A DNA stretch of 64,000 nt, taken from the NCBI RefSeq assembly GCF_000002985.6, contig NC_003283.11:10602001-10666000 (forward strand). The letters are read 5' to 3'. Each line of letters opens with the position of its first letter. The stretch's first letter is position 1. The DNA comes from Caenorhabditis elegans. Lineage: Eukaryota > Nematoda > Chromadorea > Rhabditida > Rhabditidae. Positions 1 through 64,000 of this stretch are shown here, piece after piece. The notes beneath the pieces are model-generated. The model saw only the letters and a program-made list of their open reading frames with translations. It was not told the origin of the DNA and searched no databases. The translations under genes were made by a program, and so were the position numbers.

Positions 1-554
1 CTACACACTTCTTTGTTGATTTTTGTTGTTTCTTATTCCACCCTTTCCAAAAAAACGTATCAATTTTTTTCAGAAGTGTTCGTTTCATTTTTCCTTTTGT
101 TTTTGAAATTCTCACCATAAAATCCGATAAAACATTCAGAAAAATTGTGTTCTTCTCATTTGATAAACGCGCGTTGAAAAATCGCGAGAAAGCTTTATCA
201 CATTCACTTTTTATTTTTCTCTTTTCATTTCATTTCGATTATCTGGGTCGATGTTGCCATCAAAAGGGCATCAGAAGCATCCACAAGACAAGAGACGCAG
301 TATATGATCGTTCCAAATTTTGAAAGCTTTCATTCACTGCGTCTCTTCTTTTGTTACTCTCTAAAGTCAAATCAAACATTTGGTCGATTACAATTGTTTG
401 ACTATTTCCACGTCATAAAATATATATTTTCCATATTGAGCAATTCATTCGTTTTAGCAACGGGTCTTCAGAAGAGAGAACATAGGAGGAGGAGAGACGC
501 AGATAATACAGTTGGTGACGTCATCTACAAGAGAAGGATTACAGAGGGACAATT
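1..554. promoter_or_regulatory. 5' flank of the glutaminyl cyclase gene
   Basis: No convincing coding sequence; the small open frames here are not conserved-looking. AGAGACGCAG occurs at 291-300 and 493-502; its complement CTGCGTCTCT recurs at other candidate promoters in this window and is, as I recall, an over-represented nematode promoter word. A perfect CRE/ATF palindrome TGACGTCA lies at 516-523, 32 bases before the proposed start codon at 555. The clustering suggests a core promoter, by inference. Confidence 0.45.
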
Positions 555-3392
555 ATGAAGGTAAGAATAAACTACTGGTAAATAAATACTACACTAATCT
601 TTCTCTCCGATTTCTGAAAATAATTGTAGATGGTGGAAAGGTTTAAAGATAGAAGACGCAGAAAGATTATGATAGAAATGGGCGGATCTTTCTCGAGTGA
701 TAATGAAGAAATCTGCAGGAGTTTCCTTTTTGTGATAGAACATAGTGAAAGTACGATTTATCGTTTAATGATACACTTTCTCTTTTTTTTCTTCAAATTT
801 ACAACTGTAATTAAAAGTTAGGCAGATATAAATCTAGCATGAACTCCTAACATTAAAAAATAATTCCAATATTAGAAAAGCGTTTCTTAAAAGTCCTATC
901 ATCTTACTACCTACAACATAGATATGACGTATTGTGTCCAAAATTGTCCAATCTGACAATTTACCCTGAAATTTGTCTCGTCTAAAGTTGCATCTGTGTC
1001 CATTGGGATGATACTGGTCTTTTTGTCCGCTCCTACACAGTTGGCTAGTTTTTATTATACCATCAAGAATCGAGTCGCATTTTTTTCCATGTACTTGCAT
1101 TATTCATGGTGCAGAGAAAAAGAGCGAATATTCAACAGTGATCATGACTGGTACGTAGATTCTATTGACTTCTTTTTTTAACGTTACTTTTTCATAAATA
1201 TAGGTACATTTGAAGATAAAGTATCGGTTCTAAGTTTTTCGCTTGTTTCAAAAATGACTTAATTAAAATCTCCAATTTTGCTAACTTTTCCGTGACGCAG
1301 CTGTTGGAAATTAACTTTTTTAAAAATTATCATTTTTATAGCATATTTTGGTCTTTTATCTCATAATATTTGGTTGATTCAGGCATTTTCAAGTCCAAAA
1401 ATTATCTTAATTGATTGCCTGCCGGCTTTAAACATACCGTAATCAAACAAATAATATGAGATAAAATACCAAAATATGCTACAAAAATAATAATTCAAAA
1501 AAAAAACAGTTAATTTCCAAAAAATTTCCAGAGTTTGACACAAGTTGGCAAAATTAGCCCATCTTTTCAAATTTTTGAACAGCCATAAAAAGTTTTGAAA
1601 ATGTTTTAAAATTCTCATTAAAAACGTGTAATGTCTAGTTTGGTAGCAAGCTGCAAAAAAAAATCCCCTTAAAAAAACAATCCAGAGTCGAATATTGACC
1701 ATTTTTGTATTCTTGCTCTCTTTCTCTCACAATTCAATTGTCCCTTATGATCATGGCCTCATTGTTAATGCAAAAGCCACCGATCGGTGCGTTTTTCAAG
1801 CGATTCGTTTTCCCACTCCCCCAGTTTGTTCACATTTTCGATTTCTGAGTTCCGATTGAGCTTCTATTGACACACCTTTTGCCCGGAACTTAACGTCGAT
1901 ATCGATTTTTATCATAAACTAGAGCTCTTCCATGAAAGTTTATAAAAAATTTCAACGTTTCATTTCTTGAAAATAACTGAGTTTTTCCATCTAGAAGAAT
2001 AAAATGCAAAATGCCAGGTTTCCGCTAACTCTTTCAGCACGTTTCATTGAGGAAGTAACTTGATATTTTTATAAAATGTTTCCCATTTTCAGGTCATCCG
2101 GTACAACTGGAGGCTTATCTTCGTTCTAATGGGACTTGCTCTTGTACTTGGAATCCTAATATGTACAACTTCCGCATGGGGTCAATGGAGAACAAATCAG
2201 AGAACACATCAACTTTCCTTGCTGCCAGAATCATCAACACTCCGATTATGTCGGGATTTCACGAATACAACTCGATTCAAAGAGATTCTGGCTCCAATTA
2301 TGGTTCCTCGCATTGTTGACACTAAACAACACCGACAAGTTGGAGATGTAAGCTCAAAAATATTATAAATTATACGTTGTTTCTGAAATAGGTATTTTCA
2401 GTATTTACAAAGTTTTTTGCATAACTTGGGATTCGCTACTGAATGGGATGCTTTCACTGACACAACTCCATTAGGGACTCGCAACTTCCGAAATTTAATT
2501 GCAACATTTGATGAATCAGCTCCACGTCGTCTTGTTCTTGCATGTCACTACGATTCGAAAATCATTCCCGGTCAAGTAATGATTGCGGCAACAGATTCAG
2601 CTGTACCCTGTGCTATGATGCTTGATATTGCTCAAACACTTGCTCCATATATGTACAAACGAGTTGCTCAGCAGATTGGACTTCAATTGATTTTCTTTGA
2701 TGGTGAAGAAGCATTCCGTGATTGGACTGCTACTGATTCACTTTATGGATCAAGGTTTCTTAATTATAGTTATTATTATGAGGTCGTAGGGAGAACATTT
2801 TCAGGCACTTGGCACAGAAATGGGAGCAAAAGTGGTATCCATCTTCAAGTAGTCTCAACAATTTTGAACTCAGCAAAGAACTTGATAGGATTGTGAGTAT
2901 TTATCTTACGTTTTAGTTTAGAACTTTTTTTTTTCAGGACGTTCTCATGCTATTGGATCTACTCGGAGCTGCCAATCCATCAATTGGAAATACGATAGGA
3001 ATGGGTGCAAACGATCTTTTCAGCCAGTTAGCTGATGTGGAATCGAATCTCCGAACTTCGGGATGTCTTAGTTCTTTGAGAAGGAATGTCTTTAATAAGC
3101 AATTATCGTACAATCAAGTTGAAGATGATCACATTCCATTTTTGAAAAGAGGTAATTAGCAAGTTGAATGACTTATTTTTTACATTGCCTATGTGGTTTC
3201 CACAATGATAACTTGAAATAACCAATCAAATTTTCAGGAGTTCCAATTCTTCATCTGATCACAGTTCCATTCCCATCCGTCTGGCATCGATCTTCCGATA
3301 ATGCAAATGCTCTTCATTATCCAACAATCGATCATATGACTGCAGTTATTCGTGTCTTCGTGGCTAAATATCTTGGAATCGCCCCAGCATAG
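555..3392 (+). CDS. glutaminyl-peptide cyclotransferase (glutaminyl cyclase)
   Basis: Converts N-terminal Gln (or Glu) of secreted peptides to pyroglutamate in the secretory pathway. Exons: 555-560, 2093-2347, 2402-2754, 2805-2892, 2938-3151, 3238-3392; all junctions close in phase and give 356 residues, close to the human enzyme (about 361). Residues about 8-27 are a hydrophobic signal peptide or signal anchor. The M28-type zinc site is intact: Asp152 in ATDSAVPC, the Glu189-Glu190 pair in FDGEEAF (catalytic Glu then metal Glu) and His322 in FPSVWH; LLDLLGA holds the second active-site Asp. The two-codon first exon (ATG AAG, 1.5 kb upstream) is inferred because it joins in phase to the signal sequence; otherwise the start would be Met at 2129. 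A poly(A) signal AATAAA is at 3561-3566. I recall a C. elegans orthologue (H27A22.1) but could not check it. Confidence 0.93.
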
Positions 3393-3558
3393 ATGAAATT
3401 ATATCTAGAGTTTTATTCGCATTTTCAATCATTCCGCTTCTTCCTCCCTCCATCTCTTCCTCTTCTTGCTCCTCACTGTAATTCAATTATTTCTACGGGC
3501 CCTTCTTCAATCGCGTTTGTTGTGTTTTTTTCTATCTTTATAATTTATTTTTGTATAT

Positions 3559-3697
3559 ATAATAAAAATGGAAATTTATGATTGCCTATTAAACCATAAT
3601 GGCAGTCCGCTTATCAATCATACAATCAATTGAGGGGCCGAAATATCTTTGGGGTAATTGGCACCAGTACTTTGATCTAGACTCACATCGCGGGAGG
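3559..3697. other. 3' end of the cyclase gene and left flank of the minisatellite
   Basis: Holds the AATAAA signal at 3561-3566 and about 100 bases of unique sequence before the first repeat unit. An ATG at 3599 opens a frame that runs straight into the array, but no splice or promoter signal supports it as a gene start. Confidence 0.6.
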
Positions 3698-6600
3698 CCA
3701 CCAGAAATACCAGTTTATGAAAAAGTGGCTCTAGGGCCACCAGAAATACCAGTTTATGAAAAAGTGGCTCTAGGGCCACCAGAAATACCAGTTTATGAAA
3801 AAGTGGCTCTAGGGCCACCAGAAATACCAGTTTATGGAAAAGTGGCTCTAGGGCCACCAGAAATACGATTTTATGGAAAAGTGGCTCTAGGGCCACCAGA
3901 AATACCAGTTTATGAAAAAGTGGCTCAAGGGCCACCAGAAATACCAGTTTATGAAAAAGTGGCTCTAGGGCCACCAGAAATACCAGTTTATGAAAAAGTG
4001 GCTCTAGGGCCACCAGAAATACCAGTTTATGGAAAAGTGGCTCTAGGGCCACCAGAAATACCAGTTTATGGAAAAGTGGCTCTAGGGCCACCAGAAATAC
4101 GATTTTATGGAAAAGTGGCTCTAGGGCCACCAGAAATACCAGTTTATGGAAAAGTGGCTCTAGGGCCACCAGAAATACCAGTTTATGAAAAAGTGGCTCT
4201 AGGGCCACCAGAAATACCAGTTTATGGAAAAGTGGCTCAAGGGCCACCAGAAATACCAGTTTATGAAAAAGTGGCTCAAGGGCCACCAGAAATACCAGTT
4301 TATGAAAAAGTGGCTCTAGGGCCACCAGAAATACCAGTTTATGAAAAAGTGGCTCTAGGGCCACCAGAAATACCAGTTTATGGAAAAGTGGCTCTAGGGC
4401 CACCAGAAATACCAGTTTATGAAAAAGTGGCTCTAGGGCCACCAGAAATACCAGTTTATGGAAAAGTGGCTCAAGGGCCACCAGAAATACCAGTTTATGA
4501 AAAAGTGGCTCTAGGGCCACCAGAAATACCAGTTTATGGAAAAGTGGCTCAAGGGCCACCAGAAATACCAGTTTATGGAAAAGTGGCTCAAGGGCCACCA
4601 GAAATACCAGTTTATGAAAAAGTGGCTCTAGGGCCACCAGAAATACGATTTTATGGAAAAGTGGCTCTAGGGCCACCAGAAATACCAGTTTATGAAAAAG
4701 TGGCTCTAGGGCCACCAGAAATACCAGTTTATGGAAAAGTGGCTCTAGGGCCACCAGAAATACGATTTTATGGAAAAGTGGCTCTAGGGCCACCAGAAAT
4801 ACCAGTTTATGAAAAAGTGGCTCAAGGGCCACCAGAAATACCAGTTTATGAAAAAGTGGTTCTAGGGCCACCAGAAATACCAGTTTATGAAAAAGTGGCT
4901 CTAGGGCCACCAGAAATACCAGTTTATGAAAAAGTGGCTCTAGGGCCACCAGAAATACCAGTTTATGAAAAAGTGGCTCTAGGGCCACCAGAAATACCAG
5001 TTTATGAAAAAGTGGCTCTAGGGCCACCAGAAATACCAGTTTATGAAAAAGTGGCTCTAGGGCCACCAGAAATATCAGTTTATGAAAAAGTGGCTCTAGG
5101 GCCACCAGAAATATCAGTTTATGAAAAAGTGACTCTAGGGCCACCAGAAATACCAGTTTATGAAAAAGTGGCTCTAGGGCCACCAGAAATACCAGTTTAT
5201 GAAAAAGTGGCTCTAGGGCCACCAGAAATACCAGTTTATGAAAAAGTGGCTCTAGGGCCACCAGAAATACCAGTTTATGAAAAAGTGGCTCTAGGGCCAC
5301 CAGAAATACCAGTTTATGAAAAAGTGGCTCTAGGGCCACCAGAAATATCAGTTTATGAAAAAGTGGCTCTAGGGCCACCAGAAATACCAGTTTATGAAAA
5401 AGTGGCTCTAGGGCCACCAGAAATATCAGTTTATGAAAAAGTGGCTCTAGGGCCACCAGAAATACCAGTTTATGGAAAAGTGGCTCTAGGGCCACCAGAA
5501 ATACGATTTTATGGAAAAGTGGCTCTAGGGCCACCAGAAATACCAGTTTATGAAAAAGTGGCTCAAGGGCCACCAGAAATACCAGTTTATGAAAAAGTGG
5601 CTCTAGGGCCACCAGAAATACCAGTTTATGGAAAAGTGGCTCTAGGGCCACCAGAAATACCAGTTTATGGAAAAGTGGCTCTAGGGCCACCAGAAATACC
5701 AGTTTATGGAAAAGTGGCTCAAGGGCCACCAGAAATACCAGTTTATGAAAAAGTGGCTCTAGGGCCACCAGAAATACCAGTTTATGGAAAAGTGGCTCTA
5801 GGGCCACCAGAAATACCAGTTTATGGAAAAGTGGCTCTAGGGCCACCAGAAATACGATTTTATGGAAAAGTGGCTCTAGGGCCACCAGAAATACCAGTTT
5901 ATGAAAAAGTGGCTCAAGGGCCACCAGAAATACCAGTTTATGAAAAAGTGGCTCTAGGGCCACCAGAAATACCAGTTTATGAAAAAGTGGCTCTAGGGCC
6001 ACCAGAAATACCAGTTTATGGAAAAGTGGCTCTAGGGCCACCAGAAATACGATTTTATGGAAAAGTGGCTCTAGGGCCACCAGAAATACCAGTTTATGAA
6101 AAAGTGGCTCTAGGGCCACCAGAAATACCAGTTTATGGAAAAGTGGCTCTAGGGCCACCAGAAATACGATTTTATGGAAAAGTGGCTCTAGGGCCACCAG
6201 AAATACCAGTTTATGGAAAAGTGGCTCTAGGGCCACCAGAAATACGATTTTATGGAAAAGTGGCTCTAGGGCCACCAGAAATACCAGTTTATGAAAAAGT
6301 GGCTCAAGGGCCACCAGAAATACCAGTTTATGAAAAAGTGGCTCTAGGGCCACCAGAAATACCAGTTTATGAAAAAGTGGCTCTAGGGCCACCAGAAATA
6401 CCAGTTTATGGAAAAGTGGCTCTAGGGCCACCAGAAATACCAGTTTATGAAAAAGTGGCTCTAGGGCCACCAGAAATACCAGTTTATGGAAAAGTGGCTC
6501 AAGGGCCACCAGAAATACGATTTTATGGAAAAGTGGCTCTAGGGCCACCAGAAATACCAGTTTATGAAAAAGTGGCTCTAGGGCCACCAGAAATACCAGT

Positions 6601-9600
6601 TTATGGAAAAGTGGCTCTAGGGCCACCAGAAATACGATTTTATGGAAAAGTGGCTCTAGGGCCACCAGAAATACCAGTTTATGAAAAAGTGGCTCAAGGG
6701 CCACCAGAAATACCAGTTTATGAAAAAGTGGTTCTAGGGCCACCAGAAATACCAGTTTATGAAAAAGTGGCTCTAGGGCCACCAGAAATACCAGTTTATG
6801 GAAAAGTGGCTCTAGGGCCACCAGAAATACCAGTTTATGAAAAAGTGGCTCTAGGGCCACCAGAAATACCAGTTTATGGAAAAGTGGCTCAAGGGCCACC
6901 AGAAATACCAGTTTATGAAAAAGTGGCTCTAGGGCCACCAGAAATACCAGTTTATGGAAAAGTGGCTCAAGGGCCACCAGAAATACCAGTTTATGAAAAA
7001 GTGGCTCTAGGGCCACCAGAAATACCAGTTTATGGAAAAGTGGCTCAAGGGCCACCAGAAATACCAGTTTATGGAAAAGTGGCTCAAGGGCCACCAGAAA
7101 TACCAGTTTATGAAAAAGTGGCTCTAGGGCCACCAGAAATACGATTTTATGGAAAAGTGGCTCTAGGGCCACCAGAAATACCAGTTTATGAAAAAGTGGC
7201 TCTAGGGCCACCAGAAATACCAGTTTATGAAAAAGTGGCTCTAGGGCCACCAGAAATACGATTTTATGGAAAAGTGGCTCTAGGGCCACCAGAAATACCA
7301 GTTTATGAAAAAGTGGCTCTAGGGCCACCAGAAATACCAGTTTATGAAAAAGTGGCTCTAGGGCCACCAGAAATACGATTTTATGGAAAAGTGGCTCTAG
7401 GGCCACCAGAAATACCAGTTTATGAAAAAGTGGCTCTAGGGCCACCAGAAATACCAGTTTATGAAAAAGTGGCTCTAGGGCCACCAGAAATACCAGTTTA
7501 TGGAAAAGTGGCTCTAGGGCCACCAGAAATACGATTTTATGGAAAAGTGGCTCTAGGGCCACCAGAAATACCAGTTTATGAAAAAGTGGCTCTAGGGCCA
7601 CCAGAAATACCAGTTTATGGAAAAGTGGCTCTAGGGCCACCAGAAATACCAGTTTATGGAAAAGTGGCTCTAGGGCCACCAGAAATACGATTTTATGGAA
7701 AAGTGGCTCTAGGGCCACCAGAAATACCAGTTTATGAAAAAGTGGCTCAAGGGCCACCAGAAATACCAGTTTATGAAAAAGTGGCTCTAGGGCCACCAGA
7801 AATACCAGTTTATGGAAAAGTGGCTCTAGGGCCACCAGAAATACCAGTTTATGGAAAAGTGGCTCTAGGGCCACCAGAAATACCACTTTATGGAAAAGTG
7901 GCTCCAGGGCCACCAGAAATACCAGTTTATGAAAAAGTGGCTCTAGGGCCACCAGAAATACCAGTTTATGGAAAAGTGACTCTAGGGCCACCAGAAATAC
8001 CAGTTTATGGAAAAGTGGCTCTAGGGCCACCAGAAATACCAATTTATGAAAAAGTGGCTCTAGGGCCACCAGAAATACCAGTTTATGAAAAAGTGGCTCT
8101 AGGGCCACCAGAAATACCAGTTTATGAAAAAGTGGCTCTAGGGCCACCAGAAATACCAGTTTATGAAAAAGTGGCTCTAGGGCCACCAGAAATATCAGTT
8201 TATGAAAAAGTGGCTCTAGGGCCACCAGAAATACCAGTTTATGAAAAAGTGGCTCTAGGGCCACCAGAAATACCAGTTTATGAAAAAGTGGCTCTAGGGC
8301 CACCAGAAATATCAGTTTATGAAAAAGTGGCTCTAGGGCCACCAGAAATACCAGTTTATGGAAAAGTGGCTCTAGGGCCACCAGAAATACCAGTTTATGA
8401 AAAAGTGGCTCTAGGGCCACCAGAAATACCAGTTTATGAAAAAAAGGGCTCTAGGGCCACCAGAAATACCAGTTTATGGAAAAGTGGCTCTAGGGCCACC
8501 AGAAATACCAGTTTATGAAAAAGTGGCTCTAGGGCCACCAGAAATACCAGTTTATGAAAAAGTGGCTCTAGGGCCACCAGAAATATCAGTTTATGAAAAA
8601 GTGGCTCTAGGGCCACCAGAAATACCAGTTTATGAAAAAGTGGCTCTAGGGCCACCAGAAATATCAGTTTATGAAAAAGTGGCTCTGGGGCCACCAGAAA
8701 TACCAGTTTATGGAAAAGTGGCTCTAGGGCCACCAGAAATACGATTTTATGGAAAAGTGGCTCTGGGGCCACCAGAAATACCAGTTTATGAAAAAGTGGC
8801 TCTAGGGCCACCAGAAATATCAGTTTATGGAAAAGTGGCTCTAGGGCCACCAGAAATACGATTTTATGGAAAAGTGGCTCTGGGGCCACCAGAAATACCA
8901 GTTTATGGAAAAGTGGCTCTGGGGCCACCAGAAATACCAGTTTATGGAAAAGTGGCTCAAGGGCCACCAGAAATACCAGTTTATGAAAAAGTGGCTCTAG
9001 GGCCACCAGAAATATCAGTTTATGAAAAAGTGGCTCTAGGGCCACCAGAAATACCAGTTTATGAAAAAGTGGCTCAAGGGCCACCAGAAATACCAGTTTA
9101 TGAAAAAGTGGCTCTAGGGCCACCAGAAATACGATTTTATGGAAAAGTGGCTCTAGGGCCACCAGAAATACGATTTTATGGAAAAGTGGCTCTAGGGCCA
9201 CCAGAAATACGATTTTATGAAAAAGTGGCTCAAGGGCCACCAGAAATACCAGTTTATGGAAAACTGGCTCAAGGGCCACCAGAAATACCAGTTTATGGAA
9301 AAGTGGCTCTAGGGCCACCAGAAATACGATTTTATGGAAAAGTGGCTCTAGGGCCACCAGAAATATCAGTTTATGAAAAAGTGGCTCTAGGGCCACCAGA
9401 AATACCAGTTTATGAAAAAGTGGCTCCAGGGCCACCAGAAATATCAGTTTATGAAAAAGTGGCTCAAGGGCCACCAGAAATACCAGTTTATGAAAAAGTG
9501 GCTCTAGGGCCACCAGAAATACCAGTTTATGAAAAAGTGGCTCTAGGGCCACCAGAAATACCAGTTTATGAAAAAGTGGCTCTAGGGCCACCAGAAATAC

Positions 9601-10493
9601 GATTTTATGGAAAAGTGGCTCTAGGGCCACCAGAAATACCAGTTTATGGAAAAGTGGCTCTAGGGCCACCAGAAATACCAGTTTATGGAAAAGTGGCTCT
9701 AGGGCCACCAGAAATATCAGTTTATGAAAAAGTGGCTCTAGGGCCACCAGAAATATCAGTTTATGAAAAAGTGGCTCAAGGGCCACCAGAAATACCAGTT
9801 TATGAAAAAGTGGCTCCAGGGCCACCAGAAATACCAGTTTATGAAAAAGTGGCTCCAGGGCCACCAGAAATACGGTTTTATGAAAAAGTGGCTCAAGGGC
9901 CACCAGAAATACCAGTTTATGAAAAAGTGGCTCTAGGGCCACCAGAAATACCAGTTTATGAAAAAGTGGCTCTAGGGCCACCAGAAATATGATTTTATGG
10001 AAAAGTGGCTCTAGGGCCACCAGAAATACCAGTTTATGAAAAAGTGGCTCTAGGGCCACCAGAAATACCAGTTTATGAAAAAGTGGCTCTAGGGCCACCA
10101 GAAATACCAGTTTATGAAAAAGTGGCTCTTGGGCCACCAGAAATACCAGTTTATGAAAAAGTGGCTCTAGGGCCACCAGAAATATGATTTTATGGAAAAG
10201 TGGCTCTAGGGCCACCAGAAATACCAGTTTATGAAAAAGTGGCTCTAGGGCCACCAGAAATACCAGTTTATGAAAAAGTGGCTCTAGGGCCACCAGAAAT
10301 ACCAGTTTATGAAAAAGTGGCTCTAGGGCCACCAGAAATACGATTTTATGGAAAAGTGGCTCTAGGGCCACCAGAAATACGATTTTATGGAAAAGTGGCT
10401 CTAGGGCCACCAGAAATACCAGTTTATGAAAAAGTGGCTCTAGGGCCACCAGAAATACCAGTTTATGAAAAAGTGGCTCTAGGGCCACCAGAG
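3698..10493. repeat. 39-bp minisatellite, about 174 tandem units
   Basis: Roughly 6.8 kb made almost entirely of one 39-base unit that starts CCACCAGAAATACCAG and ends GTGGCTCTAGGG (6796/39 gives about 174 copies). Units vary at a few sites: ACCAGTTTATG / ATCAG / ACGATTTTATG, GAAAAA / GGAAAA, and CTCTAGG / CTCAAGG / CTCCAGG. Because 39 is divisible by 3 and the unit lacks stops, long frames are open on both strands (for example 3599-8518 plus and 3618-8420 minus), reading PPEIPVYEKVALG or its antisense. A unit near 8441-8448 has one extra base that shifts frame, and ATATGA variants near 9986 and 10183 add stops. Nearly all common variants change the amino acid, so I do not call it a protein gene. 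It lies between two genes. Confidence 0.97.
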
Positions 10494-10935
10494 CCCACCT
10501 AGCCGATGTAGCCGATGGAGACTTTGTCACTTTGGAGACTTTGTCTCAAAGAGACCCTCGTCTGCTCAAAGTTTGTCATCTCGGAGACCGGGCTTATACG
10601 GTACTCTAATACGAATAATTGATCATTCTGGGCAACAGGACAAATTTTCCAAAACACAATGTAGGTCTACAAATTGGAATAAAATTGAAATAATATCTTC
10701 ATTGGCAACTTTCATTCATCAATAAAAATTATTTGTAAAACAACCTCGTTTAGAAAAGCGGGAAATATTTTAATTTAGCGACTAGAATAACCAGGTGAAA
10801 AATCTACCCGCAATTTTAGTCGGTTCAATAAAAGGATACAAACAAAATTAAAGAGTTGGCATTGAAAATGACACCTGAGAAAGAAGATTATGGCAAGTCA
10901 AGATATTTCTTTTTACAAAATACAAATTATTTGCT
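10494..10935. other. right flank of the minisatellite and 3' flank of the GPCR gene
   Basis: Unique sequence. Just beyond the array, GGAGACTTTGTC occurs twice (about 10517-10528 and 10534-10545), followed by partly complementary TCTCAAAGAGA, so this edge is locally repetitive. The rest is AT-rich and probably contains the 3' UTR of the minus-strand GPCR. Confidence 0.4.
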
Positions 10936-13589
10936 TTAAATTGCAGTTGATTCTTTTGATGATCCTTGAATTTCGGTTCCAAGTAATGGAACAGAAACCG
11001 CATTTGAAGCAGTTAACTTTGGTGAATTGGCTCTAGAAGGAGTGTTTGGGAAACGGATTGTACTTCTTTCAGACGTCATACGATAGGAGATTCTCGAAGT
11101 TTGATCCGTTACGAGTACCTGAAAATTGAAAAAATTAGAACAATTTCACACTCAATGAAACATTAATTAAAATACGAGACAAGAGACGGGACTTGTTTTA
11201 ATCATGGACACGCAGAAAATTATTCAAAATCAGTGAGCACATTTTATCACAAAGGTGAGTGATTAAGCAATGAATTTTAAATGTTAAACATTTTAAATTA
11301 TTATTCTGCACAAGCACATACAGAAACTTGCCCTAAAACTTCTAACTCGTTTCTTGAGATACCTTGTAAAAAGTGGAGTAGAGGAGATTTCGGTTTAAAA
11401 TACTCAAAATGATCAGAAATGCAGAAATGTCATAAAGATTATTCTTAGTATATTAAAGGAAAATCCTCCTTCCCACTACCCCACTTTTCAGTTCCACGCC
11501 TTTGAAAATTGGTAGTCTTGAATTAAATTCTAACTACTCCAATATTCTTTTCCGATTAATTAAAGATTCTTCTACTAATCTTACACTACCATTGCTCAAC
11601 TACCTTGGCAGCCTTAAAGTTTTGATCAATACTAAAGAAATCCATAAAATTTGAGCGATGATAGTGCCAGATAGACTAAAATTATGTAGTATGAACCCAA
11701 CAAAGGAAACAAATTAAAAAGAAGAAGAGGAAAGTTTTCAAAATTGCAAGTGAAATAAGTGAAAAATAAATGTTCGTGACATGCAAATTTGGTGATATTG
11801 CAGACAATTCGTGTGTGTGTTTGTGTGTGTCAGTGAATGTTGCAGGAGAGTATTTTTGGGAACAGACATCTCAAAGTTGCCATTCCGTCTTACTGTATGT
11901 GGTGCTGGTTGAGCAATTGGAATCCGTTTTCGAATTGAATCACTGACTGAATGAACCATGGAGAGAAGAAAGCGCTGTCAAAAGATAGCATAGAAAGTTG
12001 AAATGAATATAGTGGGAATTGTGAGATGAGATAAGTGGGATGATAAAATGAAAATAAGTGAATATCGGATAAAATCAATTATTGATAGTTTTGAAATTGA
12101 AAGAAAAACATATATTTTGTTATTTTATTCTAGTGAGAAGTTATTACCTTTCCCTTTTGCCGTTCTGCGTATCCTGGACAAAGAATTCGCTTCCAAGCAA
12201 TGACAGCAGTTTTGCGGAAATTTGCACTGAAATTTAGATTTTTAAAAACTTTTCTTAATTCTCTAACATTTTTCACAAGCACTTTATACCCCTGAAATAC
12301 CAAAAAATCTTACCTGGAAAATGCGTAGACCAATACATCAATTGCCGTGTTCATGTAGTACATGTAATGAGCAGTATTATAAACAGTCTGAAATCGATTC
12401 AACATGATTTTGTGAGACTTATTCAATGTAAGCTCACCACAAAAAGTTCTGATCTTGTATCTCCTGATGGGGGTGACTGGTAGATAATTTGAAAAACAAT
12501 TTCAATCATCATAATTACATAGAATGGGGTGTTCAATACTACGAACACTAATGGCATAACCCAAAGAATTCTGGTCCATGTACCAGATGATGATGATGAT
12601 CCTCCAGTTCTTCTTGAATTGCTCTTTTTAGTTTCTGCCATGAAATGTTCTTGTGATTTTTGTACTTGTAGTGCAACAAGAATGTTCAGAACAACAATTA
12701 TTCCACATGGTACCACGTAGCAAAGTACTGTATCTACAGCTTGAGCGATGATTTGATAGTTTGCTTCTTTTAATGCACATTTCCTTTCTTCGGTTGCTGG
12801 CTCTAGTGAGAAAAATTGAAACAGTTGTAGAACAAAAGGAATTGGAACCCAGTAAAGCATCACTTTTGCTCGATCCACGTGACCATACTGAAAAACTCAA
12901 ATAAAATAGAATTCCGAAAAATTCTTAAAAATCGTTTTCCGAGTAAACAATAACGCATCGTATGATTTCATGGAATATTAAATACGCCACAAACACGCCG
13001 AAAAAACAAACAATAACCTTCATATGAGACAATGGATGAGCAATAGCCAAATATCTTTCAATAGTTAGTGCTGCTGTTGACCAACTCGAGATATATGAAG
13101 CCGTCATGAGAACGTATTCTAGACCAACACAATATTCGTACGCAATCCAATCAACTTTGAAACAAATCAGAAGGATTCCAGTCAAGAATATGCTATCAGC
13201 TAATGTTAGAACTATCAAATAGATATTAGCATTCACCTGAAAATATATCAATGAAGTTTAATTTGAAATGTAGTTCAGTTACTCTTCTACAAGATATCAG
13301 TAGATTATATTCGATTTAAAATTTATTATTCCAAAGATCTAATTATTCATAGTCATAATTAATAGGCCCCACACGTATTCCCAATACTCACCCTCCTTAG
13401 TCTTGAATGAAATATGGTAACGAGAGAAATGACGTTCCCAGACAATCCAAAAATGACGATCAGAGGCAGAAGATACATGTAGACGTCAAATTGAAACCCC
13501 GTTTCCTCCATTTCTGATGTAATCTGCTCTTGCGTTTGTACCAACAGTCCTGATGACGTGGCAGTAGTTGTGGGAACTAATGACGTCAT
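10936..13589 (-). CDS. rhodopsin-family GPCR, neuropeptide (FMRFamide/TRH-like) receptor type
   Basis: Seven-helix plasma-membrane receptor, probably for a neuropeptide. Exons in order: 13589-13392, 13236-13018, 12887-12438, 12387-12314, 12226-12148, 11118-10936, giving 400 residues in phase. TM1 has GLSGNVISL, TM2 LTLADSIF, TM3 ends ALTIERYLAIAHPL (ERY in place of DRY), TM6 has LNTPFY, and TM7 reads NTAIDVLVYAF where most receptors have NPxxY. Intracellular loop 3 has a Ser-rich run, and the Ser/Thr-rich tail could take GRK phosphorylation. The start follows TTTCAG immediately at 13590-13591, so a 5' UTR exon or trans-spliced leader probably precedes it. The second exon could instead extend into 12938-13017 (see findings). 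Ligand and exact subfamily are not recognisable to me. Confidence 0.88.
11810..11832. repeat. short GT-rich microsatellite
   Basis: Alternating GT tract within the 1-kb last intron of the GPCR gene. No other function seen. Confidence 0.7.
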
Positions 13590-16500
13590 CTGAAACAAAT
13601 TGCAACTTGTAAAAAGTAAACCAAAGATGCGATCAAAAATTAACGACGAGAAAAATGTTCCTGTTTTAAAGAGCAAATGCAGATCCTCATTTAAGCTTTA
13701 GAAGGTCTGACATCTAACGGATACATTTTGACAGCACATTTCCGAGAAAGACGTGAGTTTTCAAAAAATAAACTACACACATGATGTATCTTGGGTCTTG
13801 GGAAACAGATTGTCGGTTGCACAAGAAACAGAAAATATAACTGAGAATCATTTACATTTTTTCAAACAATTGATAACGGAACGGAAGAGAAAATGATGAT
13901 CGTAAAAGAGTTATGAGGTGTAGGGAAATGATTCATAAACTGTAGAAAGAAGAGAAGTTTATGAACATTTTTTGATCATATTCATGCCTTCGTGTTCACT
14001 GTATGACTTTGTTGTTATGCGCTTCTTTTACAGAGTAAATTATTATAAGCCACTGGAGATTTTATGAGGAGTTCTTCTTTTCGATATTTTTTTTATGATC
14101 AGAACTAAATTATTAACATCGGAAAGTTAAGATTAAAATTAGGTCTAGAAACGACACTTCAAGCGAGAACAGGCTTTAACTTGCCAAAAAGTAAGGTGCA
14201 CTTGAACAGAATGTAATAGTAATTATAACAGAAAAATAGCCGGAAACTATAATTATAGCTGAACTAATATTATTTTAAAGTCGAACTTTGTTTGAATGAA
14301 CTGATAGTGCAAAACATACAGAAAACAATTACATATGTGCCGAAAAACTAACACAATTTGCGGTGGGTGCATTTCAAAAATTAGGCTAAATTTTTTTTAA
14401 AGAGAGAAAGTGAAAAATATTTGAATAGATCTTTCAAAATATTTATTATTTTAAGATTTTGTAGATTTTCATCTCGTTCACTCTCACAAATATATTTTCA
14501 AATGTATTGGAAACTTTGATTTTTGTTGAATAAATTGTAATACATATGTTCTGTCAAAAAGTCAACCAACACGAAAGTTAGAGAAAAAACGAATAGCTCC
14601 TCAAATGGTTGTCAATGTTTAGACCAAAATTAGGGAAACCCCAGTTTGAAAATTTCAAAGAAAACATGCATCGTCATTTGACTGAAAATTATTAAATTAA
14701 AGAAAAATAACAGATTTGTGTATGAAGGTTCTAATGAGAAAACTGGGTTGAATCCAATAATTAATTATTAAGAAAGTAACCAAAACAAGACATTTTGAAG
14801 AATCTTCTGACTTATGATATCATGATATCAGAAAATAAGAATAATTTATGAATATGGTCAGATATAGGACACGGTAGGTACAATGAAATTGACAAACGAT
14901 GAAACGATTATATTCACACGTTCGTTAAAATTAGCTCCGCCCATTCACCCCATTACTCATGTGCGAAATTGGGTTTGTTTTCCCACCAATTTTCTTTCTC
15001 TTTTTTCGTCTTTTTTTGTGCTTTAAAATTTTCAGACCCCGAAAAAAACGCATGCGTGAAACGATGAACCTTAGAAAATGAAAAGAGCAACACTGTGTTC
15101 AAATAAAGAGAGTAACAAGAAGTAACATGTCAAGTCAGAAGCAAGTTTGAACTTTCAATCTGGACCTACGCAGATATTTGAATTTCCAGAGAGGATCTGA
15201 TCAGATTCCAAAACTAAATTAACTTTTTTAAAGATATAAGAGCCTTAAAGGGAAGAAGATTTCGTCTGGTGCTATGAAAAACTGAAAACCAAGTCAAAAT
15301 TTTTTTGTGATCGAAATTTTCTAATTGTCTGTTAACTGGGATTAACTGGGAAAATATATCAGAAAATAGTTTTTTAATAAACTTGTATAATTGTCTACGG
15401 AATAAGCTTGGCCATAAGATTCCTATATGCACCTAATTGTAAAGAAGAACTATCTAACATATAGTTTTGAGAAGTAATTATATTTTCTCAAAAGTTAAAA
15501 ACAACTAGGTTAGGAATTCTTTTTGGAAAATCCATTTTATATTCCGAATACCTGATTACGTAATATACACGGCCTCTCTTCATTTCAAAAAATAAATAAA
15601 TTGACGTGATGAACTGTCTCTGCGTCTCTCATGGGCGAGAGAGTGAGCTTTTTGAGCCGAATTTGTACTGAAAACGGTAAAATAGACCGGAAACGGCTGA
15701 TAGTGAACAAAATCTAATAAAAATTTACTAACTGCCTGATCAAACACATAGAAATTATATGAAAAAAGGGCAAAATTGTAAATCACCTATGAATACGCCC
15801 ACATGTGAAAGTTCAAAATTAGTGATTTTCCAGACAAAACTGTTTAAAGCCGGCGATTCGCTGATAAATCTTTAAATTTTTTATTAATATATTGTCAATT
15901 AAGACTAAGTGTGTCTATTTTTATGCAAATATCTAGGTTAGTGATGTTCACGACGCCGGCAGACGGAAAAACAAAAGGCTACCTCAAAAAATGGATTTTT
16001 TGGGACCTCTAGTGATCCTTGAAAAGAGAAATTTGAAAATTGAAGGCCACCATTTTGTAGATAATTTTTTTCTGATTATTTTCTGTTTTTGATGAAGGTT
16101 TTTTGATGAAAATTGACGTCGGCATCTTCAAAACAAGAATTAGGCCTGAAAACTCCAAAAATCGTTAAAAACGACAATTTTTGGCGGGTTTTCCTAACTT
16201 TACGAGACGCACCAAGACATAATCAAAAATTCAACATCACCAAAAGTTGCAAAATTCTCTAAGGAAGAGATTAAGATGTCAATCACCTGATTTGATCAAA
16301 AACTGATTAAGTAACTTCAGTTTTAAGACAATGCGATTGTAATTTTTGGACAACCGCAAGCATAATAGTTGATGTGAACGCTTTTGAAAACATATAACTC
16401 GGTAACCAGAAAAGCTATCAAGAAACTTTAAACTACAAAAATAATCTTGATAACACAAGAAACATTTTCTATGTGCATAATACTTGGCTATTCTCACAAA

Positions 16501-16794
16501 ATACATAGTTTAAGCTATGTAAAGATTCAATGCTTTGAAAAACTTTAATAGAGATACCACGAAGGTGTTCGAAATTATCCGTTTGCACAATCAACTCAAA
16601 GAAGCAAAAAATAACAAAGTATGGATTAATACCGTCTGATACCTTTTTCATATGTCACTTTTTGTTTTTCCCGTACGGGATTCCGTCTTTACAGTCGGCA
16701 ACCGACTGAAACCGAGGCCACCAATGAATAACTCAGGTTGTGAACCCTGTCGGGAAAGTCTCATCAGTTTTCCATCAGTGTACGACAAAAAATA
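13590..16794. other. intergenic DNA upstream of the GPCR gene
   Basis: No supported gene. Contains a 16-base palindrome TGATATCATGATATCA at 14815-14830, one CTGCGTCTCT promoter-type word at 15620-15629, a 12-base palindrome TCCCGTACGGGA at 16669-16680 and a short hairpin with arms CAGTCGG/CCGACTG at 16692-16708. It may hold promoter elements and untranslated exons of the GPCR gene. Confidence 0.4.
15620..15629 (+). promoter_or_regulatory. CTGCGTCTCT promoter-type word
   Basis: Exact copy of the 10-base word that also sits (either strand) before the cyclase, before the second K+ channel first exon and about 2 kb before mab-23. Which gene it serves, if any, is unknown. Confidence 0.4.
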
Positions 16795-16947
16795 TACCGT
16801 ATTTCCTCTATTAGTCTTGCACCCCTATTAGTATTGCACCCCTACGGACCAATCGAAAATCAGTCATGCAGACTCTATTAGTCTTGCACCCCTACGGGTC
16901 AATTGAAAATTAGTCTTGCATTCAAGACTAATAGAGGAAATACGGTA
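16795..16947. mobile_element. MITE-like inverted-repeat element, copy 1
   Basis: Begins TACCGTATTTCCTCTATTAG and ends with its inverse. The interior repeats short units such as TCTATTAGTCTTGCA, CCCCTACGG and TTGAAAATTAGTCTTGCA. No coding capacity. The same termini recur at 22232-22566 and 61305-61425, so this is a dispersed non-autonomous family. Confidence 0.8.
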
Positions 16948-19900
16948 ATTGGGTACGATAGGAATACGGTAGGTTCATAAGTTATGTGAGTTTCTACAAA
17001 TGTAACTACTTCAGTTTCTCTGTACCAAACTTTGAAGAATTTTTTATTACTTTAAAGATCACTGAAATAGTGAGCCGTTGTCTACGAGATCAAATATGTC
17101 CAAAAATTACCATTTGGTATCGATCCTAACAAATCAGTATTTATACCAAAGTTTTTTCTTCGTCAATATTTTGAATTTAATTTAAAAACACATATATTAT
17201 TCAATTTTCAATCTCACGTGAGAGAGTGTGAGAGAAAAAGAGGAATTTTGAAATAAATGAAATTGAGAGAGGCCGTGATATAGTTCTGAGAACAATGATC
17301 ATTAAAATTCAAGAAATGAGTTTGGAGTTTTTTCAGATATTCAAGTTGATGAAAAAAGTTGAAAGATTTATATTTTTATTTATTTTTATTTTTCTATGAA
17401 AACCTCAATTTTTCGAATTAACACGGGGAGTTTTCCATCTCGCATTTCATGTAAAAAAATTAAAATCTAAAATAGAAAAGACAAAAAGTATGGTAGACGC
17501 TCCCAATTTCCATCTAGTTGATCATAGATGGAGATTAATTACCCTCATAAAATTTGGAGTTGGTGAGTTCAAAGTTACAAGAACTTGGTATGTCTCTAAA
17601 GAAACTCAACCAGAATGTGCCACGTCAAAAATATATGTGGTTTTCGATATATGAGGCTCCGCCCACTCGAATTTGTTGTGACTCAATAGGAGATCCTCTT
17701 GCTTCACGCGGCGTCGACGGCAATGTAGATTCATCAAATTCACATTCTCATCGTGTGGAATTCTATGTTACGAACACTAATTAGGTTTTTTCTCTCCTGG
17801 CGGGTGTTCTCTCAACAAGCTAACAATAAAAAAGAGCTGACGACGAAGAGTTCACAATAAAAAAAAGAGAAGAAAAAATATCTGCAGTAAACCGAAAAGG
17901 GAGTTCCTCGTCAAATCATGGATATGTGAAGATGTCAAACAGATTTTAGAAATGTTACGAAAATATGTAACGATTCTTCTCGGGTAATAAGTTACGCTTT
18001 AAAGCAATATTGGGATTAGTAATTTCATGAATAATCACTTTTTCTCAAACATGGTTTTTCTGAATTGAGTTTCATAGGTTGGCAAGCATGTTTTCAGGCA
18101 CACGTATCTGCTTTATGCTTGCCTGTCTACAACCTATTTTCTCGGTGGCACTTATTTGAACAATGAACATCTCATTCATTATTGTTAAAGTTCAATTTAG
18201 AAATTTGGTCATAATAGGTAGGTCACCTTTTAAATTTAATTAAAATTTGTGTGCCTGTGCCTACATGGAAGCAGGCAATTGAAGGTATAAAAATCAAGTT
18301 TTCGACGTGAATGTGTTCACAAAAATTTTCAACGTGAAAAAGTGACCTATTCGAATTTTCGGAGTGCTTTCTCAGCCGCTAATAAATCTAATCAAATCAT
18401 TTAAATTTTCAAATAATCTAACAAACTATCAATAGCTCGACAAAGGGCTCGAAAATCCGGAAAAATCGTGAAATTTTGTGGACATCAAATTGCTCAGCTG
18501 ATGTTTCATTTTAAAATGAAGGAATGCTAAAGTTTAGATATGTTCATTGAATAGAAAACGTTCAACAAATTATTCCGTCTCAATGAATTCTTCGCCCTTT
18601 TTTGTTCAATAGAGTGAAAAGTATGTTTTAGATAAAATTACTACACAGGTAAAGAAAACAGTGTGAAGCTGCAAAATACTTTAATCCGAAAGTTTTTTTT
18701 TTTTTAATCCGAAAAAAAATACGGGAAGCAAGAGAGGAAGTCTGCAACATTAATGTATTCCGACGTGAAAATTCATGGATTCTGATAACACTTCACTGCA
18801 CCATTATTTCATTCAAGATCAAAGTCTCATTTAATTTAAATTTTTGTTATTCTTACTAGTGAGTATGTTATGAAAAAATTGAAAACAATCCCACGAAGTC
18901 ATAAATTCTCACGCTGATTTCTTGCAATAAAAACAAAAATTACAAAATAGAAAAATTCAAATTAAGAATCTTGGTATTTTTAGCAAGACGAAAATAGAAA
19001 GAGCAAAAAATTGGAAACATTTTCTGATGAAAATAGATTTACATAAAGCTGTATATTGGTGAGAAATAGTATAGTGGAAAACATTTCAGAAATACTTCTT
19101 TCTAGTTAAAAGATATATTCTGAGGTTTTACCATCTGAGAAAAGTTAACATTTTCGGATGAAAGATGTTTCAGTTTATTTCCAAAATATTTGGAACTCAA
19201 TATTCAAAATATTTATAAAATTTGTAACAGAAAGCAAGAAATTATGAAAAAACTTTCCACGAGAAACACACAAAAATTTTTTGAAATAATACGGCTTCAT
19301 TAATGTTTTTTCTAGCTACATGCAACGTCATAGAATTGAAATAAATCAAAATTATGAATCAGGATTAAAATATTAAAGTTGAAATATAATCCATAAACGC
19401 CTCCTCTAGAGAAAAACCTAACGAAAACAAATTCTATAAATAGAAAACATTTTTGTTTAGATTTTTCTCAACAAAGTATTTTTTACATTCATTTTTACAT
19501 ACTTACACTACATGAAATAATTGGTTTTATGATGACATTGACAGGAAGAATGACAAAAACAAGCAGAGGGTGTTGGGACAAACGTCTGTGTTCTATGAGG
19601 AAACCACCGAAGAAAAATGATTTGTGATATTTCATAAACTTCGGAAGTTACACAAAAAACCGAACTAAAACTTAAATCTTCGGATAACAATTGGTTCGAA
19701 TAAAGAAACCGACTTAAAAGCAAAAGCAAAACAAAAAATGACAGAAGACAAAGGAAAAGAGACGCCGAAATTATGGTTTTCTTGTATACATAATCGTCAT
19801 GCAACCACCAAGAAACGTTGAAAAAAAGAAAGAAAACAGTGGAAGGAAACCATAAAAAATTGGCAAGGATGAAAGAAACATCAGTAGTAGTATAAGAACA

Positions 19901-22231
19901 AAAAACCGAGAGACGAGCACTGAAATATAATAATTGGTTCTAATTCTCAGACAATATAAAAAGAATATAACAAAATCTGAGGCATGTGGGAAATGAACGA
20001 ATTGTGCCCTGTTGCAAACCCGAAAAACATCGAGCTCAATAAGGAAATTGCATGCTCAGAAGAAATATTTTTAAATGTTGAAGAATTATTTTTAAATTAT
20101 TAACAATTTTCCAGACATCAGCAGAAATGTTTAAAGGTATTGAACAATTGTAAACTGAAAATGTTTTGAGTTTTCAATAAGACATCAAAAACTGGCAAAA
20201 CAGCTTAAAAGTTATGTAGTAGATCAACGAAAATAGTTTTAAATTTGAGCTTTTTCCAAGAATTACTGACCTCCAATACAAGAAGCATAGACCACCGTTT
20301 TTTAAGTTTTTCTTGTTGTAATTAGTTTTCAAAATGTCGCCTACAGCATCATAGAACAACTTCTAGTTGTTTCATAATGAGAAACTGACAAGAACAAAGT
20401 GAGTTTGAATCCTAAGAAAATGTCTTTTTTTCTCAATCTGATGAGATCAGCAGGGTGAAATGGGAGAAGCAATGCAAAGTGCTTGATTTAGGAGTTGTGG
20501 AGATGATAAGAAGATAAGGATTAAAGATAAAGAAAAATGCCAATTCATTTTATTCTTAGTGTGCACATTCGCTCAAAATAGAACTAGCAAGATTGACAAA
20601 GATTGACAGAAAAAAGAACTAAATCGTTTAGTCTCGCAAATGATGCCTATGCTGTTTATTTGACACTATTAATCCAGTGAAACTATGACAACATTCCTTC
20701 AATACTGAGAAAACATCATTTTCGTTTGAAAATAGTTCAGCAATGGTGCAGCTATTAGAAAGGGTCAGTAGAGCGACACAAATATTTATGATTGCCCGGT
20801 AGAAACAAAGCAACACTTTTTTTCGTATTTTGGTTTTAAGTGTTCAAATAATTTTCCTGTAAGCCCAATATTTTTTATTAAATATTCTAATCAGCAACTT
20901 TTGAAATGTTTCATAGACTTTGAAGCAATTTTTATGAGGATATCATAAATTCTACTGTACTTTTTTTTCCAACTTCCGAAAATTGGCTTCACGTGAAAAT
21001 TTAAGCAAGCTTTGTCACCTTTAAAAATGTGTTTGTTGACTAACATAAACTTCCAAAATAAAAACACAAAACCTACTAGACGAAACACGTCTATTCATTC
21101 GAACACATTCGTCTAGAACGGAGGCTCTGGAGCCAAAAGCTCAAAAATAGGAGAACGGAGAGGTGTCAGTCATAAGTAAGTTCCCCCGCACAATTGAGTC
21201 TAAACAAGTAGGGAGGGGCCATAATGACGAGAAAAAGAAGATTTCTGGGAATGTTTTTAAGAATACTACCACGTTGTTTAGCTGAACATCGAGAAAGCAG
21301 TGAGAAAGTACTTTTTCTGAAATCAAGGTTTTTGATCGACACAAGAAGAAGATAGCTAAGTTGTGAACAGATATGAACGCAGCACTTCAGAAAAAATAAC
21401 AATTGAATTTCAAGTATTTGTTGAAAATTTATCAAAAGGGGGAAAAGTCTAGAAGTCCTAGGTTCTAGATCAAACTTCTAAAAGATCTACATAACATTTA
21501 GGGCTTTATTCATACAATTTTGATTATTGCTATCTCATGTTTCCAGAAATTTAATATTTGGAAAACTGAAATTAATATCTAGATTATATAATATTTTTCA
21601 ACTGTTCGGGGAAAAAACTTGAAGCTTGTCTATGCTTAAAGTTTTTCTTCCGAAAAATCCAGAGAAAGTTTTTTTTGACATCATATGAAATTTCATATAG
21701 CAATTACATTGGAGTTGAACTTTAAGCCGAAATTCGTTGTTCATAACAAAAGCTTCAATTGGAGCCGACCTCTTTTTTGTGTATTTTCAAATTTCAATTC
21801 AAGCTTTTTCCATTGCCGGGACCACATTGGTAATTCACTTTTTGTCAACATCATGTCGATTTGTGCACATTTGTTTTTCTGTAGTTTGATGCAATTTCAG
21901 AAAAATGATCCTCTTCACAATTTAAAAATTGGGGGGAGTTCTACCTTGAGAGCACTTTGTAGTTTTGTATCCGGACAACAAGAAATAAGTTCTCAGGTTG
22001 AACTTGTCAAAACACACACATATATGAGTGAACGCATCTGGCATAAGGAACTAATTTTTGCAAGTGCTTACACGAGTTTTTAACTCGATTGAGTAAAGCT
22101 CAGTGGCCAAACAGCGATGAAAAAACTTAAAAAAAAAGAAATTCAAGGGAATAGAGAAGACAGAAAGTTTATAAAAAAAGTAATTATTGTCTTACAAGGT
22201 TTTTTTCCAGAAGAAAAAACATGAAATTATA
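16948..22231. other. gene-poor AT-rich DNA
   Basis: No supported gene. Contains an imperfect inverted repeat at 18074-18137. Several ORFs of 60-132 codons (for example 21685-22083 plus and 19508-19804 minus) have no recognisable domain, no splice-site framework and low-complexity composition, so they are not called. Confidence 0.4.
18074..18137. repeat. imperfect inverted repeat (hairpin)
   Basis: Left arm ATAGGTTGGCAAGCAT at 18074-18089. The right arm at 18115-18137 contains ATGCTTGC and CAACCTAT separated by seven extra bases. The loop is about 25 bases. It may be a remnant of a small transposon. Confidence 0.55.
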
Positions 22232-22566
22232 TACCGTATTTCCTCTATTAGTCTTGCAGCCTCTATTAGTCTTGCAGCCCTATTTCTGCCTGGCCAGCTA
22301 TACTAAGAGGAAACTTCAACAATTTTGTAATTTTTCGGATAAATTGAACTTGAAAGTGATTAAATAGCTTATGAAATATTGGAAAATAATGAATTTTTCA
22401 TGCCTTAAGCGGTAAAAAAATAAGTTTTCAACAAAAGTTGGTAAGTTTTCCAAAGTTATTGGGCTTTCGAAAATTAGTCTTGCAGCCTCTAATAGTCTCG
22501 CAGTCTCTATTAGTCTTGCACCCCTACGGGTTGATTGAAAATTAGTCTTGCATGCAAGATACGGTA
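22232..22566. mobile_element. MITE-like inverted-repeat element, copy 2
   Basis: Starts with the same TACCGTATTTCCTCTATTAG terminus as copy 1 and ends in TACGGTA after the shared CCCCTACGG / GAAAATTAGTCTTGCA internal repeats. It is longer than the other copies because about 200 bases of unrelated sequence (about 22285-22470) interrupt it. The right terminus is degraded. Confidence 0.7.
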
Positions 22567-25500
22567 AGCTGAAGTTTTCACATTTTGATTCTAGCGCTTT
22601 CGTGTAGACACAAAATTGTTTCGTCTTCAATGCGAAATACTGCTAAAGTACGCGTGGAAAGTTTTTGCGAGGCTTTCTATAATGAGTTGTGGAGCTGTGA
22701 GCTCAGAAAATATTACGGTGCAAAGATGTCTTGATTTTTGAAAGAACAAAAAAAATATTATAAAAGTCAAACATTAAAAACGCATATATGCACCTTCAAG
22801 AGCAGTTCCTTTCTCTCTCCCGTCAAACCCTACAATTATTTCCAACGTCTTCTGAAGATCTGACCCATTTTTGGCAGGTTGTCAGGTCTCAAATGTGAAA
22901 GAACAAGGAAGTTCCTTCTGAGATTAGAAGCATGAAAGTGGATAAAAAAAAGAGAAGATGCACATAAATCTGGAGTAAACGTTCGTATTCTTTCACTCTG
23001 TCAATAGACAGAGCATCCGAAATATACACGAGTCCCCAGGGATAATTATTCTGACAATGCACCTGACCGTAAGACCGAAAAGATGATTAGATCAAACATA
23101 GTTTCACAACTCTTAACAATACAAGAATGAAACGAGTTACCCACAGGAAACATTTCAGAAAGTGGATGGTCAGTTTGTGTTCCGTAACTATGTACATAAA
23201 TGTCGCAGAGAATTAATTTTCAGATTAGCGGGTTTAAGGAATAAAAATAATATATTACATGTTTGTGATGTTTCTTCAAATAACAATAAACAATATAAAG
23301 AATGTATGTGAGATTAATAGTACGAAACACTATAATATTTACAATGTGCCGAAATCTGATACCTTTAAAGTAAACGTGGTTTTTTTTGGGTATTTTTAAC
23401 TTTTCATGTTTTTTTCTGTGACGAGAAGACGGCTTTTACCTCTGATCAAAAAACTGACTAAAAAGTGATACGTGGTTTTCGATGTGCTCACCCACTTTTA
23501 ATATTTATTAAGTAACTTATACATTTGAAGAAAAAAAAACAACAAAAGTTCATGGGATCTAGAGAGTAGTTTAGAGGGTGGTCTGGACATGAAATTAGTT
23601 TTTTTTTTCTACGAACATTTGAATTTTTAGAGGAGGAACAAAATTTAAAGACATATTTTTCGTCTTTATTTCGCCGATTGGAACTTTCTCCTGGGATATG
23701 AAATATGTTATTAAACGGTGGATAAAACGGAGATGAGAAAGATTTGACGCAGTGGATCTCATCGTTAAACTTTGTATTTTTCACAGATTAGCGTAACTCA
23801 GTGATGTGAATATTATTTTTCTAGGGTAGAAATGTTCAGTAAGAACATTTATTAAACTTTTGGTTCAAAACTTTCAAGAAATAAAGAATCACAATAGAAA
23901 ACCAACAACAATATGGCAATGTGATTGATGTATCTCAAAAAAAAACCATTCTATAGTTGAGCTTTTTTGATATTTTATTGTTAGACCGCTCTACATAGTT
24001 TCTATATTCAATTTTCGAAACCCTCCACCACTGCATATTTTTTGAATATAATTAAAGGTTGAGTGAGAAATATTAAACGCATTTTTACGAATCCGTGCAC
24101 TTCTGTTTAAGATTTAAAAAAGGTCTAGACATGCGTGGCGCACTTTTTGCTTTGTTTTAAAATATATTGCTTCAAAATTTGTCACGCAATGTTGAAAACC
24201 TAACAATTCAAGAGCTAAAAAAGGAAATAAAATAGTGAAGAAAATAAAGTAAAGTATACTTCACTAAGATGAGAAATGAGAATTTTCAGCTTTTTTGCAG
24301 TCGTTTTTTCACTTTTTTGCAAGGGTCTAGAGATTGAGAATCAATAAACTTGAATGTTTAGTAGTTTTTTTTTAAACTTTCATTTGAAAAAAAAAATGTA
24401 TAGTTACTGTTAATTGGCAAACAGAAGAATATTTCGAGCAAGAAAAATTAGATCTTAAAGTTTCTGAAACCACAAAACTCAATCGAAATCACTTCTTTCA
24501 TAACCCAAGGCAAGTTTTTTATAACTGTAGACGCCAGTTTTCTGAATAATTTAATTTAAATAATGAAGTTAGTGGTTTCTTTTGTGCAAAAGAATTAAAT
24601 TCGATTATTTAAGTTGTCTGCAAGTAAAATGAGAAAATACGATCATTGTGGAGGCAAAGAAATTAGAAATTAAATTTCAAAGAACATTCTCAAAAGTTAG
24701 ATGAAAATATGTATTCAAAAAAACTTAAAATTAATACTTATTTGGTAAGTGTTACTCTTCGGCTTGTTAAAATCTAATTTCAAAATTAATTGTTCTTACA
24801 AAAATCTGATTTTCACAAGACACAAAACATATACTTCGAAGAAAAATGTTAGAAAAGCTTAATATTCTAAATCTATGATTACCTGGTCAACGTCATCAAG
24901 TCACAATCTCAAAATGTCACAAACTCTCTCATTAGTGAATATTGATGCGTTAGGTAACCAATGAGTAAGTGTAAATGTTTCACAGATTAAACGGAGATCA
25001 TCCAAAAGTAATCTATGTGTATTGTATGTCCAATTGGAGATATGTAGTGCAGTATTGCAATATTTTCTCAAAATTTTTGAAAGAGAGGGCCTAAAAAGAT
25101 AGCTGGAAGGAAATGAGGGTGGAAAATTGAAAGAAAAGAGAAGATAGGACAAAAAGCCATGAATAAATAATCGATTCTTGTAAGGGCATTGAAAAGTTAT
25201 TGATATTAGGACTTGCAACATTTTAGGTGAGTTGAAGAGTGACGTGGCTAAGGGGATATTCACGAAAATGGAATACACAAAGTCACGCGTCTGCAAAATT
25301 GTTTTGTCCGTCCTTTGAATGTTAATCAACTAGAAAAGCAACCCATACTTTTGGATCTTTGTATACAACGCTTTTTGAAATTCGTACTCTCCGATAAATA
25401 TACGTCAGTTTCAGGAAATATTTATATTCAAATACCCGGATTAGTACGTTTTTCATGAAATAAAGTGAACTAAATGAACTTATTTTAAATCTTCACAAGT

Positions 25501-27906
25501 ACCTCAGTTTCTTTCCATATCATTTTTAAAAATGTCGACCAAGAATATCAAAAGAGAATGTGTTACCTAATTAAATAAAATTAATAAAAAAAGCATTACA
25601 ACTGAAGGTAGACGTATCAGGTAACAAAAATAGAATTGCGTTAGCATGTGTACCAGGTATAGTAGAACAGGTTTTAGGATCTTTATTATCATTTAATATT
25701 TTTATTTTTATGAACTGTTAAATTATTTGGATAATCAAATGAGACTCACAAATTGAAGTTTTTCAAAGAATGTACTGCGTGAAAAGTACTGATTACCAGG
25801 CATCTCGAATAATTTTCAGAAAACTGGGAAAGAATAGGTTTTTGAGATTTTGCGGAACTCCATTCACTCTAGTACCGTGTGAAATGAGTGAAAGAAATAT
25901 TATAATAGTCTCAAACTTTCTTTAGAATTAACGATAAGGTCTAGGAAATTGGTAAACAAAAACTCAATATTCAAACTAGAATAAAGGGTTCCACCGAAGA
26001 AATGCCAGAAAAAAGTTTAAAACAGAAAAACCAATATTTTGCATAAAGCTACAGAGAATGTAAAAATAAAAAGTTCATGGTTGCACTTTTCATTTTAAGA
26101 AAATTGGTGTCAAAAAAATTACTCATTGTGTTTCCTTTTATACATGTCTTTAGAATCTCTAGAATCTCTGTCTTTAGATTCTCTACATGTCTTTAGAAAT
26201 ATTGATAATCTTAGAATAAAATGTGACCTGTCTGGTACATTTTTTGTTTTAGGAATCCTCTCAAGTCCGAAAGAGTAAAAATGTACAATTTTTGCAGAAA
26301 CGAGTTATCAATCGGTAGGAACCTGAGCTTTTGCAACAACTTGTTTTTGATTTCAATTATGACACCAAAAGCGTGCACAATTCCGAGTAAAGTTACTGAA
26401 GCTAACATTGGGCTTTCAAACATCAGTGGCTTTCGAAATTGTACACTAGTCACGGGTGTCTCACAGATGTTCAGTAGAATACTTTTATTGAAGGAAAAGT
26501 TAGTGTACCATGGTGGCCACAAGCTTGAAGAATTAATAATGCATATCACCCGTTTTGATTATGGCATATGAAACTTGAAATAGTTGACTTTTAAGGATCT
26601 TATGCTTACTATGCATGCAACACATTTTTTTTAGATATGATCGAGCAACGTGTCTAGGCATAAAGTGAATGGGCGATATTTTGTAAAGAAAAGATTAAGG
26701 TCTGGTTCAATTTGATTGAAAACTGACACTACCTGCATATTTAATACTACATTTCTCATACACAGTACTACTAAAAAAACTGAAAACGCATCCTAAATAG
26801 TTTTTGTTTCATTCCAAAAAAAAACCCAAACATTTCCAAAGGAGAGTAGTTTTGAAGCATACTATTCAAATTAATACATGCTTAAATTTTCAATCTAATC
26901 AAAGTTAATTTTTTTCAAGATTACTATGAGAGTATTATTGCGTCAATATTTATCTAAAAAATTGTGCGTTATGTATAATATTGAAAGAACCTTAATCAAC
27001 AATTCAAGGTTGAACCTTCAACAGCTGATGAGTTCAAAGAATGAAGAAGCTTTTTGAAGAAACTAGCCCTACCAAATTTTAGTTTTCAATGACGACAACA
27101 ACAACGATAATACAAGAGCCTTCTCGTTTTTTTTTGTTTCGTTCACTAAAATGTGCAGTTCCCCAGCGGAGAATGTCGGCGTCGCTCTAATTAACGTAAT
27201 GTTTCGACGACGAAACCAGATGGAAAACTGAAAGATAAGGAGGAACGACAAATGTCTTCAGGGTGGGCTGATGACTCCAGATGTTTTGCAAAAGTAATGA
27301 ACAAAATGAGTTTCGAGAAAATGAGAAATAATTGAAGGGGAACGTTTGTTTGAAACAAAATTTTGATGGCGAAAATAGGCTTAAACAGAATCAGTGACTC
27401 CGTCGAATGACAAAATACTCAAGCAGTTTTTTTTTAGGATTGTGGATTGATTAGTGTTCTTCTAATTATCCCGTCATGTTTAAATTGACTTATTTTAACT
27501 TAGACAGCCTGGATATTTTGGAACCCACATGTGGGTTCTAACTTTATGAAAAACTATTCTCTAAAACTTATAGTAAGAATGCTTTGTGTTGAATATCTGC
27601 TGCACAATTTCTTGCAACTATTTTTTTTAATTCTTCGTTTTCCGTAATATGACTAATGTGCCTACCTCAATAGTGTCTCTTTTGTTAGTACGTTTCTATG
27701 TATAAGAATTTCATGTTGAGATCTGAAGTTTCAAATTAACAATATTAAAATTTGCCTTTTGAGGATAGACAAAGAATTAAAATTTTAAAAACAGCCATGA
27801 AAAGAAAAAAGTTGTTTCTGGAATAACCCAAACAAACAGAAGCAAGTACATTGATTTTGTTTATATGTTTTATTTGTGAAAATAGGATATTTATATCTGG
27901 GATACA
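22567..27906. other. gene-poor AT-rich DNA
   Basis: No supported gene. Contains a small hairpin CTCTGTC-AATA-GACAGAG at 22996-23013, local tandem copies of TCTTTAGAATCTCTA-like sequence around 26146-26200, and an 18-base palindrome at 27521-27538. A 142-codon minus ORF (24901-25329) and overlapping plus and minus ORFs at 26211-26571 have no recognisable domain. Confidence 0.4.
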
Positions 27907-28489
27907 ATGACGGAAAACCAAAAAGAAGAAGAAGAAGTGGTTTTTGGCGGAGAAAAAGAGAAGGCGACAAAAAGTCGAACACCATCGAAATTTATGGGTA
28001 CTAGAATCGGAATGAGTAGTGGAATTGAAAAAATAAACAAAGAAGTGCTCCGTGTGCATAAAGATGCAAGTATCTTTGAGCTAAGATTTTCAGTGCTAGT
28101 TTTCTTTCAGAAAACATGAACCAATTTCGATAGAAATTCATGTCGAAAATGATGATTGATGCCCAACAAAAAATTCAGAAGTTAGTTTCAATACGCAGAC
28201 CATATGGATGTCAACAGACGTGTTCGATGCTTAGATTGAACAACTTCTCAAATATCAGGAAATTGAGAAAAAATGGAAAAATGAGACATTGTCTATGCCC
28301 ACTCAAAAAGGATTGCGTTTTAACTTCTGTATTAGGTTTGTGCAAAAGCTATTGTGAAAAAAGAAGCTTCCAAGATTACGTCAACAATCACAAAGTATGA
28401 TGGAGTGTCGCTCCTTGAGAGGTTGTTTACAAGCAATATGAACACTCGAAAAATCGCTGGTTCTGGATCCCAAACGACACGTTGCTGAA
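27907..28489 (+). pseudogene. decayed coding sequence of unknown family
   Basis: Starts with an ATG and a coding-like acidic then Lys/Arg/Ser-rich stretch (MTENQKEEEEVVFGGEK...) for about 60 codons. Coding-like sequence then continues only by changing frame. A +1 shift at an A-run near 28111 gives KHEPISIEIHVENDD followed by in-frame stops, and a further shift near 28340 gives AKAIVKKEASKITSTITKYD up to a stop near 28489. No intron with good signals repairs the frame. I infer a pseudogene, possibly processed, of a protein of about 190 residues; the family is not recognised. It could instead be a real gene with unusual introns. Confidence 0.4.
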
Positions 28490-31057
28490 TTACAGGGTAG
28501 CGCTGAAATGTTCATTGTCACGTGCCTATCTGGTGAGCCTGGCTTAAAAATGTTCTTGAAATTGTGTGTGTGAATTTCGGAAACTCGTTTTTCGAGAAGT
28601 CTGAAGTCGCAACCGATTAATTTCAAGTTATATGATTGTTTCTGTTGTTTAGAATTTCGGGCTATCAGTGAATTATTTAAAATTTCGGAACTTAATACAC
28701 TCATAAGGACCTTGTTTTACTGGTTAGTTTTTCACAAAACATAATTTTCAAAAATCAATTCCCAAATCACCAAAACTACTAATATTATCCAAAACGAGTC
28801 GATTTTCAAAAATCCTGTTCCACTTAAGATACGTCAAAAAGTATATAAACTATTCGTCGATTCTTTTGCCTCCCATCTCAATCTATTCAAATATATTTAT
28901 GCGGAAATTGACCATTTTGGTGTTCGAAACGTAAAGAGTTGACGTTTCGATTCGTCGTGACACGTCTGCGTCTCTTCGGGCGCCAAACTCTTTTGGGACC
29001 TCCCGGAAGGCCGCCCTTGAGTTGAACGAAGTGAACAACCTGAGAGAGCGTGGCTTCTCGTCACCTTTTGTTAATTGTGTATGTATGTGTCACCCGAGAA
29101 ATGTGAGAAAAGACTAAATTGATTGGAATGCTATTCTCACTGGTTACGGTAATTGCAAAATGGCGGATACTACGGATCCTATACTTCAATTACTAAAATG
29201 CTAAAGTATTTCAAAATTTAAAATTTGAATAATTTCTATGCAGAAACTGATGTTAATAAACTAAAAAAAACCAATGTCAGATAATTTTTAATTTTAAAAC
29301 AATTTTGAATAGTTACATAAAAAAATTTTTAAGTCCATGAATAATTTAGTTTGCAAGTTCAATTACAATTGGCTATTTTTGTAATCTTACCATGAAATCA
29401 ACCCATTTGTCTTCTGCAGTTTCTCTGATGCAATTGCTTCATTAAAAAACCACCATATCTTTCCTCAAGAAGCATTTATTTTGTGCATTTCTTCATTGGT
29501 TTTCTGTTCTTTCAATCTGTCACCAGTGCACGTGTATCCTCTTTTCATTTTTCCAGTGTGGCAGTTGGTGGCAAATTACTTGTCAAAAAAGTGATATTAA
29601 TTAGGCATGTCTTTCTCCTCCAAGCTCCTCGGAACCTCAGCTTGAGGTGAAATATGAACATTTGGTTGCAGCAGAGAGACACTTGATAATTTATTCGTTT
29701 TTTTTTGGGAAGAGGAACACATAACTGTGTGAACAGAGAAGGACTGTGTGGGTCACGCCTGACATCCGATCTATTTATGATACTTTGTTCGGAAAAAGGA
29801 AAAATACAAGGTGGTTGGAAAATAGGGAAAAATGATCAGATATAACATTCACAGGTGATTGAAAATTTAAAAGAAACAAATAGAAACTCCACAAAATGCC
29901 GACTTTAGACCTTCAATACTAGGGAAAATTTCGAAGTTTCGAAGATCAGTGGTATCAGAAGATTGACAAAAACTAGTATAAGAAGAATGCTTTATTAGTA
30001 ATTTTTTGTTAGCATATGCAAATTCATACAAAAAACTGATACTTAAAGTTCAATTCAATTTCGAGAACACACAAATTTGTTTTCAATATGTTTGAGTAGG
30101 CGTTTTAAAAAATGCGTTTCGCATTAATGATTGAAGAAAAACATTTGTGAATCTTAAGAAGATCAACAGTTAGGTATTTATCGCGGCTTGTAAAAATATT
30201 CTCGTTGGTATTTTATGTTAGAGAGTTTTCTCACGAATTAGTATTATCCCCCTCTCTCTCTTTAGGCTCTTTTTGACAGTTTCTATCTATATTGCCTTTA
30301 GTTTAATTAAAACACCTTAACTAATAAAATACGCGTAAAAATTGTATCCGCAATGATAATAATAAGAAAAATACGGACACCATGCAAGGTACAGTTTAAA
30401 ATGTAAATTCTAGAGTCTTCCACGAAAAAAGAATTAAACTCCATCAACATATCTGTTAAAAGTGAAAAATAATAGCTGCCCTTTTATATGAATTTTTCTA
30501 ATTACCGGAACACATGACTCTGATACTATTTATCTGTGATCGAAACTCTCAAACTCGGGACATTTCCTGATTAATTGATCATTGCGAAGAGATAGGCATT
30601 TGACCTGATGTTGCAAGGGTGGTGGAAATAAAATGAGTCATTCATGAAATAATACAAAGGTTTCAGTAAACCCTGCAAAATACAAGCAACGTTTTTTTCT
30701 TCATATCGTGCAACTCATAAATTTTCAGAGCTGGAGTCACCCTACATTTATTCTGCATTTTTGCAATACGCTTTCAGATTTTTGTTTCATTTCTATCCCA
30801 CCTTTCATTGCACCTTAAAATCATCTGTAAAAAAGTAACGGATGTCAATATTTTCATTTTCTCTCAAAAACTCATTTCTCCTCAATTCAATTTCGAAAAT
30901 GGCGTCAATACATCATCATACAAGCTCCTCCTCCCCCTTCCTCTGTTCTATTTCTTTGAAGCCGAATGTCGATTGGTCCACGCACTGTTCTATGGCCACG
31001 CCTCTTTTGGGACCAAGTACACTAGCACTTTTGACGTATCTCGATTCAATACTCAAG
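28490..31057. promoter_or_regulatory. upstream region of mab-23
   Basis: No gene seen. About 28880-29060 is a markedly GC-richer island with CTGCGTCTCT at 28966-28975 and TATATAAA-like sequence near 28840, which suggests a promoter or an untranslated exon. CT-rich runs occur near 30250. Immediately upstream of the mab-23 start the reading frame stays open back to 30842, so a longer N-terminus cannot be excluded. Confidence 0.4.
28966..28975 (+). promoter_or_regulatory. CTGCGTCTCT promoter-type word
   Basis: Exact copy inside the GC-rich island about 2.1 kb upstream of mab-23. Confidence 0.4.
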
Positions 31058-33411
31058 ATGCCTAAAGAGCAGTATATGTGCCAATTATGTGCAAATCATG
31101 GGATTTTTAATCAACCAAAGAAGGGACACAAACAGAAATGTCCATACAGAACGTGTCCGTGAGTTTTATTGAAATACACTTGATAAAGAAGTTTTCCGTG
31201 TTTACAAGTTTTATATTCATTGTTTAATTTTAATTTTCTGCACTTTTTAATAGTTTTATCTCTTACAGTGTTTATTATAGTTTTTAAACATTTGTTAATA
31301 CTTTCGCAGGTATTTCAGCTGAGAAGTTAACAGTTGCAACACTTTTCGAATTATCTCTAAACGATGGAACGGTTTTGTAGAAAAAGTAGATATGAGATTA
31401 TAGATTTAGTGAGATTATCAAAAAATGTAAAAATAATTCCAACCGTAATTTTTAACATAATTTTATTTGAGCCTAGGACTGGCGATCCTGACTTAACCTC
31501 ACGATCCGGTGCCTTGTGTTTTCGGTGCTACAGTTGTATTTCTGAAAATTGTAACTCATTTTTAATTTTGGCTTTTCAAAAAACAGAAAAAAAAACAAAA
31601 AAACAAAAAACAAAAAAAAAACAGATTTGGACTATTCTGAGAATTTGGAACGCCAAATCAAAACTTGAAAAATGATACTAAAAAGCCAAACGTCTGATTT
31701 TCCAGTCCTATTTGAGCCTCTTCTTTTAGTTACTCGGCATCTTTTTTCATACATGAACAGAATGTTAAATTAATTTCTACAATTTTTTAAACGTATTACT
31801 TTGACAGTAACTTCCTACTGTGTGTTATATTTTTAAGTGGACAAAATCAGCAATGTTTAGTCCACAGATTCTGCCAACGTGTTACTCAGACAAGTGCGGT
31901 ATTGAGAAAAAGTTATTGAATTCTAGATAGTTGTTAAAATTCATCTAAGCCTTATCAGAAACCAATTTAACACTGAACTACTTCAGATGCTCTTTATGTG
32001 CATTAAATACCAAACGACGAGCATTAGATCAAATTGAAAGGCAATTAAAGCACACAAATGAACCAATGACAGGACAAACTGCAACATCAATGGCAAGTCC
32101 AACACCAGGTATGATATCAACCTGTTCATTCTATCAATATCACGTCTTGCCCTTTTCATTTTTCTCGTCTCCGTGCTTGTTCTTCACTTTTTTCCCTCAA
32201 CACTCAATTTCCAATCAAATAAAAAGTGTTTGAGAGATGAGATGAAGGCAAGCAAGGTGGCTTTGAGGGAGCGTGTGGCAAAAAGTGTCGTTACGGACCA
32301 TAAATTTGTCGGGTGTTTATTGGCGAGTTCTACCAATTGATATGAGTTCTCTCTCTCTCTCTCTTTCCTTCATTTCTCGTTCATACCCCTACATTCATTT
32401 ATCTCCCGGCGCTTTTGAAACGTAGAGAAAATCGTTTTTTTTTTTTTGAAATTAAGAGACTCCCTCTGTTCCCATGCTTATCTATCCGAAATGAACAAGC
32501 CAATTTTTCAATTGAATACAACACATGGATGACGAAAAGAGGGAAAAGAGGTGACAGAAAAGGGGTACGGTAGTACAGAAGGAAGATTGAACACGGACAT
32601 GTTAGGAGGGAAAGTAATATTTCAGAATGTCCATTATCGCCTACTACACCAAAAATGACTCCTCATACTCCAACATCAGGAAAAGACACTTTCAGGAACA
32701 GGTAATATTCAACGGCACTCGCTTATTTTCTTAACTCGAAAATGAAAGTTTTAACTAATTCTGAAAATAAATTGGTTAGAAGGAAGTCCTCTTTTATAAA
32801 TGCAAACAAAATTCGGAAATTTCATTTGACCTTTTGGAAACATTTGGATCAAAAGGAATTTGGAGGAAGTTAAGAACCGAAAATAACCTGTTGTCATGCA
32901 GGGAAAATATAACAATTATGTTGCTGTTTTTTTCCGACTTACCTTACGTCTGCCGTACAATTTCACGGTATATTTATAGTAATTCTAGTTTATCTTTCAA
33001 ACAAACCTCTTGTGATATGTGACGTACAAATCTTCAAAAATGTTTAACCTAATTCCGGTACGACTTCCAAAATATATATAAAACCTTAATTCACCCTATA
33101 AAGATTTCATTTCAGTATATCCAGTAGCAACATGGCTTTTACGGTTCAACTTCCCGCCACAATCACAAAAAAAGAATTGAAAGTGAGCCAGTTTTCAATT
33201 AATCCAAAAAAAACACACTGTTTCCCATTTCTAAATTGGTTTTTTTCAGCTGCTTCGTCGCGACGATACTCCCCTTCAAAATTCCCTAGAACGTCCATTC
33301 CCAAGAAGTATTGATGAAGCAATAGAAACTATAAAGAAAGAGAAAATGAGCAGTATTTTTCATTCGGCTGAAATGTTAGCTGTTGGAGAATCTGCCACGT
33401 CATTGATCTAG
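31058..33411 (+). CDS. mab-23: DM-domain transcription factor MAB-23
   Basis: Nuclear DNA-binding protein of the Doublesex/MAB-3 family; in C. elegans mab-23 patterns male sex-specific neurons, muscles and mating behaviour (established knowledge). Exons: 31058-31158, 31987-32108, 32626-32701, 33116-33182, 33250-33411, in phase, giving 175 residues, the length I recall for MAB-23. Residues about 8-45 form the DM zinc module: CQLC, ANHG, KKGHKQKCPYRTC, then CSLC, with a following basic helix (NTKRRALDQIERQLK). The first intron splits the module after its fifth cysteine. The middle is Pro/Thr-rich; the C-terminus has no known domain. A poly(A) signal is at 33552-33557. The start was chosen because the DM domain is N-terminal and the length matches, but the frame is open upstream to 30842. 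Confidence 0.9.
32349..32367. repeat. CT microsatellite
   Basis: (CT)n tract within the second intron of mab-23. Confidence 0.7.
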
Positions 33412-34021
33412 TCATTTCTGCTGATATCATTCTTTTTTTGTTTCACTATCGATTTGAAAATCAAATGTTTTCCAAAAATTTTGATTTCAAAGAAAACAGT
33501 TTTCTTTCCCCCGAGATTTTGCTGTCATACGCTTTCAATTACTTTCTTGTTTAATAAAAAAACATGATTTGAAATATATTTTTCCATATTTTCTGTTGCT
33601 CAGCGAGCACATCCTGTGTAAAATGAAGCAAAACGAATCCAAGTCAACACAGAATTTGAATCGAGGTGTTGAAAAAAAGGGCGGAAATATAGAAGGACGT
33701 TTGAATATATTATTCTCTGAAGACGTTCTTGTTTTTTTTTTGTGCTCTGTCTCCCATGAATTTTCAATTTTTAGACTTGGCACATCAGATGACATTTCAC
33801 TCTGTAAAGTGAAAAAAAGAAGAGGTTCGAGAAATATCAAATGAGAAATGGAGAATTTAAAGAAGAAATTAATAGGATTACCTACTTGAAAACACTCGAC
33901 GCTTTCTCGTTTTCAATCGTTCAACACCTCAGTATTTTATTTTGCATTCTTTCCTACCTATCCGAAACTCTAAAACTTGTATACTGAAATTTCCAGCATT
34001 CAAAATCCTAAAGCAAGAAAA
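33412..34021. other. mab-23 3' UTR and spacer before the K+ channel
   Basis: Poly(A) signal AATAAA at 33552-33557. A 3' splice site at 33995-33996 precedes the first K+ channel exon, about 420 bases after the likely cleavage site. That is longer than typical operon spacing, but trans-splicing cannot be excluded. Confidence 0.5.
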
Positions 34022-37000
34022 ATGCACGCAAGAAGTCGTCGGTCAGCTCGTCGTCAAAATTCGTTTCGTCAAATTAGAAAAATTGTTCAATTTGGAGTAA
34101 GCTTTTTTAAAATAATATATTTTTAAAAACAAGAAACTTTAAACTTTTGGTGAAAGGACTGTTCAAATTAGAAAAAGTATCAACTCAAGAATTCAGAAGA
34201 AAGCTTGATTACTTTTCAAAATAAGAAATGTTTGAAGGTTGTACAACCAATGTAAAACTTTATAGTTTTTTAATGAAAACATTACTTTAAATTAATATCT
34301 AATCTAATCGGTGAGTATTTTAAGAACTTAAAAATATCGGCCACGTACATGATAAAATGTTTATTTGAGAAAATCGTTTTTTTTGTTGAGAAAATCGTTT
34401 TTTGAGCTTCGCTTTCCAAGTCGTCGTAGAAAATTTTTTGGGAATTAATAAAGGTTCCAGATGAAAATTTTAGTGTAAAACAAAATTAAATAATTTTAAG
34501 TTGTTTGTTCATTAATTTTTAATTTTATAATGTGTTCCTTATAATAAAAACAATTGAAAAGGTAATAATTTGCCCACTACAAAGTATTGAACTGATACAG
34601 CACATAATGTAGAGAATATATTACAAATTCACATGTCAACAAAAATTTCAAAAATTGATGATTTTCTTGAAATTGGAAAGAAATCAGTTATGATATCAAT
34701 TTGTATATCTGCTTATCAGACTTTAAAATTTTTCAACGTCGTTCCCGTACATACTACATAAGAAGCTAATCAGTGATTATTTCATTTCCCGAGTGCAGTC
34801 ATCCTTTGGCCTAAGGGTGGATATTTATATATCTTTCATCTCTTCCAACATTTTCCAATAGATGTTTAATGAACAATTTTTTATTAAAATGAGATGGGTG
34901 CAAACTCACTTTTGCAAAAAAGTTTTAATTGAAGTTTGCAAAGTTCTTGAAAGATTTTTCTGTGAAATAAGATTTAGTTTTCAAATTTTGAATCGAAGGT
35001 AGCATTAGTTGTGAAGTTAATAATAAATTAAAAATTTTGCATTAATTTTTTCTATAAGAAATGAGTCCTCTTTTATTTTTTAATGAGATTTTTTTCAGCC
35101 AGAAAAGGTTTAATTGCTTTCTAGCCTCTATTTTTTGTTAAATAAAAGTTCAATTTTATGATTGTTTACGGAAAACTATCTTGAAAAATAAAAAAAATAA
35201 AATTTTGTTTTTTAAAATTGATCATTCATCTTTATTATCATTTTTGGAGCTGATCATAACTTACTCACTAAAGCAATGAGAGTTTTTTCTGCATTTCTTA
35301 GTCCATAAAATTTTAAAAACTCTAGTTTGTATTCAGAAATCAATACAACTTGCAGGATTCTCCGCTTTGTTGCAAAATTAAATGAATTTTTTTGTAGTCA
35401 GGCAAAATTGTTTCAAAAATAATTTTTATTTATTTATTTTGGAATGAAATTTCGTTCATTGAAATGACGTTATAGATATTTTTGAATTCCTTATGTTCTT
35501 CCCTTCATTATTTGTTTAATTATTTTGATCAGTGATCAAAAAGTAAGGGAAAACAGATGAATAATCTCTCGTGATTCAGTGAAATATTCATTTTGTATCT
35601 AGGTACAATTAAGGGACGTCTTCGTTTTTTCTTCTTTTTCATCTTCTCGCCAGCGGCAAATTGCTTGTGTATTGCTTTACAATCTATGAACACTTTTTCA
35701 GCCCACTCTTCTTTTCGCTTTTCTATGTTTTACACTCAATATTTTCTGTCATTTTGTACTTCTTCAGCTGACCTTATTGTAGTTCTATCCAGCTCATTTC
35801 ATGAAGATTTTAATAATTTTTTTGCCCCTTCTTTCCAATAAATATAAAAATGAATAATATTATTATTTACAAGTTTTGATGTCATTCTGAAAATTCAGAA
35901 AACATTCCTTGAGTGACCAAGAAACGTGGAATCCTTCATGAGCTTTCATTCTAGGTCTTCGAGTTTAAGTCTAACTTAATGAAGATGAAAGCTTCATATG
36001 AAATAATTTCAAAAACAGTGGTTGCAAATTATGAAATTTTAAATGTTTAGCTGACAAGGAAAGGAAGTCAATCTAGTATCGGACTTTAAATTGAGACGTA
36101 TGTCATTTGAAAGCTTATGTTTAGACTAGATCACCACAAAAATTTCAGCGGCGGAACTCAACTCTGAACCCCTGAAATCGCCATCTGAAAGTGCTCCAGT
36201 GCATTTTTTCGCTGGCTTCTATGTCAAGTAAATGGCCTTAAAAGGGGTTCTGAGAGATTAGAAATTGTTTTTGGGGGTTTTTAGGGTCTAACAAACAATG
36301 TGGGAGCTTTTTGGAATTTTTTATTTTTTTGAAAAAAATCTGAAATTTTTTCGATCCATTGGACACAAAATTTTTGGTCAAAAAATTTTTTTTTGAAAAA
36401 ATTCCAAAACTATTTTTTTGTATCCGGGCATGCAAAAAGCTACATATTTCTTCGAATTGAGCATTGTTACAAAATTTTACAATTTTTTACAAAGGGCCCG
36501 ATTGCAGTTTTTAAAAATTGAAGAAAAAAAATTATTCCCACTGAAAGAATCGAACACGAGACCTTTACTTCATTATTCCAAGCGTTTACCATTCGGCCAT
36601 CAACCGTTGTTTTTTATTGTTTTCAATGTTTGTAATCATTTTATAAAGATTGAAAATCATTTTTTGTATAAGTAAAATGAATAAGTACGAAATAGTATTG
36701 AAAACTAGGAGGGCGCAGAGAAAAATTTTCAGAAGGCGATTTCAGGGGTTCAGAGTTGAGTTCCGCCGCTGAAATTTTTGTGGTGATCTAGTCTAAACAT
36801 AAGCTTTCAAATGACATACGTCTCAATTTAAAGTCCGATACTAGATTGACTTCCTTTCCTTGTGAGGAGGATACTGCATTAAAATTGAAAACTTTCAATT
36901 ATTTGAGGCTTTTGTTTTTTCTCCATAACTTTAGCATTTGTTTGCTCATTTACCTAATTGACACATTGGGAATATTTTGATCTCACACCGTTTTATTATT

Positions 37001-40000
37001 TTTTGTTTCACAAAACAAAATAGTTTGGTAATTTTGTTTTTTCTGTTTCAAAGAAGGAAAAAATCAAGTAGCATTTCCCATTCTTCTTCCGGTTTCATAA
37101 TTTCTCAATTGAATAATTTATCAGTAATTCTCTATTTAAGAGTTTCAAATGTATCTCAACAATTTTTTTACTTGAGATTCATTGAGTTTTTAACGAGAAA
37201 AAGGATAAATTTTTTCGATAAATGTAACTTGAATTTCAGTAATGTTCGAAAGAATTTTTTTTCAAATATGAAAGTTATGTTTTAGTTTTTGAGATTTTCA
37301 GAATTATTCAATTACAATCTGTTTATATCTCATTTAATTATAACAATTTGTAAACCATTTAAAAATTGTTATAAGATATGCTGAATTAGCAGATTATTAT
37401 GTTTTTATAATATTATTTTCTCCCTCATTAGAGCTCACAACTTGTTTCACATTGAAATAACAAAAAAATTTGTTCCAATTTCCAGTTCATTTGTTGTCTG
37501 ATTCCAATTATTTGGCTTCAAGAAAATGATCAACTTTTCCGAATTTTCCAACAAAAACATGCATTCACACCTTTTCACTTCTTTTCATCTTCTCTTCATT
37601 CTTTTTTGTTCCTTATCACTCACTCGTTCTAGTTTTTCTAGCTCTGCATATATACACGTAACACAACAATTCGTATCTGCGTCTACCAATCTTACTCATT
37701 CTTTACTTTTTATAATCGCTCACAGCAGATCCTTTTTCTCTTCTTATCACTCGATCATCTCTGCGTCTCCTTTTGTCTCAGCAGCTCTCACGGCGACGAC
37801 TTCATCTCCCACAGCAACACATATCACAAAGAGTTCCTTTTTTTTTGGAAATTCCGTTGAGAAAACAATGTTGTCGTACCGTCTGAAAAGGACGTGTGCC
37901 TCACAGGTGAGATCTCGATATCAAAATTATTATCGTCATTCATTATCAGCCCCTGAAAGCTTTCATATTCCCGGTGAATCCTCACCAAATCTATCACATA
38001 TATCAACACTTGATCTTGATTATTTGGCTGAATGTGGGATTCAAGAACCCCATTATGGAAAGGTAAACAAAATATATTTATTTTTAAAAAATCAGCTACT
38101 TGAGATATTTGGTTACTTGAGATATTCGGCACAAAATAGTTTTTTATCTTTCAACCAAATTAATATTGTAGGTATTTCAAGTTTTTTCTAAATTGTTTTT
38201 TTTCTGTTAGGTAACATTTAGATTCAAGATTTCAATTTTTGTAGTATAATGCAAATAAAATTTGGAATCTATGCACAAAAAATAATTTTCGATAATTAAA
38301 ACACGCAAACATACAAAATACCAATCTTCGAAGCAAATAATATTCCTTAACTTTGAATGTATTCCTGTTTGTCTTCTGTGCTTGACCTAGATAAAAATTA
38401 CATTATCAAGTTCAATAAGTTCAATTCAATAGATCAAAACAAAATTGTTCCAGAGTTAACAACTTTTTTAGTTTTTGTCAATGTGAATAGTTTAAAATAA
38501 TAACCTAATTTAATACAATAACAAACAAAAACGGATATTTAAAATTTATTGGATCACAAATTTTGTCTTGCGAAAACATATGTTTTCTATTTTAACTGAT
38601 TCTCTAGAGGTTTCCTTAAGTTTCGGCAGTTTTCTTACGCTTTTCACAAATAAGTTTTTTCACAAAAAAAAACATCAAAATGCTTCATAGTATTGCTTCA
38701 AAGGAATCTAACAAAATTGAGCATGCAAAATTACGTATGCAAACGTTTAAAGAAACAGTAAGTTAAATAATGTTGCAATTAATATAATGTTATAAATAAC
38801 TAATTTACTAAAATCGACAAAAAGAATTCGGAAAACGTGATTACAAATATAGCCCAAAAATTTGAATTTATTACTGAAAACAATTTTTCCTTCGGAAAAA
38901 AAATATTCAAAAAACCCAATCCTGTGACAAATTATAGGAACTGATCGTTACTGGTGTTATTTGAATAACGAATCATGTCTTGTCTATTATGGAATTTTTT
39001 GTAAGTTTATTCAGGAAAATAAACTTATGCTTTGAAAACAAGTATAATATTAGCTTTTTTGTGATTTCTGAAAGTTTGAACAAATTCGTAAGCTTCGAAA
39101 TTCAATCTGACACAAAAAAGTGGGGAGGCGACTCATTTCCTGTTTGCACAAAACGATCAGAGATTCCCTTTTGAAACCTTTTTCTGTCTCTTCTGTTCAT
39201 ATTCTTTTTCTCCAAGGATTAGAGTCTTTTGATACGAAACTCCACCCCGTGATAGCTTCACAATAGAGTTTTGTTCGTGAGAAGAGGCACACTTTATTGA
39301 ATCTAAATCGAAAAGAAAACGAAGATTCTTTCACATTTTGACTTTTTCTTTCTTCTGCGTCTTTTTTTTGCGACCAGTAGCTATTCAAGCTTTAGAAATA
39401 TGGTAAGACTAAAGGTAAGGCTTCTGCAATTTCTGGAATCTATTCATATGACGTCACTCTCTATGCAGACGATGCCATAATGCTCAAAAGATGAGCAAGA
39501 AATCAAATTTAGAATAGGGAATGGCTTATGGGCCCCGAGGCCAAAATAACACCTTTTCTTCTTCTTTTCCTTGTTGTGTCATAGGTTCTCAAAAAGATTC
39601 TTCACTTGTTCATTTCCTATTTTTGGATTCAAAAAACTTTTTTTCGTTTTTCTGTTTCTGGTGTTAAAATCGCAAATATCTTGAAACTTGATACTAAAAT
39701 GCTATAATGGATGTGAGAACACTGCCATAAAAAGCGAGAAAACACAAGTTGTGGTTTGATGTTTGTACAACAAGAAAAAAAGACTCTCTTGAATTTTAAA
39801 GTATGAGCATAATCTGATTCGGAAATTGGCTTCCTTTTAACCAAAATCTCTGATATTTCTCAAATATGTTCTAATGTGGGAATTCTATTCGATTTTTCCA
39901 CTCTAAGCGCGTGTCTTCTTGGAAAATATCCGATGACACGAGCGCGACGAGTTAACGATTCTCACTCGTTTTGAATTCACTCGTAGAGTTTTATATTGCT

Positions 40001-43000
40001 CGGCTATTGCCTATAAATGATAAGCTGATAATGTTTTCAAGTGTTTCCAAATCTAATTTAAATGTCGCGAAAATTGCAAAACAGCAGGTAATTTTGGTTT
40101 ATTAAATTTTGGTTTGTACAACTTTTTAGTGAAATGGTGATTTTGTAAAAATTAAAATTCTAAAAACGTTTTTATTCGATCAAGTTTACTATAATTCATA
40201 ATTAATCGTATATTTTTGGATTTTTGTATTTTCAGATTTTTCTGTCTAACTTTCAAGTTTTAAATGTTAGACTTTGGTGAAAATCCGAAAAAAACAAAAA
40301 AAAAACTTTAAGATCAAATCACTCTACATCTTTTTAATAATGTTTTAACAATTTGTAGCGTCTCCAAGCCGAGGAAAACGCTGCTGTTCAAGCAGCAAGT
40401 ATGGAGAGAAGAGTTGCTTTTCGGCCTCCTCCAATTGGTGAATCAAGGAGCACGACGATCACACATGATTCCGGTTTGATTTTCATTGAATTCGTGGGAA
40501 CTTTTCTTTTATTTCATGGAAATATATTGCAGGGTCCAATGCCGATACTTACATGAGGCTTAATGTTGGTGGAAAATCGTATTACGTTCGTGCGGAACTC
40601 TATACATCTGAATGGACAAGAATGCATGAATTACTTGATTCAAGTCACGAAGAAAGGTTGTTCAATTAAAATAAATTGAATTAATTTTGATTTTTTTGTT
40701 TTAGGTTAAAAATGGTGGATGGGTTTGATTCTAAAACCGGAGAGTACTATCTGGAAAGAAATGCCAAATTGACTGACCATGTTATGGATTTTTTTGTGAC
40801 AGGAAGCTTACATAAACCACAAAATGTTTGTGTCGAAAGATTTAAGGAGGAATTAGAGTACTGGAAGATAAAACCAGATCAGGTGAGGTATACTTCAAAA
40901 GCAGTGAGAGAATAAGACGAAATTAATTCAAGAACATGAAACAAAAAACAAAATCATTTGTCTAATATTTTGATCAGAACAAAGAGGAAATACAATTAAT
41001 GTTATTTAGCTCTCAACCTGCTGCCAAATCCCCAGTGAGCATCATGTTCGTAAACTTTCACGTGGAACGTCATTCAATGAAGACGACTATGTCACAGATT
41101 TCGATGGAGCGTGTTTCGCAGGACCACGTCTCGCAATGTGGAAATTCTTGGAGGATCCTCAATCATCTGTATTCGCTGCCGTATTTGCTTTGCTATCTGT
41201 GTTTTTTGTTTTTGCATCAGTCGTTGGTCTTATTCTTGGCTCAATGCCAGAGTTTCAGGCAGACTCGTCTAATGCAGCAACTTATCATGTTATGCATGTC
41301 AGGAGTCGACCGAATGATTATGGTGAGTTATTAGTTATCTTCCTACTAAAGTCATTTATTCATTTTAGGAAATAAATTTGGAAACGACGATGACGTGGCG
41401 CCCAATGAGCTGCTCAAGGATTTTGTGTATAAACCTACCGACTCTCCGAATCTTCCACTTACCATTTTAGAATACATATGTATTGGGTGGTTCACATTTG
41501 AATATTTAGTCAGGTCAGGGAGTATTCCATAATAAATCTAAAGAAATCAAATTTCAGATTTACAATATATCCACGGAAGCGACAATTCGTGAAAAAAACT
41601 CTCAACATTATTGATCTCTCTACAATTCTTCCATTTTATTTGGAAATCTGTCTCCCACTATTTGGAGTAGAGTCCCGACTTAAAGAATTTACAGGTTTGT
41701 TGGCATAAAAAATTGCTCGTATGAACTGAAAAAATAAGTAGAAAATAGAATGCATTGATTGGCATGTGATAAACCATTCCAGGTATAACATCCGGTTGGC
41801 CTTTTCTAGGTAAGACACCAACAGGAAATATGTAGAGTTTGTTGGTGGAAACGATTTTTAACACATCTTTTACTAATTGAGATGACTAACAATTAAACAA
41901 GCATGACATAGAGTGGAAAAGGACGTTGGGCTTTCAGAAAAAAAACAATCGAGATTTCAGGTGCAATGTTGGTTGTTCGAGTTCTTCGAGTTCTACGTAT
42001 GGCCAGGGTTTTCAAATTGGCCAGATACAGTACAAGTCTGCAGGTAATAATTGTTTTATGTTTAAAATATGCTGAAAAATTGAGTTGTACTTGGTAAATA
42101 TGGTAGGAAATATAATCCCACTGATAGAAACCCGAATGTGAATCAAAGAGAAATTTAATATCAGTAAAAAAGAAAGTCACAACAAAATTAATAATAAAAA
42201 CAACAAAGGATTTCAGACATTCGGACACACACTTCAGTCATCAATCACAGAATTGAGCATGCTGAGCATGTTTTTGATCACAGGAATTGTATTCTTCTCA
42301 ACAATTATGTACTATCTTGAGAAAGACGAACCACATACAGATTTCTACAGTATCCCCGCCGGCTGTTGGTGGTGTGTGTAAGTGATAATTACCTTGAGAG
42401 TCCATTGGATATTCTTATGTTCGGATGAATTACAGGGTCACAATGGCTACGGTAGGATATGGAGATGCAAAACCAGTAACAACTCGTAAGTTACTAATAA
42501 TTTCAAATGTAATCATCCGTAGTTATCACTTTTCAGTTGGAAAACTCGTGGCAACTTCTACATCAATTTGCGGAATTATAGTTTTGGCGTTTCCAATTTC
42601 TATGATCGTTGAGAAATTTGCAACGGCACAGCAAAGAGCAATCGAGGATCAACAAATTCAACAAGGTCAGAAATCCTTTTTTTTTAATTTTTGGAATAAA
42701 ATCATTAGACTGTGTAAACACTTACTATTAGTGAATATACTTTACTAATTCAAAAAAAAACAAGTTTTCAGAAGTCCCTGATATTGTGATTTGACGAGGT
42801 AACACCCAATTTAATTTTGTAAACGTTTATATAATTATTTTTAGCTTTTTTCATCACCCTTCGGCTTTTCCTACCCCACAATCACTAAATCCAATTTTTA
42901 TTTTAATATAACCCAATGCTTCATTCCTGTATTTATTATTCTTTATCGGTTAAACTCTTTTTTTTTCAGCTCAAATGTCAGCAGTGGCTAATAATGCTCT

Positions 43001-43067
43001 CCTCCGACGGTTCCCAACTCGAAGAAAAGTTCGGCGGAATACAACAGTCTCGGTGAACAATATATAG
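34022..43067 (+). CDS. voltage-gated K+ channel (Kv, non-Shaker type), alternative first and last exons
   Basis: Six-transmembrane Kv subunit of excitable cells. Common exons: 40359-40473, 40533-40656, 40705-40882, 41010-41322, 41369-41513, 41558-41694, 41961-42043, 42217-42377, 42436-42485, 42537-42665, 42970-43067. Three candidate first exons, all ending in phase 0: 34022-34096, 37868-38062, 40031-40087, giving 535, 575 or 529 residues. On the 529 form: T1 tetramerisation domain about 58-165 with a perfect HX5CX20CC zinc motif (Kv2/3/4 class); S1 about 205-227; S4 RVLRVLRMARVFKLAR about 358-375; filter TVGYGD about 440; S6 ending FPISMIVEKF. The second proline of the usual PxP gate is Ser. 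An alternative last exon may lie at 42772-42794. Poly(A) signals at 43077 and 43118. Exact C. elegans gene name not certain to me. Confidence 0.9.
36054..36863. mobile_element. inverted-repeat DNA element in the K+ channel intron
   Basis: Terminal inverted repeats of about 130 bases: 36054-36186 begins ACAAGGAAAGGAAGTC, and 36731-36863 is its near-perfect inverse, ending CTTTCCTTGT. The interior has no transposase ORF but carries a tRNA-like segment at 36541-36608. A third, single-arm copy lies at 47030-47204. It is a non-autonomous element that relies on a source elsewhere, by inference. Confidence 0.85.
36541..36608 (-). other. tRNA-like (SINE-like) segment inside the inverted-repeat element
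   Basis: On the minus strand the segment carries a box A-like TGGCCGAATGG and, about 40 bases later, a box B-like GTGTTCGATTC (consensus GGTTCGANTCC), spaced as in a tRNA gene. I could not fold good acceptor, anticodon and T stems, so it is not a functional tRNA. It may be a degenerate tRNA or a tRNA-derived promoter captured by the element. Confidence 0.5.
37761..37770 (+). promoter_or_regulatory. CTGCGTCTCC promoter-type word before the second K+ channel first exon
   Basis: Nine of ten bases match the recurring word. It sits 98 bases upstream of the ATG at 37868, supporting an independent promoter there. Confidence 0.4.
42772..42794 (+). CDS. candidate alternative last exon of the K+ channel
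   Basis: After a 3' splice site TTTTCAG ending at 42771 the frame set by the preceding exon (phase 1 at 42665) reads EVPDIVI and stops. The resulting C-terminus ends Ile-Val-Ile, a class II PDZ-ligand pattern, in place of the longer basic tail encoded by 42970-43067. Splice signal and phase are seen; use in vivo is inferred. Confidence 0.4.
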
Positions 43068-43139
43068 TCTGGAGAAAATAAAAATACAAAATTTTGAATA
43101 CGGGAACTCTTCGTTTCAATAAAAACATTTTAACTAGTT

Positions 43140-44928
43140 CTATTCATTTGCAGTTTCTAGTTGTGTTTCGGATTTGGCCGTATAAGTGGTTCCTGAAATC
43201 TGAAATACAAATCTGAAGTTCTTGAATTACATTTAAAACTTACAGTTTCGGACATTTGAGTTCTGTCAGTAACAACAGCGGTACTTGAAGTGGAGCTCAC
43301 CATGCTGTTGTGACTCTTGGCTGTATGTGGAAGCATCTGGAAAAACTAGTATAAAAGTCTATAAAAAATAATTCGAACAGTAATGCAATTTCCAATACAA
43401 AGTTTTTTTTTTAAATAAAAATGAAACTCACATCCGATTCTGATGATCTTGAGTTATCCTGATTATGAAGGTTCGGAATTTCAATTGGATCTTCATGTGC
43501 ATTAATCAAATACTCTTCTCGCCTACGATTTGCTTCCAACCACTCATTTTCTTCGTTTCGTTTCTGGAAATCTAAAGCAACGGAAGATTACGGTACAGTG
43601 AGCCACGCCCATTCTCACCCTCCTCTACCAATCCAAACATGAAAAGGCCACAACAACAGAGAATGAGCCCCATGACAAAGAATATGAGAACTACAAAAAC
43701 TGCTACAAGAGATGGCCAAATCGGGGTATAACTGGTCGGAACCGATGAAAAGTACATATACTTCGGCTCAATTCCATCGGAGATATTGAGAAATGCTGAA
43801 CTCAAAGATGCAAAACTGTCCACAATTGTCTCCAATTTTTCTGAAAATGTAAATTTGAGAATACGAGTTGTGTGCATCTAGACAAACAATACTTTTCACT
43901 TGCTTCTTTTGTTTTCAAATTTTTTATATTTAAACTGCAAAACTGGACTTTATTGAGATAAAACAAAAATAGAACTCAAAAAATTAAATTTGTGTTCCGT
44001 GTTTTAAAAATATATTAATAAAATATTGGGCAAATTGACAATTTGGCAAGCTGTCTTAAAATTTGCGGAAAATCTGTAATATCCGCTGTGGTAATTAAAC
44101 TGATAGTTTCAAGTAATTAAACTGAGAGTTTCAAAAAATATGTTTAGAATAGTTAAATTCTAAAACCCATGAAAACCTAAAACTTTCAGAACTTCTCTTG
44201 TTTTCTCACACACCATAAAACAAAGATTCAGTTGTGAACGGAATTGCATCGAATCCAAAAAGTTTCAAAAGTTTACAATCATGATGGTGGCAAAGTCCAA
44301 TCTTCTGACGAACCAAAGCCGTGGATTCTGAAATGAATTATTTTAATAAATCTACTAAAAATGATATATTACCCGAACTAATACTCAAAAGCAGCGGATC
44401 CAGTTGATGAGGTCCACAAGTAGTCAGAAATTCCAGAGATTCAAATACTCTGATAACTTTCCCACGAAGTAGAGCTTCTAAAAAGTTACTTTAAATTAAT
44501 GAAATATAATATAAGCTCACGATTAATGCCACGTGTTTTCAAATTACATTTTTGCATTACACTTAATTGTTTCTCAAACGATAAACTTTCAATTTGAAGT
44601 CCGCTGTCTCTTCCGTAACATTTCATAAAAGTCTCTATGACTTGTGGTAAATAATTAAATTTGAATAAGTGAAAGTGTTGATTATTCAAAGATTCGAAAA
44701 TGTCTTGGATGCTTTGATTCTTCGCCACTTTTGGAGCTACGAATGGGGTGTATTCCAAATTAATGAAAAGAACAGTTACAAATGACAAATCTGTTTTAGT
44801 TTTGTCCAGAACTTCGCAGGGATTCAAGATTGCCTTAAACTTAAAAATTTAATTTCACAAATCTTTTGAAAACTTACATTTGAAACAAGGGAAATGTATG
44901 AAATTAATAGAAATAAAAAACACCACAT
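43140..44928 (-). CDS. single-pass type I membrane protein of unknown function
   Basis: Family not recognised. Exons: 44928-44878, 44833-44521, 44477-44373, 44327-44214, 43840-43619, 43571-43432, 43336-43244, 43199-43140, all in phase, total 365 residues. Residues 1-17 form a signal peptide (MWCFLFLLISYISLVSN). A lumenal or extracellular domain of about 220 residues follows, with at least six cysteines and a CHHHDC cluster. One hydrophobic helix rich in Val/Leu/Phe/Cys follows, then an acidic/basic cytoplasmic tail (REEYLINAHED, later Ser-rich). The gene is tail-to-tail with the K+ channel; the stop codons are only 72 bases apart. Acceptor choice for the tail exon at 43571 is fixed by frame. 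Confidence 0.8.
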
Positions 44929-46445
44929 TCTCACTGCCACGATGGAGTTATAAACAAAGAAATGACCACGAAGTTAGCCATTTTATGTTTTATTTATTTT
45001 CAAACAAATTATTTTTGCATGTTCACGTACTTTATAGTTACCGTATACACATATTCTTCATAATCCTACTTTATTCATTTTGCAATTGAGCAAAGCATCT
45101 GCAGGTGCCTGATATTTTACGGCTTCCGCCCATTACCGTAGCTGAAAGAGTATAAATAGAAGATTCATCGTTCAAATGTTTAATGTTCGACTTTTCAAAT
45201 AATGTATTCCTACTAATTTCTGAAAAATAAGCCATCAAATGCGTCTAGTATCAAAATCATGTAAAAACTGTAAAACAGATTTTGTATGAGACGCATTTCG
45301 ATGACGGGCACAACAGAGACACCGCCCATAAGACGGTATCTTTTGATGGTAAGAGGTGTGAATCTATAATACGACTGTGTGATCCATGTGTCGGTTACCA
45401 TAAAAAGGTACATCTGTGGTCCCAAAAAAGGTGATAATGAGTATTCAAAGCATTTTAGCAGCTGCATAGTTACCGTATCTTAATAATAATAATAATAATT
45501 TATTACGCTCGCTGGGAGACGTGAAGGAATACAGAATACAAAAGTTATCATTGTTCGCTTGTACTAGAATTGGTGCAGTCGGGCAATTGTTTCCATTCCA
45601 TTAGAATGTTGTCCTTGTCCTTGCGTTGTCCTTGCGTAGACTCCCCCATAGTGGGCGAGCGATTCCCGAGTGAAAATAATCACGGAATGAAAAGAGTATA
45701 GATGTTTTCCTACTGTACAGTGTTTTCTCTATCAGTGTTGTCAGTCATTTACATTAATATTATCTTTTTCAGAGATGAAAAAGGAAAGCAAAACTAGATG
45801 TGAATTTTCTGTGAGTTTGATAAGCCTTTCCATAAAACGATCACAACATTTGTTGTACGTTTTGAAGAAAATTATAAACTACGACATGCGGATACATTAT
45901 TTTCAGACACATTTGGCGTTTCTATACGGAAAACTACAAGTTTACATAGCTGCACCTATGGCGACTTATATTTGTTTTGATTTTTTGGTTTCGGACTTCA
46001 AATAATATTACTTTTGTTGATCACAAATACTATTCTTCAACTTTCAAAAAACCGTCCACAATTTTTTAAAATTAAATTTTCATGTCAGCTTTAACAACAC
46101 TCTTTTTCAGTTCTATTTGACCCTTATTTGACCTTTGCTTTTATCAATTTTTATAATCATATTTGCAAATAAAATGATTGCCAAGGCAAATATTTTGTCT
46201 GAAAAATATTAAAAGTCAACAAAGTTATGAAACTTTTTCTACCGAAAACTATCAAAAAGTCTGAGACTGAGACACGGCTATATTTTTATTTGGCTCTCAC
46301 GATTCTGGAAAAGTACTTTTGTATGCTGACTACTGTACTTTCTCACATACAAAGATATATATTTACATTTCTCGACATCATTCCTTTTTTTATTCTGTAA
46401 GCATTTTCCAGAAAGCTTCTGATAGTACTCATCAAAACTTGAAAG
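44929..46445. other. intergenic region between the membrane protein and aquaporin genes
   Basis: Divergent spacer, so it should hold promoters for both genes. Contains a (TAA)n microsatellite at about 45481-45500 and short TTGTCCTTG(CG) tandem copies around 45608-45640. An ATG at 45775 sits two bases after a good acceptor and is followed by a phase-0 donor at 45810; it could be a further aquaporin first exon. A 76-codon plus ORF and an 84-codon minus ORF have no recognisable features. Confidence 0.4.
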
Positions 46446-49400
46446 ATGGTCATAAAAGTCAACAGCGGGGGTCTTTATGGCGCCGATGTATTTGAACTGA
46501 AAACATTCGGAAAATATCGAGGAGAAATGAACAGGAAACCCGACTTTGAGCAGGTAACGTTTTTTATATTTTCATAATGTATTACAGTGGTCACTTTTCT
46601 ATAATTTTCTCTATGTACAGTTCATGACAAAAAATCAGGTGCTGGAGGTGAAAACAAGTCGATTACTCTCAATCTAATTTATCTCCGTTCCTCCTTACAT
46701 TTACCCGAAAATAGTTTCTATAGGTCATTGGGAAAAACATTACATTTATTTTTTCAAAGTTCTATTCTTATTTCAAAATGGAGGTTTGTCCAGTTTATCC
46801 TGATTCTGAAAATATTCCTTCTCCAATGGTTCGAAGTGCTTCTGATGTTATTTTAAACTCAGATCCATTTAATTCTACAATGGAAAATTTGGTAAGCAAA
46901 TATTTTTAGGATACATTCAAAATTGAAATTTGAATTTGAAAACATTTGACAGTTTCTCTAATATAGGTTTCAATGAAAGTTCTTCACTACACCACAATGT
47001 ATTAGCGATCATGTCATACCTTACTTTTACTTGACCTAGAATTCAGCAAAAAAATGCACTGGAGCACTTTCAGATGGCTCTTTCAGGGGTTCAGAGTTGA
47101 GTTCCGCCGCTAAAATTTTTGTGGTGATCTAGTCTAAACATAAGCTTTCAAATGACATGCGTCTCAATTTAAAGTCCGATACTAGATTGACTTCCTTTCC
47201 TTGTTAGGTTAGCTCAAAAATAACTAATTCACCTTTCCTGACACTTCCCCCTTTAATGCATATAAAGCGCGTGGTTTTTCTTCTCATTCTGCTCCGACGG
47301 GCTCATAAAACCACTGAATTTCCCATCGCAGAAAGGACCACTAAACAAAATTCAGTTTTAAAAAGTGAGTGTCCACCTCTCATTTTGACCAGTGAAAAGC
47401 CATAGCAACCCGTTTTTATGCAAGTGGGTCAAAACTAAAACTACATCCTCGTTTCTCTTTTTGCACATAATTAGACAAATACGCGATAATTCAGATTAAA
47501 AGAAAGTTGGAGAGAATATGGTGGTAACTAATTAGCAACCTAACCTAGTTTTTTATCTGGTGAAACAACTTTCACGTTTGTTCCTAAAGACTATTTCCGT
47601 TTTCATCACTTTTAGCCGCCCGCGACAAATCCAAGAAAATCCAAACAAAGTGTCAATGTTTTTTGTTGACGAAACTATATCAAATGTATGTTTTTTTTAA
47701 TACAAAAATATATGTTTCTATGATTCTAAGCTTTCATTTTTATTGTAGCATGTACACAAATTAAAATATTGAATATAATTTTTGTTAACTGAACTTTTTT
47801 CTTTTCATTGTAGTTCTTAAAGTTGGAAAAAGTCAGCTAATAAATTTTTGTCACGTACGAGCTTCAAGCTAGATCATTTAAGTAGATTCTAAATCACCAG
47901 TAATCACAATTTTTTAATTTGAAGCACTTTATTTTTCCCATCTGATATTCGATAACTTTTCAAATGTACAAAATATCTGAATTTTTAAAAAATCAAGTTT
48001 AAAATGGTTTTATTAGATTTTTGGTTTTCAAAACGCTAAAAAATTCAGAACATGGAATCAAAGTTCTAGAACCATAACAAGCGTGGTTCAAAAAGTGTTT
48101 AACTTTCTTTGCAAAAACACTTCGCGGTGGTCACTCTTGATTTCTCTTCTAGCCATCTTCAAAAATGAAAATTGAAAAATCGAACGACCGGTATAAAATG
48201 GTAGGAGGTGTCTTCAAATCGTCTTCTTCAATCCATTCATGACGTTCTCATCATTTATGACTTCCAAAGTTTTAGACGTATTCCATACACACTCGCTTTT
48301 TCATTTTATAATTCATAAGTAAAAAGAACTAACAAATCGTTTCTATTTTCTGTTTTCTTTTCAAAAACCACACGAGTTGTGGTTCTTTTTTGAGAACCAA
48401 AAGAAAAATTACCGGAAACGTCTATTTCACGGTGAATTGGGCTTCAAGTAAGAAGCATTGAGCAATTTTTACCTAAAGTTGTTTTGAAATACGCCTATTT
48501 TTACCAAAACATTGTGGTTTTTGGTTAAAATTTCAAAACCGACAACTTTTTTTCCCAGATCCCGTGATCTGTTCTCGTCAATTTTCCATCAAAAAAGTGT
48601 TTGAGATCTGGATAATTGGACGGACTTTTTCATATGCACCCCCCTCCCCATGGATACTTATTCTCTTGTCAAACTTTATTTTCATTAGTTACTTTTTATT
48701 TTTCAGAAAAACAGTTCAGATATTGTTCCGAAAATGGTTGAAGATGAGAAGGACTACACAATTTATTCTAAATGCGCAGCTGAGTTTATTGCAGTATTAC
48801 TATTTGTTTATATTGGTGAGTCATCTTATTATTCTAGATACATAACTTCTGAGGAAATACTTGGGAATATTTTGGGATCCTAGATGTTTTGGTGTTTCAA
48901 TTATGTATAAAATTATCATTTTTACTGATGAATGATGCAACGGGAAATAAGTTTATCTAAATTTCTCATACAAACTCTACTCATGAATGTTCTCAGGATC
49001 AATGCAAGCAGCAGGAGTGTTCCTCCATGATGGAGTACTTCATGCAGCTTTCGCCCATGGAGTAGCTATTTTTGTACTTGCGGCAACTTTTGGAGGAGTC
49101 AGTGGAGCTCATATCAATCCTGCAGTAACTTTTGGAATTGCTCTTGTTGGACGTATCAGCCCAATTCATGCCGTCTGCTATGTGGTCTCTCAACTACTTG
49201 GAAGTGTCTTCGGTGCCCTCCTTGTTCGGGTAATTTATTACACTACAAATTTGAAATGTGATTCATACATCTAATTTCAGATTTCACTCCCTTATAAAAT
49301 GTATAATGTCATTAGCGCTGGCGCCACCCTGTGTGGAAAAGGTTACAACTGGCAAGAGGTAAAACGAACAAAAAACAATTGTGGAAATAGAATATGGGAA

Positions 49401-49821
49401 TAGTAACAAAACTGGTTTTTTGTAGGGACTAACTGCTGAAATTGTGACAACTTATATTCTTGTACAAACAGTTCTTCTTTGTGCAGTGGATACTGATAAA
49501 AATAGATTGGCTCCATTGGCTATTGGATTTTCGTTGATAATTGAAATTCTTGCTGCTGGAGCTATCTCTGGAGCTTCAATGAATCCTGCTCGTTCTTTTG
49601 GACCAAATATTATGGGACAAGTGTTCTTGAAGCCTGAGCATCTTGATGCACAATATATGTACTGGAACTATCATTGGATTTATTACATTGGTCCGATAAT
49701 TGGGGCATTTATTGCTGCAGGTGTTTACAGGTTTGTCATAATGGTCAAGTGTTCTCTTTTAAAAATGTTTCTTTTTTATTCCAGAATGTTCTTCGCTCGT
49801 GACTACCGTGTCCTTGCCTAA
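46446..49821 (+). CDS. aqp-6: aquaporin
   Basis: Six-helix membrane channel for water and possibly other small solutes. Common exons: 48707-48815, 48997-49229, 49281-49358, 49426-49730, 49785-49821. Two candidate 5' ends join in phase: 46446-46553 plus 46621-46647 (298 residues) or 46778-46891 (291 residues). Both pore loops are intact: SGAHINPAVTFG in the first half and SGASMNPARSFGP in the second. Aligning to AQP1 back from the NPA motifs puts His at the TM2 selectivity position, Ile at TM5, Ala in loop E and the conserved Arg, i.e. H-I-A-R, closer to AQP8 or plant TIPs than to water-only AQP1. The symbol rests on my memory that C. elegans aqp-6 lies in this neighbourhood, so it is less certain than the family call. 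Confidence 0.9.
47030..47204. mobile_element. single-arm copy of the 36-kb inverted-repeat element
   Basis: About 175 bases nearly identical to the right arm of the element at 36054-36863, plus its adjoining inner sequence (GCACTGGAGCACTTTCAGAT), ending CTTTCCTTGT. No partner arm is seen nearby. It lies in an aquaporin intron. Confidence 0.8.
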
Positions 49822-49994
49822 CTTGAAAGTTCTTGAACGATTGAGAAAGAAACTATTATTTTAAAGAAAACAAATTGTATAAAATGGGATTCAACTGCAT
49901 TTATTATATTTTAATAACGAGAAAAGTAGTATAATAATAATTAATTTCTCATTTTCTACATTTTCTCGCAGTCCATAATGAAGTTCATTTATAT

Positions 49995-52265
49995 TTACTT
50001 CGTTTTTCTATTTTCTTGTGATTTTTCAACCGCTTTTTTCTTTAGAAGCAAGTTAAGTAATAGTCGTAAAAAAGTGAACAGAAAATAAACTAGAATAGCC
50101 AAAAATACACCTAAAAACAGGAAAATGTCAATCATATTGAGAGAAAAAAACGACATTTGTCGTGAATACGGATCCAAAGAAGGGAGCTCTCCGAACTCTG
50201 CACCAAATGTTGCATGTTTTATGAGAAGTTCACGGGGAGAAATGGGTTGATTGTTGAGTTGTCTTGCCAAGATTTCTGCATTCTCTTGAAAACTTAAAAG
50301 GGAAAATCAGATGCACTTTTAACCTGTTTTATATTACCTGTTGTCTTTTAAAATTTTGGCTAACGACACGCGCAATTTTTCAAAATTTCCCAAATCTTGT
50401 TTTTCGAGTGAAATAGATCCATTATGTCTAACCAACATTTTTGCATTTCTCAGTTGATCCGCAAAAATTGGAACAAGAATTGCAGGTTTACCCATGTAAC
50501 TCAATTCATTTATACTTCCCAATCCAGCATGAGTGATAAATGCAGAAAGACGAGAATCGGCTGAAAATTTTTCATTTGAAAAAATGTTCGATTAATTTTG
50601 CTCATATTGTTCAAGTTTGAATGATTTTTAATACAGTTGCGGCAGAAAAACTAGCAATATTCCAAACGCGACCTGCCCTAAGTGTGACATCGAACTCTTC
50701 AACCAACTTTAGTAGTGTTAGAGAATCGCACACTATTCTCGCAAAATCTGCGGTAAAAAAAATTAAAAAAGGGTGTTCTTAACACTCTATCACTACTAAC
50801 TGTGATTGGTTGAATTTAAAATCTGCGATGGACAGGCTGACCTTGATCAAACTTTTGTCAGGTCTTTGGTAGGCATCGATCAGAGTATGTGCAGAGAGAT
50901 CTGGTAACAGCTTCCGAGTAGTACTTTTAAGCAATTTGGCTCAAAAATTTGTGCAAGGAGCGGTAAAACTGACAGCGCAACTTTTTGTAGTTCTTACCTA
51001 AAAGTGCCGTCTGAGGAATCCATTTGAAAAAGTGCAAGTTTTTGAGATTGTTTGCAAAATCTAGTTCATCGGACTCGTATTTCCAAATAAATGTTACATT
51101 TGGAAATTCTTCAATCACTTTAACAATAATTGATCTGAAAATTATAATTTTATTGTTTTTCTGAATAAATCACAATTACTTGTATCTATCTGGCATGTCT
51201 GTTGAAAGCATGATTGATCCAAAAGAGATTAAAACTGTTTTCACTCTTATGTTTAGAATATTGTGATATTCATCTGATAGTCTTTCTTCTCTAATTTGAG
51301 ATGTATTTACTGAAATTCCACCAATCAAAACTGTTTTAGTGAGCATCGGACGAGGGAAATCCAAATAAGGATTTGAGTTTAGAAATACAAAACTCGCTTT
51401 GGATTCAGCTTCCTGACAAAAATACAATTAAAAAGCAAAAAATTAAATTTACCTTTAGATCAATTTCATAGTATGGATGTGAGTATGAAATCATTTTTGG
51501 GGGCTTCATAAAAACTTGATAGATAAAAGCACATACAGTGTTCATCAATCTTTCTTGAAAATTCATTTTTTCGCCGTATGGAGATAATGCACCTGAAAAC
51601 AATAACAATTAAATTTTGCTGCAATTTATAAAAACTAGCTTGAAAGAGTAGCAGGAGATGCTGGTTCTCCAATTGATTTACTTAATACCATTCCATGTGT
51701 GACGGAAAATGTTGGATACAGAGTTTTGATTCCCAGATATTGTTGAATTGCTTTAAAATATGCATATGACTTTCTGATGGTTTAAAAATAATTTACCGAT
51801 AGCATTAAATGCCAAAACTTCGTAGATCATTGCATCAAACTTTCTATCTTTCAGAGAATCTAGAATAGATAAGTCGGCTCTTAAATTTTCATATATTTTA
51901 TGAAACATTTTTTGAAACAATTTTATTGAAGGAATCATCGAGAACACACTTGGCTCCTCGGTCCAATATTTAGAAAATCCAGCAGATCCCATTATTTCGC
52001 CAAGTTTCTTCAATTCTTCATCGGGTTGAATATAGATTATATCAGTAGTATGCTTTAGATATTTGAAATTTTCATATTTTTGAACTATAATCGGAGCAAG
52101 AAATGTCACATTATGCCCTTCTTCGGAAAGTGTATCTGCTATTTTAGCAAGAAATGTGTGATGGCTATGTGCAAATAATGGGCAATACACTAGAAAATTA
52201 ACAGATTTTGAATTTTGGAATAAAATAGATATGAGGAAGAAGAGAATGGTTTTTCTACATGTCAT
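49995..52265 (-). CDS. UDP-glycosyltransferase (UGT), downstream copy
   Basis: ER-membrane GT1 enzyme transferring a sugar from UDP-sugar to lipophilic substrates or xenobiotics. Exons: 52265-51797, 51750-51640, 51592-51453, 51412-51180, 51134-50998, 50560-50338, 50292-49995, total 536 residues. A signal peptide is followed by FAHSHHTFLAKIADTL, holding the likely catalytic His. The C-terminal half has the UGT signature from FITHAGLGS to ADQLRNAK, then a TM helix and a Lys-rich tail. Two odd points: intron 2 (51593-51639) has a GC donor, where the neighbouring UGT has GT at the same position, and the last intron uses a TTTTAAG acceptor. If those introns fail to splice, the gene would be non-functional. 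Confidence 0.88.
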
Positions 52266-52423
52266 TTTGTGAGATCATACTGTATACTTTCTCTGTTTTT
52301 GTAGTCCTGTTCATGAAAAAAACAGGTCTCAGAAAGTGGAACAAGGTGTAGGCTAACCTATAGTCATTCTGAAAGTTAGATGAATTTCAAAAAGATCTTT
52401 TTGCAGTTATGTGTAGCCTTTCA

Positions 52424-54941
52424 TCAGTTTATTTTCTCTTTTCTTACAAAAACACTTTTGAAGAACACGCGAAAGAGATACAGTGATATAGAAACGAATA
52501 TAGCAAAAGTTGCTGTCAAGAATAAAATAATATCAATCATGAAAAATGAGAAAAATGACATTTTACGATAATGTGGATCCAGTGATGGTAGTTCTCCAAA
52601 TTTAGCTCCAAATTCGGCATATTTTACGAGAAGATCGTGTGGAGAAAATGGTTGACTCTCCAATTGTTGAGATAACAATATCGCGTTATTCGTATAGCTG
52701 TAAAGTTGTTACATAATTTTTTTTTCAAAAAATAATAGAACCTTTTATCATTCAAAATGGCATCCACAGCATCTCGAAGTACGTCAAACTTTCCAAGATC
52801 TTTCTTGTCTAATTCAATAGATCCATTGTGTCTAACCAACATTTTTGCATTTCTCAGTTGATCCGCAAAAATTGGAACGAGAATTGCAGGTTTACCTATG
52901 TAACTCAATTCATTTATACTTCCCAATCCAGCATGAGTGATAAATGCAGAAAGACGAGAATCGGCTGAAAATTATATGTTTGAAAAAATCAGTCGGCTAG
53001 AATATCCTAATTTTGAAGTTTTAATGAAAGTAGTACTACCTAATAAAGCTGTTTGCGGGACCCATTTGAAAAAATGAAAGTTTGGAAGATTTTCTGCAAA
53101 CTCGACGTTGTTGTTTTCATATTTCCAAATAAATGTGACGGATGGAAATGATCTCACCACTTGAGCAATTGTGTCTCTGAAAAATTGAAATTTGGATTTG
53201 TTGTATTTTTAATTTCATAACTTTAACTGTTTCTCGTTGTACAGTGATTTTTTTTGAATTCAGAAATGGATATTAGCACTACTTTTTAAAAGTGTAACAG
53301 TGACAGTTATACTAGAGGCCAATACAACTTTTGTATCAAACTGTTGGTATACTTCTGCAATACATTTTGATTTTCTCAAACAAAAAAATGTCCTACTTGT
53401 ATTCTACAGGCATTTCACTTGAACGAAGCATTGAACCAAATGAAATCAACACATTTTGTTGTTTTAAATTTAAAATTGTATTGTATTCTTCCGGAAGTTT
53501 TTCCAGTCTCATTAGAGTTGCGTTCACAGAAATACCACCAATTTCTATTGTCTTTGTCAATGTTGGGCGTGGGAAATCCAGGAACGGATTTGAATTGAAA
53601 AATATGAAAGGAGCTTGTGAAAGAATTTCCTGAACATACAAAAGTTTCCATTTTTATATATCCGAAAACAAACCTTGAAATCAAAAGTTTGATGTGGATA
53701 CTTGAAAGAAGTTAATGTTGGTGGCTGAAATATATGGGTAAATGTAAAGTCTGCAAGAGTATTTAGAAGACGTTCTTTAAATGTCATTTTGTCTCCAAAT
53801 GGGGAAATGGTTACTGAAAAATGTTTGTCAGTCCAGTTGATGTTTTAAAAGTTACTTGGTAGAAAAGTAGGTGATGAAGGCTCTCCAATCGCTTGGCTCA
53901 ATTCAGTCATATGTGTCATCGACCAGGATGGGAAAATAGTTTTTATTTCCAAGTACTCTCGAATTGCTGAAATAATATTATGAATGACTATTTTCTAATA
54001 AGAGATTGACGGGTTTGCAAGGAAATTGTATGAAACCTCTCCGGTGGTGGAAATATGACCAAATATCATAGTAGACCATTTAAAAATAGTTTGGAACTGT
54101 TCAAAATTAACAGTCTAAAAATTGGCAATCACTCCGTTTTTAAATATCTTGATTTTGGCTCCAAAACAAATATTTTCATATTTTAATAAAATGTTTATAA
54201 TTTTTACTTGAATATTGTGTGAGTTCAAACCTACTATACAATGTTGGAAATTTATTTTTAAAACTTGTGTGATTTTTTTTTTAATTTTTGGCAGTTTACC
54301 AAAACATCGACTGAAACTTTTTAAAAACCTTAAAATGTGTTTGACAGTTTAATTGGGATATCTGGTTTTAATGGATAATCAATGTAAGTTGGTAATAAGT
54401 TGAGTTAAATAAATCCCCAGCATACTCCATTTTCCTAATGCAGTGAGTACTAAACTTCAAAATTAGACTTTCACTTACGATGTGCACAAAAAGCAAGTGA
54501 TTCAAAAATCATTGCATCAAACTTTCTATTCTTGAGATTATCCAACACACTCAAATCCTTTTTCAAAATATCATGAACTTTTGTGAACATTCTGAAAAAT
54601 CTCTCAATCGCTGGAATAAAAGTTAGTATTCCAAAATCGTTTTTCCAAAACGTTGAATAATCAGCATTTTGTGCAATTTCTTCGAGTTCTTTATCCGGTT
54701 GAATGTAGACTATATCAGTTGTATGCTCCAAATACTTGACATTTTCATATTCTCTGTGTATAATTGGCATCAGAAAAGTTACATTATGCCCAGCTTCCGT
54801 AAGAGTATCTGCTATTTTTGCAAGAAATTTGTGATGGCTGTGAGCAAATAGTGGACAGAATACAAGATAATTATAAGAAAGTGTGAGTTGGGGCAATAAA
54901 TGTAATAGAAACAAGGAAAAATGCCAGTAACTACGAATCAT
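52424..54941 (-). CDS. UDP-glycosyltransferase (UGT), upstream copy
   Basis: GT1-family enzyme, paralogue of the neighbour at 49995-52265. Exons: 54941-54479, 53966-53856, 53813-53674, 53629-53397, 53176-53040, 52964-52742, 52697-52424, total 526 residues. Exons 2-6 have exactly the same lengths (111, 140, 233, 137, 223) as in the neighbour, so the pair is a tandem duplication. It has a signal peptide, FAHSHHKFLAKIADTL with the likely catalytic His, the UGT donor-binding signature (52964-52742), a C-terminal TM helix and a KxKxx ending (KEKIN) typical of ER retrieval. Only 158 bases separate its stop from the next gene's start, so co-transcription is possible. Confidence 0.92.
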
Positions 54942-55779
54942 GGTTTTTTATCATTCGTAACATATGTAGTTCATATGTTATTTTATATCAAAAATTTTCT
55001 TCTCTATCTTTTTGGTTGATTCTGAATATTTTGACCGTAAAACGATGACAATTGATAGATAATGTAATATCTGTGACTTCGTTTATAGTCATTTTGTAGT
55101 AACTACACAAGTTCGTAGCCACAGTATCTTCTCCGCGTTTCATCTTCAAAAGACTGCGATACAATTCAAGCGTTTTTGAAGGCTGCCGCGTATAAGACAC
55201 TCTGCTATAATCTAGCGAGTTGGTTTATTCTTTCTTATCAGTGAGAATAGTTGTATTTGTAGTTTTTGAACCCCAAAGTCATAATAGTTGATGTTTTCTG
55301 ATGTTATGAATATGTTACCGTTGACAAACGAAGTATTTTAGCAAGAAAAGTTCAAAAATAAAATGTTGGTTAGAACTTAGTCTGTTCACACATTTTCCAA
55401 CATTTGAAAATATTCAGGTCAAGAGATACAGCGAGAGACATCTCGCGAGTCCAATTTTGGTAATTTCTCTTGAAACGGCTGTAACTCAAGAACGAGTTTT
55501 CATGATAAAAGTTTTTGTAATAAAATAATTTCTATTGTTTGTAATTAGTCGTTTAGGCTTCTCAAACAACTGGGAAGTAGACACAATCTCGAATTTGTTC
55601 TATCTCGAACGAGACTGTGCAGTTACTTTTCATATCTATCGCAAAAAAATTTCCAAAGTATTATAGTTTTTATTTCCCACAAAAACTGATTTTAAAAAAT
55701 TCCCGCTCTTTTTTTAAATTATAGAATGGAATTTACAGAGAAATAGATAAAAAGTTTATTATCAAAATTTTGATAGCTA
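54942..55779. other. spacer upstream of the UGT pair
   Basis: No gene seen; should include the promoter of the minus-strand UGT genes. A TTTATT at 55756-55761 is an AATAAA poly(A) signal on the minus strand, 19-24 bases past the stop of the fragment at 55780. Confidence 0.4.
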
Positions 55780-55982
55780 TTAAGAGCTTTTAGAGCTATT
55801 CGTCTTCATTTTTTTGTATCGTTTCACCACTTGGTAAGCTTCTTGCAGCGTCGACACCGGTACAACATTGATCCGTGCTTTCAAAGAATCCGAAATCGAT
55901 CCAAAATTCTCCTCCAGCACAATGACAATCGGCCCCGCCCACAGAACCGCGGCTTGCAATACGCCCATTTCTGCAACTGCCG
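55780..55982 (-). pseudogene. orphan 3' coding fragment, possibly Lon-protease C-terminus-like
   Basis: The minus strand carries a well-formed coding end with stop at 55780-55782 and a poly(A) signal just beyond. It reads AAVLWAGPIVIVLEENFG, then a segment ending STLQEAYQVVKRYKK and a Lys/Ser tail. The pattern AG..IVLEEN...I..SLK.....PVSTL.EA resembles the C-terminal end of Lon proteolytic domains, but this is only a by-eye resemblance. No upstream exons are visible, because the sequence turns back on itself in the inverted repeat at 55933-56073. I infer a truncated duplicate; it could also be the last exon of a gene whose other exons I cannot see. Confidence 0.35.
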
Positions 55983-56073
55983 CACGGCGAGAATTAACCA
56001 GAAGAAATAATTTTAAACCCGTGCGGCAGTTGCAGAAATGAGCGTATTGCAAGCCACGGTTCTGTGGGCGGGG
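55933..56073. repeat. large imperfect inverted repeat (hairpin)
   Basis: Arms of about 54 bases (55933-55986 and 56020-56073) match at nearly every position, including CCCGCCCACAGAACC and GCAATACG / TTTCTGCAACTGCCGCACG, with a spacer of about 33 bases. The left arm lies in the coding fragment, so the right arm is an inverted partial duplicate of it. Confidence 0.85.
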
Positions 56074-56249
56074 TCAATCCCCCGAGTTGGTAATCCCCCC
56101 AATTGGACATCCCCCGAGTAAGAGGCCTCTAGAGGGGAAAATAAATTGTCGTACTTTCTGGTGTAAGAGTTCACTGTGTAAACATCACATTTCACGACAC
56201 TTTCTTTATTTTTTATTTTCAGTTAACTTTTTTCTTCGTCTAAATATAA

Positions 56250-57596
56250 ATGGAACTCGGCAACTTTGTGACTGATTTAAACGGCAAAAAGTGTGTGAAA
56301 TGCGACAAAGATGCCAAATTTACAGGTAATGAATACAATTTCATGTTATTTCTTATCAAACTGTCCTTCTTTTTAGGCGTCGATCCAAAAAAAGCGTGGT
56401 ATTGCCAAGAGTGTTTCGTTCAAATGGTTAGGAACAAGTTCAGATCATCTTTAAGCAAGAAAAAAATTTATAAGGTTTGGAAAGTATCGATTTAGTTTTT
56501 AATTTGGTTTTTAAACATTCAGGATGCTGATGCTCGTGACACTTTAATTGTTTTCGATGGTACGCTATCAGGAACGTTTCTTCTTCATCAAATCAACGAT
56601 GCATTGAAGCAGATTACCTACAAACGTCTTATGGTAAAGCCAACGGTAGTTTTATTTTATTTAAATTAATTTTTTTAATCATAGATTTGCAGGTACTTGT
56701 TCTAGTGTCATTGACAGAGGATACAGAGATACAAATGGTTATTAAGCGAATCCAGGAAATCAAAAAATCCGTTTTAGAGAATGTTCGATGGGTTGTGGCA
56801 CATTTAGCTTGCTCAATGTATGACGAAGATTTTAAATTGAAAGAAAACGAATGCAATGGAGTCGAAAAAGTTTTCAACCCTCAAGAAGTTTAATCTACTT
56901 ACTTATTTTTTCAGATTTCCGATTACAATCAGCTCATAGCTTCATGTTCTGTCCCGACATATAGAAAAGAGTTGGAACGTGTTCTGAAAGAGAAATGTCT
57001 TCAAAAAATTGCATGTTCGATGGGAATATTAAAGTGTATGGTTCCTGACCATGCCGATGATTTGGGGAGGCTAGCTATTGATCAACTGTGTCTTGGAAGA
57101 GGTATTGTTTTCAATTTTGAAACTGTAATTATAAATAATTTTTGTGCCTATTTAGGTGGTTCTATATCAACATTGGTTACAGTGACCGATAAACGCCCAG
57201 ACTTCATGCTGATCCGGCCGCTATGTGATATCTCTAAAAAAGAATTAGCAGTTTATAATTACTTATGTGACATTGACAAACATTGTATACATATCGCTCA
57301 GCAAAATAACCAGCAAAAATCGGTTCAGACGCTGACGGATGCGTTCATCTGCACATTGGAGAACGAAAAGTTTTATGTACGTCAGTTTTATAGGTGATCA
57401 GATTTTTAATTTTTTGTTCGTATTTCAGTCAACGATCAATACGGTTCTAAGCACAGCTGCTAAAATTCATAACACCTCAATAGGAAAGGACGATTCCAAA
57501 TGTTCGTTTTGCAATGTGGAAGTCGCTGATTCGGTTTGCTCTACTTGTTCGGCAATTCGAGAGTGTACAGGCGACCTACTTACTTTACTGTTCTGA
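56250..57596 (+). CDS. tut-2: cytoplasmic tRNA 2-thiolation protein 2 (Ctu2/Ncs2)
   Basis: Partner of the Ctu1 thiolase in the complex that thiolates wobble U34 of tRNA-Lys, -Glu and -Gln in the cytosol. Exons: 56250-56325, 56377-56474, 56523-56645, 56693-56887, 56915-57101, 57156-57376, 57429-57596, in phase, giving 355 residues. The N-terminus has CVKC and CQEC metal-type cysteine pairs, and the C-terminus has CSFC and CSTC. The PP-loop region reads FDGTLSGTFLL, degenerate relative to the SGGxDS of active thiolases, as expected for the Ctu2 subunit. It is shorter than mammalian CTU2. It faces sqv-4 tail-to-tail, with 171 bases between the stops. Confidence 0.88.
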
Positions 57597-57767
57597 ATAA
57601 TATTTTTTTGTTTTTTGTTGACTCATTTGTTATTCTGATTTGATAAAACTTTACTATTAAGGCAGTTAGATATCATAAAATGCAATAAATTATGAGTAAA
57701 AAGAAGAAGCATGCAGATAAATAATTTTGAAGTCAATAGTGAGAATTGGAGATTTTCCAAGACACGA

Positions 57768-59465
57768 TTAATAACCAGCTGTTCCGAATAGATTATAAGC
57801 TTGATCTGGAGAAGTTCCAATGGCGAATGTACGGAACCCGATTTCACGCAATGCTTTCTGATCCAGAATGAGTCTTCCATCGAATATGGCAGCTGGATGC
57901 TGCATGTCATTATGAATCTGACTGTAGTTCAATTCAACGAATTCATCCCACTCGGTAAGTACAACAATTGCGTGAGCACCACGTGCAGCAGCATATGGAT
58001 CCGACTCAACAGTAATGAGACGCTCAACATCTTGCGCACTTGTCACCGAAGCCAGATCGTTGAGCATTTGCGATTTCTGCACTTTTGGATCGTAGACTGA
58101 TAATTTTGCATGCTCCTCCATCAAGTGTTTGATTACGTGAATGGCTGATGATTCGCGTGTGTCACCTGAAAAACCAAACTTGTAATAATATTCATTTTCT
58201 TGACAATATGGCAATATGCATAGCTTTAAAATACCTGTAAATTGTAAAACAAGCATGTAACGTATGTATATTCTCGGTGTATTTTTAGATTAATGTTGAA
58301 CAGCTTTTTGCGCTTATACTCACCTGTGTTCTTCTTGAAAGCGAATCCGAAGATTGCAATTTTCTTATCAGTCACCGTGTTAAACAACTCCGCAATAATC
58401 TTGTCTGCGAAACGTCTTCGTTGCCAGTTGTTAATATTAATCACTCCTTGCCAATAATCAGCGACTTGTGGAAGATTGAGAGATTCGCAAAGATATACAA
58501 GTGAGAGTACATCTTTTTGGAAGCAGCTCCCTCCAAAGCCAACAGATGCTTGTAGGAACTTGCTACCAATTCGAGTGTCATATCCAACTGCGTGAGCAAC
58601 TTCCGAGATTTCAGCTCCGGTAGCTTCGCAAACGGCAGAAATTGAATTGATCGATGAAATTCTTTGAGCCAAGAATGCGTTGGCAACGAGTTTCGAAAGT
58701 TCGCTGCTCCATGTATTAGTAGTAATAATACGATTGCGTGGCACCCAGTTTTCGTAGATTCGAACAAGTTCAGCGACGGCTTGAAGTCCTTCTGGAGAGG
58801 ATTCTCCTCCAATGAGCACACGATCTGGATTGGCAAGATCCTTCATAGCTGTTCCTGAAAATACAAGGTATTTAATGGCAAAAACTGTGAATGTGTAGCC
58901 CACCTTCAGCCAAGAACTCTGGATTTGACAGGACTTGGAACTTTAGATTTTCGTTATTTTTTTGTGCTTCTCTCAAAATGCAACCAATTGATTCTGCAGC
59001 CTTTACCGGAACTGTACTTTTTTCCACAACAATCTTTGGACCACCCGCGTATTGAGCGATGGTACGCGAGACTGACTCGACATATTTCAGATCTGGAGCC
59101 ATTCCTTTGCCACGTCCGTACATTTTTGTGGGAGTGTTCACCGAGATAAAAATAAGATCGGCTTCAGCAATCGCTTTTGGAATATCAGAGGAGAAGAATA
59201 GATTGCGACCACGAGCGGCGAAAACAATCTCGTCAAGTCCAGGCTGCAATATGTTTATTAGAGAAAAATTTAAAAAAATATAGCTCACCTCGTATATTGG
59301 CAATTTATCAGAGTTCCACTCGGCAATCTTAGCGGTGTTCATGTCCACGACAGTTACTGTAATGTGTGGACACTTGTGCGCAATCATTGCACATGTTGGT
59401 CCACCAACGTATCCAGCTCCGACGCAAACGACTTTCGACACCTTTCCGAAGACTTGATCAGTCAT
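57768..59465 (-). CDS. sqv-4: UDP-glucose 6-dehydrogenase SQV-4
   Basis: NAD+-dependent four-electron oxidation of UDP-glucose to UDP-glucuronate in the cytosol, feeding heparan and chondroitin synthesis; required for vulval morphogenesis in C. elegans (established). Exons: 59465-59289, 59243-58904, 58854-58324, 58165-57768, in phase, total 481 residues. The N-terminal Rossmann motif is VGAGYVG, with NTPT and EKSTVPV following. The catalytic cysteine is Cys283 in [10 protein letters not shown], with Lys227 and Asn231 in [11 protein letters not shown]. The C-terminal UDP-binding domain starts near [14 protein letters not shown] splice acceptor (TTTCAG) ends two bases before the ATG, fitting SL trans-splicing. 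Confidence 0.97.
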
Positions 59466-61304
59466 TACTGAAATTTGAAAATATTTAAAATGAAAAGTAA
59501 AATTAGTAAGCGATAAAGAAAAGCTTTCAAAAGGAACACGATTTTTAACAACTCGAAAGGCGTCAAGACATGAAAATGAAAAAAAAAACTTTTACATTTG
59601 AATTGCCGCCCTACAGAAAATCAACTCGTACAATGCAGAATATGCACAATAAATGACGACAATTGAGAAATACTCTTTCATGGTACACATTTTCATGGTT
59701 TTTCAGTTTTAAAATCAAAAACACTTCTAGAAAAACGTATATTTTATCTTAAAAATTGTTAACGCTATCATAAAGCTTTCGAAAAATCTTGTGCCAAAGT
59801 GACACGTAAAAATCTTCTGTCGTGAGTTGTCGTCAGATCTAGCGCCGCGTCTGCGCCGCTGATGCCCGCTATTTAGCAAATTAGGTCTAGAACCAAACAA
59901 TTTATTCTTAAAAGCAAAAGTAGCGTTTTTTGTCATCGTAGCTGTATGGATATATCAAGGGAAATATTTCAATAGAATCAATGTATCTTCGTTTTGGGAA
60001 TATATCAAAAACAGCCACGTTCTGATTTGCATAGACAACACGAACAAAGGACAAATCGACAAAGAATCGAATATCGTTGCGAAACGTGGAAAACGATCAA
60101 AAAATGGAGGGGAAAGTGGATTGACCAGAAACAAAAGAAACAAATACAGAGAAAAAGTGAAATCGGATCGAGTCGAATGCTAGTGCATGTTTATCAAGAT
60201 TTGAGCGCTAGCGCCAGAAGATAGAGATCAAAACTTTATTTTTCAATAGAGAAAAATTAGGAGTGGAACAATTTTTCAAAAAATGCAAAACAAAATATGG
60301 TGACCGAAAGTTCGTTTCGAAGAATGTTAAATTACATCTGAAAATTATTTGGGTGTGGCTTTCGATAGTTAAACATCAGCACTGTTTACTTTTATAGCTT
60401 AAAATTTGCACAATGATAAAAAATCACGATCACTTAGAACAAGGTCAACCACCATACGGCTCAAAAATTGTTCGGGCATTTTTAATAATATTAACAACTT
60501 TTTAAAAAAATAATTCATATTATATAAGAATTTGTTCAACACAAAAAACGACCGAAATGTGTATTGACACAATTTGTCAGATTATAAAAAGCAACAAGTA
60601 CAGTACCCCAAAAGTTCTGAAGAATATAAGTGTCTATTATATCAGTTGATTTTGAAAAAAAAACACCTGGAAAACAACTGACATCACCTGATAGACGAAC
60701 ATTTAAATATATTTTAAACTGTTGAACGAAACCAGGACAAGGGCACATTTTGTAATTAGGAGTGGAAGAGAGGTGGAAGACGAAAAACCAGATGTGTAAA
60801 AGAATAGGGAGACGACCTTCGAACATAAATAAATAAACTGAAAGAAGCTGATTCATCGACGTTTATGTGAGAAGGGTCAGCGATAAAAAGACCGAGCCTT
60901 CACATGTGCGTGTGTGGTCAAACTAATAAATAGTACAAAAATTGATTATATCATTGCACTATAGAAGCCAATTCTGCAAAAAATAAAAAGGGAGATATTT
61001 GTTTTACAATAGCTTGTTGAGCTTTGATTCGACAAATAAATGGGGATGTTAGAGTGTGAAACCCATCAGAGGATCCTGGTACAGTACTATTTTGAAAACT
61101 ATTCTACTTCCAAGGCACTGTTTGAAACCTAATTAAGAGAGAAATGGAAACAAAAATGTAATGGTTTATGGATTTTTAAAATTAGTTCTGTAAACAATAT
61201 TGCATTTCGTTTGATAAGAAAAACGTATACATATACAAATTAAAATTAAATTTTATAAATATCAAAATTATGTATTAACGTATCAATAAATTCCGAAAAC
61301 TGTC
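59466..61304. promoter_or_regulatory. upstream region of sqv-4
   Basis: No gene seen. A GC-rich patch at about 59820-59870 (GCGCCGCGTCTGCGCCGC) may be a promoter element of sqv-4. The rest is AT-rich with no supported ORF. Confidence 0.4.
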
Positions 61305-61425
61305 TACCGTATTTCCTCTATTAGTCTTACATGCAAGACTAATTTTCGATTGACCAGTAGGGGTGCAAGACTAATAGGGGTGCAAGACTAATAGAGGCTG
61401 CAAGACTAATAGAGGAAATACGGTA
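61305..61425. mobile_element. MITE-like inverted-repeat element, copy 3
   Basis: Compact copy with intact ends: TACCGTATTTCCTCTATTAG at the left and its exact inverse at the right, separated by GGGGTGCAAGACTAATAG-type repeats. It is the cleanest of the three copies. Confidence 0.85.
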
Positions 61426-64000
61426 TGTTATTTTAGTCAGAATTGGCAAAAGGTGTGCCTGTAAAAAATGATCTTAATAGTTGAAAGTGGTTCGAAAATA
61501 AAGCTTTATAAAGATTAAAATACTATTTACGGTAGAGAACTGTACTTCAGTTTCTATAAGCCAAGAAGTCAATATTTCGAATAACGAGATGTCTTATACC
61601 ATTTTTTGATACTATAACCTTTTGTCGGCTTCCATATTAGGCATACACGTTTCTTCAGTGCCTACCGTTTATCATATTTATTTTGACGAAAAGTCCAGTG
61701 TGTGGTATTTACACAGTTTAGACTTACGCATTTCTCATTTTTCTCATTTAAATTAGTTCGATAAAAAGGCATACAATACTTAAAGGTTGCCTTGGAAGCT
61801 CACTTTTAATGCCTGTGTGTAATTCTTCGTAGACGATAGGTCATTCATCAAGTGACTTATAACTTTTTTAAACTTTGTCTACATTTTTTGACGATTTGAA
61901 TTTTGAGTAGAGTTTTCATTTGGCGTTCAATTTTCTTATGAGCAACCTACTTCTTTTGCTATTCACCTATTAGAACACTTGTCAAATATATTTCGATTGT
62001 TTCATAGATAACTGAAAATAACTCTTTTCCTCACTTCTACAACTGACCGCTGCAATGATCCAGGCACAGATTAAAAGCTTTTTCGTCGAAAAAAAGAGTC
62101 TTTTGTCTTGGGTGCCCTCTTCAAGAAAAACTTTCGTGTCTTTCTTTAAATAATCTGAAGCCCATGTTGCTTCAATTAGTAAACAAATGAACATTTCCTT
62201 TTTTCAAAAATAAAGAAAGTATTCCATTTTTGGTCTAATTGAATGAAGAAAGAAAAGGGAACTTTGATGAAGCTCTTTCAATTTCATCCGAATGTTGCGA
62301 TTTTTGACTTTCTCTTCTCTCGATCCATAAATTAGCGACGCGCCCTCTTCTTCCAATCACTTGCCATTTATCTCTTTTCGTTTATTGCGTCTTTTACTCA
62401 CTATCATTCTGCAAAAAAAAGAAACCAATAAAAAATTTCATGAAGCTCGAGCAGGTCATGGAAGAAACTTTCTAATGAAACAGTTGTCTGTGAATCTCAC
62501 CTATTGTCCTCCTCAACTCATAGATTTATTATCGAGGTGTGAGCGATGGCAGCTGAGGTTTTGTTTGGAAGAGGGTAACTGGGATAAACGAATGAGATGA
62601 AACAACACAAAATAGAAATCCGAAGAAAAAAAAAGAGATTTTTGTGTTCTATCTTTAACTTTTCTTTGTTATATGTATGTTTCTCACTCTTTGAGCAACT
62701 GTTTTGCCTAGTTAAACCATCATCATTGCTATTCGAAACGTGGTTGATTCATAGATGTCATTCCGAGTTTGTGTCATTTTTAAATTCGTACGTCTAGAGT
62801 ATTTCAAAACCAAAAGGCTTTTGATCTTTTTCAAGAGCTCTCTTGATTTCTGGTTCTTCATTTTCTTTAATTGAATTCTTAAATTCAAATACAGCTCTTC
62901 TTTTTGATGGGGCGATGTTTGTTTTACATTTTGTTGAAATTTCAGCATGTGCAAATTATGCCCTGGGCAAGCTTTTGAAATACATTAGCTCAATTTATGG
63001 AAGGTTCAAAAACTATTTTAGAAAAATAATTAGTTTGCAAATGAGTGGTCTCTTTGATAATTTTAAAATAGAATCTTCACACTTTTTTAATTGCATTTTC
63101 GAGATTTTCATTCAAAAGTTCATAAAAAATGTACACCTGCACAAACTTCATATTCAATCAAGGATGATAAGCAAGAATTTTGCCTGTGCCTGAACTATTT
63201 AAACAAAAAACTTCGATCTGAAAATAGAATCGAAAATGTGTAATTTTTTCAAAAAAAAAAAACCTTTATAAGTCCACAAGCTAAATCAATTTTTGTATCA
63301 ACAGTAAATATCAACCCGTCAATCTTCAGCCCAGTGTTCTGCATCAAAATCGCATAACTCGAACGCATTTACACGAAAACTATGATCATCATCACTCTAT
63401 TACGATGTGACTTCAATCTTCAGACAAATTCAACTCGTTCCAAGTTTTATCGTTTGTTTTTCTTCACCTGGTGAAGAAGTAGAAAGGAATTGAAATAAAA
63501 AAATAAGTCATAGGTGTAGTGTGTGTGTGTGCATTGTTTCGTCGCCTTGCTCTCCGACTCCATCTCGGATCCATCATCATTCGATGCATGTCTCATGTTC
63601 GTCGACACTCTCCATTCTACCTCTTGTCACATTTCTCCCACTTATAATTGATCGATCCGTTGTGGTCCTGACCGACCAAAAAAATCTCGAAGCAGATTAT
63701 TATTTTCATCCTAGACATGACGTACTCTTCTTCGAAATAACTCCAACAAACTCTTTCCTCATTTCACCTTTGACCCAGTAAGAAGAGATGATTAATCATT
63801 TTTTCCAAGGGTGGCCACATATACCGATTTGTTTGCTTCTCATGTGCTCCGTGAGCACACTTAAACTGAAGAAGACGTCGATGTCGTCTTCTAAATTTTC
63901 CCAGTGTCTTTTAGTTTTTTTCTTCATTTTTCTCCAAAAAGAAGAGTGAATCCCCTCTTGTTGGCTTGGCTGAAAATTTATGACCCATAATACCTTTTTG
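61426..64000. other. intergenic DNA at the right end
   Basis: No supported gene. Contains a GT microsatellite at about 63519-63532 and two adjacent hairpins near 63838-63895. ORFs of 60-116 codons here have no domain, signal or splice framework. It may be the upstream control region of a gene beyond the window. Confidence 0.4.
63518..63534. repeat. GT microsatellite
   Basis: Uninterrupted GT dinucleotide run. Confidence 0.7.

Follow-up and report, generated by a model that had tools for sequence, protein, structure and literature searches.

A 39-bp minisatellite on Caenorhabditis elegans chromosome V with open frames on both strands is probably a non-coding member of a small dispersed repeat family

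The closest described relatives of the locus reported here are the C. elegans satellites identified with SATFIND (Subirana, Alba and Messeguer 2015, PMC4595182), which are defined as at least 10 tandem repeats of a 10-200-bp unit of regular length. The model described in that paper has a short ancestral block copied elsewhere, followed by growth via duplications of 100-300 bp. Two other systems come near: the Helitron-associated family Cele_Fam_7_40 and the coding minisatellites of C. elegans ttn-1 (PMC6210790). The chromosome V array analyzed here contains 174 units, 173 of them exactly 39 bp long, and lies within the SATFIND definition when its terms are applied directly rather than by a SATFIND run. 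Related satellites elsewhere in the genome, by which a family is recognized, were also found, namely an array of about 90 units on chromosome IV and three short relatives. We conclude, with a probability of roughly 0.9, that the array is a non-coding C. elegans minisatellite belonging to a small family of 39-bp repeats dispersed in the genome, that it was probably copied as a block and then grew, and that its reading frames are incidental; the dispersal, the shared variants, the local order of units and the absence of visible coding constraint are direct observations.

The window, that is, the whole 64-kb stretch of chromosome V that was analyzed (10,602,001-10,666,000 of the C. elegans reference), contains the array and its two neighboring genes at the following positions:
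3696..10491, plus strand: 39-bp minisatellite array (TRF and unit splitting), 174 full units plus 9 bp, consensus GGCCACCAGAAATACCAGTTTATGAAAAAGTGGCTCTAG
2417..3392, plus strand: 3' part of a QPCTL-like gene of the M28 fold (Pfam PF04389, E 2.7e-14, on the 2417-2896 ORF; reading frames)
10936..13251, minus strand: 3' part of a rhodopsin-type GPCR gene (Pfam 7tm_1 and reading frames)

The preliminary description had placed the array between two ordinary genes, and the domain matches agreed, with a gene of M28/glutaminyl-cyclase type upstream on the plus strand and a 7tm_1 GPCR downstream on the minus strand (7tm_1 matches at 12423-12878, E 6.6e-09, and 12925-13251, E 2.6e-07). The array lies between their convergent 3' ends, about 130 bp past the AATAAA (3561-3566) of the QPCTL-like gene, whose stop codon is at 3390-3392, and about 445 bp short of the GPCR coding end, which was placed near 10936 from reading frames, not from annotation. 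We take the upstream gene to be H27A22.1, a match of name to place that rests on the protein type and the chromosome V interval. H27A22.1 is described as a QPCTL orthologue within chrV:10.08-11.35 Mb and is included among zinc-QTL candidates (PMC7682890). Just to the right of the array lies a repeat of roughly 78 bp (GGAGACTTTGTCAC...), which recurs at seven more places in the genome with 80-97% identity. At the gathering threshold, an Rfam scan of the 64-kb window matched the lsy-6 microRNA precursor (45232-45304, RF00823, 91.8 bits) as its sole hit, and no known structured RNA was matched in the array. Elsewhere in the window, CTATTAGTCTTGCACCCCTA-like motifs were observed in both orientations at 16808-16920, 22242-22284, 22475-22520 and 61358-61415; these short tandem or scattered copies are apparently one dispersed repeat.

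An array of about 174 units over 6.8 kb, as first described, was borne out by two approaches. TRF reported positions 3696-10492, with period 39, 174.3 copies and 95% matches, and script-based splitting resolved 174 full head-to-tail units of 23 kinds, all 39 bp long except for a single 40-bp unit, followed by 9 bp of a further unit up to position 10491. The 173 units of 39 bp had a mean identity of 97.3% to the consensus and a mean pairwise identity of 95.8%, with 14 distinct substitutions relative to the consensus at 10 variable sites of the unit. The amino-acid variants listed earlier (E/G, L/Q/P, P/S/R and V/F) are real and were seen in the split units, and the "few" units said to contain stops are exactly 2 of the 173. 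As for the unit said to carry a one-base frameshift, a single 40-bp unit was indeed found at 8415, but it differs by more than one inserted base, having a longer run of A and an altered GT after the run. The interrupting features are as follows:
8415..8454, plus strand: the single 40-bp, frame-shifting unit (unit splitting)
9990..9992, plus strand: in-frame TGA, from C15T combined with the C16G/G18T/A25G haplotype
10185..10187, plus strand: second in-frame TGA, from C15T on the same haplotype
Because the C. elegans reference assembly is described as often under-stating the length of such arrays (PMC6210790), 174 units may be a lower bound on the copy number.

Genome-wide searches revealed relatives of the unit on three chromosomes. 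With up to 3 mismatches, the 22-mer CCACCAGAAATACCAGTTTATG matched 261 forward and 6 reverse places, against 0 and 0 for a reversed-pattern control. The array studied here accounted for 174 of the forward matches and a chromosome IV array for 86, while 4 reverse matches fell in three short relatives; outside these five located loci there remained 1 of the 261 forward and 2 of the 6 reverse matches. Since a 29-mer (173 and 4 matches) was wholly accounted for by the five loci, and the palindrome core (199 places) by four of them, the leftover 22-mer matches are either weaker relatives or coincidental. The family was therefore taken as two large arrays and at least three short relatives, the latter being:
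chrI:12,927,819: short relative of about 1.7 units
chrV:8,771,268: short relative of about 2.2 units
chrIV:13,358,847: short relative of about 3 diverged units, followed by part of a unit in inverted orientation
At the last of these, the diverged units followed by the inverted partial unit form a hairpin-like arrangement. A larger element carrying this copy was considered and rejected, as the inverted part matched itself alone genome-wide (E 0.05). Variants are shared across the family. The CCAG and CGA forms, which are polymorphic in the large chromosome V array, both occur in the chrI and chrIV:13.36 relatives, so this polymorphism is probably older than the spread of the family. TAGGGCC is common to the chrI copy, the chrV:8.77 copy and the large chromosome V array, and the chromosome IV copies mostly have TAGAGCC. 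This small family, with variants shared among two large arrays and three or more short relatives, could be used to study the seeding and growth of minisatellites in C. elegans.

The second large array comprises about 90 units at chrIV:11,072.4-11,075.9 kb and adjoins an array of the 9-bp unit TACCTAGAC; its consensus differs from that of chromosome V at 3 of 39 sites. Together, the two chromosome IV arrays (chrIV:11,070,934-11,075,944) interrupt a coding exon of a protein-tyrosine phosphatase. With the arrays left out, the phosphatase residues flanking them read as one continuous frame that matches Pfam PF00102 over 58 residues (positions 171-228), and no target-site duplication longer than 1 bp was visible by eye. 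Reading in from the upstream phosphatase exon, a stop is soon met inside the 9-bp array.

Long frames on both strands, one of them above 1,600 codons, had been reported for the chromosome V array, and both were confirmed:
3599..8518, plus strand: mechanical ORF of 1639 aa with PPEIPVYEKVALG repeats, judged to be no gene from the shuffle null and the substitution tests
3618..8420, minus strand: mechanical ORF of 1600 aa with LEPLFHKLVFLVA repeats, judged to be no gene
They arise because, by chance, one frame on each strand of the 39-bp unit is free of stops (exactly 2 of its 6 frames are open). Among 20,000 base-shuffled 39-mers, 81.6% had an open frame on both strands and 98.8% had at least one of six frames open; the frames of the array are therefore unremarkable.

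The substitutions gave no sign of coding constraint. In the plus frame, 11 of the 14 distinct changes were non-synonymous, 3 were synonymous and none produced a stop on its own, compared with a neutral expectation (kappa 2) of 69% non-synonymous, 28% synonymous and 3% stop. The observation that the variants are almost all non-synonymous therefore stood as a count, but about 70% is expected under neutrality and the count is no evidence in itself. The probability of at least 11 non-synonymous changes of 14 was 0.41 at omega 1, 0.07 at omega 0.5 and 0.008 at omega 0.3; on these 14 distinct changes, purifying selection on the plus-frame repeat was not detected, with omega of 0.3 or less rejected (P ≤ 0.008) and omega 0.5 not rejected (P 0.07). 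A dN/dS across units well below 1, which the preliminary description had named as evidence against its reading, was thus tested for and not seen. Likewise, no open frame of either array showed an excess of synonymous changes (P 0.25 to 0.82).

Comparison with the chromosome IV paralogue was the most informative. There, the frame homologous to PPEIPVYEKVALG contained stops in 20 of 90 units (17 of 86 when 39-bp units only are counted), and the plus frame did not stay open across related copies. The sense frame that was open instead, ATRNTSLWKSGSR, had a stop in none of the 86 chromosome IV 39-bp units, whereas it was closed in 102 of 173 chromosome V units. One homologous frame, the antisense LEPLFHKLVFLVA, was open in both arrays, with a stop in 0 of 173 and 0 of 86 39-bp units. 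Although this counts against a non-coding reading, chance suffices to explain it and the openness is expected, because few substitutions could close the frame: the probability of no stop among the distinct substitutions seen was 0.84 and 0.88 for the two arrays, or about 0.7 jointly if they are independent. On chromosome IV, 1 of 10 substitutions would by itself close LEPLFHKLVFLVA, yet no unit had a stop.

These data also bear on the possibility that the 1639-codon plus frame, perhaps longer in a true assembly, encodes a secreted or structural protein of 13-residue repeats. The ORF starts with an ATG at 3599, stops affect just 2 of the 173 39-bp units and a frame shift 1 of 174, and a few C. 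elegans satellites are described as parts of genes with amino-acid repeats (PMC6210790). However, both-strand open frames are expected of a 39-bp unit, synonymous changes were not in excess (3 of 14), the homologous frame is interrupted on chromosome IV, and the N2 frame is itself broken by the shift at 8415 and the two TGAs. The sole Pfam match of the 1639-aa frame, to Lysostaphin_N, fell under the cut-off (59.5 bits, E 3.6e-16, against 60), no single stretch of it passed, and the match is taken to reflect repeat periodicity. We consider a repeat protein extremely improbable, and coding on either strand was rejected on the shuffled-unit null, the substitution counts and the chromosome IV paralogue. 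The earlier proposal that the frames are open since the unit length is divisible by three, and are non-coding, was upheld by the shuffle null and the lack of visible constraint, and above all by that paralogue.

A role as DNA or RNA, kept by selection, would be another reason for such an array to persist, for example as a site of CENP-A or heterochromatin, or as the source of a hairpin RNA whose small RNAs act on the neighboring 3' ends. C. elegans satellites can bear H3K9me2, and some are described as having CENP-A affinity (PMC5788517, PMC4595182). Within the unit, GTGGCTCTAGGGCCAC is a palindrome at 14 of 16 positions, and at 16 of 16 in the chromosome IV form; among 5000 shuffles of the chromosome V unit, such arms occurred in 1.4% for the V form (at most 1 mismatch) and 0.04% for the IV form (exact). 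Three tandem units folded better than shuffles as RNA (z -3.8 for the plus and -2.9 for the minus strand) and as plus-strand DNA (z -3.7), but the minus-strand DNA fold was unremarkable (z -0.56). The palindrome is poorer here than on chromosome IV and both arrays vary within it: the variants at positions 30, 33, 34, 37 and 38 fall in the palindrome, with no compensating change visible by eye. Moreover, palindromes are described as frequent in Caenorhabditis satellite consensus sequences (PMC4595182). The longest variant-free run in the unit was 15 bp (P 0.048 if variants are placed at random). It hints weakly at constraint, but these 15 bp do vary in the chromosome IV array, which contradicts the hint. 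We therefore regard a selected DNA or RNA role as highly improbable. The earlier suggestion that any selection would act at the DNA or RNA level retains the 15-bp run and the folding as weak hints, set against a palindrome that is better on chromosome IV and variable in both arrays; the variant-free run, the palindrome and the folding gave no good evidence of such selection. Function is not needed to explain the array.

We then considered whether a transposon, such as a Helitron, carried the array to new sites. Helitrons are described as harboring several satellite families of C. elegans (PMC4595182), and the short interspersed repeat with seven more copies makes up the right flank of the array (10516-10595). 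No listed copy of this repeat, however, lies closer than 100 kb to any of the other four loci, and the left flank had no other genomic match beyond array units among the matches listed (to E 1.7e-8). By eye, the flanks of the five loci have no obvious common sequence, and, as noted above, no target-site duplication above 1 bp was seen at the phosphatase-exon insertion. At the sensitivity used, the flank searches revealed neither a Helitron flank nor a shared element. We consider transposon-borne spread very unlikely.

The order of units within the array provided information on its growth. At lag 1, the mutual information between unit types was 0.93, compared with 0.67 (sd 0.06) in shuffled arrays, and none of 2000 shuffles was as high; at lag 2 the order was also non-random (0 of 500 shuffles as high). 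Non-random order at these two lags is what block duplication predicts. At lags 3, 4 and 5 the order was not significant (P 0.30, 0.07 and 0.08). A higher-order repeat structure was rejected, as the longest exact repeated block of unit types was 8, a length that shuffles also reach, and of the five lags just 1 and 2 were non-random. Tested singly, none of six variants occurred in adjacent units significantly more often than expected (lowest P 0.06). Some variants were unevenly placed, with C15T and T37C displaced toward the right part of the array (P 0.02 each) and four A38G units clustered (0 of 5000 shuffles).

Under the preferred reading of a copied and expanded non-coding block, two or three units would have been copied to new chromosomal sites, probably in association with repair and without a transposase. 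Slippage or unequal exchange would then have enlarged the array by duplicating runs of several units, and the near-palindromic, A-tract-bearing unit may favor this. A bolder version would make the 39-bp unit self-promoting through its near-palindrome, with blocks of 2-3 units entering unrelated sites without a transposase, even the chromosome IV phosphatase exon without loss of a codon, and then exploding into kilobase arrays. We consider this version unlikely; if true, the family would be a clean system in which to watch the birth of satellites in C. elegans strains.

The array carries a caution for annotation: a tandem array whose unit is divisible by three usually shows giant frames on both strands, which ought to be assessed by comparison with shuffled units and with paralogous arrays. 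Our literature search found no paper on a 39-bp C. elegans minisatellite, and none on minisatellite open reading frames on both strands arising from a multiple-of-three unit. By kind, the locus resembles the SATFIND satellites in its unit within 10-200 bp and at least 10 copies, in its relatives on other chromosomes, in its palindrome and A-tracts, and in its short seeds, with possible signs of block growth in the unit order at lags 1 and 2; compared by the description in that paper, no difference was found (PMC4595182). The origin proposed here is likewise close to the model given there, including the frequent palindromes and A-tracts. At 6.8 kb, the array falls just under that paper's table of satellites above about 7 kb (PMC4595182), and it is likely already listed in a satellite catalogue. 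The Helitron-associated Cele_Fam_7_40 is similar in being dispersed and in unit length (40, by its family name, versus 39 bp), but no Helitron flank was found here, and Cele_Fam_7_40 is described as built on AGAANNTTCT, which is absent from the 39-bp unit (PMC4595182). With the ttn-1 coding minisatellites the array shares its long open frame and a unit length that is a multiple of three (PMC6210790); unlike them, it is intergenic, contains stops and a frameshift, shows no sign of purifying selection and has a paralogous array, on chromosome IV, in which a different sense frame is open. The array is an ordinary member of a well-described class, one of the many non-coding tandem repeats of C. 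elegans.
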